A stretch of DNA of 56,139 nt, taken from contig JAFZUS010000001.1 of assembly GCA_017618275.1 (NCBI GenBank), positions 1-56,139 of the forward strand. The letters run 5' to 3'. Under the pieces are notes generated by a model, which worked only from the letters and a program-made list of their open reading frames with translations, ran no database searches and was not told the DNA's origin. Shown piece after piece: positions 1-56,139 of this stretch (position 1 is its first letter; the number at the start of each line of letters is the position of its first letter). The position numbers and the translations under genes were made by a program. Source of the stretch: Prevotella sp. (GTDB taxonomy: Bacteria; Bacteroidota; Bacteroidia; Bacteroidales; Bacteroidaceae).

Positions 1-115
1 CGAATTCCACTGTGTCATTCGTCTTTGCTGTGGACTTCGAGAGGAACATATCGCCGTTGGACATGTCCTTGAACACGACGGGGCGATAGTTTTCTGGATG
101 AATTCCTTTTTTCAT
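1..115 (-). CDS. rpmE2: 50S ribosomal protein L31 type B, 3' end cut by window edge
   Basis: The minus-strand frame starting at the ATG at 115 reads [20 protein letters not shown] and continues to the window edge, giving 38 codons. The opening [16 protein letters not shown] and the following block around F-L-S-K-S-T are characteristic of L31 type B (RpmE2), a component of the large ribosomal subunit. Only about the first half of the usual ~80-residue protein is present. It is transcribed away from the neighbouring exported phosphatase-fold gene from its own promoter about 125 bases upstream. Identification is by recognised sequence; no frame disruption is seen. Confidence 0.93.
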
Positions 116-240
116 TTTGAGTTAAAATATTAATGTTTAAATACTATTTGCGCATAAAGCGGGTGCAATTACCGTGCAAGCCGAATGCAGAAAGTTTGCT
201 TTTTGCTGAGGTGCAGCCGGTATTAGCGCGAAATCGCGTG

Positions 241-248
241 CAAAGGTA
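241..248 (-). promoter_or_regulatory. Bacteroidetes -7 promoter element for rpmE2
   Basis: On the minus strand this reads TACCTTTG, matching the Bacteroidetes -7 consensus TAnnTTTG. A TTTG at 272-269 lies 24 bases upstream, the usual -33 position. Transcription would begin near 234 and leave a 5' leader of about 120 bases before rpmE2, long for this genome. Confidence 0.7.
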
Positions 249-291
249 CGAAGATTTTTTGAATTTTGCAAATAGTTTCGAAAAAAAATAG

Positions 292-299
292 TATCTTTG
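292..299 (+). promoter_or_regulatory. -7 promoter element for the exported phosphatase-fold gene and udk
   Basis: TATCTTTG matches TAnnTTTG and sits 21 bases before the ATG at 321. I see no good -33 match at the expected distance. It probably drives the two-gene unit that includes udk. Confidence 0.6.
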
Positions 300-320
300 C
301 ACCAATAAAACTTATTTCAT

Positions 321-1370
321 ATGAAAAAATCAGATTTGTTACTGCTAACAATGCTCCTGTTTCTGGGCATAAGACCCACTATGGCGCAGCAGAAGACATT
401 CTCCGTCTATGCCATTGGGTTTTATAATCTGGAGAACTTGTTTGACACCTGCCATGATGCAGGCAAGAACGACTACGAGTATTTGCCAGATGGTACCAAC
501 AAATGGACGGGGATGAAGTACACCCATAAGTTGCGCAACATGGCGCGCGTGCTCTCGGAGATGGGTACGGACAAGTTGCCGAAGGTCGGTTGTGCCGCCA
601 TCGGAGTGGCAGAGGTGGAGAATGCCAAGTGTCTGCAAGACCTCTGCAACCAAGAGCCGCTGAAGGAGAAGAACTTCCAGTTCGTGCACGTTGAGGGCCC
701 GGATCAGCGTGGTGTTGACTGTGCCCTGCTTTACAATCCCTCTTTGTTTTCCGTCCGTCATGTCAAACTCATACCTTATATATATAGGTTACCGCAGGAT
801 TCGCTCAAGGCCACCCGTGGCTTTCTGGTGGTAAGCGGTACGATGGCTGATGAGCATGTGACCATCATTGTCAACCACCTGCCTTCGCGTGGTGCCACCT
901 CCTTCTATCGGGAGGAAGGCGGTTCACAGTTGAAGATGGTGAAAGACTCGCTGATAGCCGATGATCCCCATGTGAAACTGTTGATCATGGGCGATATGAA
1001 CGATGACCCGCAGGATGCCTCGATGGCGAAGTGTCTTGGTGCCAAGCGTAAGATCAAGGATGTGGGTGACGGCGACCTGTATAATCCCTGGTGGGATGTG
1101 CTCGCCTCGGGCACGGGTACGCTGATGTATAATGGTGCCTGGAACCTCTTTGACCAGATTATTCTCTCGCCTTCGCTCCTTGACCGTGAAAAGAAGGACT
1201 ACTCTTCGTTGAAACTCTTCTCACACCAGATATTCCGCAAAGACTATCTGTTCCAGAAGGATGGAAAATATAAGGGATATCCCCTGCGTACTCAAGGTGG
1301 GGGCGAATGGCTCGATGGCTATAGCGACCATCTGCCTACTATTGTCTATCTTATTAAAGCACAGAAATAA
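321..1370 (+). CDS. Exported endonuclease/exonuclease/phosphatase-family protein
   Basis: A 349-residue protein with an N-terminal signal peptide (hydrophobic residues about 5-22, ending near PTMAQQ). The endonuclease/exonuclease/phosphatase fold is supported by several motifs: FYNLENLFD near the start of the mature protein, GVAEVEN with the metal-binding Glu, VNHLPSRG, the GDMNDDP motif (GDxN) and a terminal SDHLP (SDHxP). Members cleave phosphodiesters in nucleic acids or lipids, or phosphomonoesters; the exported form is common in Bacteroidales and its substrate cannot be read from sequence. The stop codon overlaps the udk start by one base (TAATG), so the two are probably co-translated, although no functional link is obvious. 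Confidence 0.88.
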   Translation: MKKSDLLLLTMLLFLGIRPTMAQQKTFSVYAIGFYNLENLFDTCHDAGKNDYEYLPDGTNKWTGMKYTHKLRNMARVLSEMGTDKLPKVGCAAIGVAEVENAKCLQDLCNQEPLKEKNFQFVHVEGPDQRGVDCALLYNPSLFSVRHVKLIPYIYRLPQDSLKATRGFLVVSGTMADEHVTIIVNHLPSRGATSFYREEGGSQLKMVKDSLIADDPHVKLLIMGDMNDDPQDASMAKCLGAKRKIKDVGDGDLYNPWWDVLASGTGTLMYNGAWNLFDQIILSPSLLDREKKDYSSLKLFSHQIFRKDYLFQKDGKYKGYPLRTQGGGEWLDGYSDHLPTIVYLIKAQK

Positions 1371-2008
1371 TGATTATTATCGGAATCGCTGGCGGATCAG
1401 GTTCCGGCAAGACCACCGTCGTGAAGCGTATTGCCAAAGCGCTGCCACCCCATTGCGCGGCCGTTATCCCGTTGGATTCCTATTACAACGATACGTCGGA
1501 TCTCACTGATGAGGAGCGGAAAGCCATCAATTTCGACCATCCTGATGCCTTCGACTGGAAACTGTTGACGGAACAGATTAAGAAACTGAAGAACGGCGAG
1601 GCCATTGAGCAGCCCACTTATTCGTATGTGCTCTCGAACCGTCTGCCGGAAACCGTCCATGTAGAGCCGAAGCCTGTGATTATCCTCGAGGGTATCATGA
1701 CGCTGCACCACAAGAAACTGCGTGACATGATGGATCTGAAGATCTTTGTGGATACGGACAGTGACGTGCGTCTGATACGAAATATCCGTCGTGACGTGGT
1801 GGAGCGCGGACGCACCGTTGACATGGTGCTCGACCACTACGAGAACGATGTAAAGCCTATGCATGAGCAGTTTATCGAACCCACGAAGAAATTTGCAGAT
1901 ATGATTATTCCTTGGGGCGGTGACAACAAGCGCGGCATAGATATCCTCAGATCATACATCCAAGGATTCTCGGAAGAGGTTAAGGAAGAAATGAAGCAGG
2001 GGCGTTAG
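1370..2008 (+). CDS. udk: Uridine kinase
   Basis: A 212-residue P-loop kinase of the uridine kinase family, which phosphorylates uridine and cytidine to UMP and CMP in pyrimidine salvage in the cytoplasm. The Walker A loop GGSGSGKT lies at residues 8-15. PLDSYYND and FDHPDAFDW, which contribute to nucleoside binding in this family, follow, as does the IILEGIM stretch. Length is normal for Udk. The start is fixed by the one-base overlap with the upstream gene. The 3' end overlaps the convergent DUF308 gene by 29 bases. Confidence 0.95.
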   Translation: MIIIGIAGGSGSGKTTVVKRIAKALPPHCAAVIPLDSYYNDTSDLTDEERKAINFDHPDAFDWKLLTEQIKKLKNGEAIEQPTYSYVLSNRLPETVHVEPKPVIILEGIMTLHHKKLRDMMDLKIFVDTDSDVRLIRNIRRDVVERGRTVDMVLDHYENDVKPMHEQFIEPTKKFADMIIPWGGDNKRGIDILRSYIQGFSEEVKEEMKQGR

Positions 2009-2681
2009 TGTCCTCTTGCGACGTTTCCTCTTTGGGCGTTTCGGGGAGGTCTTCCTTGATTTCCTCGGCCATGGGAATCTCCTGAGTCTTGGCGAACTTG
2101 CGCTTCTCATTGTGGATCTTTATGGCGTTGATGAGTTCTGTGACACCATAAAGCAGGGTACACCAGCCAAGAATAAGCATTGCCATTGCTGGAGGATCCA
2201 TCGGACGGATAATCACGTAAAGTCCAGTGAGCAGGATCAAGCATGGTAATATCCAGTAGCCGAAGCCTACCTTGCCGAAATGACGGGCACTGAGCAGGTT
2301 CATGAACTGGTTGACGGCTCCCAGTACGAGGATGCCGCCGATGATATACATCAGGGCTGTGACAAAGATGTTGGGGGTGAGAGCCAGGAGTAATCCGAGA
2401 ATGGCACTTCCGACACCCACGATGGGGAAGGTGGGCTTGGGTATGGCTATGCGCTGTCCTTCGGCATCGGTGATATAGGCACCACCTGGAAGCGACTCCT
2501 GTTTGGAATACTGACGAAGGGAGTGATAGTATACCACCATCGAGATGATGCCAGAAAGCAGGAACAGTACGCCGATGGCAACGGTAATCCAGGTGACCGT
2601 ATTGTCGGGGTACTTGATCAGCATGATACCGATGGCAATGGCACAGATGGCGCGGAAAACGGAACTCTGTAGTATCTTCAT
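1980..2681 (-). CDS. DUF308 (HdeD-like) membrane protein
   Basis: A 233-residue protein with about six hydrophobic segments over residues 10-180 and a charged, Glu/Pro/Thr-rich C-terminal tail of roughly 50 residues. The repeated pattern of membrane segments with Gly-rich turns (GVLFLLSGI, IGGILVLGAV, LGWCTLLYGVTELI) matches DUF308/HdeD proteins, which are linked to acid resistance in enterobacteria but are uncharacterised in Bacteroidetes. It is a single gene facing udk, and the two 3' ends overlap by 29 bases. The hydrophobic core is clear, the family call is by recognition, and the function is unknown. Confidence 0.82.
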   Translation of the reverse strand: MKILQSSVFRAICAIAIGIMLIKYPDNTVTWITVAIGVLFLLSGIISMVVYYHSLRQYSKQESLPGGAYITDAEGQRIAIPKPTFPIVGVGSAILGLLLALTPNIFVTALMYIIGGILVLGAVNQFMNLLSARHFGKVGFGYWILPCLILLTGLYVIIRPMDPPAMAMLILGWCTLLYGVTELINAIKIHNEKRKFAKTQEIPMAEEIKEDLPETPKEETSQEDTNAPASFLP

Positions 2682-2749
2682 ATCGTTAAAGTTTTCAAGT
2701 TTGATGTTGCAAATTTAGTAAAATAACGTGATATTCGCAAATAAATTGC

Positions 2750-2757
2750 TATTTTTG
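2750..2757 (+). promoter_or_regulatory. -7 promoter element for the histidine phosphatase gene
   Basis: TATTTTTG matches TAnnTTTG. It lies 18 bases before the ATG at 2776 and downstream of an in-frame ATG at 2728, so it argues that the upstream ATG is not the start. Confidence 0.6.
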
Positions 2758-2775
2758 CAGCAAAAATGTGAAAAT

Positions 2776-3282
2776 ATGACCACATTATACCTCGTCAGAC
2801 ATGGAGAAACGGTTGATAATGTCAACCAGATCATGCAAGGACAGACACAAGGGCGGTTGACGGAAAACGGAATCCGACAGGCGCAGGAGGTCAGAGATAT
2901 GATGGCTACTGAAGACTTTGCCGCCATCATAGCCAGCGACCTGAAACGTTCAGTGGATACCGCGAGAATCATTGCAGAACCCCATCAAATGGAGGTGGTT
3001 CAGACACCCCTGTTACGGGAAAGGGATTGGGGCGGTTTCACAGGACGATATATCCCTGACCTGAAAGGCGAGACATGGCCAGATGACATAGAGACATTAG
3101 AAAACCTTCTTTCCCGGGCAGGCGAATTCATCGCCTTTGTCAAGAAGACTTTTCCAGGAAAGAAGGTGCTGGCCGTGGGACATGGCATTATCAATAAAGC
3201 CATCCAGGCAGTATATTATGGAAAACAGATGAGCGAGGTTCAAAAGATGACCAACGCCGAGGTCAGAATACTCGAACTCTAA
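2776..3282 (+). CDS. Histidine phosphatase family protein (phosphoglycerate mutase-like)
   Basis: A 168-residue member of the histidine phosphatase superfamily. The start at 2776 is preferred because the promoter lies between it and the upstream in-frame ATG. The protein opens with TTLYLVRHGET, where the RHG histidine is the phospho-acceptor; the second catalytic histidine is in AVGHGII, and IIASDLKRSVDTA matches the conserved SDLxRxxxTA block. The superfamily includes phosphoglycerate mutases, alpha-ribazole phosphatase CobC and sugar phosphatases; the substrate cannot be assigned here. It stands alone and converges with the following gene, with only nine bases between the stops. Confidence 0.88.
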   Translation: MTTLYLVRHGETVDNVNQIMQGQTQGRLTENGIRQAQEVRDMMATEDFAAIIASDLKRSVDTARIIAEPHQMEVVQTPLLRERDWGGFTGRYIPDLKGETWPDDIETLENLLSRAGEFIAFVKKTFPGKKVLAVGHGIINKAIQAVYYGKQMSEVQKMTNAEVRILEL

Positions 3283-3291
3283 ACAGACGTA

Positions 3292-4317
3292 TTATCTACG
3301 GCCTCCGAAGTGTCCGCCACTACTGCGTGAGGAGCCTCCGCTATGAGAGGAACTGCTGCTGCGCGATGGGCTTGCACTGCTGGATGATGCACTGCTGCGG
3401 GTGCTGCTGCGCGAAACCCCACTGCTACTGCTGTGAGATTGTGACCTGCTGCCACCAAACGTACCGTTGCTGTTGCTGGTGCGGTTCGGAGTCGTGGTGA
3501 CACGCGACGGTGTGTTCTCGCTGCGGTTAGGAGTTGTGGTGACACGCGACGGTGTGGTCTCACTGCGGTTAGGAGTCGTGGTGACACGCGACGGCCTGTT
3601 GTTTTCATTGCGATTTAGTGTCGTCGTGGTCGGACGTGTATTCTCTCTGCGAGAACCGCTGAACGTACCTTGTCTGTTCTCGGTTCTTCCACCGCGATTG
3701 TTCTCAATCCTGTTGCCACGATTGTTCTCAATCCTTCTTCCGCCACGATCGGGAGATCCCGTTATGCGGGTAGAACTGTTGCGATTGTTGCGGAAGTCAC
3801 CGCGATCCCAGCGGTCATGCATACCGACATGCTCTTTTCTTGGAGCGCGGAAATGCTCTCTGCGTCCGTAGTAGTAGCCACGGTCGCCATGAATATGCCA
3901 TGCATGACCTCCACGATAAGTGGCGTAGAAAACAGGGCGACCGAAGAAGAAGTAGTCACGATGCGGATAGCGGGCATAGATGCCAAAGTGCCAGTAGCCA
4001 GCCTCCCAATAAAGTGGACGATAGAAATAGGTGGCTGCGATATAAGCCTGCCACTGCCAGTCGTACAGGATATAACTCAGGTCGAGGTTGCGGCGCTCCC
4101 AATAGGTGCCGAACACATCAGCGCGACCTGTCACTCCCATCAGATAGTCGAGGTTGATTTCATAGCATGCCTCGTACTGCTCGTCGGTGAGATTAAGTTC
4201 GTAAGCCATCTTATCAGTCAGGAACAAAGCCTCGTTACGGGCCTGCTCGAAACTCATTGCATTTGCTGAAACCGTCATGGTCAGCATTGCGATCAGGGTC
4301 ATCATCATCTTTTTCAT
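3292..4317 (-). CDS. Secreted repeat-rich hypothetical protein
   Basis: A 341-residue protein with a signal peptide (about residues 1-20, ending SANAM). The N-terminal third is ordered, with a helical stretch around LTDKMAYELNLTDEQYEACYEIN followed by an unusually aromatic region rich in Tyr, Trp, Phe and His. From about residue 160 on it becomes low complexity: Arg/Asn-rich, then three 14-residue repeats of the form PSRVTTTPNRSE, then a Ser-rich tail ending in GGHFGGRR. I do not recognise a named family. The composition suggests an extracytoplasmic, perhaps surface or matrix protein, but that is inference. It is monocistronic and divergent from the Wzi-like gene. Confidence 0.75.
   Translation of the reverse strand: MKKMMMTLIAMLTMTVSANAMSFEQARNEALFLTDKMAYELNLTDEQYEACYEINLDYLMGVTGRADVFGTYWERRNLDLSYILYDWQWQAYIAATYFYRPLYWEAGYWHFGIYARYPHRDYFFFGRPVFYATYRGGHAWHIHGDRGYYYGRREHFRAPRKEHVGMHDRWDRGDFRNNRNSSTRITGSPDRGGRRIENNRGNRIENNRGGRTENRQGTFSGSRRENTRPTTTTLNRNENNRPSRVTTTPNRSETTPSRVTTTPNRSENTPSRVTTTPNRTSNSNGTFGGSRSQSHSSSSGVSRSSTRSSASSSSASPSRSSSSSHSGGSSRSSGGHFGGRR
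3494..3619 (-). repeat. Three 42-bp in-frame tandem repeats
   Basis: On the plus strand the phrase gtggtgacacgcgacgg recurs at 3494, 3536 and 3578, a period of 42 bases. It encodes 14-residue units beginning PSRVTTTPNRSE in the secreted protein on the minus strand. The third copy diverges after about 17 bases. A shorter near-repeat (gccacgattgttctcaatc) occurs around 3715-3735. Confidence 0.85.
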
Positions 4318-4460
4318 AATCGTACGTATTTTAATTGTTCGACATACTTTTTTCTAATTCACGATGCAAAGTAACGGCTTTTTTCGCACGTTTGCAAAGG
4401 AAAAACCCTAAATAGGGCGGGGAATTTCCCTATAGTTGATGATTTTTGGAGAAAAAGATG

Positions 4461-4468
4461 TACCTTTG
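4461..4468 (+). promoter_or_regulatory. -7 promoter element for the Wzi-like gene
   Basis: TACCTTTG matches TAnnTTTG, with TTG at 4436-4438 near the -33 position. It sits 29 bases before the ATG at 4497. Confidence 0.6.
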
Positions 4469-4496
4469 CAGCCAATAATGACGGAATGATGTCTGT

Positions 4497-5996
4497 ATGA
4501 AGAGAATTCTCATTGGTATCATAGCAGTGGTGTTATATGGTCAGGGGCGGTCGCAGGATTCCTTATCGACACGCCTGACCTACGAACTGACAACAGAGAC
4601 ATCAGTGGGAACAGGCGATTACAATGCTTTCTATCTGACAGCCAACCGACACCATGCATTGGGAACGCGTGCCAATACGGCCAGTTTTCGTGGTGCCCTC
4701 CATGTGGAACATCCATTGGCAGATGATTGGCTGTTGTCTGGTGCTGTGGACGGCATTGCCAGTGTGCATGCCGACCACCGGGCTTACATGCAACAATGTT
4801 ACGTCAATCTGTCGTATAAGTCATTCCATCTGGAAGTTGGCAGTCGCGAAATCCCGCAGGTGTTACGCGACAACCTGCTTTCCACTGGTTCTTTCACTAA
4901 GGGTACTAATGCGAAGCCTATCCCTCAGGTGTGTTTGGGTACCAACGGCTTCTGGACAGTACCGTTTACGAAAGAATGGATCCAAGTCAATTTCGATTTT
5001 GGCTACGGTAAGTTCCTCGACAGCGACTATCATGAGGCCGCTTCATATATTGACGGCAGGCTTGCCTCTGCGTATGTGAAAGATGCCATATACCATCAGA
5101 AACACCTGTATATTCGCAGTAATCCTGAGAAACCGCTCTTTGTGACGGTGGGCATAGAGCATGCCGTACAGTTTGGCGGTACCAGTTACCTCATGGATCA
5201 TGATGAACTGAGGGTGAAGAAAAAGTCTGCGAAATTGAAAGATTTCTGGGATGTGATACTGCCCTTGGGTGACAGCAACTATTTTGAGCACGACGATTCC
5301 TGGGAAGACTGGATCTTTGGCAATCACTTGGGTTCGATGACCTGTCAGATAGGGTGGAACATCAACCGTCAGCATCAGGTGCAGGCTTATCTTGACAATC
5401 CCTTCGAAGATGGCTCGGGCATGCGCAAGGGCAATGGCTGGGATGGTATCTGGGGCTTGCAGTATAATAACAGGGATTCAGGTATGCAGGTGCTACGTGG
5501 GGCCGTGTTCGAATATGTCCAAACCACTAACCAAGGGGGACCGTTACACTGGGATAGCGGTGATTACCCGGAACCGATACGCAGTCAGATTACAGATTAT
5601 GTGACAGGCAACGACAATTACTACAATCACGGCATCTACGGCAGTTATGTGTATTACGGCATGACACCCGGCAATCCGCTCATCACTTCACCTATATATA
5701 ATAAGGATGGCAAAGCGACCTATACCGATAACCGTATCAAGGCCTGGCATCTGGGTGTCAATGGCGAGGTCACAGAACGCCTGTCTTACCTTGTTAAGGG
5801 CTCCTATCGTGAAGGGTGGGGCACTTATGTTTTCCCATTGGCTGTAAAGCATCACTCTTTCGATGCCTTGTTTCAGGCTGATTACGTTGATGGCCCTTGG
5901 CACATCAGTGCAGCATTTGCCTTTGACAAGGGTAATATCTATGGTGACTGTTCTACGTTTAATTTCAAGATAGGCTATCATGGTAAGATTCTTTAA
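4497..5996 (+). CDS. Capsule assembly Wzi-family outer-membrane protein
   Basis: A 499-residue exported protein (signal peptide about residues 1-19, ending GRSQ) with the alternating polar/aromatic strand pattern of a beta-barrel running to the C terminus. Features recognised from the Bacteroidetes Wzi family include the TANRHHALGTRANTASFRG segment after the first strand, LEVGSREI, HEAASYIDG and a final FNFKIGYHG strand. Wzi in Escherichia coli is an outer-membrane lectin that anchors group 1 capsule to the cell surface; that role here is by family only. It precedes two polysaccharide loci, which fits. The next gene starts 17 bases before this one ends. Confidence 0.78.
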   Translation: MKRILIGIIAVVLYGQGRSQDSLSTRLTYELTTETSVGTGDYNAFYLTANRHHALGTRANTASFRGALHVEHPLADDWLLSGAVDGIASVHADHRAYMQQCYVNLSYKSFHLEVGSREIPQVLRDNLLSTGSFTKGTNAKPIPQVCLGTNGFWTVPFTKEWIQVNFDFGYGKFLDSDYHEAASYIDGRLASAYVKDAIYHQKHLYIRSNPEKPLFVTVGIEHAVQFGGTSYLMDHDELRVKKKSAKLKDFWDVILPLGDSNYFEHDDSWEDWIFGNHLGSMTCQIGWNINRQHQVQAYLDNPFEDGSGMRKGNGWDGIWGLQYNNRDSGMQVLRGAVFEYVQTTNQGGPLHWDSGDYPEPIRSQITDYVTGNDNYYNHGIYGSYVYYGMTPGNPLITSPIYNKDGKATYTDNRIKAWHLGVNGEVTERLSYLVKGSYREGWGTYVFPLAVKHHSFDALFQADYVDGPWHISAAFAFDKGNIYGDCSTFNFKIGYHGKIL

Positions 5997-6360
5997 GTCA
6001 TCTGTCTTTCTGCTCTGTATGCTGCTATTGTCCTCCTGTCAGGAAGGTGGTGAGGCAGGCGACCTGTTCGGACAGTGGCGTTTGGATGGTCATGACACTC
6101 AGTATATCAGTTTCTCCGGATCGTTGACGCTCTTGAGGAGTACTGATGAAACAGAGGTGTTCGGAAACTTCCAGCATGTCGGCGACAGTCTTTTCATCCA
6201 GTGCTATTCCATCGAAGCCCTGCCCTTGGACACCCTTGTCGTAGAACACACCTTCGGCTTCAAACCCTTCAACAATATCCGTCTTAGGATAGAAGACCTC
6301 AATTCCGACCATCTCGTGCTTAGCAAGGACGGCCGGATCTGGAGTTTTTACCAATACTGA
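5980..6360 (+). CDS. Small lipoprotein, lipocalin-like
   Basis: A 126-residue predicted lipoprotein: a hydrophobic leader is followed by the lipobox LLSSC with the acylated Cys at residue 20. The mature part begins GDLFGQWRLDG and consists of short alternating strands, resembling the small lipocalin-like lipoproteins common in Bacteroidales. Its start lies 17 bases inside the Wzi-like gene, so the two are almost certainly co-transcribed and perhaps translationally coupled. This makes it a candidate partner in the outer membrane, which is inference from position. No catalytic motif is visible. Confidence 0.72.
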   Translation: MVRFFKSSVFLLCMLLLSSCQEGGEAGDLFGQWRLDGHDTQYISFSGSLTLLRSTDETEVFGNFQHVGDSLFIQCYSIEALPLDTLVVEHTFGFKPFNNIRLRIEDLNSDHLVLSKDGRIWSFYQY

Positions 6361-6369
6361 TTGTTTTGT

Positions 6370-7179
6370 TTATCGGAGGAATTTCAGATAGACATTTCGC
6401 CTCCAACTGCTGGGCAACATACGGATAACTGTTCGGATGGCAATATTCTGTGTCATGCGCCACCAACTGATGTAGCCTTTCTTGTAGAACGATATCTGGA
6501 GAGGAATTTCCCTGCGGGAATAGTTCCATCCACCACGCCGCCTTGCAAAATCGTCGGACATTCGAAAATAGAGTAGTGAACGTTGGATATTGTAGAACCG
6601 GCTCCCCTTTAGCATCATACGTACCCAAAGGTCATAGTCTTCTACCTGTGGTGAATGGATATAATAGCCGGCAGCCTTGACTGCCTGATGGCGGAACATC
6701 ACAGTGGGATGATTCATGGGGTTACGCTTCTTGCCGAACAGGATGATAGCCTCATGGTCTTCAGGTAACTTGCGTGTAGACAGGATATTGGAGATGTTGT
6801 CGGAGAATTCGTCTGCCCAAGAACCGACAATATCGTAATTGGGATGATTCTCCATGAATTCCACTTGGGCCTCGAAACGGTCTGGTTTGCAGATGTCATC
6901 AGCATCCATACGGGCTACCAAGTCGTAAGTACAGTGCTTCAGTCCTTCGTTGAGGGCATGACCGATACCACCGTTCTTGGGTAGTTTGACAGTCTTTAAT
7001 TCTGGATGATCCTGCTGACTCTTAACGATGATCTCATCCAATTCTGGAGTCAACGGTCCATCCTCCACCAGTATGATTTCTGTTGGTGGAAGTGTTTGAT
7101 TAAAAAGGCTGTCTAAGCATTCACGCAGGTGCTTTGGATCCTCTTTCTGATATATGGGAATTAAGACAGAAAACTCCAT
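6370..7179 (-). CDS. Glycosyltransferase family 2 (AmsE-like)
   Basis: A 269-residue GT-A fold glycosyltransferase starting MEFSVLIPIYQKEDP. The nucleotide-sugar site is marked by ILVEDGPLT and the metal-binding DxD-type motif RMDADD; VEDYDLWVRMM further on is the expected region of the catalytic base. An upstream in-frame ATG at 7251 exists, but a -7 promoter element lies at 7204-7197, so the start at 7179 is preferred. It is the last gene of polysaccharide locus 1 and may have its own promoter. The donor and acceptor sugars cannot be assigned. Confidence 0.88.
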   Translation of the reverse strand: MEFSVLIPIYQKEDPKHLRECLDSLFNQTLPPTEIILVEDGPLTPELDEIIVKSQQDHPELKTVKLPKNGGIGHALNEGLKHCTYDLVARMDADDICKPDRFEAQVEFMENHPNYDIVGSWADEFSDNISNILSTRKLPEDHEAIILFGKKRNPMNHPTVMFRHQAVKAAGYYIHSPQVEDYDLWVRMMLKGSRFYNIQRSLLYFRMSDDFARRRGGWNYSRREIPLQISFYKKGYISWWRMTQNIAIRTVIRMLPSSWRRNVYLKFLR

Positions 7180-7196
7180 ATTTTTAATTTCGGGTG

Positions 7197-7204
7197 CAAA
7201 AGTA
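7197..7204 (-). promoter_or_regulatory. Possible internal -7 promoter for the last GT2 of locus 1
   Basis: The minus strand reads TACTTTTG, matching TAnnTTTG, 18 bases before the preferred start of the GT2 gene and after the stop of the GT11 gene. Confidence 0.5.
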
Positions 7205-7235
7205 CTCAAAAAAAATGAGAAACGCTCATATTTGC

Positions 7236-8108
7236 TTAAATTCTTAACCAATTATTTGAAATTGGCGAGTGTGCATCCTTGATGTTCCACCATTTTTGGG
7301 GACTTATCACTGTTTTGTTCTTGTTTGTGTTCAGCCATGCCCCCCACCAGGAGAAGGAGGAGTTGGCGATAATCTGGTGGCGGCAGAGTGACATGAGGTG
7401 CATGTCTTGGAAACTCTTCCCACCAGTATTCCAGTCAACGAAGATGGTTTCTACCAGTCCTAACAAGGCTCCCAGGTGCTCGCGACACCAGGATGCATCA
7501 TCAGAGAAGATACAGAAGATATCGGGATTAGTTGTTTCTCTCATGCATTGGATAGCCTTTTGATAGTAATCCAGATTGCAGATGTCACGGAAGAGTTTGT
7601 CCTTCACATAGTCTCCGCGACGGATATGGATGGCGCAACTGTTCTTCTCGGTGATGAGGTTGGCAATCTCTTGATTTCGTTGATTCTCAAATGCGGGGAA
7701 CGTGAATGTCTTCAGGATGTCTTCACGGATAGCGATAAAATAATCCTCGTGTTGCCAGTAACCGTCATAATAGGTGTCGCCTTCGCGTGTCAGGGCAGTG
7801 GGTTCAAAAGCATAGTCGGCATCTTCCATAAGCATGGTCTTTCTGCAAGGCAGGATGCGACTGCCGATGCGCCATGAGATGAAGTTAGGGTAGGGATACG
7901 CCAGTTTTGCCACCTCTTTCCAGTCGGCTTCTTCGTATGTAACATCGAATGTCTTCGGAATCTCAAAGCCCCAATGCTTGTGATAGCCGTTGAAACAATG
8001 CAGATCCAACAATATCCGTTCTTGAGGGAATTGCTTGCGCAGTGCCTCATAGAGGGCAAACTGAAACATCTGGTTACCCAAACCTCCTATGACCTTGACA
8101 ATCTTCAT
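7236..8108 (-). CDS. Alpha-1,2-fucosyltransferase, GT11 family
   Basis: A 290-residue GT-B fold enzyme of family GT11, which transfers fucose from GDP-fucose, usually in an alpha-1,2 linkage to galactose. Evidence: the N-terminal GGLGNQMFQFALYEAL motif, HIRRGDYV (H161 to Y167, the GDP-fucose phosphate site), and the C-terminal SSFSWWGAWL. Length is normal. It overlaps the upstream GT2 gene by four bases (ATGA), so it is part of the same operon. Its presence suggests that the locus 1 glycan carries fucose. No GDP-fucose synthesis genes are visible in the window, so the donor must come from elsewhere. Confidence 0.93.
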   Translation of the reverse strand: MKIVKVIGGLGNQMFQFALYEALRKQFPQERILLDLHCFNGYHKHWGFEIPKTFDVTYEEADWKEVAKLAYPYPNFISWRIGSRILPCRKTMLMEDADYAFEPTALTREGDTYYDGYWQHEDYFIAIREDILKTFTFPAFENQRNQEIANLITEKNSCAIHIRRGDYVKDKLFRDICNLDYYQKAIQCMRETTNPDIFCIFSDDASWCREHLGALLGLVETIFVDWNTGGKSFQDMHLMSLCRHQIIANSSFSWWGAWLNTNKNKTVISPQKWWNIKDAHSPISNNWLRI

Positions 8109-8866
8109 CGCTTTCCGAATAGTTGTTTGATGTTGAGAATACCGTACTGATAGAGGAAGAGCATTATTCCAACAGTTTTGTCCTTCTGATAGACATTCCT
8201 CAAAATGGCTTTGTCAGAAAGAAAGGCTTCCTTCATGTTGATATTTTGGGATATTTGACTCTCATGTCCGTGATGCGAGTGTATGGTGAGTGTATGGATG
8301 CAGACGGGTTTCCTGCCGTTAAGCAACCGGTAGTACCATTCAACGTCAACCAACCATCGTAGGTCGGTGTTGAAGGTTTGTAACAATTCTCTACGGAAAG
8401 TCAGACAGGCAGAAGGACCGATGACATTCAACATGAAAAGCAGGACGGGGTGATTACAGATATATTCCTTCAGCCAGCGGTTGCCGTGTTGTCGCTTCTT
8501 TTGTCCGTTGACGCAGACGGTTGAGATAGTGATGTCCGCTCCTTGTTCCATCTGCTGTTGGACGTGCTTCAGATAGTCGCTCCCAGCCATCTCCTCATCA
8601 TGATGCATCAGTATCAGATATTGGCCTGATGCCATCTGAAGACCGTCGTTCCAGTTGTCTGCAGCGCCCTTTCCCTGCTGGTGGCGGATATAATGGATAT
8701 CCCTGTTTCCCAGTTGCTGGACATACCGCTCGATCTTGTCGTCTGAAGAGTCATCGGAGATGATGATGTCGTAGTCTGCCCCTTCCTGTCGTAATATGGA
8801 CTCCAAGGCCTTTTGCAACAGGGGGAGTTGGTTATAGGCGGGGATGACGATGGTAAACGTTTTCAT
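8105..8866 (-). CDS. Glycosyltransferase family 2
   Basis: A 253-residue GT-A fold glycosyltransferase. It opens TIVIPAYNQLPLLQKAL, has the IIISDDSSDD nucleotide-binding segment and the LMHHDEE motif in place of the usual DxD, and carries the basic, aromatic C-terminal region common to GT2 enzymes of O-antigen loci. It overlaps both neighbours by four bases, which indicates tight operon coupling with the flippase upstream and the fucosyltransferase downstream. The linkage it forms is unknown. Confidence 0.88.
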   Translation of the reverse strand: MKTFTIVIPAYNQLPLLQKALESILRQEGADYDIIISDDSSDDKIERYVQQLGNRDIHYIRHQQGKGAADNWNDGLQMASGQYLILMHHDEEMAGSDYLKHVQQQMEQGADITISTVCVNGQKKRQHGNRWLKEYICNHPVLLFMLNVIGPSACLTFRRELLQTFNTDLRWLVDVEWYYRLLNGRKPVCIHTLTIHSHHGHESQISQNINMKEAFLSDKAILRNVYQKDKTVGIMLFLYQYGILNIKQLFGKR

Positions 8867-10167
8867 CTGCGGCCTCCTTTCTTGGAAAGAAAGAGAAAAC
8901 TACCCATGCAGAACATCTTCAGACAATAGGCGATGAGTATGGCCAGTGCGATGCCGGATGCCCCGTGATGCTGATGGAGGAAGAGGTAAGAGAGTACGAC
9001 TGCTGTCACGCCCCAGAGCATATTGAATGTAAAACATGTCCACATCTTATCCCGACTATAGAGAGTCATCTCCAGTATCTGGGCTAGGGCTGTGGGGATG
9101 GTGGATATGGCAAGCAGTATCATGGGTGTGGTATCGGTGAAGGTCTTTCCGTAGAGGGGCATGATGAAGGACGCCAAAATCCAAGAGGCTATGGCGAGAA
9201 CAGTGGCAATGCCGCCAATGAGGGTGAGATTGCCTATCAAAGTATGTCTGAATGTCCTGTTGTCGGTGATACTTGACATGATCGGGAGTACAATCTGACA
9301 GATAGTACCTGGGATGAATAGGAGGATGACTTTCCATTGATCTGCTGCCTCGAAGATTCCTAATTCTCCGTAGTCATTGCTTCTGACAAGCATAGAGCGG
9401 ATGAGCCAGAATACGGGTGTGACAGTCAGGGCAGAGAGAGTGGCAGGAATGCTGTACTTGTAGATAAGTTTCCAGTCTTCCTTGAAAATGGCCCTTCCCT
9501 TGCTACTGATGCCGCTCTTTCTCAGATTCTTGATTGCAGACAGTTTATTCGTCAGGTATAAAGCCAGCACACCGATTCCGAACCCGGCAATGGCACCTTC
9601 AATCTGGTAGAAATAGGCTCCGACAATCATTCCCACCGATTCGACGATGCTACCGATGAGTGTGTTGATGGCGATGGCCCTGAAATCTTCGAAGCCGGCA
9701 AGTGTCCCGTTTTCGGAACTGTTCAGAATCGAGAGGAAGAGGACAACACAGCCGATGGTCAGGGGAAATGCGAGTCTTGAGGATGCCAGAATGTTATCAG
9801 ACAGGAATCCTGCGGAAAAGAGCAGAACCAATGTTGTCAGGATGCCTAAAGTGGTGGCAAATCGTGTGGATAGTTTATAGATAGAGGCGGCATGGGCCTG
9901 TTGCTCTCTCCGGTATAAAGAGATGAACCTTGTGGCTGTCACCCCAATACCACCTGCTCCCAGGATGATAAACATACCAATGGTGGAGCGTACCATGCCC
10001 AATTCTCCGAACTGTTCTTTTCCTAAGATACGGGCACAGATGATGCCGGTAAGGAATACAAAGAACTTCCCCAGAGCCGTTCCTGTAAACGACCAGAAAG
10101 CACCGCTCATCATCCGTTTGGCAATGTCAGAGGCTTTTAACCGACTGTATAAACTCTCAACTATCAA
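8863..10167 (-). CDS. Polysaccharide repeat-unit flippase (Wzx-like)
   Basis: A 434-residue integral membrane protein with hydrophobic segments throughout, typical of the MATE/PST superfamily. The N-terminal part (MMSGAFWSFTGTALGKFFVFLTGIICARILGKEQFGELGMVRS region) contains the RxLGxxxFGxL signature of oligosaccharide flippases. Wzx proteins move lipid-linked repeat units across the inner membrane. It lies directly downstream of the EpsG-type polymerase (one-base spacing), and together with the chain-length and export genes it makes a complete Wzx/Wzy pathway in locus 1. Confidence 0.88.
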   Translation of the reverse strand: MIVESLYSRLKASDIAKRMMSGAFWSFTGTALGKFFVFLTGIICARILGKEQFGELGMVRSTIGMFIILGAGGIGVTATRFISLYRREQQAHAASIYKLSTRFATTLGILTTLVLLFSAGFLSDNILASSRLAFPLTIGCVVLFLSILNSSENGTLAGFEDFRAIAINTLIGSIVESVGMIVGAYFYQIEGAIAGFGIGVLALYLTNKLSAIKNLRKSGISSKGRAIFKEDWKLIYKYSIPATLSALTVTPVFWLIRSMLVRSNDYGELGIFEAADQWKVILLFIPGTICQIVLPIMSSITDNRTFRHTLIGNLTLIGGIATVLAIASWILASFIMPLYGKTFTDTTPMILLAISTIPTALAQILEMTLYSRDKMWTCFTFNMLWGVTAVVLSYLFLHQHHGASGIALAILIAYCLKMFCMGSFLFLSKKGGRR

Positions 10168-11319
10168 TTATTTCTGGGGATAGATATTATAGGTGTGGTC
10201 TTTTTTGCTGAAATCATAGAACTGGTAGGAGTCAATGTGTAGCCATTCTGGGCGGAAAGTGTTGATACCCATCAATTTGACCACAAACACAAAGATGACA
10301 ACCAGGCGCAGGAGGTTTCTGGTTCCCTCAATCCGTGTTGTATAGGGCTTTTTCATGGAAAGAGGCTCTATGTACCGGAGAAGATGAATGATAATGAACG
10401 GCCACAGGTATTCATTGACACGGGAAATAGGATATATGACAGGTGCAATCAGACAAATACATAATCCCCCCGTACAGATCCAGAAGAAGAGGCTGTCAGG
10501 CTTGGGTGCTCCGCTCCTTTTTCTGGCAAATACACAGACGGAAAGGACGATGATCATAAGGGCACATTCGGCCAAGCCGACCACAGACAGTGAGTCTTTC
10601 TGAATGGCCGCCTGATAGTAGGGATGATCTCGGAGACCTATTAGCGACAGTATCTCGAAAACGAATACGGCCAGGAGTAGTGAGGCACCAATGGCTATGA
10701 AAGCATTTCGCCGTGATGGCGAGAAACGGATTACAATCGGCAGGAGAAAAAGGGATATGGCGGAAATGTGGAAAAGACTGGCGCAGCCGACCAACAGGCA
10801 GTACTTGCCGATTCTTCCTTTTTCAAGACAGTCGAAGGCAAAATAAAAGAAGAACAAGGCAAATGCCTGACGGATGATACAGTAATGCATGAAAAACAGT
10901 CCTGCTGTCAGCATATAGAAACAAACCAGAGCAATGTTCTTCGCATATTTGTCTATCAGCCAGAGTTCTCCGATGGTGATGACAAAACTTGAAACGAGAA
11001 TAATCGTATAAGGATTCCTGGTAACATACTTCACAAGAACATGTACGAGCACTTGAAAACCATATTCAAAACTGTCTGACAGATGAAAGGTCGTGACTGG
11101 TTCGTTCCTGAAACTGAGGATGTGGGCTTTCTGAAAATAGAATCCATAATAGTGTGAGGTGTCATTCAGTACCGTAATGTCCCTAAACCCGAAGAATCCG
11201 AAGAGCAGGATGAAACAAACAATTAACTGGAACAGCCTTGCTGCTCCAGGACGCTTGAATTGCTTCGACAGGAAGTGAACTCCAAGGAAGAGGGCAAAAT
11301 ACAGGAAGATGATACCCAT
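10168..11319 (-). CDS. EpsG-family polysaccharide polymerase (Wzy-like)
   Basis: A 383-residue multi-spanning membrane protein. The region FGFRDITVLNDTSHYYGFY near residues 43-62 matches the RxxxVGxDtxxY block of EpsG-family proteins, which act as Wzy-type polymerases of polysaccharide repeat units. About ten hydrophobic segments follow. It sits between the chain-length protein and the flippase in locus 1. The sequence family is reasonably clear, while the polymerase role is inferred from family and context. Confidence 0.82.
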   Translation of the reverse strand: MGIIFLYFALFLGVHFLSKQFKRPGAARLFQLIVCFILLFGFFGFRDITVLNDTSHYYGFYFQKAHILSFRNEPVTTFHLSDSFEYGFQVLVHVLVKYVTRNPYTIILVSSFVITIGELWLIDKYAKNIALVCFYMLTAGLFFMHYCIIRQAFALFFFYFAFDCLEKGRIGKYCLLVGCASLFHISAISLFLLPIVIRFSPSRRNAFIAIGASLLLAVFVFEILSLIGLRDHPYYQAAIQKDSLSVVGLAECALMIIVLSVCVFARKRSGAPKPDSLFFWICTGGLCICLIAPVIYPISRVNEYLWPFIIIHLLRYIEPLSMKKPYTTRIEGTRNLLRLVVIFVFVVKLMGINTFRPEWLHIDSYQFYDFSKKDHTYNIYPQK

Positions 11320-11332
11320 GTCTCAAGAAGCC

Positions 11333-12895
11333 TTACTCCTCTTCGGCTAGGATGCGTTTGACGTTCTGCTTGACGTAGATGAAGAATGCGGGAAGGGCTA
11401 TTCCCAGCAACAGAGCCAGAACCAGTATCGTTCCTTTCTTGGGCGACACAGGCTTGAGTTTTCCCATTGGGGGCGAGACAATGCGTAAATTCTGGGAATT
11501 ATAGACTTGGGTGAGATTGTTCTCCTCGCGCTTCTCCAACAGATAGATGTAGAGGGCCTCAACAATCTTGTGTTGGCGCTCGGCAGGAAGAATCTTCGTG
11601 ACTTTCTCTGGTGCGACGGATATCTGATGTTTCAGTTTCTGATCCTCGCGATTAATTCCTTTCTGACTGGCCCGTAACTGGGCAACGGCTTGATCCAAGG
11701 AGTTGATAATGGCCTTGCGCATGCTACCTAACTGGGCATCCAGATCTTTTACGAGTGGATTATTGGTGCTACTGTTTTCAGCCATACTGTTGCGCTGCAA
11801 CTGTAGTTTGTTAAATTCGCTGATCTGGATGGCCACATTCTCATTGTCGGGCAACAGGTTGGCGGGCAATACTTGGTTTGTGCCTTCTTCTTTCCTGATT
11901 TGGTCGCGCATTTGCTCCATGATGTAGAGTTGGTTGTTCACCTTCACTTGTGCCTCGTAGGTCAGTGCGGCGTTCTCCATATACATCTTTGCTGCCTCTC
12001 CGTAGTCAGGCATCAGGTTCTTGCCTCGGAACTGGGCGATGTTGTTGTCAAGTCCGCTTAGTTCTCTCTCGATATCCTTGATACGTTCATTGATAAATCG
12101 GGTAGAGGCATCGGCTGTGCTCTGCTTGTCCTTCATCCACTCCTCCTGGTAAACTTGTATTAGCGTGTTGATGATTTTCTCCGCACGTTCACCAGACATG
12201 TCCTTGCAGGTGATACTGATGATGCTTGTCTGGTCATCAGCCAGGTCAATGTCTATATGGTTCATCAGACTTTCCACACGGTCGTATTTCCTGTCCTTCG
12301 TGATGCGGATAGTCATCTCGTTTTCTTTCATACAGGTATTGAAATACTTTGTGGTGATGACAGAAACAGGACCGACAGGTGTCTGACAGACGGTGTTGAC
12401 CTTCCCTTTAACCTCTCCGTCAAACTTGTCTTTGTTCTTACGGAACTTATAGAGTGTAAAGGTGCCGTCTTTCCTCAAGTCCATTTTCATATATGTACCA
12501 TCCTTGTCTGTTAGTTTGGGGAAGGTGACTTTAATGGGCAGCGTCTCTTCGTAGAGTTCCTTCTTCATGAGTCCGTCATAGACCTCATACCGGGTGTCGA
12601 GCCCCAGACGGCTTACCACTTCCTGCATCAGGAAAGGTGAAGAGAAAATCTGCATCTCGTTCTCTACATTCGATGTGATGTTTAGTCCTGCCATGCCAGC
12701 CAGCATGCCCATGTTTGATGCCATTGAGGATAACAGGCCACCACCGCCGTTCTCATCTTTAACAAGGACAGAGGCAGTACGTTCATATTGGGGAACTGCC
12801 ATCGATAAGAATAAGATGGCGAAGATGATGGTCAGGCAGACGACGCCAACAAACCATTTCCATTGCTGAATGCAGGTTTTGAGGAAAGAACTCAT
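11333..12895 (-). CDS. Polysaccharide chain-length determinant (Wzz/GNVR type), no kinase domain
   Basis: A 520-residue inner-membrane protein with one membrane segment near residues 14-32, a large periplasmic region with extended helices (about residues 240-440), a GNVR-like stretch ALYIYLLEKREENNL, and a second membrane segment near residues 487-505. It ends shortly after that segment, so it lacks the cytoplasmic Walker-type tyrosine kinase domain of Wzc; the control of chain length must be kinase-independent or use a separate kinase. The spacing to the Wza gene upstream is six bases. Confidence 0.88.
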   Translation of the reverse strand: MSSFLKTCIQQWKWFVGVVCLTIIFAILFLSMAVPQYERTASVLVKDENGGGGLLSSMASNMGMLAGMAGLNITSNVENEMQIFSSPFLMQEVVSRLGLDTRYEVYDGLMKKELYEETLPIKVTFPKLTDKDGTYMKMDLRKDGTFTLYKFRKNKDKFDGEVKGKVNTVCQTPVGPVSVITTKYFNTCMKENEMTIRITKDRKYDRVESLMNHIDIDLADDQTSIISITCKDMSGERAEKIINTLIQVYQEEWMKDKQSTADASTRFINERIKDIERELSGLDNNIAQFRGKNLMPDYGEAAKMYMENAALTYEAQVKVNNQLYIMEQMRDQIRKEEGTNQVLPANLLPDNENVAIQISEFNKLQLQRNSMAENSSTNNPLVKDLDAQLGSMRKAIINSLDQAVAQLRASQKGINREDQKLKHQISVAPEKVTKILPAERQHKIVEALYIYLLEKREENNLTQVYNSQNLRIVSPPMGKLKPVSPKKGTILVLALLLGIALPAFFIYVKQNVKRILAEEE

Positions 12896-12901
12896 AGTGG
12901 T

Positions 12902-13687
12902 TTATTTAATAACGAGTACAGCAATTGAGGTTAGTACAGAGGCCAGTGACATCCAGAAAGACATAGAGCGTGTCTCGTTACCTGCTGCCAACGACTGACG
13001 GGCTTTTGTGTTATTAGCCTTTACATAAACGACATCGTTTTGCTGAATATAGTACGCCTCTGAAGAAAGAAGGTCTCTGGCAGAATTGAGGCTCAGGATG
13101 TATGCCTTTCTCGTTCCTCCCAAGTCTCTAACCACCATCACACTATCGCGTTTTCCGTATACACTGATGTCACCCGCTTGTCCCAGTGCTTCAAACAGGG
13201 TGATGGCATCTTTTTGTATCGGATAGACACCAGGCTTATCCACTTCGCCTGTTACCGTGTAACTCATGTTCATAAACTCTATGGTTACATTGGCATCCTT
13301 CAACTGATCCTCACGCAATAATGACTGGATCGCCTGCTCTGCTTCGTATCTTGAAAGTCCTTTCAGGCTGATTTTCCCAAGAACAGGGAAGTCGATAGAG
13401 CCATCAGGTGCCAAAGTGTAACCTGTAGTATATACGTTACCTTCTGTCTGTCCAGCCTTCAGGTTAGTGGTGATACCTTTGTTGAATAAAGAACTCATCA
13501 TAGGATCTTTGCTCTTGACAAGGATCATAATCTGGTCTTTAGGTTGCAGACGAATGGTGCCATCGTTCGGGTTTGTTATCTCCTGTCCGTTTGTCAGGTC
13601 TTGCAAGTAGTTAAAGTTCTTGGGAGTACTACAAGCAACAAACAGGATCGTTACGACCAACAATATGATAGAAGTCCGTGCTTTCAT
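12902..13687 (-). CDS. Polysaccharide export lipoprotein (Wza-like)
   Basis: A 261-residue outer-membrane export protein. The leader ends in LFVAC with the lipid-modified Cys at residue 19. A Poly_export domain follows (RLQPKDQIMILVKSKDPM, then APDGSIDFPVLGKISLKGLSRYEAEQ), then one SLBB unit beginning YTVTGEVDKPGVYPI. A C-terminal hydrophobic helix closes the protein. Family members form the outer-membrane channel for capsule or exopolysaccharide. It is three bases downstream of the priming transferase and six upstream of the Wzz-like gene. Confidence 0.9.
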   Translation of the reverse strand: MKARTSIILLVVTILFVACSTPKNFNYLQDLTNGQEITNPNDGTIRLQPKDQIMILVKSKDPMMSSLFNKGITTNLKAGQTEGNVYTTGYTLAPDGSIDFPVLGKISLKGLSRYEAEQAIQSLLREDQLKDANVTIEFMNMSYTVTGEVDKPGVYPIQKDAITLFEALGQAGDISVYGKRDSVMVVRDLGGTRKAYILSLNSARDLLSSEAYYIQQNDVVYVKANNTKARQSLAAGNETRSMSFWMSLASVLTSIAVLVIK

Positions 13688-13689
13688 AA

Positions 13690-14319
13690 TCAGAATTTTT
13701 TGCCAAATGCTATATTAATGAATGTCAATATCAGCAATTTCGCATCAAACCAAAGTGACCGATGCTCCAGATAATAGAGATCCAGTTCTAAGCGACGGAG
13801 CATCTTTTCCAAAGTGTCGGTATAACCGTTGTATAAAGTGGCATAGGAGGTGACACCAGGTCTTACTTGATATAAATAGACGTATCGTGGGTCTTTCTCC
13901 ATGATTTGGTTAATGAAAAACTTTCGTTCAGGCCTTGGCCCAATAAAGGCCATTTCTCCTTTTAAGACATTCCATAACTGAGGCAGTTCATCTAAATGAT
14001 GGGCACGCAAGAATCTTCCAACCTTTGTCATTCGGGTCTCATGTTCATGTTGGTAGAGCGCAGGGCCTTCTTTTTCTGCGTCAACTATCATGCTGCGGAA
14101 TTTATAGATATTGAAAGGCCGTCCGAATCTCCCTATTCGTTCTTGTTTGAAAATGGCAGGCCCACCATCTTCCCGCTTGATAGCAATATAGCAAGCCAGC
14201 ATAAGCGGGGAGAATATAATGAGACAAACGAACGCAGTACAAAAGTCAATAATCCTTTTGATGTTGCGTTCAAACTCGTTCATTCCATCAACGATATATC
14301 CGTCTCGAAGAGTAGTCAT
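13690..14319 (-). CDS. Priming sugar-phosphate transferase (PglC/WcaJ C-terminal type)
   Basis: A 209-residue monotopic phosphoglycosyl transferase. It has a membrane-entry helix near residues 26-47, then the family core: ERIGRFGRPFNIYKFRSM, HHLDELPQLWNVLKGEM and FIGPRPE. These enzymes transfer sugar-1-phosphate from a UDP-sugar to undecaprenyl phosphate and start repeat-unit synthesis. It is the only priming enzyme in the window, so locus 2 may depend on it or on one elsewhere. It is second in the locus 1 operon, 88 bases after the first GT2 gene. Confidence 0.92.
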   Translation of the reverse strand: MTTLRDGYIVDGMNEFERNIKRIIDFCTAFVCLIIFSPLMLACYIAIKREDGGPAIFKQERIGRFGRPFNIYKFRSMIVDAEKEGPALYQHEHETRMTKVGRFLRAHHLDELPQLWNVLKGEMAFIGPRPERKFFINQIMEKDPRYVYLYQVRPGVTSYATLYNGYTDTLEKMLRRLELDLYYLEHRSLWFDAKLLILTFINIAFGKKF

Positions 14320-14407
14320 TTATCAATAAGCCAATATTTGAGGGTTCGTTCTAATAAAATAAACGACAATCTATAGTATTTATTGTGTAATCTCTCATAA
14401 GAAAATA

Positions 14408-15220
14408 TCATTCTTTATTTAGTTCTTTCTTCCGTAGATAGTTCCGACTATCAATGTTGCGTTTCAAAACTTTCAAATAATAGGTGGGAATGAAGATGAA
14501 CAGGAAGTAGAGACTCGCTTTCCATTTGGGATAGCCAAGAATAATCTCGTAGACTTTGATATTGTATTTAATCAACGAAAACTTTTTGCTGGAAATAGAA
14601 TTATCCCTTTGGCGGTAAAAAGCCAGAGGCTCCGTCAGGGCATATGCAGGGCCTGATCTTTTGATAATAGAGAGAAACAGGACCCAATCCTGACGTTTTC
14701 TGATTTCTGGCAGATAGAACTTCTGTCCAAGTTTCTTTGTATCGTAAACGGCTGTAAGACAGCCGATTTTGTTGTCGTGCTTCATCATCGTGAATGAGAT
14801 GACCTCTGGCGGAATCACAAGTCCTGTCTCCTTGTCATCGGTATCACACAAGATATATGAGGCACAACAGAGACTGCAACCCTTGGATTCCATCAAGGCA
14901 ATCTGTTTCTCAAGTTTGGTCGGAAGCCATCTGTCGTCGCTATCACAAAAGGCAATGTATCTGCCTTGTGCTCTCTCAATAGACTTATTGCGGGCAACTC
15001 CAGGACCGTTGTTCCCTTCAAGATACTCTACCTTCACCCGTGCATCCTTCTCGGAATACTCCTTGAGCAATTGCAGTGTATATGCATCATTAGAACCGTC
15101 ATCAGTAATTAACAGTTCCAGATTCTTGTATGTCTGAGCCAGGATACTGTCAATACTTCCCGGAAGAAACCTCCCGGAATTATAAGTTGGCATGATGACT
15201 GATACTAATTCTTGGCTCAT
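14408..15220 (-). CDS. Glycosyltransferase family 2, first gene of locus 1
   Basis: A 270-residue GT2 enzyme. It starts LVSVIMPTYNSGRFLPGSI, has LLITDDGSND for nucleotide binding and AFCDSDDRW with the metal-binding motif; RQDWVLFLSI is the expected catalytic-base region. The C-terminal 50 residues include a hydrophobic stretch and a basic tail, suggesting membrane association. It is the promoter-proximal gene of locus 1. The 88-base AT-rich gap to the priming transferase shows no clear terminator, so I treat both as one operon. Confidence 0.9.
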   Translation of the reverse strand: MSQELVSVIMPTYNSGRFLPGSIDSILAQTYKNLELLITDDGSNDAYTLQLLKEYSEKDARVKVEYLEGNNGPGVARNKSIERAQGRYIAFCDSDDRWLPTKLEKQIALMESKGCSLCCASYILCDTDDKETGLVIPPEVISFTMMKHDNKIGCLTAVYDTKKLGQKFYLPEIRKRQDWVLFLSIIKRSGPAYALTEPLAFYRQRDNSISSKKFSLIKYNIKVYEIILGYPKWKASLYFLFIFIPTYYLKVLKRNIDSRNYLRKKELNKE

Positions 15221-15249
15221 CTTACTGGCCCATTTTCAAAAATCGGCTG

Positions 15250-15257
15250 CAAAGGTA
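15250..15257 (-). promoter_or_regulatory. -7 promoter element for polysaccharide locus 1
   Basis: The minus strand reads TACCTTTG, matching TAnnTTTG, 30 bases before the ATG at 15220. Read-through would cover the nine co-directional genes down to 6370. Confidence 0.65.
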
Positions 15258-15364
15258 CTAATTTTTTTTGAATATAATGCTTTTTATTTGTTTTTTTCTT
15301 CGAATCCCTTTCGCAATAATTGTCATTTCTTCATCGTAAGTTTGGTTATTACAATATTTCTTTA

Positions 15365-15372
15365 TACCTTTG
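15365..15372 (+). promoter_or_regulatory. -7 promoter element for the GH16 gene
   Basis: TACCTTTG with TTTG at 15341-15344, start-to-start spacing 24, is a near-ideal Bacteroidetes promoter. It overlaps an upstream TTG codon of the same frame, so translation must begin downstream of it. Confidence 0.72.
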
Positions 15373-15393
15373 TCGCAGAATTTCGATTCAGTC

Positions 15394-16206
15394 ATGTGTA
15401 TGTATAGGAATCTTCTATGTTTATTGATGTCGGTTGCTTTTGTAGGCGACGTTCCATTAGCCAGGGCACAAAGTCACGACGGGGAATGGCAATTAGTCTT
15501 TTCTGACGAGTTCAACCAGCCGAATGGCAGTCAGCCAGATACAACAAAATGGAGTCGCCATCAGCGAGGCAGTAGTAGATGGTCTCGATGGATCAGTGAT
15601 GTTGACGAAGTCGTCTACATAAAGAAAGGAAGGCTAATTTGTCGTGCCATTCCCAATAAGATTGCCCCTTCTGATACAGCAAAGATGCTGACAGGAGCCA
15701 TCAATACCAAGGGAAAGTTTATGTTTAAATATGGTAAAGTAGAAGTGCGGATGAGAACCAACCTGAGATGTGGTAATTTTCCTGCAGCATGGATGTTTCC
15801 ACAACCCCAAGGCAAACAGCCCTATGCGGAAATCGATATCATGGAGTCCTTTGGCACGAGGTCGGAAGCAACCCATACTGCTCATACGCAGTATACCCAA
15901 GACAACAAGAAACATGGTGAAAAGAACAGTTTCCGTATTCCCTTAGATGTCACCAAGTGGCATGTCTATAGCGTTGAATGGGATGAAAACCAGATTGTCT
16001 GGAAGATTGATGGAAAGGTTAGCGGTCTCTACAAGAAATCAACTGATGTAGAAAAACTATCTAAAAGACAGTGGACATTCGACCAACCTTTTTATCTGAT
16101 ATTGAATCAGAGTGTCGGTGATGGCAATTATGAATTCATGATTCCCCAAACGTCTAAGGTGTATGAAACTCAATTCGACTGGATTAGAGTGTATCAGAAG
16201 AAATAA
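15394..16206 (+). CDS. Secreted family 16 glycoside hydrolase (beta-glucanase-like)
   Basis: With the start at 15394 this is a 270-residue protein with a signal peptide (cleavage likely after RAQ). ATG 15400 is an alternative. The mature part is a single GH16 beta-jelly-roll domain: WQLVFSDEFNQPNG near the start, and the catalytic motif EIDIME with Glu146, Asp148 and Glu151 (nucleophile, helper and acid/base). GH16 enzymes hydrolyse beta-1,3/1,4-glucans, galactans or xyloglucan; the exact substrate is not predictable here. Its position between two export loci suggests trimming or release of a self-made polysaccharide, though dietary glycan degradation is possible. Confidence 0.92.
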   Translation: MCMYRNLLCLLMSVAFVGDVPLARAQSHDGEWQLVFSDEFNQPNGSQPDTTKWSRHQRGSSRWSRWISDVDEVVYIKKGRLICRAIPNKIAPSDTAKMLTGAINTKGKFMFKYGKVEVRMRTNLRCGNFPAAWMFPQPQGKQPYAEIDIMESFGTRSEATHTAHTQYTQDNKKHGEKNSFRIPLDVTKWHVYSVEWDENQIVWKIDGKVSGLYKKSTDVEKLSKRQWTFDQPFYLILNQSVGDGNYEFMIPQTSKVYETQFDWIRVYQKK

Positions 16207-16229
16207 CATATTTGGGAATTCTATAGAAA

Positions 16230-17138
16230 ATGAATATTTTGAAGTATATTATCCGTGAATTATTAAAAAGAATTTGTGCATGTAGTCCTGTTATAACTGT
16301 AAAAATCAGGTATTTCCTCAGATTTAAACGTTTCCCAAATTTGAAGGATCCACAGGATTTAAATGAGAAAATCTTGTATCTTAAATTATATAGTGATACA
16401 ACAGAATGGACTCGATTAGCAGATAAATATAGGGTGAGAGAATATGTGAAGTCTTGTGGATTGGAATCTATCTTGGTTCCTTTGTATGGAGCCTGGGAAC
16501 GAGTTGAAGATATTCCTTTTGACGACCTCCCACAACAATTTATCCTCAAGGCTAATAATGGCGACGGGAAGGGTACGAACGTCAAGATAGATAAGGCTAA
16601 GATGACTGAAAGAGACTGGCAGTCATTGCGAAAGCGACTTCAAGGATGGCTGGATTCCAAATATATCGGTGCATTGTCTGGAGAGCCGCATTATAATGGA
16701 ATCAAACCCATGATTCTGGCTGAGGAGTTGTTGCCCAGCAATGATGGCGAGAAGTCCTTGATTGATTATAAACTATGGTGTTTCAATGGCGAACCTTTTT
16801 CTTTTTTCATTTGTTCCGAGCGTCAGGAGGACGGCTATCATGCTACTGTAGATTGCTATGACTTGGAGTGGAACCGTTTCCCTGAGAACATGAGAAATTC
16901 GCCTCATATGACTATTGCTACTAAAACATTGCCTCGTCCATCTTGTCTTGACGAGATGATAAAGGCTGCTCGCATATTATCAAAGCCATTCCCTGAAGTA
17001 CGTGTTGATTTGTATGCTGTGGGTGGCAAGACATATTTTGGCGAATTGACTTTTACGTCGTTAGGAGGGATGATGGACTTTTATTCTCCCGATTATTTAT
17101 CTGAAATGGGGGCTCATGTTAATTTGAATATACCTTGA
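16230..17138 (+). CDS. TupA-like ATP-grasp protein
   Basis: A 302-residue protein of the TupA-like ATP-grasp family found in polysaccharide loci. Features include LKDPQDLNEKILYLKL and LADKYRVREYVKSCG in the N-terminal half, QQFILKANNGDGKG (probable ATP-contacting loop), LIDYKLWCFNGEP, and RVDLYAVGGKTYFGELTFT, where the acidic residues would bind metal. ATP-grasp enzymes form amide-type bonds through acyl-phosphates; TupA of Bacillus makes teichuronopeptide, a polysaccharide-linked polyglutamate. A role in adding amino acids or peptides to a surface glycan is therefore plausible but inferred. It follows the GH16 gene by 23 bases and meets locus 2 tail to tail with two bases between the stops. 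Confidence 0.85.
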   Translation: MNILKYIIRELLKRICACSPVITVKIRYFLRFKRFPNLKDPQDLNEKILYLKLYSDTTEWTRLADKYRVREYVKSCGLESILVPLYGAWERVEDIPFDDLPQQFILKANNGDGKGTNVKIDKAKMTERDWQSLRKRLQGWLDSKYIGALSGEPHYNGIKPMILAEELLPSNDGEKSLIDYKLWCFNGEPFSFFICSERQEDGYHATVDCYDLEWNRFPENMRNSPHMTIATKTLPRPSCLDEMIKAARILSKPFPEVRVDLYAVGGKTYFGELTFTSLGGMMDFYSPDYLSEMGAHVNLNIP

Positions 17139-17140
17139 AT

Positions 17141-17941
17141 TCAATAATAATGTGAGATGATATAGTTAAGTGCTTCTATGTAATGGCTGCAATATTGGAG
17201 AGAAGGTATTTTCCCAGTCGAGACTCCTCCTATATCTAAGACTTTTAGTTGAGGGTAATAAACCACTTTTAGGCCGTGTTTACGACACTCCTCTGCAAGA
17301 TAAATCTCTTCTTCAAAAAGAAATACAGGATAATTTATAATACCGCACTTTATAAAATATACTTTAGGTAAAATAATGAAAGAGCCATGTCCTGCATAAA
17401 TATCTCCAGAAGAGTGTTTTTTTATGTCCTTGAATTCATGGAATATTTTTTTCTTCAGTTGTAGCAATTGGGGATGTTTGAATAGAAAGCGTAAGATTTT
17501 CAATTTTCGTAATGAGTAACGTTGCATTGCTTGAGGATTCCAATCAAATTGGTGTCTTTCAGAATAAATTGATGGTGCGACCCATCCGACAGCGGTATCG
17601 CATTTAAAATTGGAGAGTTTTAAAAAGAAATTATCTGTAAGCAGAACATCAACATTACTAATGATAGAATAATAATATTCTTGGGGATCAAATTCTTTCA
17701 TTAAAAAGCCAATAGCGCCAAAATACCCCTTATTATCATTAGTGGGAAGTATGCGCAATGTGAAATATTGGGGCTGGTAGTCAACATGTGTCGCAGGCAC
17801 AGAATTGTCTGCCACCAATACCGTGACAGAAATAGTATCCTTTACTTTCTCCATTGCCTTGTCAATGGAAACAAGATAGTTGTTGAGGCTATCGTATGAA
17901 TGATAGTTTACACAATAGATTGCTATAGAATGTTGTATCAT
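17141..17941 (-). CDS. Glycosyltransferase, GT2-like (rhamnosyltransferase type)
   Basis: A 266-residue GT-A fold glycosyltransferase, the last gene of locus 2. It starts SIAIYCVNYHSYDSLNNYL, has VLVADNSVPA, PTNDNKGYFGAIGF and SNVDVLLTDNFF (the DxD-like position), and GHGSFIILPK before a FLFEEEIYLAEECR motif. This pattern resembles the GT2 rhamnosyltransferase subgroup. The base composition is AT-rich compared with the neighbouring housekeeping genes, as is common for transferred surface-glycan genes. It overlaps the WbsX gene by four bases. Confidence 0.82.
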   Translation of the reverse strand: MIQHSIAIYCVNYHSYDSLNNYLVSIDKAMEKVKDTISVTVLVADNSVPATHVDYQPQYFTLRILPTNDNKGYFGAIGFLMKEFDPQEYYYSIISNVDVLLTDNFFLKLSNFKCDTAVGWVAPSIYSERHQFDWNPQAMQRYSLRKLKILRFLFKHPQLLQLKKKIFHEFKDIKKHSSGDIYAGHGSFIILPKVYFIKCGIINYPVFLFEEEIYLAEECRKHGLKVVYYPQLKVLDIGGVSTGKIPSLQYCSHYIEALNYIISHYY

Positions 17942-19020
17942 ATTATTGACTCTTTTATTGCTTCAAGATACTCATATTGATGTGTTTCATCTGGCTCCAA
18001 CACTGTTCCTTCAGCCCATTCATTCCAGGCATTAATAAAAACATAGTTCGTGTGATATACGTTCAGTGTCTGTTCCATCTTAGTTTTAAAATACTGCTTG
18101 AATTCTGCTTTAGAGGGAGGAAGGACAATGGTGCCTGCAAGTCCACGACGGGGCGTGTTGTCCCATCCAATAAATACACCACCATACGTTCCAACAGGAG
18201 ACTTCTTTTCTATAGAACGTTGGGCAACATCAACAAATGGAAAAGGTTTGTTTAAAGGTATAGTGCAATGGAAAATATTATTGATGATGTTGATGATTCT
18301 TCTTCGAACACGTTTGTAATTCAGAATGACAGGATGTTGTTGCATATTTGTGCGTGCCGGCTCGAACTCTACTTTTGCTTTGAAGGGAAGATTGCGTTTT
18401 TCGCGTTTCCCATTACGTAATGTTTCCACGAAGTGAATACCATTGAAACCAGCCTTTTTTGCCATCTCGTTCCACTCTTCCATCATTTCTGCTGCACAGG
18501 GGATACTACAGGATCTATAAATAAGAAACATAGGACAGTTATTCTCCTTGATATATCGTTCATCCTTGAAGAATGGGAGTAAATAGTAAAAATGTTTCTC
18601 CCAGTCATCCTTCCCTCCGTATGACTGCGGCATTAGCACTTGTTTGGCTTTTCCGTCCCAAGTTCTTGCCCAAGGTTCGTTCGCCCATGAAAAACAGAAA
18701 TTAAGTGCTATGCTTTTATCTGCAAGAAGCATCTCAGCAGGTTTTTCCAACAGCAGTTTTCCGTTGAACCAGTAATGATAAAAGCAAAAACCATATACAC
18801 CATATTCATTGGCAATCTTGGCCTGCCATTGCAGAGTGTCCACCTTGCTTAGATCATAATAGTTCTCGTTGAGAGGAATGCGTGGCTGTTGATGACCTTT
18901 GAAAAGAGGCCGCGCTTTTTTGACATTCACCCAGTCGGTAAAACCTTTGCCCCACCACTCGTCGTTTTCAGGTATAGAATGGAACTGTGGTAGATAGAAT
19001 GCTATGATACGTGTTGACAT
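17938..19020 (-). CDS. WbsX-family protein (GH99-like domain)
   Basis: A 360-residue protein of the WbsX/GH99-like family found in O-antigen and capsule loci. It opens IIAFYLPQFHSIPENDEWWG and GFTDWVNV, has YGFCFYHYWFNGKLLLEKP and WANEPWARTWDG, and ends FINAWNEWAEGTVLEPD. These blocks are the family signature. It is often annotated as a glycosyltransferase, although the fold resembles GH99 endomannosidases, so it could be a hydrolase or transglycosidase. The exact activity is uncertain. It lies in a tight operon with GT2 downstream and GT4 upstream. Confidence 0.88.
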   Translation of the reverse strand: MSTRIIAFYLPQFHSIPENDEWWGKGFTDWVNVKKARPLFKGHQQPRIPLNENYYDLSKVDTLQWQAKIANEYGVYGFCFYHYWFNGKLLLEKPAEMLLADKSIALNFCFSWANEPWARTWDGKAKQVLMPQSYGGKDDWEKHFYYLLPFFKDERYIKENNCPMFLIYRSCSIPCAAEMMEEWNEMAKKAGFNGIHFVETLRNGKREKRNLPFKAKVEFEPARTNMQQHPVILNYKRVRRRIINIINNIFHCTIPLNKPFPFVDVAQRSIEKKSPVGTYGGVFIGWDNTPRRGLAGTIVLPPSKAEFKQYFKTKMEQTLNVYHTNYVFINAWNEWAEGTVLEPDETHQYEYLEAIKESII

Positions 19021-19023
19021 ATA

Positions 19024-20205
19024 TTAATGATTATCTGTGTCATTTAAGATGTAAAAATAGAATTCATAAATGGATTCTGCATTTTTTTCACGTGTATATA
19101 GTTGGCTTACAGTGAAAAATGCCATCTCTTTCATGTGCTGATATTTGTCAGCAGGAGCTTTGGCAGTTTCTTCAAGTAGGCATGTAAGTTGTTGGGGAGT
19201 GTCGTAACTTAGACCTATTTTTTCCTTTGTCAATTCAATACCGTTTTCTAATTGCTCTTTTAGACCTGCAGCATTGTAGCATATTGACAGACAGCCATTG
19301 AACATGGCTTCGGCAAGGCATCTTCCAAAGCCTTCAGAACGAGACGGAACGATGATAGCTTGTGCTTGCTGCATTAATATATCTACGTTATCACGTTGTC
19401 CTAAGAAGGAAACCTTATCTGACAGATTGTGTTCTTTAATAAAAGACAAAATCTGATTATAAAAAGATGAGTTGGACGCGTTCCCTGCTATGTACAATGG
19501 GATTATTTCTGTTTTGGTGTTATGAACATAATCATTATATGCAATGAGTAGGACATCTATTCCCTTGGTATAATCAATGCGCCCAGCATATAAAAAATAT
19601 CGTTTTTTCTCTAGATGAGGCATAAAACGTATTTCTTCCTGTATGCCATTATATATGACTTTTGATTTAGTGTTGTCGCTGAGATGGAAATACTGCTGGA
19701 TATCTTTCGTGATACAGATGCTATAGGATCTGGTCTTGTTCAGACTTTTTAAGAAAGATTTTCTGGTAGGAACATAGTGTAATCCAAAATCTTTGTCTGC
19801 ATATTCCCGAATGTGATAAATATGAGGAATATTTAACTTTTGGGCTATTCTGAACCCCACGTCAACAATTGAAACATTTGAGTGTATGATGTCTATATGT
19901 TTATCCTTAAGAAGATGAGAAAGTCTTTGAACTGTATAATAATTGCGGATTCTTCTTTGGATGAGGCGAGGAATATACAATAAAACGTCCATCGAGGAAT
20001 TAACTTTAGGATATGTATTCCATCTAAATCCCATCGCATAAACGGGTATTGACATGTCTTTTAAAACATGAAACAATCCGTCTGCATTGGGTAGAAGGAC
20101 AATAGGACAGACATCCTTTTTTATAAGCCATAGGAGCAGATTCAGGAAGGATTTTGTTGCGCCTCCATGCATTGTCGTGTCATGTAGAACATATAGTATA
20201 TTCAT
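19024..20205 (-). CDS. Glycosyltransferase family 4
   Basis: A 393-residue GT-B fold glycosyltransferase. The N-terminal domain begins MNILYVLHDTTMHGGATKSF, where the Gly-Gly loop binds acceptor or nucleotide. The C-terminal Rossmann domain has FLYAGRIDYTKGIDVLL and the retaining-GT4 motif PSRSEGFGRCLAEAM (E-x7-E). Members use activated sugars such as GDP-mannose or UDP-sugars; specificity is unknown. It is four bases upstream of WbsX and 17 bases downstream of the polymerase in locus 2. Confidence 0.9.
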   Translation of the reverse strand: MNILYVLHDTTMHGGATKSFLNLLLWLIKKDVCPIVLLPNADGLFHVLKDMSIPVYAMGFRWNTYPKVNSSMDVLLYIPRLIQRRIRNYYTVQRLSHLLKDKHIDIIHSNVSIVDVGFRIAQKLNIPHIYHIREYADKDFGLHYVPTRKSFLKSLNKTRSYSICITKDIQQYFHLSDNTKSKVIYNGIQEEIRFMPHLEKKRYFLYAGRIDYTKGIDVLLIAYNDYVHNTKTEIIPLYIAGNASNSSFYNQILSFIKEHNLSDKVSFLGQRDNVDILMQQAQAIIVPSRSEGFGRCLAEAMFNGCLSICYNAAGLKEQLENGIELTKEKIGLSYDTPQQLTCLLEETAKAPADKYQHMKEMAFFTVSQLYTREKNAESIYEFYFYILNDTDNH

Positions 20206-20222
20206 CTTCTATAAGTCTTTTT

Positions 20223-21485
20223 TCAATTGACGTCTGATTCGCAAGTGCTTGATTTGGGAATAAAGCATCTTGCCACATAGTAAAGGGGTATAAAGTTGGC
20301 ATACCATAGAGGATGTCCTCGAATGATGAAGTTGAGTCCTCCTATGATGAAAACAGCCGTCATGGCTCTTATATTCTGAGGATTATTAAAAGACACCAGA
20401 TAAAACACTAGGAGTAGGAAGAGACCAATGAGACCGTAATCATAAATGAATACACGATACCCGGAGTTGCCAAAACTTTCTGTGTTTCTATCTCTTCCTA
20501 TAAGAACGTCTGAGGATTTAATAAGATTCTCATAGTCGGCCCGGAAACTGTCGCTTACTCTGTTGTCTCCAGCCATCTCTCCGTCATTCATTTCTAGCCT
20601 TACCATGATAAGGTTATGGAGTAGGTTGTCGCCATTATTATAAAAGAAAGATCCTATGGTGACAACTGCAAATAGACCAACAGCAAGAATTGCTTTTTTT
20701 ATAAAATGTATACCTCTGACCCAGAGGCTTAAGAACACTATGCCTACCAACAAACCATAGGCAGCTAATGAGAATGAGATGAGGGTGGCAACAATTAGGG
20801 CGATGTTGTACCATTTTTTCCACTTCCCCATTTGGGTAAACAGTAACATAACGGTCATAGTCCCCATATGGCCAGGCTCTAGAAATACAGAATGGAAACG
20901 AGGTATAATGGTGAAGAGATTACGATCATCAATCATGAAGAAATAATAGTTGGTATATGAGTACAGATTGTTGAAATCAGCATTCCTTGATGGAAGGGAG
21001 AAACCAAGAAGGTAAAGGAAGAAGAAAAACATGGAAACAATAAGGAATCCTCCCATTATTTTCGACAGAAGATCACAGAAAGCCTTGATTTCTACAGGCC
21101 TGACTTTAAAAAGGGCATAAAATACAATTATTCGAAACAGATTGGAGATATAGCCATTGATATTGCCACTACGGATAAAAATCTGATAGTATGATAGGAT
21201 GATAAATGCCAAAATAGGAAGAAGGGAATCGGTGCGGTTATAATATGAACCAGAGTCAGACTTTGCCAATTCCATTGATATAATTAGGAACAGACAAGCA
21301 GGCAAAGAATACAGAGTCCCAATAGGCCACATAAACCATGGGTTCAGTGAGCCAAGAAAAGCAATCATCATTCCCGTATGGAAAAAAAAGATACTAAGAG
21401 CACGTTTGTCTATCAGATAAAACCTGGACAGGTCTATCATAAACAGACGATCTATTTTTTCTTTGGTGATCCTAATCTTCATCAT
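20223..21485 (-). CDS. O-antigen polymerase-like membrane protein (Wzy of locus 2)
   Basis: A 420-residue multi-spanning membrane protein with about ten hydrophobic segments. A periplasmic-side loop near residues 190-200 reads FHSVFLEPGHMG, similar to the ExGHxG region seen in Wzy-like polymerases, and another large polar loop (about residues 290-325) follows. The overall architecture and position between flippase and GT4 support a Wzy role; sequence alone gives only moderate support, as Wzy proteins are very divergent. The start overlaps the flippase gene by 14 bases; Met16 is an alternative start. Confidence 0.75.
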   Translation of the reverse strand: MMKIRITKEKIDRLFMIDLSRFYLIDKRALSIFFFHTGMMIAFLGSLNPWFMWPIGTLYSLPACLFLIISMELAKSDSGSYYNRTDSLLPILAFIILSYYQIFIRSGNINGYISNLFRIIVFYALFKVRPVEIKAFCDLLSKIMGGFLIVSMFFFFLYLLGFSLPSRNADFNNLYSYTNYYFFMIDDRNLFTIIPRFHSVFLEPGHMGTMTVMLLFTQMGKWKKWYNIALIVATLISFSLAAYGLLVGIVFLSLWVRGIHFIKKAILAVGLFAVVTIGSFFYNNGDNLLHNLIMVRLEMNDGEMAGDNRVSDSFRADYENLIKSSDVLIGRDRNTESFGNSGYRVFIYDYGLIGLFLLLVFYLVSFNNPQNIRAMTAVFIIGGLNFIIRGHPLWYANFIPLYYVARCFIPKSSTCESDVN

Positions 21486-23016
21486 GGGGTATGGATACTA
21501 CGTTAGATTTTCTTGTCAGGATCTTACACGCATACTCGCGTTCTGAACTCGAGAGAGTGAAGAACCACATCATACACCCACAGATGACGATGGAAAATGG
21601 TATGGTGAGCAGATAACGATGTTCCATGTTAATAAAACTAATGGAACAATAGCCGATGGCACATTGTGTCAGCAACAGAGGACATAGAGGAATGATAACA
21701 GTCTTCAGAAAGTGACGGATGCCCAAACCACAAGTTCGTTTTATATAGGGCAGACGGGCTATGGATACAAATGCTTCAGCCATCAAATAGACACTCATTG
21801 CTACAAAGGGAGAGTAACCTGCCCGAATAAGATAATATATGGTGGGGACGATTAATAACTTTGGTGTGTACATAAGCAAAGTGTAATACTTGATTTTTCC
21901 TGTTGCCAAAACGGCTGTATTGATGCCATAGGTGGCCTGGTCGATGATGAATCCACAGAGGATGAACTGGCAGAAAATGACACAACCCGGAGGTACTTCC
22001 TTTAACCACAATGCCAAGACATCTGGCAATTCAAATATCAGAGGAATGGTAATAACCATCAGTAGCATGGTGGAGTATTTGGATTCTTTCTCGGCCAACT
22101 GTAACATCAACTTTCGGTTGCCTTCGCCTTCTGCTTTCATAATTTGGGGGTTCATGGCATTCAGTATAGAACTGGCAACAAAGGCCAAAGAACTATATAC
22201 CTGCATGGCTATGCCGTAGGCCGCATTGACAATGGTACCTAAGAAGCGGTTTAGTATTAACTGAATGCCTTGGTTACGAAAAACGATGGCTCCCATGCTG
22301 TAGGTTGACCATCCGGCAAAACCCGCTAATTGTCGTATATATGAGAGGTCTAATTCGCGGTATGATATCAGTATGTGGCACTCTTTGTATTTGTGCAAGG
22401 CAAAGATAGAATAGGCCATGATATTAACTATCTGGATTGATAGCATCAGAATGGCATAAAGGAGCAGGCGGTCGGTGTCAGTAAACAGTATCCAGACAGC
22501 AATACCCAGTTTCAGTACACCGTCAAATACCTCAACAACAGAGATGTAGACAATGTTCTCCCTAGCAATGAACAAAGCCTTGAATGGTGCTGTTAATATG
22601 GTGATAACAAGCATGAAAATAGTTATGACATATACATTGGCAGCAATATTCTCCCTCCCTGCTGGGATATTGAGCCAATGATAAATAAACAGGTCTTTCA
22701 TACACAACAAGACAACAATCATCAAGAGAGAAAAGATGAAGTGAATAAAAAGACTGTTAGCAAAGATTTTATGAATCTTTTCTTTATTGGATTTACCGAA
22801 ATAAAATGAAACGAATCGTTGTGTCGTCATAACCAGGGCATTGGTAATGAACCCAAGGAGTGCGACAACCCCGCCTACCACTACATATAAGCCATAGTCA
22901 CTGACTCCTAACGCCTCAACGATGTAACGGGTGGAAAAAAGTGATAACAGGATATTCAGTAAGGAACGTGAATACTGAGCCAAGGTATTGATAATAATAC
23001 GTTTAGTCGAGTCCAT
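21472..23016 (-). CDS. Polysaccharide flippase (Wzx of locus 2)
   Basis: A 514-residue integral membrane protein of the polysaccharide transporter superfamily. Near the N terminus LLSLFSTRYIVEALGVSDYGLYVVVGGVVALLGF matches the signature region of these flippases; a second family landmark is the long run of hydrophobic segments to about residue 500. It would move lipid-linked repeat units of locus 2 to the outer leaflet of the inner membrane. It is distinct in length and sequence from the locus 1 flippase. Thirteen bases separate it from the Wzz-like gene upstream. Confidence 0.87.
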   Translation of the reverse strand: MDSTKRIIINTLAQYSRSLLNILLSLFSTRYIVEALGVSDYGLYVVVGGVVALLGFITNALVMTTQRFVSFYFGKSNKEKIHKIFANSLFIHFIFSLLMIVVLLCMKDLFIYHWLNIPAGRENIAANVYVITIFMLVITILTAPFKALFIARENIVYISVVEVFDGVLKLGIAVWILFTDTDRLLLYAILMLSIQIVNIMAYSIFALHKYKECHILISYRELDLSYIRQLAGFAGWSTYSMGAIVFRNQGIQLILNRFLGTIVNAAYGIAMQVYSSLAFVASSILNAMNPQIMKAEGEGNRKLMLQLAEKESKYSTMLLMVITIPLIFELPDVLALWLKEVPPGCVIFCQFILCGFIIDQATYGINTAVLATGKIKYYTLLMYTPKLLIVPTIYYLIRAGYSPFVAMSVYLMAEAFVSIARLPYIKRTCGLGIRHFLKTVIIPLCPLLLTQCAIGYCSISFINMEHRYLLTIPFSIVICGCMMWFFTLSSSEREYACKILTRKSNVVSIPHDED

Positions 23017-23028
23017 TCCTTTGTGCTG

Positions 23029-24090
23029 TTACTGATGATACAGGTTGTCTAGTATCTCACGTTTGAAAATGTAGGCAGATGTGAAAATTGTGGCAAGGAA
23101 AAGCATGCCAATGACAAAAAGCATACGTTTGGGACCAGCAGGCTTAATAGGTACTGTAGCACCTTTCAGGACAGTAAAGGCTGGCGTGCGCTCCTGTACT
23201 TTTGCTTTGGCTGCTTGGAGTTGACCATTTAATGTGGTGTAGGCATTAAACTTTATCTGCATATCGTTCTCCATGTCGTTCATTTTGAGTTCCACACTGC
23301 GTAAGGCGACTTTGGTGTTCGCATCAGATAAACTACCGTATATTTGGCGGGCTTTTTCATATTCGCGTTTTGCTTCTTCCGTCAAATCCTTGTAATAGTC
23401 GTAATCTCTACGTGCTTTGTTTGTTCGGTATTCGGTAATGAATATTTGTAGTTTATCCTTAATGGAGTCTGCCAAAGTCTTACAGATAAGAGGGTCTTGG
23501 GCTTCTACCAAAATGCTGATAACGCCAGTCTTCTTATCCAAGCCAAGGCTGATTTTGTTTCTGATTATATTATAGATTCCATCTTCGTCTTTAGACAAGT
23601 TATATGGGTTATAACCGCCTTGGCTACCACCGAGGTCTGCTTTCTTGGGAAATAACTTTTTAATCCATGCGATAGGATAACTCCACCATGTTTTTTTCTG
23701 GTATGATTTTATATAGTCGTGGTAATTTGTACTGATTTCCCCGTCAGCACTTTGTACCTTTATGCTTAGCAAACTGGCTATAAATCCATTGTCTTCCATC
23801 AAGTCAGGATATAGAAGGGGAGTAATGGCATCACTCGTTTGCATGTTGCCAAGGTCAAAGCCAAACGACGAGGCTAAACTACCAAGTGCACCGCCCGCAG
23901 TGGAATTTTCCATCTCAGGGGCTAACTTTACTTCAGATGTATAATATCGAGGCTTGCTAAATATATATATGCATGATAATACAAAAACAATCGGAAGTAC
24001 TCTGTAGAACAGTCGGCGGTTGTTCCATATCTTCTTAAATACAATTCTCAGGTCAATGACCTCAGAGTTGTTTTTTTTGTTTTCTTCCAT
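23029..24090 (-). CDS. Polysaccharide chain-length determinant (Wzz-like)
   Basis: A 353-residue inner-membrane protein with a cytoplasmic N terminus (about 30 residues), a first membrane segment LFYRVLPIVFVLSCIYIF, a periplasmic domain with coiled-coil regions (about residues 190-300), the Pro-rich motif VPIKPAGPKR and a second membrane segment near residues 325-342. This is the classical Wzz layout, with no kinase domain. It regulates the length of the polymer made by the Wzy protein. It follows the SLBB export gene by eight bases. Confidence 0.9.
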   Translation of the reverse strand: MEENKKNNSEVIDLRIVFKKIWNNRRLFYRVLPIVFVLSCIYIFSKPRYYTSEVKLAPEMENSTAGGALGSLASSFGFDLGNMQTSDAITPLLYPDLMEDNGFIASLLSIKVQSADGEISTNYHDYIKSYQKKTWWSYPIAWIKKLFPKKADLGGSQGGYNPYNLSKDEDGIYNIIRNKISLGLDKKTGVISILVEAQDPLICKTLADSIKDKLQIFITEYRTNKARRDYDYYKDLTEEAKREYEKARQIYGSLSDANTKVALRSVELKMNDMENDMQIKFNAYTTLNGQLQAAKAKVQERTPAFTVLKGATVPIKPAGPKRMLFVIGMLFLATIFTSAYIFKREILDNLYHQ

Positions 24091-24098
24091 ATTCTTGC

Positions 24099-26585
24099 CT
24101 ATTTTGTGAGATTAACAATGCTGGCGATCATGGTACCGAGAGATGCAAATCCAGTACCCATACTCAGAATCTCTGGCATAGAGAGGGCACGACGAGCCTT
24201 CTTGGTGGGTACCACAATTTGACAACCTGGACGGGGCTTGTTTTTGCCTCCGGCTTTGGCTACCATGCCATTCATATAAATGATAATGGTCTTGTTCTTC
24301 TTGGCGGTTGACGTGGTACCTCCGGCAAGGTCGATGTAGTAGTCTGCATCCTTTCCCGCCATATAGCGGACGGTATTCGGGTAGAGTACTTCTCCGTTGA
24401 TGGTGACGGTACTTGTGTATTTGGGAACTACGATACGGTCGCCTTCGCGTAGAATAGGATCGTCGTCGCTATGTGGATTCTGCAGAGCCTTGTCAAGTTC
24501 GATAGCCACAGGATATGTTGTCATTGTGGCGAGTTTTGATACGTCGATGGAGTCCTTTCCGGAGTTCCTCTGGGCGGTTCGGAGCATCGTCTTCATCGTT
24601 TCCTGTTCTTCGGCTGTCATTCTTCTCAGTAGTTTGGCTCCTTCCGGATAGGCATGCCTTGTGATGCCGCCGGCCTCCTTGATCACATCACTGAGGCGTT
24701 GGTTACTGTTCGTCAAGGTGTATTCGCCCTTGAACTGCACCTCACCCTCAACGACGACGTTTTGCTGTTCAATATAGTTCGGGCTCTTTCGGATGTATAC
24801 TTCGTCATAGGGCTGCAAGGTGAAGGGTGTCTCTCCCTGTGGAATAGTGAAGTCCGGGTTGAGCCTGAAACTATAGGTGAATGCCAGCGTTTCACCCGCT
24901 TCTGTCGCATCTGGGTCAACAATTCTGCGAGCCACATCGACCTTTGCCAGTGAAGCGGCATTGGTCAGTCCGCCAGCTTGCAGCACAAGATCCTCGACAG
25001 TCTCATTCGAGGCATAGCGATATACACCTGGAAAGTTCACTTCACCGTGGATGGTGATAGTTTGGTCCGTTATTTCTTCTTCGCGACTGGCGATATAGAG
25101 CACGTCTTCATTCTTCAGTTCCACATCGGGTACAGTGCCTTCAAGGATACCCTTGATGTCAATACTCTGCATCTTCAGGGTGCGGTCTTCCTGTATACGG
25201 TGCATCACTGCGTGTTGACTGATGGCATCTTCCGTTAATCCATCTGCTGCTTCGATAAGTGCCTTTACGGTGCAGATTTGACCACCTAACTGATACATAC
25301 CCGGACGGAATACGGCTCCTTTTATCTCTACCATGTTATGATAGCGGTTGAGGGTGGAATCAACGGATACGACGTCTTCGTCCATCAGTTTGAAATCATT
25401 GAGGTCAAACTCGCCAACACTGAAAACAGAATACTGTTGCCCGGCTTTGCGGTTTACACGTATGGCCTTCGTATAGGCATCGCCCGTAAATCCACCAGCA
25501 TAGCGGAGTAGGGTAGCGGCACTTTCCGTCTTCTTCATTTCGTAATACATCGGGCGCTTTACCTTACCCGTAATATTCACAAGAGCCTCGTAGGGAGCCA
25601 CGGTGATGATGTCATTGTCCTGCAATCGCACGTCGCCAGTCAACTTGCCATTGAGCAGAAAGTCATAGACATCGACGTTTGAGAGGAGGCGACCGTTGCG
25701 GAATACCTGCACGTTTCTCAGCGTACCGATTTCGTTGGGGCCTCCTGCCATATAGAGGGCATTGTAGACGGTAGCGAAAGCCGACATCGTGTATGTTCCC
25801 GGCATCTTTACTTCTCCCATCACACTGATGGTGATAGTACGTGTCTGTCCGAGAGTCAGTTCAATGCGAGAGTCCTGGTATCTGGGACCAAGTATGCTTC
25901 TGAGCCTTTGCTTGGCTTGCTTTACCGACAGACCTCCTAATGAGATGACACCTATGCCATCAACTGTGATGATGCCGTCGGGCGAGATGGTCTCGCTGAC
26001 ACTTTGCTGCGAGGCTCCCCAGATGTCGATGTTTACAACATCCCCTGGACCGAGACGGTAATTTTGAGGGGTGGCAAGGTTCATGCTGCTCTCGAATGTC
26101 AGGTTTTTATTGTTGAATACGTCGTGACCGAAAATCTTTCGGCCCGGTTTCTCTTCTTTTTCTTGGTTGTACTTCAGCGAGTCGGGCATCATGAAATCCA
26201 TCGCCTCGTCCATCTCTGTGAACTGCCGGTCACTATTTTGAGGTCTCCCGTCCCTGACAAGGTGCGAAGAGATCTTCCGTTCCTCGCGCAGATCACCATT
26301 GGCTTCACGCATACGACTGTTCGTCCCCTTTGAGCCACTGGTAATGTCTTCAGCACCCAAAGCACCATTCTGTGTCTGTCTCTGGTATTTCTTTTGGATG
26401 CGACGTATCTGGTCAATAGTAACACCACGCTGCATCAATTGAGTGACTATCTGTTGGCGCGATGTGCCCTTGGCGTTCTGTTCAATTACATAGTCCATGA
26501 CCTGATTGTCGGTCATGCCTGACTGTGCCCAGCCTACAGTGGTGGCCAGCATCAGAGATATAAATATTGATGATAGTCTCTTCAT
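24099..26585 (-). CDS. Large SLBB-domain polysaccharide export outer-membrane protein
   Basis: An 828-residue exported protein and the first gene of locus 2. A signal peptide (residues 1-20, ending GWAQ) is followed by a helical, charged segment of about 130 residues, then a Poly_export domain (RLGPGDVVNIDIWGAS and SPDGIITVDGIGVISLGGL). Six SLBB units follow, recognisable from strands such as ISVMGEVKMPGTY, VNITGKVKRPMYY, VEIKGAVFRPGMY, ITIHGEVNFPGVY, VVVEGEVQFKGEY and VTINGEVLYPNTV. A short hydrophobic C terminus closes it. It should form the outer-membrane export channel for the locus 2 glycan. It is much longer than the locus 1 Wza (261 residues). Confidence 0.92.
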   Translation of the reverse strand: MKRLSSIFISLMLATTVGWAQSGMTDNQVMDYVIEQNAKGTSRQQIVTQLMQRGVTIDQIRRIQKKYQRQTQNGALGAEDITSGSKGTNSRMREANGDLREERKISSHLVRDGRPQNSDRQFTEMDEAMDFMMPDSLKYNQEKEEKPGRKIFGHDVFNNKNLTFESSMNLATPQNYRLGPGDVVNIDIWGASQQSVSETISPDGIITVDGIGVISLGGLSVKQAKQRLRSILGPRYQDSRIELTLGQTRTITISVMGEVKMPGTYTMSAFATVYNALYMAGGPNEIGTLRNVQVFRNGRLLSNVDVYDFLLNGKLTGDVRLQDNDIITVAPYEALVNITGKVKRPMYYEMKKTESAATLLRYAGGFTGDAYTKAIRVNRKAGQQYSVFSVGEFDLNDFKLMDEDVVSVDSTLNRYHNMVEIKGAVFRPGMYQLGGQICTVKALIEAADGLTEDAISQHAVMHRIQEDRTLKMQSIDIKGILEGTVPDVELKNEDVLYIASREEEITDQTITIHGEVNFPGVYRYASNETVEDLVLQAGGLTNAASLAKVDVARRIVDPDATEAGETLAFTYSFRLNPDFTIPQGETPFTLQPYDEVYIRKSPNYIEQQNVVVEGEVQFKGEYTLTNSNQRLSDVIKEAGGITRHAYPEGAKLLRRMTAEEQETMKTMLRTAQRNSGKDSIDVSKLATMTTYPVAIELDKALQNPHSDDDPILREGDRIVVPKYTSTVTINGEVLYPNTVRYMAGKDADYYIDLAGGTTSTAKKNKTIIIYMNGMVAKAGGKNKPRPGCQIVVPTKKARRALSMPEILSMGTGFASLGTMIASIVNLTK

Positions 26586-26663
26586 CCTATTTTATTTTTT
26601 GTTTGCGCGTACATATTATATAATAAATAACTTTTTGTAGGCGTATTTATTGTATTCGGTGTG

Positions 26664-26671
26664 CAAAATTA
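26664..26671 (-). promoter_or_regulatory. -7 promoter element for polysaccharide locus 2
   Basis: The minus strand reads TAATTTTG, matching TAnnTTTG, giving a leader of about 70 AT-rich bases before the start at 26585. I see no convincing -33 partner. The locus has no UpxY-type antiterminator gene at its start. Confidence 0.55.
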
Positions 26672-26714
26672 CTATATTTTTCCCGAAAAACTTGCGAATT
26701 ATGAAAAAACTTAC

Positions 26715-26722
26715 TATATTTG
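26715..26722 (+). promoter_or_regulatory. -7 promoter element for the GH51 gene
   Basis: TATATTTG with TTG at 26692-26694 about 23 bases upstream. It is divergent from the locus 2 promoter, with roughly 45 bases between the two -7 elements. It lies downstream of the in-frame ATG at 26661, which is therefore not the start. Confidence 0.6.
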
Positions 26723-26777
26723 CTCTCGATTACGACAAAACCTTTCAGAATTTGAATCGCTAAAAATAAATGAGAAA

Positions 26778-29378
26778 ATGAGAAAAATCCTATTGTTGGC
26801 ATTACTGGTGGCAGGAACTATTGCCAGGGCCCAGCGAAGTAAAAGTGAGTATGCAATTACGGTAGAGAGCAAGCAGCCCTCTGGAATCATCGATGAGATG
26901 CTCTACGGTCAACTCTTTGAGCATATCTATTTCAGTGCCAACAATGGTGTCTGGCAAGAACTCATACAGGAGCGTTCGTTTGAGCCAGAGCAATATCCTG
27001 GCATCCATCCGCGTGACGGTTACTTCGACGGATGGTTTATGGACGATGACATGGTGCTCCATTCACCTACCCGTTATGAACAGCCGCTCAAGATTGACAG
27101 CATCAACACCTGCGACTTCGACCTGACGATGGATGTGAACTGGCGTGCATACAAGTTGGCACGACGCAGTTGGAGCGGAGGACTGATGGACATCCGTTTC
27201 GCTGTCCGCAACAAGAAGGACGGCACACCTTATTTTGTCCGCATACACGATCCGTATTACGAGAGCCGCACGTTTACGCCTGCACAGACGCAAGCACAGA
27301 TCGACGCAGCCAATGAGACCGCTGCCCGTGCTGCACTTCAGCAACAGAGCGCCACGGCAGATTTCTCCATCTGCTCAATGGAAGTCCGTGAGATGGCTGG
27401 TTTCGGTGGACGTCCGGGACGTCGCATGAATGTTCTGACACCATTGATTTCGGCTCCGGCTACGAAGGAACAGGTAAATGAGGAGCAGAAGTGGCACAAA
27501 CTGCGCATAGAGAGCCGTGGTAGCAAGGTGACGGTGTTCTGGGACGGCAAGGAAGTTCTGACCTACGACGGATTGGAGAAAGCCGACTGTAATTTCCTGA
27601 TGTTTTGGGTGAACTATACAGAGGCCACATACCGCAATATACGTCTGACATCAACCGATGGTAAAGTCCTCTTTGAGGGCACTCCTGGCGATGTGCAGAT
27701 TCCGGCTGTGGCCCAGCAGTGGACGGCCTTTGGCGAAGGTGGTAAATACCGTTTGGTGAAGGATGATGCTGTGAACATGCGCTATTCGCAGGAGATAACG
27801 GCAGGCAAGACGGAGGCTGGCATCTTCCAAGGTCCTCAGAACATAACAGTAAATGAAAAATATGTAGGTTCCATCTATGCCAAGGGAAAGGGAGAGCTGA
27901 TTGTCGGCCTGCGTAATGAGAAAGGAGATTTTGTGGCACGTCAGTCACTCGGCAAGGTGAGCAAGGAATGGAAGAAATACGATTTCGTCCTTGAACCGAG
28001 GTCTCTTGGCAATCAGGACAATGTTAAGCTCAGGCTGAAAATGGATGGAGGCAGAGTAGAACAGATCAGCGGTGATGGTGATTTCGCAATAGTGGTTAAG
28101 GGTGGCACGGTGCAGGTGGATATGGCGACCATGACCACGCAGACGGGTAAGAATCTGGGCGGGTTCCGTCCCGACATCCTGCAAGCCGTGAAGGAACTGC
28201 ATCCCACCTGTTTGCGCTGGCCAGGCGGTGGCTATGTGGCGCAGTATGACTGGAAATGGGGCATCGGTCCGCAGGAGAAACGTGAGCGCTGGGCTCATTG
28301 GATGTGGATGGACTATGACCAGAACTGCTTCGGCACCGATGAATTCATCCGTTTCTGTCGCGAGGTCAATTCCGAACCCATCATCGTGGTGAGCGTGAAG
28401 TTCGAGCGTCCTGCCGATGAGTACGACAGCATCCTGCAGGATGCGGTGAACTGGCTGCGCTACTGCAATGCCCCCGCCACCGACGAGTGGGGCGCAAAGC
28501 GTGCCGCCAACGGACATCCGGAACCCTACAACGTGAAATACTGGGAGATAGACAACGAAATGTGGGAGATGGGTATCGACCGCTATGAGAAGTGTGTGCG
28601 CGACTTCAGTACGGCGATGCGTAAGATAGACCCCTCCATCAAGATTATCGCCTGTGGCGGCTTCCGCGAGGACGAGGATTTCATCAAGCGCAGTGGCAAC
28701 TATTTCGACTACCTGAGTCTGCACCACTATGAGCAGCAGGGCGGCTATGCCACCGGTCCCGTACGTCTGGGACAGCAGTACGACCGCTATGCCCAGATGA
28801 TTGCTGACGGTCCTAACCCGAACATCAAACTTTTTATTTCTGAGTGGAACCTGAACAGCATCGACTGGCGCACAGGCCTGTTTGCAGGCGGATTCCTCAA
28901 TATGTGCGAGGCTCGTGACGTGGTGGCGATGGGTGCTGCTGCGCTGTTCATACGTCGTACCGATGCCCCTGACTGGAACAACGCCTTCATCAATTTTGAT
29001 TACAAGGATCTGTTCAAGGCCCCTAATTGCCAGGTCACGGAACTTTGGTACGACCATTTTTCGAAGTACCGTTTGGCCTATAGCGGTGAGACGGGCAATC
29101 TGAGCGTGAGCACCACCATGATGGAGAATGGCTCAGGTGTGATTGTGAAGGTGGTGAATCCTACCGATGAGCCTGCCACGCTGCGCATCAAGGGCGACTG
29201 GCCAAATGTGAAGGAGACGGCGTTTGAATATTACGCTCCAGGTTCACTGACTGTAGCCAACAGCATGGAGAACAAACATGCCGTTGCCTTGCAGAAGGCC
29301 GTTCCAGAGACCGATGGCTGCGATGTCGTGCTCTCCGTCCCAGCGCTTTCTGCTGGTGTGCTTACAATCAAGAAATAG
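26778..29378 (+). CDS. Secreted alpha-L-arabinofuranosidase, GH51 family
   Basis: With the start at 26778 this is an 866-residue protein with a signal peptide (MRKILLLALLVAGTIARAQ). The N-terminal GH51 motif IDEMLYGQLFEHIYFS is followed by an inserted lectin-like segment (WHKLRIESRGSKVTVFWDG), then a CBM-like beta domain, and then the catalytic barrel with CLRWPGGGY. The acid/base is Glu594 in YWEIDNEMW and the nucleophile Glu689 in FISEWN. The family removes arabinofuranosyl groups from arabinoxylan or arabinan. The long insertion makes it bigger than minimal GH51 enzymes. It has its own promoter and is not flanked by SusC/SusD genes, so it is not in a typical polysaccharide utilisation locus. 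Confidence 0.93.
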   Translation: MRKILLLALLVAGTIARAQRSKSEYAITVESKQPSGIIDEMLYGQLFEHIYFSANNGVWQELIQERSFEPEQYPGIHPRDGYFDGWFMDDDMVLHSPTRYEQPLKIDSINTCDFDLTMDVNWRAYKLARRSWSGGLMDIRFAVRNKKDGTPYFVRIHDPYYESRTFTPAQTQAQIDAANETAARAALQQQSATADFSICSMEVREMAGFGGRPGRRMNVLTPLISAPATKEQVNEEQKWHKLRIESRGSKVTVFWDGKEVLTYDGLEKADCNFLMFWVNYTEATYRNIRLTSTDGKVLFEGTPGDVQIPAVAQQWTAFGEGGKYRLVKDDAVNMRYSQEITAGKTEAGIFQGPQNITVNEKYVGSIYAKGKGELIVGLRNEKGDFVARQSLGKVSKEWKKYDFVLEPRSLGNQDNVKLRLKMDGGRVEQISGDGDFAIVVKGGTVQVDMATMTTQTGKNLGGFRPDILQAVKELHPTCLRWPGGGYVAQYDWKWGIGPQEKRERWAHWMWMDYDQNCFGTDEFIRFCREVNSEPIIVVSVKFERPADEYDSILQDAVNWLRYCNAPATDEWGAKRAANGHPEPYNVKYWEIDNEMWEMGIDRYEKCVRDFSTAMRKIDPSIKIIACGGFREDEDFIKRSGNYFDYLSLHHYEQQGGYATGPVRLGQQYDRYAQMIADGPNPNIKLFISEWNLNSIDWRTGLFAGGFLNMCEARDVVAMGAAALFIRRTDAPDWNNAFINFDYKDLFKAPNCQVTELWYDHFSKYRLAYSGETGNLSVSTTMMENGSGVIVKVVNPTDEPATLRIKGDWPNVKETAFEYYAPGSLTVANSMENKHAVALQKAVPETDGCDVVLSVPALSAGVLTIKK

Positions 29379-29420
29379 TGGATTTTTTGCGAAAAAATTT
29401 GGAGATTGCGGGGAATTTTG

Positions 29421-29428
29421 TAATTTTG
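29421..29428 (+). promoter_or_regulatory. -7 promoter element for tmRNA
   Basis: TAATTTTG with TTTG at 29398-29401, start-to-start spacing 23. It would start transcription near 29435, leaving a short 5' leader to be removed by RNase P. Confidence 0.7.
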
Positions 29429-29453
29429 CAGCCGATTACGACATTGATGATCT

Positions 29454-29850
29454 GGGGGTGACTGGATTTGACGGCAAGTCGAGATGGTACGTAAGCATGC
29501 GGAGTGAAGACTGTGTTCTCCGAAATCAAGTCGGTCGAAAAATTAATTGGCAACAACGAGTATGCTCTCGCTGCCTAATCGAAGTATAGTAGATTACTGG
29601 CTTTATTCTCTTACAAGGTAGGAGAACGAGACGTCGCTCCGAGGATGGTGTTCCGAATCCAAAGATCCAGCGGCGCAGGTTAAATCGGAAATAGTCTTGT
29701 CAGGCCTCGATGGCGGGATGAAATCTTAGAGGATAAGGGTGCAATTGGTGGCTCAGGTCTTGTTGTATCACGAAAATGAAGGCTGAGATAAGCATGTAGA
29801 AAGCGTATGGTTTCCTTGTGCGGACGAGGGTTCGAATCCCTCCACTTCCA
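29454..29850 (+). ncRNA. ssrA: tmRNA
   Basis: The 5' end GGGGGTGACTGGATTTGACGG and the 3' end with GGGTTCGAATCCC are the two halves of a tRNA-like domain. GGGGGTG (29454-29460) pairs with CACTTCC (29843-29849), giving a seven-pair acceptor stem with two G-U pairs, and A29850 is the discriminator. The CCA end is not encoded. The tag reading frame at 29549-29578 gives GNNEYALAA followed by TAA, ending in the conserved YALAA degradation signal. tmRNA with SmpB frees stalled ribosomes and tags the incomplete peptide. It has its own promoter and a strong terminator. Confidence 0.96.
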
Positions 29851-29853
29851 CAG

Positions 29854-29885
29854 AAAAAGTTCTCCCATGACGGGAGAACTTTTTT
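29854..29885. terminator. Rho-independent terminator, bidirectional, after tmRNA and trpA
   Basis: A 13-pair perfect stem (29854-29866 with 29872-29884) with a five-base loop; A5 on the left arm and T6 on the right give a U-tract in either direction. It ends tmRNA on the plus strand and lies just beyond the trpA stop on the minus strand. Confidence 0.92.
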
Positions 29886-29901
29886 AGGATTGAGCCCTTT
29901 C

Positions 29902-30684
29902 TTACTGCTTCAGTGCCTCGAACAGTTGGTCGAGGGCTTTATTGGCGTTGCCTTCTGCCTCGTTGAGCAGGGTGACGAACTTCGAACCGATAATGGCGCC
30001 TGCGGCATTGTCTTGTGCGGCTTTGAGAGTCTGGGCGTTCGAGATGCCGAAGCCGATCATTCGGGGATTGCGCAGGTTCATCGCGTTGATGCGACGGAAA
30101 TACTCCTGTTTCTGGTCGTCGAAACTCTTCTGCGTACCAGTAATAGAGGCTGAACTGACCATATAGATAAAACCGTCGGTGTGGTCGTCGATGAAACGGA
30201 TGCGCTCCTCGCTGGTCTCGGGGGTGATGAGCATGATGATGCGCAAGTCGTATTTGTCTGCTACCGGCTTCACGATATTCAGATAGTCGTCGAAGGGCAG
30301 GTCGGGTATGATGGCTCCGCTGACGCCAGCCTCGACGCATCTTTTGCAAAACGCTTCGATGCCGTAGTGAAGGATGGGGTTGAGATAGCCCATCAACACA
30401 AGAGGAATTTCCACTTGGTCTTTGATTGCCTGCAACTGGGCGAAGAGTTTGCTAAGGGTCATACCGTTTCTGAGGGCCTGTGTGGCAGCACTCTGGATGA
30501 CGGGACCGTCAGCGAGCGGGTCGCTGAAAGGGATACCCACCTCGATCATTGCGATGCCTCTTTTTTGCATCGCCAGGATGACATCGGCTGTGCCTTCAAG
30601 GGTGGGACAGCCGGCACAGAAATAGAGCGAAAGGAGTTTCTGTTCGCTGCTGTTTGCGAAGAGTTGATTGATCTTATTCATCAT
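29902..30684 (-). CDS. trpA: Tryptophan synthase alpha subunit
   Basis: A 260-residue TIM-barrel protein that converts indole-3-glycerol phosphate to indole and glyceraldehyde 3-phosphate, channelling indole to TrpB. The catalytic acids are Glu48 in MIEVGIPFSDP and Asp59 in PLADGP; LLMGYLNPILHYG-type and FGISNAQT blocks complete the family pattern (phosphate site near GAIIGSKFV). Length is normal. It is the last gene of the trp operon. The trpF-trpA gap holds a short AT-rich repeat of the form TTTACTATTT. Confidence 0.96.
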   Translation of the reverse strand: MMNKINQLFANSSEQKLLSLYFCAGCPTLEGTADVILAMQKRGIAMIEVGIPFSDPLADGPVIQSAATQALRNGMTLSKLFAQLQAIKDQVEIPLVLMGYLNPILHYGIEAFCKRCVEAGVSGAIIPDLPFDDYLNIVKPVADKYDLRIIMLITPETSEERIRFIDDHTDGFIYMVSSASITGTQKSFDDQKQEYFRRINAMNLRNPRMIGFGISNAQTLKAAQDNAAGAIIGSKFVTLLNEAEGNANKALDQLFEALKQ

Positions 30685-30685
30685 A

Positions 30686-31360
30686 TCATTTACTATTTGA
30701 CAATTTACTATTTATTGACCTGTTTAATTCATTTAAGAATTTCTGGAGAATGGCAACATCTTTAAGTCCAGGGGCGAGTTCGAAGCGAGAGTTGAGATCG
30801 ATGCCGATGCAGTGCTTGGAACCAAGGACCGAGAGATAAGAATTAAGAACTTCTACGTCGTCGGGACCGATGCCGCCACTAAGCAGGAAGGGAGTTTCGC
30901 TATCGTAGGCGGAGAGCACGTTCCAGTCGAACTTCTCGCCATTGCCGCCAACGGACTTACCTTTAGTATCAAAGAGGAAGTAATTGACGATGCCTTCGTA
31001 GGGCTTGGTTTGAGCGAAGTCGTCGGCTGTAGCGATGTTGAAAGCCTTGATGATGGCGATGCCATCGCCACAAACCGAACGAATACTACGGACGATGTCG
31101 GGCGATTCAGTACCGTGGAGTTGGATGAAGTCTAGAGCGTAGTCTTTGGCGATTTGCATGATGGTTTCTGTGTCTTCGTTGACAAAGACACCGACCTTCT
31201 TTGCCTTCTGGGGCAGATAGTTGGGGCGCTCGCTGACATAACGGCTCGACTTTGACCAGAAGATAAAGCCCATCAGGTCGATGCCTAACGACTCGACCTC
31301 ACGGATGTTCTCTGCATCGCGCATGCCACATACTTTGATGATGGGTTTAATGGGATGCAT
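30686..31360 (-). CDS. trpF: Phosphoribosylanthranilate isomerase
   Basis: A 224-residue TIM-barrel enzyme that isomerises N-(5-phosphoribosyl)anthranilate in the third dedicated step of tryptophan synthesis. The N-terminal KVCGMRDAENI contains the catalytic Cys, FIQLHGTESPDIV and FDTKGKSVGGNGEKFDW follow (catalytic Asp in the LFDT segment), and PFLLSGGIGPDDV forms the phosphate site. It is a stand-alone protein rather than a TrpC-TrpF fusion as in E. coli. It begins four bases after the trpC stop. Confidence 0.95.
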   Translation of the reverse strand: MHPIKPIIKVCGMRDAENIREVESLGIDLMGFIFWSKSSRYVSERPNYLPQKAKKVGVFVNEDTETIMQIAKDYALDFIQLHGTESPDIVRSIRSVCGDGIAIIKAFNIATADDFAQTKPYEGIVNYFLFDTKGKSVGGNGEKFDWNVLSAYDSETPFLLSGGIGPDDVEVLNSYLSVLGSKHCIGIDLNSRFELAPGLKDVAILQKFLNELNRSINSKLSNSK

Positions 31361-31364
31361 GGAC

Positions 31365-32156
31365 TTAATGGGCTAGATGGGTGATGAAGTCGCGGAGGGC
31401 AAGACCGGGGTCGGGGGTCTTCATAAAGGTCTCGCCGATGAGGAAACCCCGGAAACCGGCTTGGCGGAGTGCCTTGACCGTATCGGGATTCGAGATGCCG
31501 CTCTCGCTGACCTTCACAGCCTCCTTAGGCAGGAGTTCTGCCAGACGGAAGGAGTTCTGGACGTCGGTGATGAACGAACCGAGGTTGCGGTTGTTGATGC
31601 CGCACATATCAGGTTCCAATGCAGCGTAGTCGAGTTCTTCCTCAACGTGCATCTCCAACAGTACCTCCATGCCCAGTTCGTGAGCAGTATTCAACAGCGA
31701 TTTGCACTCTGCCAGCGACAGGTCGGCAGCAATCAGTAATACGGCTGAAGCACCGCAGAGACGGGCTTGGAACAGTTGGTACTCGTCGATGACAAAGTTC
31801 TTGTAGAGTATGGGAATCTTCACTCCACTGTGGCGGGCGGTACGGATATAGTCGTCGCAGCCGCCGAAGTACTTGTTGTCGGTGAGTATGCTCAGTGCCG
31901 CTGCCCCGTTCTGTTGGTAGGAGAGGGGAATCAGGTCGGCCTGTCCCTCTTCCTTGATCCAGCCTTTTGAGGGCGATTTACGCTTGAACTCGGCGATGAT
32001 GCCGGAATCCGATGCCGAGAGAGCCTGCGACATCGAGGCGACGCTGAAGTCGAGTATGGCTTCGACCTGTCGGTGAATGTCGCTCTCGCTGAGTTGCGCT
32101 TTGAAGTGCTCTACTTCGATGCGCTTATGTGCCACGATTTCTTGAAGGATATCCAT
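31365..32156 (-). CDS. trpC: Indole-3-glycerol phosphate synthase
   Basis: With the start at 32156 (MDILQEIVAHKRIEVEHFK) this is 263 residues; the same frame is open further upstream but would run into trpD with unrelated residues. The enzyme closes the ring of CdRP to form indole-3-glycerol phosphate. Landmarks are IIAEFKRKSPSKGWI (catalytic Lys and substrate site), ILYKNFVIDEYQ, VLLEMHVEEELDYA, GINNRNLGSF and VSESGISNPDTV. All are family-typical. It is part of the trp operon. Confidence 0.95.
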   Translation of the reverse strand: MDILQEIVAHKRIEVEHFKAQLSESDIHRQVEAILDFSVASMSQALSASDSGIIAEFKRKSPSKGWIKEEGQADLIPLSYQQNGAAALSILTDNKYFGGCDDYIRTARHSGVKIPILYKNFVIDEYQLFQARLCGASAVLLIAADLSLAECKSLLNTAHELGMEVLLEMHVEEELDYAALEPDMCGINNRNLGSFITDVQNSFRLAELLPKEAVKVSESGISNPDTVKALRQAGFRGFLIGETFMKTPDPGLALRDFITHLAH

Positions 32157-32179
32157 GGGGATGATGGGTTTGACGGGTT

Positions 32180-33193
32180 CTATGAATTGAGGGCGACGAA
32201 CTTCTGGAAGGTTCTCAGGGCAGCGCCGCTGTCGATGCTCTCGCGGGCGATGGCGATGCACTCTTCGATGCTCTTCTCGCCCTTTTCGAGTACTTGGATG
32301 GCAAAAGCGGCATTTGCCAGTACGATATTCTTCTGGGCAGGGAGGGCACGGTTCTCAAGTACGGAGTCGAAGATCTGTGCGGCCTCTTCCTCAGTGGCAC
32401 CACCTACGAGTTCCTCAGGCTTGGCAATGTCGAAGCCTAAGTCTTGTGGCTTGAAGATGCGCTCGTAGTTCTTGGTGGTCACCTTGAAGTCGCCTGTGAG
32501 TGAGATCTCGTCGTAGCCGTCGATGGAGTTCACGATACCGTAGTCGATGCCGATCTTCTGATATACCTGATTGTAGAGGCGCATCTGGTCGAGGTTGGCG
32601 ACACCTAAGAGTTGACACTGTGGTTGAGAAGGATTTACCAGCGGACCTAAGAGATTGAAAATCGTGGGGAATTGCAAGGCCTTGCGAATAGGACCTACGA
32701 ATTTCATTGCCTTGGCAAAGAGTTGGGCGTGGAGATATACGATGCCTGCCTCGTTGAGGCTGCGATTCAGTTTGTCGATGTCATCCGTGAACTTGATGCC
32801 ATGATGGGCAATCACGTTAGAAGCACCCGATACAGAGGTGGCAGCGTAGTTGCCGTGCTTGGCTACCTTGTAGCCTGCGCCTGCAATCACAAAACAACTG
32901 GTGGTTGAGATATTAAACGTGTTCTTGCGGTCGCCGCCAGTTCCAACCACGTCGATGTAACGGTCAGCATTGAGGATGGCTGGGACACCTGTCTCTAAGA
33001 TGCCGTCGCGGAAGCCGAGCAGTTCGTCAACTGTGACACCACGCATCTGTAAAGCGGTCAGCAAGGCCGTAATCTGTTCTGTGGGATACTCACTCTGAGT
33101 GATGCCAATCAGGATATTCTTCATTTCTTCACGAGACAGTTCCTCGTGGTTCAGCATCCTGTTCAGGATGTCTTTCATTGTCTGTTTTCCCAT
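32180..33193 (-). CDS. trpD: Anthranilate phosphoribosyltransferase
   Basis: A 337-residue enzyme that joins anthranilate and PRPP. The PRPP-binding signature VVGTGGDRKNTFNIST is present, followed by VAKHGNYAATSVSGASNV and FLGPL-type NLLGPLVNPS. ATG at 33193 follows the A-rich leader AAAAACA and is chosen as start; Met6 is an alternative. It is separated from trpG by 133 bases that contain a long inverted repeat, the largest gap in the operon. Confidence 0.95.
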   Translation of the reverse strand: MGKQTMKDILNRMLNHEELSREEMKNILIGITQSEYPTEQITALLTALQMRGVTVDELLGFRDGILETGVPAILNADRYIDVVGTGGDRKNTFNISTTSCFVIAGAGYKVAKHGNYAATSVSGASNVIAHHGIKFTDDIDKLNRSLNEAGIVYLHAQLFAKAMKFVGPIRKALQFPTIFNLLGPLVNPSQPQCQLLGVANLDQMRLYNQVYQKIGIDYGIVNSIDGYDEISLTGDFKVTTKNYERIFKPQDLGFDIAKPEELVGGATEEEAAQIFDSVLENRALPAQKNIVLANAAFAIQVLEKGEKSIEECIAIARESIDSGAALRTFQKFVALNS

Positions 33194-33204
33194 TGTTTTT
33201 ATAA

Positions 33205-33318
33205 GCCCCCTAAGTTAGGGGGTTGGGGGTCTGAACAAGCGTTTATCAGACCATTAATATGTTTGACTTCAGAAGTCTGCGCCTGTTCAGACCCCTGTTG
33301 CCCCCTAACTTAAGGGGC
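33205..33318. repeat. Long imperfect inverted repeat between trpG and trpD
   Basis: Left arm 33205-33240 (gccccctaagttaggggg then gggggtctgaacaagc) and right arm 33281-33318 are reverse complements with few mismatches and small gaps, separated by about 40 bases. Each arm also contains its own CCCCnTAAnTTAnGGGG dyad. The GC-rich CCCCCTAA...GGGGG style resembles intergenic repeat families of Bacteroidetes. The spacer also holds gacttcagaagtc. Transcribed, it would form one long stem or two separate hairpins. Confidence 0.85.
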
Positions 33319-33326
33319 ATATAGAT

Positions 33327-33890
33327 TTATAGAAACAGCCAGTTTTGGAGCATCTTCTTGCCGTCGGGGGTCAGTACGCTTTCCGGATGGAACTGGATGC
33401 CGCGCACATTGAACTCACGATGGCGGAGGGCCATGATCTGTCCCTCGTCGCTGACGGCTGTAACCTCCAAGCAGTCGGGCAGGCCTTCGTTCGAGACCAC
33501 CCATGAGTGGTAGCGACCGATGGTAATGTCACGCTCGATGCCGCTGAAGATAGGGTCGTCGGCGATGATGTGACAAGGGGTAGCCACACCGTGGAATACG
33601 TCGCTCAGGTTTTCGAGTTTGCCGCCAAACACCTCGCCGATGGCCTGATGACCGAGGCAGACACCCAACATAGGCTTCTTGCCAGCATAGGTCTTGATGA
33701 CATCCAGCAGCAGTCCTGCCTCAGAAGGGATACCGGGTCCCGGCGAGAGGATTATCTTGCTGTAGGGCTCGAGATCGGGGAGTTCGAACTGGTCGTTGCG
33801 CACAACGGTGACCTCTGCACCTAACTCCTTCACTAAATGACTCAGATTATACGTAAATGAGTCGTAGTTATCGATAATGACTATTTTCAT
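33327..33890 (-). CDS. trpG: Anthranilate synthase component II (glutamine amidotransferase)
   Basis: A 187-residue class I glutamine amidotransferase that supplies ammonia to TrpE. The family opening IIDNYDSFTYNLSHLV is present, the oxyanion stretch LSPGPGIP, the nucleophile Cys78 in GVCLGHQAIGE, and the His-Glu pair in FHPESVLTP. In some bacteria this protein is shared with para-aminobenzoate synthesis as PabA; its position supports the tryptophan role. The start overlaps the trpE stop by four bases, consistent with a 1:1 complex. Confidence 0.96.
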   Translation of the reverse strand: MKIVIIDNYDSFTYNLSHLVKELGAEVTVVRNDQFELPDLEPYSKIILSPGPGIPSEAGLLLDVIKTYAGKKPMLGVCLGHQAIGEVFGGKLENLSDVFHGVATPCHIIADDPIFSGIERDITIGRYHSWVVSNEGLPDCLEVTAVSDEGQIMALRHREFNVRGIQFHPESVLTPDGKKMLQNWLFL

Positions 33891-35293
33891 AATGTTGCTG
33901 CTTTTTCGATGGCCTTGCGCAAGGCACCAAGTTTGTTATTCACTTCCTGTAATTCATACTCCACATTGCTCTTGGCCACGATGCCTCCGCCGGCCTGGAA
34001 CCAGAGTTCACCATTGCGCGAGACGAAGGTGCGGATGGTGATGGCCTGGTTCAACGAACCGTCGAGTCCAATGATTCCGATGCAACCGCCGTAGGCACCG
34101 CGATTATGCGGCTCGTACTCAGAGATGAGTTGCATGGCGCGCACCTTCGGCGCACCAGAGAGGGTTCCGGCGGGGAAGGTGTCGATAAAGGCCTTGATGG
34201 GATCAGCACCCTCGTCGAGTTCACCGCTGACGCGAGAGACGAGATGAATCACGTGCGAGTAGTACTGGATGTCCTTGTAGTATTCCACCTTCACCCCGTG
34301 ACAGTTGCGACTGAGGTCGTTGCGGGCAAGGTCGACGAGCATCACGTGCTCGGCATTCTCCTTGGGGTCGTTGCGCAGGAACTCTGCCCCCTTGCGGTCT
34401 GCTTCGGCATCGCCAGTACGCTTCGTGGTCCCAGCGATGGGGTCGATGTAAGCGCGGCGGCCCTCGATGCGGCAGTGGGTCTCGGGACTGCTGCCGAAGA
34501 TACGGAAACCGCCGAAGTCGAAGTAGAAGAGATAGGGAGAGGGGTTGATGCTGCGCAGGGCACGGTAGAGTTTGAAATCGTCGCCCTCATATTTCTGGAT
34601 GAATCGGCGTGAGAGTACAATCTGGAACACATCGCCACGCATACAGTGTTGGATGCCCCGACGGATATTTTCTCTGTGCTCATCGTCGGTCAGCGTGGAG
34701 CGAACATCGCCTACGGGATGGAAATCGTATGCCTTCACATTGGCTTTGTTCATTGCTTTCTGGATGGCATCGATGTCGGACGTTCCGGATTCTCCGTCAC
34801 TCTCCAGCGTCACCACCTTCAACATGTTGTTGTGATGGTCGAACTCAATCACCACCTTATACAATATATAGAGCACGTCGGGTGCATCGTTCTTGGCCTG
34901 TGTCTCGTCCTTTACGGCGATGTTCTCGAAGTAGCGCACGGCGTTGAACGAGGTGTAGCCGAAGAGTCCGCAGACATTGGCATCCTCGCCAACGACCTCT
35001 ATGCGGTCGATGAGTTCGTGGATGGCTTTGTCTGAACGATAGTCCTTATTCACTTCATGCTGAAAGGTCGTGCCATCAGGATAGGTGATGGTGGCGATGC
35101 CGTGTCCGATAGCCACGCTGGCAATGGGGTTCAGTCCGATAAACGAACGCGAGTTGTTTGCATCGTGATAGTCAGAACTCTCCATCAGTGCACTCTGCGG
35201 ATAGAGGTCGCGCAGTCGCATATATACACCTACTGGCGTATACAAATCTGCCAGAATGGTCTTCGATGTTGTTTGATATTTATAGGTAATCAT
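33887..35293 (-). CDS. trpE: Anthranilate synthase component I
   Basis: A 468-residue chorismate-utilising enzyme that makes anthranilate with ammonia from TrpG. The C-terminal chorismate-binding domain has QIVLSRRF, PSPYLFYFDFGGFRIFGSSPE, PIAGTTKRTGD, DLARNDLSRNCH and GTLSGAPKVRAMQLI. The N-terminal segment contains LMESSDYHDANNSRSFIG; the LxES motif at LMESSD is the usual tryptophan feedback site, so inhibition by Trp is expected. The short trpB-trpE gap is made of two ATGAGAAA-type units. Confidence 0.95.
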   Translation of the reverse strand: MITYKYQTTSKTILADLYTPVGVYMRLRDLYPQSALMESSDYHDANNSRSFIGLNPIASVAIGHGIATITYPDGTTFQHEVNKDYRSDKAIHELIDRIEVVGEDANVCGLFGYTSFNAVRYFENIAVKDETQAKNDAPDVLYILYKVVIEFDHHNNMLKVVTLESDGESGTSDIDAIQKAMNKANVKAYDFHPVGDVRSTLTDDEHRENIRRGIQHCMRGDVFQIVLSRRFIQKYEGDDFKLYRALRSINPSPYLFYFDFGGFRIFGSSPETHCRIEGRRAYIDPIAGTTKRTGDAEADRKGAEFLRNDPKENAEHVMLVDLARNDLSRNCHGVKVEYYKDIQYYSHVIHLVSRVSGELDEGADPIKAFIDTFPAGTLSGAPKVRAMQLISEYEPHNRGAYGGCIGIIGLDGSLNQAITIRTFVSRNGELWFQAGGGIVAKSNVEYELQEVNNKLGALRKAIEKAATL

Positions 35294-35309
35294 AATTTCT
35301 CATTTCTCA

Positions 35310-36515
35310 TTAAAAATCACCGTACTCTTTCGCCATCGCCTTATTCTTGAGGTAGGTTTCCACGTCCTTGTCGCCACGACCACTGACGGTGAGCACCACC
35401 ACATCAGAAGGCTTGAACGAGAGTTTCTTTAGGGCTGCAATGGCATGGGCACTCTCAATGGCAGGGATGATGCCCTCCATACGGGTCAGTTCGTAACCGC
35501 CGTAGATGGCCTCATCGTCGTTGATACTCAGAACCTGAGTGCGACCCTTCTTGGCCATATTGCAGTGCATCGGTCCCACGCCAGGATAATCGAGACCGGC
35601 ACTGATGGTAAAGGCCTCCTGTATCTGTCCGTCTTCGTCCTGCATTACCAGCATCTTTGCGCCGTGCAGGATACCCGTCGTACCACGATGAATCGTCGCT
35701 GCCGTATAGTCGGTATCCCAACCGTGTCCGCCTGCTTCGGCGAGAACGATCTTTACGCGCTCGTCGTCCATATAGTGATAGATGGTGCCTGCGGCATTTG
35801 AGCCACCACCGATGCAGGCGATGAGGTAGTCGGGGTAGTCGCGTCCGATCTTTTCTTCCAACTGCCATTTGATCTCTTCGGAGATGACGCTCTGCATCTT
35901 TGCTACGAGGTCGGGATAGGGGTGGGGACCCATCGTAGAGCCCACGATATAGAAGGTGTCGGACGGATGACAGCACCAGTCTCTTATCGCCTCGCTACAT
36001 GCATCTGAAAGCGTCATGTTGCCTGTCCTTACGGGATGCACCTCGGCACCCAGCATCTTCATGCGTTCCACATTCGTATGCTGGCGCTCCACATCGGTAG
36101 CGCCCATAAACACCTCGCACTTCATATTCATCAGTGCACAGACCGTTGCCGTAGCCACACCATGCTGTCCGGCTCCCGTCTCAGCGATGATGCGCGTCTT
36201 ACCCATCTTCTTCGCCAACAGGATCTGTCCGATGGTGTTGTTGATCTTGTGGGCACCCGTGTGGTTCAAATCCTCACGTTTCAGATACAACTGACAGCCA
36301 TATTGTTCGCTCATTCTTTTTGCAAAGTACAAGGGGGAGGGCCTGCCCACATAGTCCTTCAACAGTGCATGATACTCTGCCTTGAATTCCGCACTCTCGA
36401 TGATTGGGAGATATGCCTCTTGCAGGTCATGCACGCACTTGTAGAGAATCTCTGGCACGTAAGCGCCTCCGAACTCTCCATAAAAACCGTTTTTGTCTAC
36501 TTGATAATTGCTCAT
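35310..36515 (-). CDS. trpB: Tryptophan synthase beta subunit
   Basis: A 401-residue PLP enzyme that condenses indole and serine to tryptophan. The PLP lysine is Lys90 in LNHTGAHKINN; GFYGEFGGAYVPE at the start, AETGAGQHGVATA, and the Gly/Ser phosphate loop CIGGGSNAAG are all present. It is a TrpB1-type protein. It is the first structural gene after the leader, so the operon runs trpB-E-G-D-C-F-A. The leader ends with AACAACACAA 11 bases before the ATG. Confidence 0.96.
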   Translation of the reverse strand: MSNYQVDKNGFYGEFGGAYVPEILYKCVHDLQEAYLPIIESAEFKAEYHALLKDYVGRPSPLYFAKRMSEQYGCQLYLKREDLNHTGAHKINNTIGQILLAKKMGKTRIIAETGAGQHGVATATVCALMNMKCEVFMGATDVERQHTNVERMKMLGAEVHPVRTGNMTLSDACSEAIRDWCCHPSDTFYIVGSTMGPHPYPDLVAKMQSVISEEIKWQLEEKIGRDYPDYLIACIGGGSNAAGTIYHYMDDERVKIVLAEAGGHGWDTDYTAATIHRGTTGILHGAKMLVMQDEDGQIQEAFTISAGLDYPGVGPMHCNMAKKGRTQVLSINDDEAIYGGYELTRMEGIIPAIESAHAIAALKKLSFKPSDVVVLTVSGRGDKDVETYLKNKAMAKEYGDF

Positions 36516-36540
36516 ATATTGTATATTTGTGTTGTTGATA

Positions 36541-36587
36541 CATCTTAAAACTTTGAGAGGCCCATCGCAAGAACGACAGGCCTCTCA
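36541..36587 (-). terminator. Attenuator terminator hairpin of the trp leader
   Basis: In the minus-strand RNA, UGAGAGGCC (36587-36579) pairs with GGCCUCUCA (36562-36554), nine perfect pairs, with an inner UCG/CGA pairing, followed by AAAGUUUUAAG. It lies between the Trp-rich leader peptide and trpB, where an attenuator is expected. The U-tract is short. Confidence 0.8.
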
Positions 36588-36627
36588 GTATCTCTTCTAT
36601 ACAAACCACGGGTACAGGGCTATCTTC

Positions 36628-36684
36628 TCACGATCTTTCGAATCTTGAGTTGCGCCACCACCAATAGTTTGCTGTTCTAATCAT
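36628..36684 (-). CDS. trp operon leader peptide with three consecutive Trp codons
   Basis: A complete minus-strand reading frame from ATG at 36684 to TGA at 36628-36630 encodes MIRTANYWWWRNSRFERS, 18 residues, with three successive UGG codons at 36663-36655. It starts about 27 bases after the predicted transcription start and ends 41 bases before the terminator hairpin upstream of trpB. Tryptophan is rare, so three in a row in a short peptide directly before the trp genes strongly indicate a ribosome-stalling leader peptide. When charged tRNA-Trp is scarce the ribosome would pause there and favour read-through into trpB. The mechanism is inferred by analogy with trpL systems; the peptide and hairpin are seen directly. 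Too short for most gene finders. Confidence 0.85.
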   Translation of the reverse strand: MIRTANYWWWRNSRFERS

Positions 36685-36716
36685 GTCTGATTCTTTTCTC
36701 GATTACTTTTCGGCGG

Positions 36717-36724
36717 CAAAAGTA
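36717..36724 (-). promoter_or_regulatory. -7 promoter element for the trp operon
   Basis: The minus strand reads TACTTTTG; TTTG at 36748-36745 lies 24 bases upstream as a -33 element. Transcription would start near 36711, giving a leader of about 195 bases before trpB. The rest of the 373-base gap from 36516 to 36888 holds the leader peptide, the attenuator and the glnN terminator. Confidence 0.75.
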
Positions 36725-36820
36725 GACATTTTCTTTCAAACTGCCAAATTTTTAAACTATTTTTTTTCAAATAGGCATAAACTTTTTGTTTTTGTTGCCA
36801 TTTTATTTCGATGAAAACGA

Positions 36821-36860
36821 AAAAGTGGGGGGCTCGATGCTATCACAGCGTTGGCCCCCC
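36821..36860 (-). terminator. Rho-independent terminator after the type III glutamine synthetase gene
   Basis: GGGGGGC (36827-36833) pairs with GCCCCCC (36854-36860), and the inner CGATGCT (36835-36841) pairs with AGCGTTG (36847-36853) allowing two G-U pairs, making a stem of about 14 pairs. On the minus strand it is followed by TTTTTCGTTTTC. It separates glnN transcription from the trp promoter. Confidence 0.88.
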
Positions 36861-36888
36861 TTGCAAACTTCAAACAACCAAAAATAGG

Positions 36889-39105
36889 TTATCGGATGAA
36901 CAGTAGTTCGCGGTATTTCGGCAGCGGCCAGAGAGAGTCATCGACGATGAGTTCCAGTTTGTCGATTTCGTAGCGGATGGTGTCGAGTTTGGGCTCCACC
37001 TTGTCGTGATAGGCGATGGCCTTCTCGTGCTCATCCTCAATCTTGTTGGCCAACTTGCGGGCGTTGACGAGTTCTTCAACACCTTTCTCAATGGCGCTGG
37101 TACGCTCAGCGATCTCCTCGATGATTTTGAGGTTGCGGGCGTTCAACTTCTCAGCCTTGTCGACGGGGAATACGGTAGACACACTATCCACGTTCTTCAA
37201 CAGGGCACTCTGGTAGCGGGTGGCTACGGGGATGATGTGGTTCATCGACAGGTCGCCCAATACGCGGGCCTCAATCTGAATCTTCTTCGTGTAGGTCTCC
37301 CACTTCACCTCGTTGCGGGCTTCCAGTTCCTTCTTCGTCATTACGCCCAGACTCTCGAACATGTCGATACTCTCCTTGTCGAGGTAGCGTTCGAAGATCT
37401 TCGGACAGGACTTCTCTACGTCCAGACCACGTTTCTCGGCCTCAGCGACCCACTCGTCAGAGTAGCCGTTACCGTCGAAGCGGATGGGCTTACAGGTCTT
37501 GATGTCTTCGCGCAGCACGTCGATGATGGCGTGGAATACTGCACTGTGACCGGTGCCTTCGAGTTTCTTCTCGAACTCAGGAATCTTGGCATCAACACGC
37601 TTCTTGAACGAGACGAGGGCCTCGGCAACGGCACTGTTGAGGGCAATCATTGCACTGGCGCAGTTGGCCTCAGAACCCACGGCACGGAACTCGAAACGGT
37701 TGCCTGTAAAGGCAAAGGGTGATGTACGGTTACGGTCTGTATTGTCAATCAACAGTTCAGGAATCTCAGGGATGTCCATCTTCAGTCCCTGCTTACCTGT
37801 CATCGCGAGAATATCATCTTTGTCGGCTTTCTCAATGTGGTCGAGCAATTCGCTCACCTGTTTGCCGAGGAATGAAGAAACGATAGCGGGAGGAGCCTCG
37901 TTGGCACCCAGACGGTGAGCGTTGGTGGCACTCATGATGGAGGCCTTCAACAGACCGTTGTGCTTGTAGACACCCATCAGCGTCTCGACAATAAATGTGG
38001 CAAAGCGCAGGTTCTGTTCAGGGGTCTTACCAGGAGCGTGCAGCAGGATACCGTTGTCTGTAGAGAGACTCCAGTTGTTGTGCTTGCCGCTTCCGTTGAT
38101 GCCTGCGAAGGGTTTTTCGTGGAGCAGCACGCGGAATCCGTGCTTACGAGCCACCTTCTTCATTACTGACATCAGCAACATGTTGTGGTCAACGGCCAGA
38201 TTGGTTTCCTCGAAGATAGGTGCCAACTCAAACTGGTTGGGAGCCACCTCGTTGTGACGCGTCTTGCAGGGGATACCGAGTGCCAAAGCCTCGAACTCCA
38301 AATCCTTCATAAAGGCCTGTACACGCTCGGGGATGGCACCAAAATAGTGGTCGTCCATCTGCTGGTTCTTGGCAGAGTCGTGGCCCATTAGTGTGCGCCC
38401 TGTCAGCAACAGGTCTGGACGAGCGGCATAGAGTCCTTCGTCGACAAGGAAATACTCCTGCTCCCAACCAAGGTTAGATGTCACTTTCTTTACGCTTGGG
38501 TCAAAATAGTGGCACACATCCACAGCGGCTACATTCACGGCGTGGAGGGCGCGCAGCAGCGGAGCCTTATAGTCGAGTGCCTCACCGCTATAACTGATAA
38601 ATACGGTGGGAATACACAGTGTATCGTCAATAATAAAGACGGGCGATGTAGGATCCCATGCCGAGTAGCCACGGGCCTCGAAGGTGGAACGGATACCGCC
38701 AGAGGGGAATGATGAAGCGTCAGGCTCTTGCTGAACAAGCAGTTTTCCGGTAAACTCTTCTACCATACCACCCTTACCGTCGTGTTCGATAAACGAGTCG
38801 TGTTTCTCGGCAGTACCTTCTGTCAATGGCTGGAACCAGTGAGTATAGTGCGTAACGCCGTTCTCTACAGCCCACTGCTTCATACCCTCGGCCACTGCAT
38901 CGGCCACTTTACGGTCGAGTCGTGCGCCGTTGTCCATCACGTCGATCATCTTCTCATAGACCTCCTTTGGCAGATACTTGTACATCTTCTCACGATTGAA
39001 GACCTTCTTGCCAAAATACTTTGCGGGTCTCTCACTTGGTGTTTTTACGTCGAGCGGCTTCTTCTTGAATGCCTCACCGACAACCTGAAATCTTAATGCT
39101 TCCAT
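36889..39105 (-). CDS. glnN: Glutamine synthetase type III
   Basis: A 738-residue GSIII enzyme that makes glutamine from glutamate, ammonia and ATP. The length is far above GSI/GSII and typical of GSIII. Recognised blocks include THWFQPLTEGTAEKHDSF, SFPSGGIRSTFEARGYSAWDP, the GSIII-specific NLGWEQEYFLVD (metal-binding Glu residues), RHNEVAPNQFE, GSGKHNNWS and NRTSPFAFTGNRFEFR. It follows dapL by 14 bases and is probably the last gene of a dapF-dapL-glnN unit. Its leader contains AACAACACAA just before the ATG. Regulation by nitrogen status is expected but not shown by the sequence. Confidence 0.96.
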   Translation of the reverse strand: MEALRFQVVGEAFKKKPLDVKTPSERPAKYFGKKVFNREKMYKYLPKEVYEKMIDVMDNGARLDRKVADAVAEGMKQWAVENGVTHYTHWFQPLTEGTAEKHDSFIEHDGKGGMVEEFTGKLLVQQEPDASSFPSGGIRSTFEARGYSAWDPTSPVFIIDDTLCIPTVFISYSGEALDYKAPLLRALHAVNVAAVDVCHYFDPSVKKVTSNLGWEQEYFLVDEGLYAARPDLLLTGRTLMGHDSAKNQQMDDHYFGAIPERVQAFMKDLEFEALALGIPCKTRHNEVAPNQFELAPIFEETNLAVDHNMLLMSVMKKVARKHGFRVLLHEKPFAGINGSGKHNNWSLSTDNGILLHAPGKTPEQNLRFATFIVETLMGVYKHNGLLKASIMSATNAHRLGANEAPPAIVSSFLGKQVSELLDHIEKADKDDILAMTGKQGLKMDIPEIPELLIDNTDRNRTSPFAFTGNRFEFRAVGSEANCASAMIALNSAVAEALVSFKKRVDAKIPEFEKKLEGTGHSAVFHAIIDVLREDIKTCKPIRFDGNGYSDEWVAEAEKRGLDVEKSCPKIFERYLDKESIDMFESLGVMTKKELEARNEVKWETYTKKIQIEARVLGDLSMNHIIPVATRYQSALLKNVDSVSTVFPVDKAEKLNARNLKIIEEIAERTSAIEKGVEELVNARKLANKIEDEHEKAIAYHDKVEPKLDTIRYEIDKLELIVDDSLWPLPKYRELLFIR

Positions 39106-39119
39106 AATTGTGTTGTTTT

Positions 39120-40358
39120 TTAGTGTTGTTTTGTCCAGTTTTCTATTCTCGTTAATGCTTCTTCTGTTTTCTCATGACTACCGAAGGCGGTAAAGCGGAC
39201 ATATCCCTCGCCAGATGGCCCAAAGCCGACACCTGGGGTGCAGACGACATTCGCGCCGTAGAGCATGGCCTCGAAGAACTGCCACGAACTCATGCCGTCA
39301 GGCGTGCGCATCCAGATATAGGGCGCGTTTTCGCCACCATACACCTCGTAACCGAGTTCACGCATTTTGGTGAGCATACGGTGGGCATTGTCCATATAGT
39401 AGTCGATGGTGGCCTGAATCTGCTGCTTACCCTCAGGCGTGTAGATGGCCTCAGCAGCGCGCTGGGAGATATAACTCGTGCCATTGAACTTTGTACACTG
39501 TCGGCGCAGCCACAACTGGTTCAGTGGGATGCGTTCGCCTTCGAATGTCGATACGCTCACATCCTTTGGTACAATGGTATAGCCACATCGTACACCTGTA
39601 AATCCTGCCGTCTTCGAGAAAGAGTGGAACTCGACGGCACATTTCCTTGCGCCACGAATCTCGTAGATGGAGTGGGGAATCTCCGGATCACGGATATATG
39701 CCTGATAAGCAGCATCGTAGAGGATGAGCGCGTCGTTCTTCAGGGCGTAGTTCACCCATTTGCGCAGTTCCTGCTTCGTGATCACCGTACCCGTCGGGTT
39801 ATTAGGGTAGCAGAGGTAGATGACATCCACCGGACGACCCTTAGGCAGTTCCGGGATAAAACCGTTTTCGGCTGTTGTCGGCAGATAACGTACGTTCGTC
39901 CAACGTCCGCCTTGATAGATGCCGCATCGGCCTATCATCACGTTTGAGTCGATATAGACGGGATAGATAGGGTCGGTCACACCGATGAAGTTGTCCCAGT
40001 GCAGCAACTCCTGGAAGTTGCCCGTATCACTCTTCGCACCATCATTAATAAATACCTCGTCGATGTCGAGGTGTATGCCACGTGGCAGGAAGTCGTTCTT
40101 CAGAATCGCCTCGCGCAGAAAGTCATAGCCTTGCTCCGGACCGTAACCGTGGAACCCTTTTGCTGTGGCCATCTCATCGGCAGCCTTGTGCATCGCCTCT
40201 ACGACGGCTGGTGCCAATGGTTGCGTCACGTCGCCGATACCCAGCGAGATGACATCTGCCTTGGGATGCATTACCTTGAAGGCGTTCACCTTCTTGGCAA
40301 TGTCAGCGAACAGGTAGTTCTGCTGCAGATTTAAAAAATGAATGTTTACTAATGCCAT
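39120..40358 (-). CDS. dapL: LL-diaminopimelate aminotransferase
   Basis: A 412-residue PLP enzyme of the class I/II aminotransferases that converts tetrahydrodipicolinate to LL-diaminopimelate in one step with glutamate as donor. Evidence: VISLGIGDVTQPLAPAV, GFHGYGPEQGYDFLRE, NDGAKSDTGN, YPNNPTGTVI and the PLP lysine in FHSFSKTAGFTGVRCGY. This shorter route replaces DapD, DapC and DapE and is known in Bacteroidetes, plants and Chlamydia. It is next to dapF, which uses its product. The A-rich leader ACAACATAAAAACA precedes the ATG. Confidence 0.95.
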   Translation of the reverse strand: MALVNIHFLNLQQNYLFADIAKKVNAFKVMHPKADVISLGIGDVTQPLAPAVVEAMHKAADEMATAKGFHGYGPEQGYDFLREAILKNDFLPRGIHLDIDEVFINDGAKSDTGNFQELLHWDNFIGVTDPIYPVYIDSNVMIGRCGIYQGGRWTNVRYLPTTAENGFIPELPKGRPVDVIYLCYPNNPTGTVITKQELRKWVNYALKNDALILYDAAYQAYIRDPEIPHSIYEIRGARKCAVEFHSFSKTAGFTGVRCGYTIVPKDVSVSTFEGERIPLNQLWLRRQCTKFNGTSYISQRAAEAIYTPEGKQQIQATIDYYMDNAHRMLTKMRELGYEVYGGENAPYIWMRTPDGMSSWQFFEAMLYGANVVCTPGVGFGPSGEGYVRFTAFGSHEKTEEALTRIENWTKQH

Positions 40359-40372
40359 TGTTTTTATGTTGT

Positions 40373-41188
40373 TTAAAGTTTGCCAATTTCTATTTCCCCA
40401 TCGAAGACGAATTCCGCGGGTCCCGTCATGTAGACGTGATTGTCACTCTCGCGCCACTCGATGCTGAGTGTGCCGCCATCCATCACGATATTGCTCTTGC
40501 GCCCAGCCTTGCCAGTCAGTGCAGCAGCCACAGCCGTAGCACAAGCACCTGTACCGCAGGCCATCGTGATGCCGCTGCCCCGTTCCCATACGCGAGTACG
40601 GATGTTTCCATCGGCCTCAATACGAGCCAGTTCGATGTTACAGCGTTGTGGGAAGGCAGGGTGGTTTTCCAAAGCATGTCCCGTTTCGCCCACCTGATCC
40701 ACATAGTCTGTGAAGATGACATAGTGCGGATTGCCCATCGATACGAACGTGCCATAATTCAGGCCTCGTGAGGTGATAAACTGCGATTCGTCCTCCAGTA
40801 CAGGCTTGCCCATATCCACCGTCACGCTTTCCACCTTATTATTAATAATATGTAGCAAGAGCGTCTTCACACCCGATAACGTCAGCAACCTGATCTCAGT
40901 CTTATCTGTGAGTCTGCGCTCGTAGAGATACTTCCCTATGCATCTCGAAGCATTACCGCACATCATAGCCTCACTGCCATCTGCATTATAGATATGCATC
41001 GTAAAATCAGCCTCAGGTACGGAGGAAGCACCTATCAGCACCAGTCCGTCAGAGCCGATGCCCTTGTGACGGTCGCTCCATATCCGTGCTGCCTCTGATG
41101 GGTGCGGCACTGCGAACTCCATCGTATTGATATAAATGTAGTCGTTGCCGCAACCATGCATCTTTGTAAAACTGATTTTTTGTGTCAT
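40373..41188 (-). CDS. dapF: Diaminopimelate epimerase
   Basis: A 271-residue enzyme that converts LL- to meso-diaminopimelate for lysine and peptidoglycan. The two active-site cysteines are Cys77 in [11 protein letters not shown] and Cys211 in [22 protein letters not shown] at the N terminus is the family signature, and [10 protein letters not shown] is also conserved. Length is normal. It is the first gene of the dapF-dapL-glnN unit, with its own promoter 51 bases upstream of the start. Confidence 0.96.
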
Positions 41189-41238
41189 ATTGCTACTTTT
41201 GCTTGAAGTTTGCTATCTTTTTGTAATCATTTCGGGTG

Positions 41239-41246
41239 CAAAGGTA
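41239..41246 (-). promoter_or_regulatory. -7 promoter element for dapF-dapL-glnN
   Basis: The minus strand reads TACCTTTG, with TTTG at 41269-41266 as the -33 element 23 bases upstream. The remainder of the gap up to 41445 shows only a short direct repeat (tgtgaact twice near 41398-41416) and nothing I can name. Confidence 0.75.
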
Positions 41247-41445
41247 GGCAAAAAGTAAGAATCTGCAAAGAAATGTCTCCGTTTTGTTTTCAAAAAATCA
41301 AAATAAGTGCCATTATGTAAAGTATTCACCCCCCAATGACGCTAAAATGTTTACACCTTGCCGTTGTTTCTGCCGATTTTCTTGCAAAGTGTTATTTGTG
41401 AACTCACTGTGAACTACAGGGTTCTTAATGTAACATGAAACTACA

Positions 41446-42234
41446 CTATATCACCTCGAAGTGGCGGAGGGCATTGAGGATACCATCGTCATCGACGGAG
41501 GTGGTGACGTAGTCGGCCTGTCGCTTGAGGTCGTCGATAGCATTGCCCATGGCGATGCCGATGCCAGCCTGGAGGATCATCGACGTGTCGTTGCCGCCAT
41601 CACCGAAAGCAATGGTACGAATGGGATCGAAGCCTTCGTGTCTGGCCATCGCCAGAATGCCTTTACCCTTGTCGGCACCGTTGGCAGTGATATCCGTAAA
41701 TTCTGGATGCCAGCGGCCTGAAACACACTTCGGCATACGGACCATCAGTTCTGGCTCATAGTCGGCAGGGAAGAAGGGTGTCAACTGTAGGATGTCCTGT
41801 TGGAGCACGACATCTAATGGCGATGCCTTGTCGAGGTTCTTCACGGCAAGCATCTGACGGAAGATGCGGTCGACATCGCCTTTCGGATCCAGCACGGCCA
41901 CATCCTTGCGTCCTACAATGATAAGACTATAGCCCTTGGCCTTCGAATCTTCGACACACGTCATCACATCCGTTTTGTCGATAGGCTGGCAAATGACCAG
42001 ATTATCGCCCACAAAGCACAATGCGCCATTAGTAGTGATATAGCCATCGATAAGGTGCTCGATAGCGCCCAGGTTCGTGATGATGAGAGGCGGGCGGCCT
42101 GTGGCAATATAGACGCGCGACCCGTTGGCCTTGGCCTGTGTCAAGGCGAGGATGGTCGATGGCGGTATTTCGTGGGTCTCAAAACTTACCAACGTACCAT
42201 CAATGTCGAAAAACAGGGCGTATCTCTGTGTCAT
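41446..42234 (-). CDS. Cof-type HAD-family phosphatase
   Basis: With the start at 42234 (MTQRYALFFDIDGTLVSFE) this is 262 residues. The DxDGT motif FFDIDGTL carries the nucleophile, ATGRPP is motif II, and IAFGDGGNDTSMILQAGIGIAMGNA is the Cof-type motif III/IV. Such enzymes dephosphorylate sugar phosphates, flavin precursors or similar small molecules; the substrate is not predictable. The frame is open further upstream, but a promoter lies at 42272-42265, and the upstream residues look non-coding. It is monocistronic and divergent from the BlaI-like gene. Confidence 0.88.
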   Translation of the reverse strand: MTQRYALFFDIDGTLVSFETHEIPPSTILALTQAKANGSRVYIATGRPPLIITNLGAIEHLIDGYITTNGALCFVGDNLVICQPIDKTDVMTCVEDSKAKGYSLIIVGRKDVAVLDPKGDVDRIFRQMLAVKNLDKASPLDVVLQQDILQLTPFFPADYEPELMVRMPKCVSGRWHPEFTDITANGADKGKGILAMARHEGFDPIRTIAFGDGGNDTSMILQAGIGIAMGNAIDDLKRQADYVTTSVDDDGILNALRHFEVI

Positions 42235-42264
42235 ACCTTTCACGATCTTTTTCATTTTCTGGGG

Positions 42265-42272
42265 CAAAGGTA
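42265..42272 (-). promoter_or_regulatory. -7 promoter element for the HAD phosphatase gene
   Basis: The minus strand reads TACCTTTG, 31 bases before the ATG at 42234. I see no clear -33 element. Confidence 0.6.
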
Positions 42273-42368
42273 CGAATAATTTTGCAAATGTAATGCGATG
42301 AAGGATTTTTTTATTTTGTCTGATGTTAAGCGGGGTGAACAACTATTTAAAGAGTTTAACAGGAATAC

Positions 42369-42389
42369 ACAACTACAAAAAATAGTTGT
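42369..42389. promoter_or_regulatory. Dyad overlapping the -33 region of the blaI-like promoter (candidate operator)
   Basis: ACAACTA (42369-42375) and TAGTTGT (42383-42389) form a perfect seven-base inverted repeat with a seven-base A-rich spacer. The right arm covers the TTG at 42386-42388 that would serve as the -33 element. A further direct ACAACTA copy lies at 42339-42345. BlaI/MecI-type repressors bind dyads at their own promoters, so this is a candidate autoregulatory operator. Confidence 0.55.
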
Positions 42390-42408
42390 ACGCTTCTATT
42401 TTTTTAGT

Positions 42409-42416
42409 TATCTTTG
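42409..42416 (+). promoter_or_regulatory. -7 promoter element for the blaI-like/M56 operon
   Basis: TATCTTTG with TTG at 42386-42388 upstream. It lies 52 bases before the ATG at 42468. Confidence 0.68.
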
Positions 42417-42467
42417 CCGCCAGATACTGAAAACGTCATTGATGCTAAACAAAAAAACAGAAACGAA

Positions 42468-42839
42468 ATGAAAAAACTAACAAATAAAGAACGGGAAGTG
42501 ATGGAACTGTTCTGGCAGCACGGTCCGATGTTCATTAGGGAACTGCTCGAACACTACGAGGAGCCGCGTCCGCATTTCAATACGCTGTCGACCATCGTGC
42601 GCCGTCTGGAGCATGAGGGCTATATCGGTCATAAGCAATATGGCTCCACCTATCAATATAATGCCCTTATCTCAGAAGAGGACTATGCGAAGAAAAATAT
42701 CTTCCGACTGGTGGATGATTACATCGAGGACTCCTACAAAGGGCTTGTATCGACATTCCTGAAGGAAGAAAAACTCTCCGTAGATGAATTGCGTGAACTG
42801 ATTTCCCAAGTAGAAGCATACAAAGAATCCAAGCAATGA
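42468..42839 (+). CDS. BlaI/MecI/CopY-family transcriptional repressor
   Basis: A 123-residue winged-helix regulator starting MKKLTNKEREVMELFWQHGP. The LTxxExxVMxxxW opening, FNTLSTIVRRLEHEGYIGHK (recognition helix and wing) and a helical C-terminal dimerisation region are typical of the family. Such repressors are inactivated by proteolysis triggered by an M56 membrane sensor, and the next gene is exactly that, with a four-base overlap (ATGA). The regulon and the signal are unknown; antibiotic response is not implied, as many Bacteroidetes pairs of this type have other or unknown roles. Confidence 0.92.
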   Translation: MKKLTNKEREVMELFWQHGPMFIRELLEHYEEPRPHFNTLSTIVRRLEHEGYIGHKQYGSTYQYNALISEEDYAKKNIFRLVDDYIEDSYKGLVSTFLKEEKLSVDELRELISQVEAYKESKQ

Positions 42840-44947
42840 CGACCCTGTTTCTCACCTACGAGTTGAAAGTGGCTGTGCTGATAGCCGTGTTCTATGTCTT
42901 CTGGCGCCTGCTGGTGGCCAATGAGACTTGGCATCGGCTCAACCGTATCGTGCTATTGTCAACTGCCATCGCCTCGTTTCTGCTGCCGCTCTGCGTGATC
43001 ACCATTCACCAGACGGTGGAAGTCGCACCAACAGTAGCGGATACGCTTCCTTTGCCGACAGGCGAAATGACGATACCTATGGAGCCCGCTCCCGCAATGG
43101 AAAACGCTGAGATAGAAAAGCCTTTTAATTGGCAACTACCACTGACCATTATATATATAATAGGTGTGTTGGTGGTGCTATCGAGGATGCTTCTGTCACT
43201 ATGGCGACTGCACAGGATGAAAGCCGAGAGTGAGATTCATCCTTTGACGGACGGGCGGCAGATAGCCGTCTGCGACAAGGCAAAGACACCTTTCAGTTGG
43301 TGGAAAACGGTCTTCCTGAATCATCAGGATTTTGAGGATGGCACAACAGCCTTCCTGACTCATGAACTCGGACACCTTCGGCTGCATCATTCAGCCGACG
43401 TGCTCCTGGTGGAACTGCTCACTGCCCTGCAATGGTTTAACCCTGCAATGTGGATGCTCCGCGCCGATTTACGCACCATCCACGAGTATGAGGCTGACCA
43501 GCAGGTGATCTCTCACGGATTCAATGACATTCAGTATCTACAACTTTTAATCCGTAAGGCTGCTGGTCAGAGCGGGTACTCTCTGGCCAACGGTATCTCT
43601 AACAGTGCCCTCAAAAAACGCGTAACAATGATTATGAAACCCAAATCAAATCATAGGCAGTGGCTCCGTTTTGCCTATATACTGCCTATCATAGCTTTCT
43701 CGCTCTATGCTTCGTGCGAGACAAAAGTCAGTTATAAGACCATAGAGGAATCTGCCTTGACATTCGATGTAAGAGACAATAGAGAATATGTAGGTGTGAA
43801 AGTCCCTGCGGGGGCTTTCTACACTTGGCTAGTCAATGGTCATCTGGCAGAAAGAGGAGTTGTGAAAGAAGATAAGTGGCTGAACGTAAGAAGCTATTTC
43901 CCCCTGAATGAAGACCTTGTAACGCTCGATGGTAAGGAGATAGATAGAAACAATATGCCCTATGTGCCACTAAGCAGTATCAAGGAAGTGAAACTGCTAC
44001 AGGGCGAAAGGCCGCGGCGCATAGAACTCTATACTCATCATGTAACAGAATTCAACAGAGATGCAGATTTTGATTACCCTACAGAGTATAAAGAGAAAGT
44101 CAAGGCATGGATGTTCTTCAAGGCTGAAGATGCTGCAACAGGACTGCAACTGAAAGGAGCCGAAATTACCGTTGTAGAAACGGGCCAGAAAGCAAAAACC
44201 AACGAAGAAGGCTGGTGCGAACTGAAAGTACCTCTTGGTACTACAGTCAAGGCATCTTATCCAGGATTAGGAGATGAGACTTATGAGATAAGCCAGATTA
44301 ATGGCAACGAAGTGCAAGGCCGGACTTTCTGGATGAGCAAGCCTGATAAGCATATCTATATGAATGTTGATAAGAAAGCAGAATTCGATGGCGATAAGGA
44401 CGGGTGGCTTGCCAAGAACACCCAACTGCCCAAAGCCACCAATGGCAAGGGACTTTCTGGTCGCGTAGGCATCTGGTTGGTCGTCAACGAAGATGGCTCT
44501 GTCAGTGGTGTCAGACTCAAGCAAGGGGTTAACGAGACGCTGAACGAAGAAGCACTCCGATTATTCCGCAGCATGCCGCGCTGGAAACCTGCCATCAAGG
44601 ATGGCCAGCCAGTCAAGAGTCTTGTACTTTCGAGCGTATCATTTGATAATATCCAGGATAATGTGTTGATAGCTGCATACATCCGCGATGAAAAGACGCA
44701 GAAATACCTGAACGATGCGAATGCTGAATTAATGACCATTGATAAAGTAGTGCTGTCAAAGCCAATGGTGCGAGAAGTGGTTAGAGGTTCAAAGTGGTAT
44801 CGCTACGTCTGGGCAGTACCTCGCCAAGACAAGTACATCATAAAGGTCTCAAAGCAAGGTTACAAGACTGAATACATGAACGTATCCATCCAAGACAGCG
44901 AGTCGCAGAAACTTGCTGGCGATATAATTCTCCGCCCCAAATCGTAA
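42836..44947 (+). CDS. M56-family (BlaR1-like) membrane peptidase with C-terminal TonB-like domain
   Basis: A 703-residue protein. Three membrane segments lie in the first ~125 residues; the zinc motif HELGH (His176, Glu177, His180) and FNPAMWMLRADLRTIHEYEAD follow on the cytoplasmic side; a fourth hydrophobic segment precedes LYASCE near residue 290. The outer part contains a carboxypeptidase-regulatory-like beta domain (about residues 420-490) and a TonB C-terminal-like domain (about residues 538-605, VGIWLVVNEDGSVSGVRL). This layout suggests sensing outside the membrane and cleavage of the BlaI-like repressor inside. It lacks the penicillin-binding sensor domain of true BlaR1. The signal is unknown. 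Confidence 0.88.
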   Translation: MTTLFLTYELKVAVLIAVFYVFWRLLVANETWHRLNRIVLLSTAIASFLLPLCVITIHQTVEVAPTVADTLPLPTGEMTIPMEPAPAMENAEIEKPFNWQLPLTIIYIIGVLVVLSRMLLSLWRLHRMKAESEIHPLTDGRQIAVCDKAKTPFSWWKTVFLNHQDFEDGTTAFLTHELGHLRLHHSADVLLVELLTALQWFNPAMWMLRADLRTIHEYEADQQVISHGFNDIQYLQLLIRKAAGQSGYSLANGISNSALKKRVTMIMKPKSNHRQWLRFAYILPIIAFSLYASCETKVSYKTIEESALTFDVRDNREYVGVKVPAGAFYTWLVNGHLAERGVVKEDKWLNVRSYFPLNEDLVTLDGKEIDRNNMPYVPLSSIKEVKLLQGERPRRIELYTHHVTEFNRDADFDYPTEYKEKVKAWMFFKAEDAATGLQLKGAEITVVETGQKAKTNEEGWCELKVPLGTTVKASYPGLGDETYEISQINGNEVQGRTFWMSKPDKHIYMNVDKKAEFDGDKDGWLAKNTQLPKATNGKGLSGRVGIWLVVNEDGSVSGVRLKQGVNETLNEEALRLFRSMPRWKPAIKDGQPVKSLVLSSVSFDNIQDNVLIAAYIRDEKTQKYLNDANAELMTIDKVVLSKPMVREVVRGSKWYRYVWAVPRQDKYIIKVSKQGYKTEYMNVSIQDSESQKLAGDIILRPKS

Positions 44948-45035
44948 GTAATAAGTAAGATGTAAAAAAAACAAATGCAAACATAACACGCGGGGGCAAG
45001 ACTATTGTGTAACTATAATATTGTTTTGATGAAAT

Positions 45036-45087
45036 TGTAATAACCTTACACTATTTGTCTTATCTCGTTTATAATCAGGTTATTACA
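45036..45087. repeat. 11-bp perfect inverted repeat
   Basis: TGTAATAACCT (45036-45046) and AGGTTATTACA (45077-45087) are perfect reverse complements separated by 30 AT-rich bases. TACACT and AGTGTA flank the two arms on the same side, which would form a second, interleaved pairing. Confidence 0.7.
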
Positions 45088-45129
45088 TAGAGTGTATGTT
45101 GTTTTCTATCTTACACTATTCTTTTTCAT

Positions 45130-45214
45130 GTAAAACAACTTGTTTTACTTGCATAGAAGGTATCTTTTCCGTTCATTAAGGGTGCCTTAATGATGGTAAA
45201 ACAAGTTGTTTTAC
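45130..45214. repeat. Three 19-bp palindromes between convergent genes
   Basis: GTAAAACAACTTGTTTTAC at 45130-45148, CATTAAGG-GTG-CCTTAATG at 45174-45192 and GTAAAACAAGTTGTTTTAC at 45196-45214. The first and third are each inverted repeats around one central base, and they are exact reverse complements of each other. Centres are 44 and 22 bases apart. They occupy the 310-base region between the M56 gene and the small HTH gene (44948-45257), where I find no coding frame. Possible roles are operators, hairpins in RNA, or the ends of a small mobile repeat; the sequence does not decide. Confidence 0.9.
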
Positions 45215-45257
45215 TTTAATAACAATTATCTGACTAAACTCCGAACCTTGTTCAAAA

Positions 45258-45461
45258 CTATTTCTTGTATTCAAGAATGTCGCCTGGTTGGCAGTCTAAG
45301 GCCTTACAGATGGCTTCAAGCGTAGAAAAACGCACAGCCTTTGCCTTGCCCGTCTTCAGGATGGAGAGATTGGCCTGGGTGATGCCGATCCGTTCGGCCA
45401 GTTCTTGTGATGACATCTTGCGCTTGGCCATCATCACGTCTACATTCACTATGATACTCAT
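45258..45461 (-). CDS. Small XRE/Cro-CI family HTH regulator
   Basis: A 67-residue protein made almost entirely of one helix-turn-helix domain: MMAKRKMSSQELAERIGITQANLSILKTG contains the two helices, and FSTLEAICKALDCQPGDILEY the rest of the fold. Such YozG-like mini-regulators are commonly paired with a DUF2975 membrane protein, as here, and the membrane partner may modulate DNA binding. The start is 14 bases after the stop of the DUF2975 gene. The targets are unknown; nearby palindromes are candidates. Confidence 0.92.
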   Translation of the reverse strand: MSIIVNVDVMMAKRKMSSQELAERIGITQANLSILKTGKAKAVRFSTLEAICKALDCQPGDILEYKK

Positions 45462-45475
45462 AAGGCTCTCGTCGT

Positions 45476-46201
45476 TTAGATGGTTAGTTCCTGTTCGTCT
45501 TTTAGATCCTTACCCATCAGGATGATTTGCGAGATGATCATCAGGGCCAGACCTGTAAGAAGATACATGTCGTTAGCCTCGTCCTTACCGACGATAAAAT
45601 AGTCGGCCAACTGAATATGATGTTTAAGATACTGTGTTATTGCGAAATCAATAATCGTCTGGTACAGGTAAAGGGCACTGAGCAGGATACCAGTGATTTC
45701 AAGGTATTTAGACACTTGTGTCACAAAAATATCTCCTTTGCGAATGCTACGGACCAGTTTAAATACCAAACAGAGTATCCAAACAATCACAATGAGTGCT
45801 ACGACAGAAGTGATAATGGAAACGACATAAAGAACATTAAAAAAACTGTTGTGCGAGGCGGGAACAGACAATTTCACTTTTTGCATCTCCACCATGTAGG
45901 TCTGCAACTCAACCCCATCACTGTCTGACATTTTGGCTGTTGAGATAAGAGACTTTTGCTTTGACCTGTCTTTAGGTGCAACATAAACCTCATAGCCATA
46001 AGTTTCATGATTGGTTGTGACGACTGAACCGTCAGCACGCGTCTCACGACTCATAAACTCAGGCGGGCAATCCACAAATTCCAATTTATCATTAGGAGTT
46101 GAATACCAGAATGACTCGTTGAAATAGAAAACGTTGTGTACTACAAAAATGAATAGTGCTACAACAAACAGCGTACTGTAAATCTTAAGTTTTTTGTTCA
46201 T
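45476..46201 (-). CDS. DUF2975 membrane protein
   Basis: A 241-residue protein with one N-terminal membrane segment (about residues 8-27), a polar extracytoplasmic region of about 90 residues, and three further membrane segments (near residues 122-148, 168-186 and 212-230). The C-terminal half with VFKLVRSIRKGDIFVTQVSKYLEITGILL matches DUF2975. It is co-transcribed with the small HTH gene; the pair is common in Firmicutes and Bacteroidetes, with unknown function. The extra extracytoplasmic region could act as a sensor, which is inference. Confidence 0.8.
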   Translation of the reverse strand: MNKKLKIYSTLFVVALFIFVVHNVFYFNESFWYSTPNDKLEFVDCPPEFMSRETRADGSVVTTNHETYGYEVYVAPKDRSKQKSLISTAKMSDSDGVELQTYMVEMQKVKLSVPASHNSFFNVLYVVSIITSVVALIVIVWILCLVFKLVRSIRKGDIFVTQVSKYLEITGILLSALYLYQTIIDFAITQYLKHHIQLADYFIVGKDEANDMYLLTGLALMIISQIILMGKDLKDEQELTI

Positions 46202-46243
46202 AATTGATAATGTTTTATTGTTATTCGATAATTAATTTCGGTG

Positions 46244-46251
46244 CAAAGATA
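46244..46251 (-). promoter_or_regulatory. -7 promoter element for the DUF2975-HTH operon
   Basis: The minus strand reads TATCTTTG, with TTG at 46273-46271 upstream. The start codon is 43 bases downstream. A GTAAAACAA sequence at 46296-46304 lies further upstream. Confidence 0.65.
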
Positions 46252-46425
46252 AATATAATATTTCAAACTGCAATGAAAAACGATGTTAATTTATCGTAAA
46301 ACAATAAATTTTGTTGGATAAATAGAGCAACAGAGAACTGCCAATAATATAATAATAAATAAGGTGTAAACGTTTCAAGAATACAAATAACTTCGCATTC
46401 TCTTTGTTTAATCGAAATTTTGTAC

Positions 46426-46433
46426 TATCTTTG
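46426..46433 (+). promoter_or_regulatory. -7 promoter element for the flavodiiron gene
   Basis: TATCTTTG with TTTG at 46403-46406, start-to-start spacing 23, 18 bases before the ATG at 46451. Confidence 0.75.
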
Positions 46434-46450
46434 CAGAAAAATAACAAAAA

Positions 46451-47614
46451 ATGAATATGATTAGCGATACCATCAAGTATATCGGTGTGGATGATCTCGA
46501 CATCGATCTCTTTGAGAGTCAGTATGTTGTGCCAGAGGGCATGAGTTATAATTCTTATTTGATCGACGATGACAAGATCGCTGTGATGGATACTGCCGAC
46601 CGTCGTAAAGGTGAGCAGTGGAAGGCGAACCTGACGGCTGCACTCGATGGCCGACAGCCAGATTATCTGGTGGTCCACCACATGGAACCAGACCACTCAG
46701 CGCTCATTGCAGAGATGCTGGGGACTTATCCTGGATTACAACTCGTCTGCAGTGCCCAGGCGGTGAAGATGCTGCCCAATTTCTTCGAGGGCTTCAACTT
46801 CGAGGGTCGCGTCATCACCGTCAAGGAAGGCGATACGCTCTCGCTGGGTAAGCATACGTTACACTTCATCACGGCAGCGATGGTGCATTGGCCGGAGGTT
46901 ATCATGAGTTACGACAGTACGGACAAAGTGCTGTTCAGTGCCGATGGCTTCGGTAAGTTCGGTGCGCTGGTCCATGAGACGGACGACTGGGCTTGCGAGG
47001 CGCGCCGTTATTACTTTAATATCTGTGGCAAGTACGGTACGCAGGTGCAGAGCGTGATGAAGAAGATGGGGGCAATCGATGTTCAGACCATCTGTCCGCT
47101 GCACGGTCCTGTGCTAAAGGGTGAACCGCTGGCTGCTGCCGTCAAACTTTATGATACCTGGAGCAAGTATGAGCCGGAGAGCGAGGGTATACTCATTGCC
47201 TATGCGAGCATTCACGGTGGTACGGCGGCAACAGCCGGGCGTCTGGGCGAGATGCTTCGTCAGAAGGGGGCTCCGAAGGTCGTCGTGAGCGACCTGAGTC
47301 GTGAGGATATGGCTGAGGTCATCGAGGATGCTTTCCGTTATCCAACGGTGGTGGTGGCTGCATCCAGTTACGATGGCGGCGTGTTCCCTGTTATGCACGA
47401 TTTCCTCTTCCATCTGCAGATCAAGAACTACCAGAAGCGCAAGTTCGGTATCATCGAGAACGGCAGTTGGGCTCCCTCCGCTGGCCGCATCATGCGCACG
47501 ATGATTGAGGCCATGAAGGATTGTGAGATTGTGGAGCCGATGGTTACCATCCGCTCACGTATGAAGGCTGCTGACGAGTCGTTGCTGGAGCTGTTGGCTG
47601 ACAGTCTGCTATAA
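46451..47614 (+). CDS. Flavodiiron protein (FprA-type A flavoprotein)
   Basis: A 387-residue two-domain protein. The N-terminal metallo-beta-lactamase-like domain (about residues 1-250) has the diiron motif HMEPDH (His77, Glu79, Asp81, His82) plus AAMVHWPEV and CPLHGP for the remaining ligands. The C-terminal flavodoxin-like domain (about residues 252-387) begins ILIAYASIHGGTAATAGRL, the FMN phosphate loop. These enzymes reduce oxygen to water or NO to N2O and protect anaerobes. No rubredoxin domain is fused, so an external electron donor is needed. It is monocistronic. Confidence 0.95.
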   Translation: MNMISDTIKYIGVDDLDIDLFESQYVVPEGMSYNSYLIDDDKIAVMDTADRRKGEQWKANLTAALDGRQPDYLVVHHMEPDHSALIAEMLGTYPGLQLVCSAQAVKMLPNFFEGFNFEGRVITVKEGDTLSLGKHTLHFITAAMVHWPEVIMSYDSTDKVLFSADGFGKFGALVHETDDWACEARRYYFNICGKYGTQVQSVMKKMGAIDVQTICPLHGPVLKGEPLAAAVKLYDTWSKYEPESEGILIAYASIHGGTAATAGRLGEMLRQKGAPKVVVSDLSREDMAEVIEDAFRYPTVVVAASSYDGGVFPVMHDFLFHLQIKNYQKRKFGIIENGSWAPSAGRIMRTMIEAMKDCEIVEPMVTIRSRMKAADESLLELLADSLL

Positions 47615-47636
47615 AAGATATATATAATATAGGTAT

Positions 47637-47674
47637 AAGGTCGTTGTGTCCGAACACAGCGACCTTTGTTTTTG
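47637..47674 (+). terminator. Rho-independent terminator after the flavodiiron gene
   Basis: AAGGTCGTTGTGT (47637-47649) pairs with ACACAGCGACCTT (47654-47666) with one G-U pair and a four-base loop, followed by TTTGTTTTT. Confidence 0.93.
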
Positions 47675-47829
47675 GGCAAAATGACAATGTGTAAGGAAAG
47701 GAAGAGGTAGGACGGTGGAATAATTTCAAAATGTCAGCAAAACGAGAGAAAATCGAGCAAAGTGTCAGAGAAGCCAATTTTTAACGCGAGAAACGAAAGC
47801 AAAAGTTTGTGTATAGCGACAAAATGATG

Positions 47830-47837
47830 TACCTTTG
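47830..47837 (+). promoter_or_regulatory. -7 promoter element for gltBD
   Basis: TACCTTTG with TTTG at 47806-47809, spacing 24. It overlaps an in-frame TTG at 47837, so translation begins at the ATG at 47879 instead. Confidence 0.72.
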
Positions 47838-47878
47838 TGCCCAAATTCGTACAGATTGATACAAAAAGTAAGGATAAT

Positions 47879-50800
47879 ATGACACATTGCAAACTTCAAC
47901 AAAAAGGACTATACCGAAGCGAATACGAGCACGATGCTTGTGGCGTGGGTATGGTGGTGAACATCCACGGCGGCAAGAGTTACGAGTTGGTGGACAACGC
48001 CCTGAAGGTGCTGGAGAATATGGAGCATCGTGGCGCTGAGACACGCGACAAGACGGGCGACGGCGCGGGTATCATGGTGCAGATTCCCCATGAGTTTATT
48101 CTGTTGCAGGGCATCCCCGTACCTGAGAAAGGGAAATATGGTACGGGTCTGGTGTTCCTGCCAAAGGACAATCAGGCGCATGAGCAGATTCTTAGTGTGA
48201 TGATTGAAGAGATCGAGCGCGAGGATCTGCAGTTGATGCATGTCCGCACGGTGCCAACGTGTCCGGAGGTTCTTGGCGTAGGCGCAAGGGAAGTGGAGCC
48301 GGATATCATGCAGATTTTCGTGACGGGTGTGAGTGAGGCAAAGGCAGAGATGCTTGACCGTATATTATATAAGGTACGCAAACGTATCGAAAATCGTATC
48401 GACGACAAAGACTTTTATATCTGTTCGCTGTCGAGCAAGAACATCATCTATAAAGGTATGCTGACGAGCGGACAGTTGCGCAGATATTTCCCGGACCTGT
48501 CGAATCCGTACTTTACAAGTGGTTTGGCACTGGTACACTCACGTTTCAGCACAAACACATTCCCTACATGGTCATTGGCACAGCCTTTCCGTTTGTTGGC
48601 ACATAATGGAGAAATCAATACCATTCGCGGCAATCGCGGTTGGATGAAAGCCCGTGAGAGTGTACTTTCAAGTGAGGCCTTAGGTGATATCAAAGACCTG
48701 AGGCCGATTGTGCAGGAGGGTATGAGCGACTCTGCCTCACTCGACAATGTATTCGAGTTCCTGATGATGAGCGGACTCTCTCTGCCGCAGGCGATGGCCA
48801 TTCTGGTGCCGGAGAGTTTCAATGACAAGAACCCCATCAGTGAGGATCTGAAGGCTTTCTATGAGTACCACTCCATTCTGATGGAGCCGTGGGACGGTCC
48901 TGCAGCCTTGTTGTTCAGTGATGGTCGCTATGCCGGCGGTATGCTCGACAGAAACGGTCTGCGCCCCAGCCGCTACACCATTACGAAGCAGGGCATGATG
49001 GTCGTTGCCTCTGAGGTGGGCGTGATGGATTTCGAACCTGGCGATGTGGTTTCGAAAGGCCGACTGCAGCCAGGTAAGATTCTGTTGATTGATACGCAGG
49101 AGGGCAAGATCTACTATGACGGTGAGATCAAGGAACAGTTGGCCAAGGCGCATCCCTATCGCGAGTGGTTGAACGAGAACCGCGTGCAGTTAGAGAAACT
49201 GAAGAGCGGTCGCCACGTAGAAAATGGCGTGAGCGATCTCGACAAGAAACTTGTGAACTTCGGCTTCGGCCAGGAGGACATTGACAAGACTATCATCCCG
49301 ATGGCCACAGCAGGTCAGGAGCCTGTGGCCGCAATGGGTAACGATACGCCGTTGGCAGTGGTGAGCGACCGTCCGCAGATACTCTTCAATTATTTCCGTC
49401 AGCAGTTTGCGCAGGTGACGAACCCTGCCATCGACCCGATCCGCGAGGAATTGGTGATGTCGTTGACGGAGTACATCGGTGCTGTAGGCACTAACATCCT
49501 GACACCTGATGCCTCGAACTGTAAGATGGTGCGCCTGCCGCAACCGGTATTGACCAACACACAACTCGATATATTATGTAACATCCGCTACAAGGGCTTC
49601 AATACGAAGAAACTTGCGGTGCTCTTCGAAATCGAAAAAGGAGAAGAAGGATTACGCAAAGCACTCGAAGAATTATGTCACGAAGCAGAGTCCAGTGTGG
49701 ACGAGGGTGTGAACTACATCATCCTCACTGATCGTGACATCGACGAGAAGCACGCTGCCATCCCGTCGCTGTTGGCTGTATCGGCTGTTCACCACTATCT
49801 GATCAGCGTGGGTAAGCGCGTGCAGACTGCCTTGATTGTGGAGAGCGGTGAGATTCGTGAGACGATGCATGCCGCCCTGTTGTTGGGCTACGGTGCCAGT
49901 GCGCTGTGTCCGTATATGACCTTCGCCATCCTCGATGACCTCGTGAAGAAAGGCAAGATCCAGGAGGAGTATGCTACAGCCGAGAAGAACTACATCAAGG
50001 CGGTGGACAAGGGTCTGAAGAAGATTATGTCGAAGATGGGTATCTCGACCATCCGTTCATATCGTGGTGCGAAGATCTTTGAGTCAATCGGACTGAGCGA
50101 GGACCTGCTGCGCCGCTACTTCGGCACAGAGGTGAGCACCATCGGTGGTATCGGGCTGAAAGAGATTGCCCGTGATGCGATCCGCCTGCATGAGGCTGCC
50201 AGTTCGGCAGGTCGCTGTGGCACAGCGACAGACTCGACGGGTTTCCTGAAGAACCAAGGACAGTTCTCATGGCGCAAGGACGGTATCAAGCACGCTTGGA
50301 ACCCAGAGACAATCGCCAAACTACAACTGGCCACCCGTCAGGGCAACTACGATAAATTCAAGGATTGGGCAAAGATTGTCGATGAAAAGGATTCACCGAT
50401 CTTCATCCGTGATTTCTTCGGCTGGAAGAAAGCCGCCACACCTGTGCCTATCGACGAGGTAGAAAGCGTAGAGAGTATCGTCAAACATTTTGTGACAGGC
50501 GCTATGTCGTTTGGTGCCTTGAGCATCGAGGCCCACGAGGCACTGGCTTTGGCGATGAACAAACTCGGTACGCGCTCAAATACAGGTGAGGGTGGCGAAG
50601 ACAATACCCGCTACCATACAGAGGTGGATGGTGTCAGCCTGAGTTCAAAGACCAAGCAGATTGCATCAGGACGTTTTGGCGTGACAGCCGAATACCTGGT
50701 GAATGCAGAGGAGATACAGATCAAGGTGGCACAGGGCGCAAAGCCTGGTGAGGGTGGTCAGTTGCCCGGTTTCAAGGTCAACGAGATCATCGCCAAGACG

Positions 50801-52396
50801 CGTAACGCCATTCCTGGCATCTCGCTCATCTCGCCGCCACCCCATCATGATATCTATAGTATCGAGGATCTGGCACAGTTGATTTTCGACCTGAAGAATA
50901 TCAACCCGACGGCTGCCGTCAGCGTGAAACTCGTGGCAGAGAGTGGGGTAGGGACCATCGCCGCCGGTGTGGCCAAGGCCAAGGCCGACCTCATCGTGAT
51001 TAGCGGTGCTGAGGGTGGTACAGGTGCTTCGCCTGCTTCAAGTATGCGTTTCGCTGGCATCTCACCGGAGATAGGTCTCGCTGAGACACAACAGACACTC
51101 GTCCGCAATGGATTAAGAAACCAGGTACGCCTGCAGACCGATGGTCAGTTGAAGACCGCGAAAGATGTTATCATCATGGCGATGCTGGGTGCTGACGAGT
51201 TCTCGTTTGGTACGCTGCCGCTGATTGTGCTGGGCTGTGTGATGATGAGGAAATGTAACACCAACACCTGTCCAATGGGTGTAGCCACCCAGAATCCGGA
51301 ATTGCGCAAGCATTTTGAAGGTCGTGCGGAGTATGTGGTGAATTTCTTCACCTTCCTCGCTGAACAGGTAAGAGAATATCTGTCGGAAATCGGCGTTCAC
51401 AGTCTCAAGGAAATCATCGGCCATACCGAACTCATCGAGGTGAACACTCAGAATGCCACCGACAAACAGAAAACCATCGATTTTGGTCGTTTGCTGCATA
51501 AGCCCGAGACGGATAAACCGCTCTATTGGGATCGCGGTGAGTTTACGAAGGTTGCCGATGTAACGGATGTGGAGATCATCAAGGCCGCACAGAAGGCTAT
51601 CGACGATGGCGAGGAAGTTACTCTCGACTACGGTATCAGGAATACCGACCGTGCTGTGGGTACGATGCTCTCAGGTGTCATTGCCAAGAAATACGGCGAG
51701 GCAGGTCTGCCTGACAGTACCATCAAGATCAAGTTCAAGGGCTCGGCTGGTCAGTCGTTTGGCGCCTTCGCCGTGAAAGGTCTTGATATCCGTCTGGAAG
51801 GCGAGGCCAACGACTACTTTGGCAAGGGTCTCTCTGGTGGACGCATCTCGATTTTGCCGCCTGCCCGTCATAGCGAGACCTTCAAAGCGGAGGAAAACAT
51901 CATCGCCGGTAACACCGGTCTGTATGGCGCTACCTCTGGTGAACTCTATATCAACGGTAAGGTGGGTGAACGCTTTGGCGTGCGCAACTCGGGTGCCATT
52001 GCCGTTATCGAGGGCGCAGGCGATCACTGCTGCGAATATATGACAGGCGGACGTGTGGTCGTGCTCGGCAAGACGGGTCGCAACTTCGCCGCTGGTATGT
52101 CTGGTGGCGTCGCTTATGTGTACGATCCTGACCATACTTTCGACTATTTCTGCAATATGGATATGGTGGAACTCTCGTTGGTTGAGGACTCCGTCTCTCG
52201 CAAGGAACTGCTTGAACTTATCCGTCAGCATTATCTGCACACGGGCTCTGCCCTTGCAGGTCGTATGCTCGACGACTGGCATCGTTGCATCGAGGACTTC
52301 ATCCAGGTAGTGCCCATCGAGTACAAACGCGTGCTCGAAGAGGAGAAGATGAAAAAACTTCACGAGAAAATCGCTGACATCCAGAGAGACTATTAA
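47879..52396 (+). CDS. gltB: Glutamate synthase large subunit
   Basis: With the start at 47879 the protein has 1505 residues, normal for GltB. A short propeptide precedes Cys21 (HDACGVGMVV), the amidotransferase nucleophile that is freed by cleavage. The order is class II glutaminase (to about residue 430), central domain, FMN-binding synthase domain with RSNTGEGGEDN and EGGTGASPASSMRFAG, the 3Fe-4S cysteines in CVMMRKCNTNTCPMG near residue 1120, and a C-terminal GXGXG beta-helix. It converts glutamine and 2-oxoglutarate to two glutamates with electrons from GltD. gltD follows 25 bases downstream. Confidence 0.96.
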   Translation: MTHCKLQQKGLYRSEYEHDACGVGMVVNIHGGKSYELVDNALKVLENMEHRGAETRDKTGDGAGIMVQIPHEFILLQGIPVPEKGKYGTGLVFLPKDNQAHEQILSVMIEEIEREDLQLMHVRTVPTCPEVLGVGAREVEPDIMQIFVTGVSEAKAEMLDRILYKVRKRIENRIDDKDFYICSLSSKNIIYKGMLTSGQLRRYFPDLSNPYFTSGLALVHSRFSTNTFPTWSLAQPFRLLAHNGEINTIRGNRGWMKARESVLSSEALGDIKDLRPIVQEGMSDSASLDNVFEFLMMSGLSLPQAMAILVPESFNDKNPISEDLKAFYEYHSILMEPWDGPAALLFSDGRYAGGMLDRNGLRPSRYTITKQGMMVVASEVGVMDFEPGDVVSKGRLQPGKILLIDTQEGKIYYDGEIKEQLAKAHPYREWLNENRVQLEKLKSGRHVENGVSDLDKKLVNFGFGQEDIDKTIIPMATAGQEPVAAMGNDTPLAVVSDRPQILFNYFRQQFAQVTNPAIDPIREELVMSLTEYIGAVGTNILTPDASNCKMVRLPQPVLTNTQLDILCNIRYKGFNTKKLAVLFEIEKGEEGLRKALEELCHEAESSVDEGVNYIILTDRDIDEKHAAIPSLLAVSAVHHYLISVGKRVQTALIVESGEIRETMHAALLLGYGASALCPYMTFAILDDLVKKGKIQEEYATAEKNYIKAVDKGLKKIMSKMGISTIRSYRGAKIFESIGLSEDLLRRYFGTEVSTIGGIGLKEIARDAIRLHEAASSAGRCGTATDSTGFLKNQGQFSWRKDGIKHAWNPETIAKLQLATRQGNYDKFKDWAKIVDEKDSPIFIRDFFGWKKAATPVPIDEVESVESIVKHFVTGAMSFGALSIEAHEALALAMNKLGTRSNTGEGGEDNTRYHTEVDGVSLSSKTKQIASGRFGVTAEYLVNAEEIQIKVAQGAKPGEGGQLPGFKVNEIIAKTRNAIPGISLISPPPHHDIYSIEDLAQLIFDLKNINPTAAVSVKLVAESGVGTIAAGVAKAKADLIVISGAEGGTGASPASSMRFAGISPEIGLAETQQTLVRNGLRNQVRLQTDGQLKTAKDVIIMAMLGADEFSFGTLPLIVLGCVMMRKCNTNTCPMGVATQNPELRKHFEGRAEYVVNFFTFLAEQVREYLSEIGVHSLKEIIGHTELIEVNTQNATDKQKTIDFGRLLHKPETDKPLYWDRGEFTKVADVTDVEIIKAAQKAIDDGEEVTLDYGIRNTDRAVGTMLSGVIAKKYGEAGLPDSTIKIKFKGSAGQSFGAFAVKGLDIRLEGEANDYFGKGLSGGRISILPPARHSETFKAEENIIAGNTGLYGATSGELYINGKVGERFGVRNSGAIAVIEGAGDHCCEYMTGGRVVVLGKTGRNFAAGMSGGVAYVYDPDHTFDYFCNMDMVELSLVEDSVSRKELLELIRQHYLHTGSALAGRMLDDWHRCIEDFIQVVPIEYKRVLEEEKMKKLHEKIADIQRDY

Positions 52397-52398
52397 AG

Positions 52399-52422
52399 GT
52401 AAAAAAGTAAAAAGGTAAAAGA
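52399..52422 (+). repeat. Three 8-bp GTAAAAAx units between gltB and gltD
   Basis: GTAAAAAA, GTAAAAAG and GTAAAAGA follow one another without a gap from two bases after the gltB stop to the first base of the gltD start codon. A related array lies between the P-II and amt genes. Confidence 0.75.
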
Positions 52423-53777
52423 TGGGAAATCCGAAAGCATTTTTAGAGATACACCGCCAGGAGGCGGGTTTCCGTCCGATTCACGATAGAATCCACGATT
52501 TTGGCGAGGTGGAGCAGACGCTCAGCACCCGCGAACGCAAGTTGCAGGCAAGTCGCTGTATGGACTGCGGCGTACCTTTCTGTCACTGGGCTTGTCCGTT
52601 GGGCAACAAGGCACCTGAATGGAACGATGCGCTGTACAAAGGTGATTGGGAGTTGGCTTATCGCTTGCTCAACAGCACCAACCCCTTCCCTGAGTTCACA
52701 GGTCGTATCTGTCCTGCGCTCTGCGAGAAGGCCTGTGTGCTGAACCGTTTCAACCACGAGCCGACCACCAACCGCGAGGATGAGGCCGCTATTGTCGAGG
52801 CCGCTTTCCGCGAGGGTTATATCCTGCCGCGCACAGACATCGTACGTAATGGTAAGAAGGTGGCTGTCATCGGTGCTGGTCCTGCCGGACTCGCTGCTGC
52901 CAACGACCTTAACCTGATGGGTTATCAGGTAACGGTCTTCGAGAAGAACGAGGCCGCAGGCGGCTTGCTACGTTATGGCATCCCTAACTTCAAACTCAAC
53001 AAGGCCATTATCGACCGCCGCATCAAACTGCTGGAGGCTGAAGGCATAGAATTCAAATACGGTGAGGCTGTTGACTTAGAAACCCTAGGAGAACCTGGGA
53101 CATCCTATGATGCCTATATCATCGCCACGGGTACTCCCACCGCCAGAGATTTGAGGGCTCCTGGCCGCGAATTAAAGGGCGTTCATTTCGCCCTCGAACT
53201 GCTCTCTCAGCAGAACCGCGTGCTGGCTGGTATGGAATTCTCGAAAGACGAGCGCATTACTGCCAAGGGAAAAGACGTGTTGGTCATCGGTGGCGGTGAT
53301 ACAGGCTCCGACTGTATTGGTACAGCCCATCGTCAGGGTTGCAAGAGCGTCACTCAGATTGAGATTATGCCTAAGCCCGTTGAAGGTCCGGAGGATCCCC
53401 AGAATCCTTGGCCCAACTGGCCACGCACTCTTAAGACCACCTCTTCCCACGAAGAAGGCTGCACCCGTCGTTGGAACATCAACACCCTGGAGTTCCTGGG
53501 CGAGAATGGCAAACTGACAGGCGTGAAGGTGCAGGAAATCGATTGGAAGCCCAATCCAGAAGGCGGTCGCCCTATCATGGTAGAAAAAGGCAAACCGGAA
53601 ATCATTAAGGCCGAACTCGTGCTCCTTGCTATGGGATTCCTCAAACCAGAACATCCGGAATACCCGAAGAATGTCTTTGTCTGTGGTGATGCTGCCAACG
53701 GCGCTTCCCTCGTTGTCCGTGCCATGGCCAGTGGCAAGCAGACCGCCGCGAAGGTTGCTGCCTTCCTCCAGCACTGA
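52422..53777 (+). CDS. gltD: Glutamate synthase small subunit
   Basis: A 451-residue flavoprotein that passes electrons from NAD(P)H to GltB. The N-terminal part carries the iron-sulfur cysteines in CMDCGVPFCHWACPLGNK and GRICPALCEKACV. VAVIGAGPAGLAAA is the FAD-binding loop and VLVIGGGDTGSDC the NAD(P)H-binding loop; VFVCGDAANGASLVVRAMASG near the end is the second FAD motif. Length is typical. It is co-transcribed with gltB. The GOGAT pair works with GSIII (glnN) upstream in the window to assimilate ammonium. Confidence 0.96.
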   Translation: MGNPKAFLEIHRQEAGFRPIHDRIHDFGEVEQTLSTRERKLQASRCMDCGVPFCHWACPLGNKAPEWNDALYKGDWELAYRLLNSTNPFPEFTGRICPALCEKACVLNRFNHEPTTNREDEAAIVEAAFREGYILPRTDIVRNGKKVAVIGAGPAGLAAANDLNLMGYQVTVFEKNEAAGGLLRYGIPNFKLNKAIIDRRIKLLEAEGIEFKYGEAVDLETLGEPGTSYDAYIIATGTPTARDLRAPGRELKGVHFALELLSQQNRVLAGMEFSKDERITAKGKDVLVIGGGDTGSDCIGTAHRQGCKSVTQIEIMPKPVEGPEDPQNPWPNWPRTLKTTSSHEEGCTRRWNINTLEFLGENGKLTGVKVQEIDWKPNPEGGRPIMVEKGKPEIIKAELVLLAMGFLKPEHPEYPKNVFVCGDAANGASLVVRAMASGKQTAAKVAAFLQH

Positions 53778-53784
53778 TTGTCCA

Positions 53785-53809
53785 TCTTGGACTCATCCGA
53801 GGTCCAAGA
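53785..53809. terminator. Possible weak terminator hairpin between gltD and the UDG-like gene
   Basis: TCTTGGAC (53785-53792) and GTCCAAGA (53802-53809) form a perfect eight-pair stem with a nine-base loop, eight bases after the gltD stop. There is no good T-run on the plus strand, and it overlaps the end of the convergent gene, so it may only be a hairpin. Confidence 0.35.
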
Positions 53810-54428
53810 CGCACATAAACATTTTCTGATACGCCTCTACCTTTTTGTCGAAAGACAAGGGGTAGGCGCGTGAGGAGGAAGGTAGGCGATAAAGGAGAAC
53901 CTCGTCGCCATCGATGTTACGTGTATCAGGAATCGTGACGGAGGTGTTGACTTTGGGAATGGCGAGAATGCCGAGCGAGGCACAGATGGTGTCTGTGGCC
54001 TTCTCGCCTGTGGTGACAATGGCGCGACAATGAGGCAACTGGTTCAGAAGTCCACGAATATCTGTTGGCTCTACCACCTCAAGGAACTTATCCGAGGCAT
54101 TGTCTTGCAGGCGACGAATAGCAGTGGAGGTGTCGAAGAAGGCCAAGCCTTTTTCTTGGCAGAACGCCACGATCTCGTCTATCTTGAATCGCTTGGCTTC
54201 AAGATCCACGAAGTAATTCCTGTCGCCGAAGAATATCTGTCCCTCCAATCTCCAGTGGTCGTTGATAAAATTCGGATAATAAAAATCCATACACCACCGT
54301 TTCCGTTGCGGCGGGAAACTGCCCAGAAAAAGCACCTTTGCATTCTCAGGCAAGAAAGGACGCAGCGGATGATACTCGACACCATCCTTGTTGCGCGCGA
54401 TATTCTCTGTGTTCAGATAGGATGTCAT
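53793..54428 (-). CDS. Uracil-DNA glycosylase superfamily protein
   Basis: About 211 residues from the ATG at 54428; an earlier in-frame ATG at 54479 would overlap the upstream gene by 31 bases and is a valid alternative. VLFLGSFPPQRKRWCMDFYYPN corresponds to motif A of the superfamily (the GxxP loop), AIVTTGEKATDTI to the central strand, and LPSSSRAYPLSFDKKVEAY to the DNA-contacting motif B loop. It resembles the Mug/TDG-like branch rather than family 1 Ung. It probably removes or recognises damaged or deaminated bases; the activity is not proven by sequence. It is in an operon with a DUF4130 gene. Confidence 0.8.
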   Translation of the reverse strand: MTSYLNTENIARNKDGVEYHPLRPFLPENAKVLFLGSFPPQRKRWCMDFYYPNFINDHWRLEGQIFFGDRNYFVDLEAKRFKIDEIVAFCQEKGLAFFDTSTAIRRLQDNASDKFLEVVEPTDIRGLLNQLPHCRAIVTTGEKATDTICASLGILAIPKVNTSVTIPDTRNIDGDEVLLYRLPSSSRAYPLSFDKKVEAYQKMFMCVLDLG

Positions 54429-54448
54429 AATCGTGTTCGGATGTTCAT

Positions 54449-55225
54449 TTACCCATTCTTTTCCGTCATGTATTTCCAATAACGACGAGGCATGTCCTGT
54501 AATTGCTTGCGAGGGTTCATGCGCTCTTTGATGCAGATAGCCTTGAAATACGTGCGCCAGAGGTCTTGGAACAACTGGTCGTTGTCGCTTAGCACGTCGG
54601 TGTTGAGTTTGCCGTTCCTTAGGTCGAAGGGCACAGCGCCTTCATCCTCAAACGTCACGCGGATGGGGGCGGCACTACCGTCATAGTAAAAACCATAATG
54701 CCGCTTTGCATCATAAATCAACCACGGCTGGTCATTGAACCGATCCTGAAAGTGGTCGATAATGATGGGTAACACATTATGATCTGGCGATACAACAGCA
54801 AGATACGTGCCATCTTTCGCCTTCTGAAAACGAATGAACTGCTTCATCCTCAGTTGTTCGTGAAGTACGCGACGTGCGATGTTCGTCACCGCCAACACAT
54901 CTTGGTCGGCGAAGTTCCTTGATATATCCCCTTGCTTAAACACCTTACAGATATACTGAAACAACGGTGTGTTCAACTCCCTCAGTTCTGACAGCCAACT
55001 GACGGAAATCAGTCGCAGGGCCTCGCGACTCACTCGTTTCTCCAAACCAACCCATACCCGTCGTGCCTTCTCCTCGTCAGTCGTCACCTGATACGTCCGA
55101 TCACAGAACAACGGCAACGCGTCGCCATTAGCCAACAATTGCCCTGGTTGCTCATGGAAGGAGTAGGCGTCGAACACCGCCGTCAGTAGCCCGTCCATCG
55201 TTCCGTCAAACGTGTATATCGTCAT
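54449..55225 (-). CDS. DUF4130 protein (TIGR03915-type, putative DNA metabolism)
   Basis: A 258-residue protein starting MTIYTFDGTMDGLLTAVFDAY, the family opening. The YLxxDGTxDGLLTAVF block, a central helical region (VSWLSELRELNTPLFQYICKVF) and HDQ-like NVLPIIIDHFQDRFNDQPWLIYDAKRHYGFYYDG complete the match. In other bacteria the domain is fused to or adjacent to uracil-DNA-glycosylase-like or radical SAM proteins, so a DNA-repair role is suggested but unproven. Here the next gene downstream is of the UDG superfamily. A promoter at 55251-55244 excludes the in-frame ATG at 55246. Confidence 0.85.
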   Translation of the reverse strand: MTIYTFDGTMDGLLTAVFDAYSFHEQPGQLLANGDALPLFCDRTYQVTTDEEKARRVWVGLEKRVSREALRLISVSWLSELRELNTPLFQYICKVFKQGDISRNFADQDVLAVTNIARRVLHEQLRMKQFIRFQKAKDGTYLAVVSPDHNVLPIIIDHFQDRFNDQPWLIYDAKRHYGFYYDGSAAPIRVTFEDEGAVPFDLRNGKLNTDVLSDNDQLFQDLWRTYFKAICIKERMNPRKQLQDMPRRYWKYMTEKNG

Positions 55226-55243
55226 TCGTTTTTTTTGATTGCA

Positions 55244-55251
55244 CAAAGATA
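55244..55251 (-). promoter_or_regulatory. -7 promoter element for the DUF4130-UDG operon
   Basis: The minus strand reads TATCTTTG with TTTG at 55275-55272 as the -33 element, spacing 24. Confidence 0.72.
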
Positions 55252-55504
55252 CAGCAAATCTACGAAACCTCCAAAGTTTTTCTTCGAAAAGTGCTGGCAG
55301 TCCTCTTTTTGATATATGTCAATAGCAGTGTGTACGCACACAAAGACAGAACAAATGACGATTTGTAACAAAATGACTATGATTTGAGGCAAAATGTTAA
55401 CAGAATGGCAGGAAAATTGGCACTCGACTTTACAAAGTGTAAGTAACGTATAGTTTTAACAATCAAAATGAAAGAAATTGTATGGATATTCTATTATAAT
55501 GCAG
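55252..55504. other. Intergenic region upstream of the P-II/amt operon
   Basis: No reading frame of note. It holds a short dyad GTGTG-TACG-CACAC (about 55328-55341) and TGGCAGGAAAATTGGCAC at 55406-55423, which approaches but does not fit a sigma-54 site. The length of this upstream region suggests regulator binding, which fits a nitrogen-controlled operon, but no specific site can be named. Confidence 0.4.
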
Positions 55505-55512
55505 TAATTTTG
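55505..55512 (+). promoter_or_regulatory. -7 promoter element for the P-II/amt operon
   Basis: TAATTTTG, 79 bases before the ATG at 55591. The nearest TTG (55478-55480) is 27 bases upstream, longer than usual, so activation by a regulator may be needed. Confidence 0.55.
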
Positions 55513-55590
55513 CAGCGTGAAATAACAAAGTGTTAGCCCCAACAAGAGGGGAAAAGGTATTAATTATTAATAAGGTAAAAAGAAAAAGTT

Positions 55591-55938
55591 ATGAAAAAGA
55601 TTGAAGCAATCATCCGCAAGACAAAGTTCGAGGATGTAAAAGAAGCACTGCTGCAGTCGGACATTGACTGGTTTGAGTACCATAACGTACACGGTATCGG
55701 ACAGAGCCGTCAGGAGAGGATCTACCGTGGCGTGCAGTATTCAACGGACGTGATAGAGCGCGTGGCACTGACCATCGTGTGTCGCGACCAGTTTGTGGAG
55801 CCGACGGTAAAGGTGATCCTGAAGGTGGCGCACACAGGCGAGGTGGGCGATGGTCGCATCTTCGTGAGTGACATGATCGACGTGTGGAGCATCCGCACGG
55901 GCGAGAACGGCGACACCGTACTTCGGGACAAGAAGTGA
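55591..55938 (+). CDS. P-II family nitrogen regulatory protein
   Basis: A 115-residue P-II trimer subunit. MKKIEAIIRKTKFEDVKEAL is the first beta-alpha unit; the T-loop contains IYRGVQY with Tyr45 and Tyr50, corresponding to Tyr46 and Tyr51 of E. coli GlnB, the latter being the uridylylation site. TGEVGDGRIFV (residues 82-92) is the ATP-binding B-loop. P-II proteins sense ATP/ADP and 2-oxoglutarate and block Amt channels. The linked amt gene makes it a GlnK-type protein. The T-loop is about one residue shorter than in E. coli and has Gln where GlnB has Glu before the Tyr. Confidence 0.93.
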   Translation: MKKIEAIIRKTKFEDVKEALLQSDIDWFEYHNVHGIGQSRQERIYRGVQYSTDVIERVALTIVCRDQFVEPTVKVILKVAHTGEVGDGRIFVSDMIDVWSIRTGENGDTVLRDKK

Positions 55939-55974
55939 GAAGGTGAGAAGGTGAGAAAGTGAGAAAGTAAAAAA
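55935..55974 (+). repeat. Five 8-bp tandem units between the P-II gene and amt
   Basis: GTGAGAAG, GTGAGAAG, GTGAGAAA, GTGAGAAA and GTAAAAAA run in series. The first unit includes the P-II stop codon. The array fills most of the 62-base gap to amt and could vary in copy number by slippage. Confidence 0.85.
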
Positions 55975-56000
55975 GGAAACAACACAAAAACATTAAGATT

Positions 56001-56139
56001 ATGAACGAAATTGGATTATCACTCGATACTGTATGGATGCTATTGGCAGCCATGTTGGTTTTCTGGATGCAGCCGGGCTTTGCGCTGTGTGAAGCAGGTT
56101 TTACGCGTAGTAAGAACACGGCCAACATCCTGATGAAGA
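56001..56139 (+). CDS. amt: Ammonium transporter, 5' part cut by window edge
   Basis: 46 codons starting MNEIGLSLDTVWMLLAAMLV and continuing FWMQPGFALCEAGFTRSKNTANILMK to the window edge. The block QPGFALCEAGFTRSKN is the signature of the first membrane helix of Amt/MEP/Rh ammonium transporters. The protein forms a trimeric inner-membrane channel for ammonium that is gated by the P-II protein encoded just upstream. The leader contains AACAACACAA 13 bases before the ATG. Confidence 0.93.
   Translation, partial: MNEIGLSLDTVWMLLAAMLVFWMQPGFALCEAGFTRSKNTANILMK

Follow-up and report, generated by a model that had tools for sequence, protein, structure and literature searches.

The locus described here raises the question of whether the region ahead of trpB, on the minus strand of a 56,139-nucleotide stretch of Prevotella sp. 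DNA (the window), is a switch by which the ribosome controls transcription of the trp operon. A preliminary description had read it as a ribosome-mediated attenuator with a Trp-Trp-Trp leader peptide. Comparison of sequences makes it highly probable that the trp operon is controlled here by a ribosome-mediated transcription attenuator, a divergent copy of the Bacteroid-trp leader, and this switch would very probably let the trp genes be read only when tryptophan is scarce. The anatomy of the leader, its conservation, the covariation of its helices and its fit to ribosome position in folding were each observed.

Organization of the operon and its leader

Downstream of the leader, the genes follow in the order trpBEGDCFA on the minus strand:

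35310..36515, minus strand: trpB, the first gene of the operon (TIGR00263, 564 bits)
33887..35293, minus strand: trpE (best match TIGR00564, 417.8 bits, below the equivalog cut-off of 517.7)
33327..33890, minus strand: trpG (TIGR00566, above its cut-off)
32180..33193, minus strand: trpD (TIGR01245, above its cut-off)
31365..32261, minus strand: trpC (NF001377, above its cut-off; the profile starts at residue 36)
30686..31360, minus strand: trpF (phosphoribosylanthranilate isomerase models; best NF002295, 160 bits, below the cut-off of 216)
29902..30684, minus strand: trpA (TIGR00262, above its cut-off)

The true start of trpC is probably downstream of the first GTG of the frame at 31365..32261. 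A tmRNA gene, located by the Rfam scan at 29454-29853 on the plus strand, adjoins the 3′ end of trpA.

The leader region comprises the following elements:

36717..36748, minus strand: promoter of the Bacteroidota type, read from the sequence as TTTG (36748-36745), a 20-base spacer and TACTTTTG (36724-36717)
36628..36684, minus strand: leader peptide frame MIRTANYWWWRNSRFERS with its stop codon UGA, read from the sequence and kept upstream of trp operons
36655..36663, minus strand: sensing codons, three adjacent UGG (Trp), with adjacent Trp codons in relatives
36641..36649, minus strand: strand 1, CUCAAGAUU, pairing with strand 2 when the ribosome covers neither (1:2 covariation)
36618..36632, minus strand: strand 2, CGUGAGAAGAUAGCC, with strand 1 or strand 3 as partner (duplex energies and covariation)
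36601..36672, minus strand: outer protector helix of GCAAACUAU (36672-36664) with GUGGUUUGU (36609-36601), from the minimum free energy (MFE) fold; the region is also paired in the RF01692 model
36568..36586, minus strand: strand 3, the terminator 5′ arm (36586-36574) plus the loop UUCUUG (36573-36568), forming the antiterminator with strand 2
36547..36586, minus strand: terminator-like hairpin (36586-36555), then AAAG and UUUU (36550-36547), from the MFE fold and covariation

Reading of the sequence confirmed the order of promoter, 18-codon frame, hairpin and trpB on the minus strand that had been described before, and the three adjacent UGG codons lie in the frame at 36663-36655, as claimed. 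The frame runs from ATG (36684-36682) to UGA (36630-36628); strand 1 is made of the codons after the Trp run, and strand 2 extends from the end of the last leader codon through the stop codon to ten bases beyond it. The element TACTTTTG conforms to TAnnTTTG, which we take to be the promoter consensus of Bacteroidota. The 165-nt leader folds at z = -6.2 relative to shuffled sequence. The hairpin stem, previously given as nine pairs, has in fact 13 continuous pairs, or 15 in the MFE fold.

Conservation of the leader

The leader was searched for in 151 regions upstream of trpB, namely the window's own, 30 from the family search (in which TrpB or a TrpB relative was matched in 268 of 299 genomes), 80 from named Prevotella-type records and 40 across genera, chosen among the matches listed. 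The 30 family-search loci include the window again, which is thus counted twice, and the 151 regions are not independent, many of them coming from close relatives. The rule applied was strict and required a frame that opens with ATG, is 8-40 codons long and has two UGG codons side by side; 134 of the 151 regions satisfy it, against 12 of 3020 first-order Markov controls. Of 127 distinct relatives, 123 have a TAnnTTTG motif in the 95 bases preceding the Trp codons, compared with 33 of 1270 shuffles, and 122 have an upstream TTG as well.

The 17 regions failing the rule fall into four kinds. Seven have Trp-Arg-Trp in place of adjacent Trp codons (L028, L031, L114, L116, L123, L135 and L136); one, L058, is cut by a contig end and still reads UGGUGGUGG; five have trpB inside an operon whose first trp gene found is trpD (L019, L021, L022, L025 and L026); and four are without leader. 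When the five trpD-led operons were fetched further upstream (L240-L244), a WWW leader stood directly before trpD in all five; trpC was not found in the L244 operon.

Intact operons with no leader, which the preliminary description had named as something that would refute attenuation, do occur in four relatives: L245-L248 retain trpB-E-G-D without a leader (trpB loci L115, L146, L147 and L148 of the same genomes). They are a minority. The TAnnTTTG motif was found 62, 38 and 38 bases before trpB in L146, L147 and L148, respectively, and was not found before trpB in L115. Because the motif sits 38-62 bases before trpB in three of them, these operons are best read as having lost the leader.

Outside the family, 27 trpE loci of the class were surveyed. 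A short ORF with adjacent Trp codons was present in 19 of the 27 (controls, 5 of 1300), and a rule accepting WW or W-x-W was passed by 24 (controls, 21 of 1300). The three misses are L214 and L222, cut by contig ends, and L224, a true miss with no leader before trpE; three of the passes, those of L213, L220 and L237, are doubtful and could have arisen by chance. The same survey held 14 trpB and five trpD regions that had been preselected for a leader, so that the fair count is that of the 27 trpE regions. In this survey set, the stems of L153, L225, L242 and L243 were implausible and L244 had none; L242-L244 are nevertheless found by R1, a trp-leader model built with the window copy.

At 58 trpB loci outside the family, a credible leader directly before trpB was seen in 14, a doubtful frame in four and none in 40, these counts covering the region immediately before trpB. 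The WW frames of the four doubtful loci (L167, L172, L201 and L203) look like chance. In 25 of the 40 leaderless loci, a frame of at least 100 residues ends within 60 bases of trpB.

The leader follows the operon and not the gene, preceding trpB, trpD or trpE, whichever leads. It is found 5′ of tryptophan synthesis genes in Bacteroidota, the nearest named records being Prevotella, Prevotellaceae and Xylanibacter.

Two further arrangements were observed. In three genomes of genus g18 (L259, L260 and L261), the operon is split between trpG and trpD, and a second, near-identical WWW leader lies before trpD. At L262 and L267, a WWW or WW leader precedes a second TrpB-like gene, whose identity to the TrpB of the window is 29% and 27%, respectively.

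Alternative pairings of the leader RNA

The 134 accepted leaders comprise 128 distinct ones, two of which are without the core hairpin, leaving 126. A U-run after the hairpin is present in the window as described before, but it is weaker than typical: the tail AAAGUUUUAAG has at most four U in the eight bases around the end of the stem, where 113 of the 126 leaders have at least five, and the hairpin is not listed by the consensus terminator scan. As a feature of an intrinsic terminator, the U-run of the window copy is doubtful. This weakness, and a hairpin ending only 40 bases before the trpB start, would suit a leader acting on translation or mRNA stability, with the hairpin as a structured spacer and a stalled ribosome altering access to the start of trpB. 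Such a role is very unlikely, given the richer U-runs of most relatives, a trpB start that lies outside the hairpin, and the placement of the same leader before trpD and trpE.

Covariation was counted on an alignment (A1) of 27 aligned leaders, with 500 shuffles. The 1:2 and 3:4 helices together are 96.7% paired, compared with 86.9% in the shuffles; 16 of the 20 pairs show changes on both sides, and none of the 500 shuffles was as high on any of five measures. Taken separately, the 1:2 helix is 94.7% paired, with both-side changes in five of seven pairs, and the 13-pair terminator stem (3:4) is 97.7% paired, with both-side changes in 11 of 13. The check proposed in the preliminary description, for UGG runs in relatives and compensatory changes in the hairpin, thus found both.

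RNAalifold recovers 1:2 and 3:4; as it is unable to show 2:3, that pairing was tested separately. For each leader, the sequence following the Trp run was matched to the terminator 5′ arm plus loop, and the best duplex was taken as 2:3; in the window, it joins CGUGAGAAGAUAGCC (36632-36618) with GGCCUGUCGUUCUUGCG. Five of the 126 leaders were dropped before the counts of offset and ribosome position. In 118 of the remaining 121, the distance from the last Trp codon to the start of the duplex is 16-25 nt, and in 115 the duplex is better than that of a shuffled stretch. In a permutation set of 39 of 43 representatives (four with short stems were dropped), the cognate duplexes had a mean of -15.88 kcal/mol, compared with -13.42 for permuted partners, and none of 10000 permutations reached so low a value; for a control stretch preceding the Trp codons, the mean was -6.46 kcal/mol. 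Only two of the 39 had their cognate partner as the single best, and the median rank of the cognate was ninth.

By eye, strands 1, 2 and 3 change together among leaders, as CUCA/UGAG/CUUGCG or CUCACG, as CUUA/UAAG/CUUACG, and as CUCG/CGAG with GUCGCGAC. A six-pair core of 2:3 is 89.5% paired, against 86.2% in the shuffles (0 of 500 as high), and its covariation score is 0.266, compared with 0.189 (0 of 500); when slid, it is 22-44% paired. On two of the five measures, namely double-change pairs (63 of 500 shuffles) and pair types (455 of 500), the core was not above its shuffles, nor was a GCC/GGC extension of 2:3. Six SRD-type leaders do not fit the fixed register of 2:3 and pair in a shifted one.

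Both alternative pairings of strand 2 thus have support from covariation, the antiterminator less strongly. The leader has a mutually exclusive antiterminator (2:3) and protector (1:2), with 2:3 the weaker by pair counts.

The protector alone was considered as the entire switch and ruled out: in most relatives, strand 2 also pairs with the terminator arm, and does so at a fixed position.

T-boxes, TRAP-type systems and repressors control trp genes in other bacteria, and a leader of one of these types could contain the short ORF as an incidental feature. This is almost certainly not the case here. The Trp codons are conserved, the strands overlapping the ORF covary with the hairpin, and no T-box match was obtained at gathering over the window, nor any to E 10 in 36500-36760.

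Ribosome position and proposed mechanism

The effect of the ribosome on the choice of pairing was examined by masked folding, with an assumed ribosome size and an RNA ending at the loop. In the window, moving the A site from the first Trp codon to the second and the third raised the mean 2:3 pairing from 0.43 to 0.49 and then to 0.70, and the value was 0.00 with no ribosome or with the ribosome at the stop codon; the CUCA/UGAG pairing of the protector persisted at 0.84 and 0.54 with the A site on the first and second Trp codons. A ribosome on the last Trp codon gave a mean of 8.58 expected 2:3 pairs over the 121 leaders, compared with 1.26 when no ribosome was present and 0.49 when it stood at the stop, and at least four such pairs were expected in 95, 13 and 4 leaders, respectively; the stalled state gave fewer than four in 26. 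In these folding models, a ribosome on the Trp codons favours the antiterminator.

When the full-length leader is folded to equilibrium, the terminator prevails whatever the state of the ribosome, and therefore the switch must be kinetic, set during RNA synthesis. A kinetic choice during transcription is also how the classical attenuation system works.

We infer the start site, the translation of the frame, the stalling, the termination, its dependence on tryptophan and a kinetic selection between the folds, which together would give the following mechanism. RNA polymerase would start near 36710, and a ribosome would translate the 18-codon leader. With ample charged tRNA-Trp, the ribosome would reach the stop codon and cover strand 2 (36632-36618), whereupon the hairpin at 36586-36555 would form and transcription would end near 36547. 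With scarce charged tRNA-Trp, the ribosome would wait on the UGG codons (36663-36655), covering part or all of strand 1, and the freed strand 2 could pair with strand 3 before strand 4 is made, allowing the polymerase to enter trpBEGDCFA. If no ribosome is present, strands 1:2 and the outer helix would form, making termination the default.

The reading of the locus as ribosome-mediated trp attenuation made in the preliminary description is thus supported: the features that sequence can test are present and conserved, the U-run of this copy alone being doubtful, and the antiterminator is added to the reading here.

Besides attenuation, the released leader RNA or peptide might act in trans, as peTrpL of Sinorhizobium does; PMC7298713 describes such a role for a leader peptide, and in close relatives the residues that follow the Trp run are conserved. 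That conservation is, however, explained by the RNA strands 1 and 2 that the region encodes, and an additional action in trans is most unlikely.

Relation to known RNA families and attenuators

The leader overlaps a match to a described RNA family:

36575..36707, minus strand: Rfam RF01692 (Bacteroid-trp), matched with 37.3 bits where the gathering score is 49

RF01692 is named "Bacteroidete tryptophan peptide leader RNA" and, according to Table 1 of Weinberg et al. 2010 (PMC2864571), is a probable cis-regulatory RNA of Bacteroidetes. An element of this kind is therefore not new for Bacteroidota. In a permissive scan, the window copy aligns over the full length of the model (1-131), with the protector region paired alike; the default Rfam scan at gathering does not call RF01692 in the window, because 37.3 bits lie under the cut-off. 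By its name, the family is likewise a tryptophan peptide leader of Bacteroidetes, but its model ends in the terminator 5′ arm and is without the terminator or the antiterminator pairing. The window leader is judged a sub-threshold, homologous copy of the known RF01692 family and not a new kind of element. What is added here is the antiterminator and terminator outside the Rfam model, the spread of the leader, and two further leaders of the same genome, likely for Phe/Tyr and Leu/Ile.

Two leaders of the same genus (L240 and L241) pass the RF01692 cut-off with 59.1 and 49.4 bits, and score 120.7 and 119.1 bits with R1. A second model, R2, made from 14 leaders of other genera with the genus of the window left out, finds the window copy with 75.7 bits (E 1.2e-12 genome-wide), the next place having E 0.27. 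No second copy of the leader was seen in the same genome by R1 or R2, and the next best place of R1 (E 0.09) is the same hairpin on the other strand.

A match of R1 at 26770-26896 on the plus strand (16.7 bits) lies inside an open frame of 905 aa and was taken as noise.

Among 101 family genomes, 27 have an RF01692 match above the cut-off and 39 have one reaching E 0.001, in a search whose filters lose weak matches, while R1, which was trained on some of these genomes, matches at E 0.01 in 83 and at E 1e-6 or better in 77. In two chosen sets of loci, RF01692 was called in 7 of 20 and 4 of 20, the latter set including non-trp loci. Among the matches listed, seven genomes of the window's genus have R1 values of 3e-19 or better, and RF01692 calls two of them (G004 and G132). 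Comparison of the RF01692 and R1 counts indicates that annotation by the curated cut-off misses many copies.

In the trpL leader of Escherichia coli and other Proteobacteria, tandem Trp codons are followed by strands 1 to 4, and the position of the ribosome selects the antiterminator or the terminator. The leader described here resembles it in architecture, with tandem Trp codons, four strands and a fold probably chosen by the ribosome; it differs in having the leader stop codon within strand 2, a promoter of the Bacteroidota type and trpB as the first gene.

Passages of PMC1262725 describe trp attenuators of Corynebacterium and Streptomyces with two or three UGG codons, a GC-rich poly-U terminator and complementary triples common to the antiterminator and terminator. 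Compared by that description, they share with the present leader the UGG codons, the GC-rich terminator and the common triples, but they belong to another phylum and have other sequences. Within Bacteroidota, PMC9723704 reports "strong clues" that leader peptides mediate attenuation upstream of amino-acid operons in Flavobacterium psychrophilum. These clues concern the same phylum, but the words trp and tryptophan are absent from the main text of that paper. A map of Bacteroides thetaiotaomicron includes a passage on short ORFs reminiscent of leader peptides. Taken together, the passages on these two species mean that attenuation in this phylum has been suggested in print. No published description of the present antiterminator was found in the literature, which was searched without the name Bacteroid-trp.

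Probable leaders of other amino-acid operons and significance

Two other putative leaders were observed in the same genome. L274 (G000:C59) has a Phe/Tyr-rich frame, MKMSMLNAYFYGYYFYFASNCEAGSRK, with a hairpin and U-run before a prephenate dehydratase gene (PF00800), and L275 (G000:C101) has a Leu/Ile-rich frame, MMSKNLLNGLIIIRLQGAVGSDKVYIY, with a hairpin and U-run before a LeuA-type gene (PF00682); the latter is weakly matched by R1 (14.6 bits). In both, the 5′ arm of the hairpin matches part of the end of the frame, the strands having been assigned by eye where the script chose other hairpins. Their sequences make them likely Phe/Tyr and Leu/Ile leaders.

In addition, L265 (G146:C44), on the minus strand before hisG, carries a His-run leader, MRNYTTHRHHHYLT, with terminator and antiterminator. 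It scores 50.1 bits with the trp model R1, by eye largely over the terminator.

The amino-acid attenuators of Bacteroidota could be imagined as one portable three-strand cassette travelling with its promoter, set before whichever trp gene leads, copied at operon splits, placed before a TrpB-like gene and re-tuned through its sensing codons. This idea is tentative and rather unlikely to hold; it draws on the 50-bit score of the hisG leader, much of which the terminator may supply.

The trp leader of this rumen-type bacterium is a good example of a type of switch already listed for Bacteroidota, and it gives an explicit antiterminator to mutate. The trpE loci passing the WW or W-x-W rule (24/27) indicate that attenuation logic in the style of E. 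coli also runs, with sequences of its own, in Bacteroidota beyond the family of the window.
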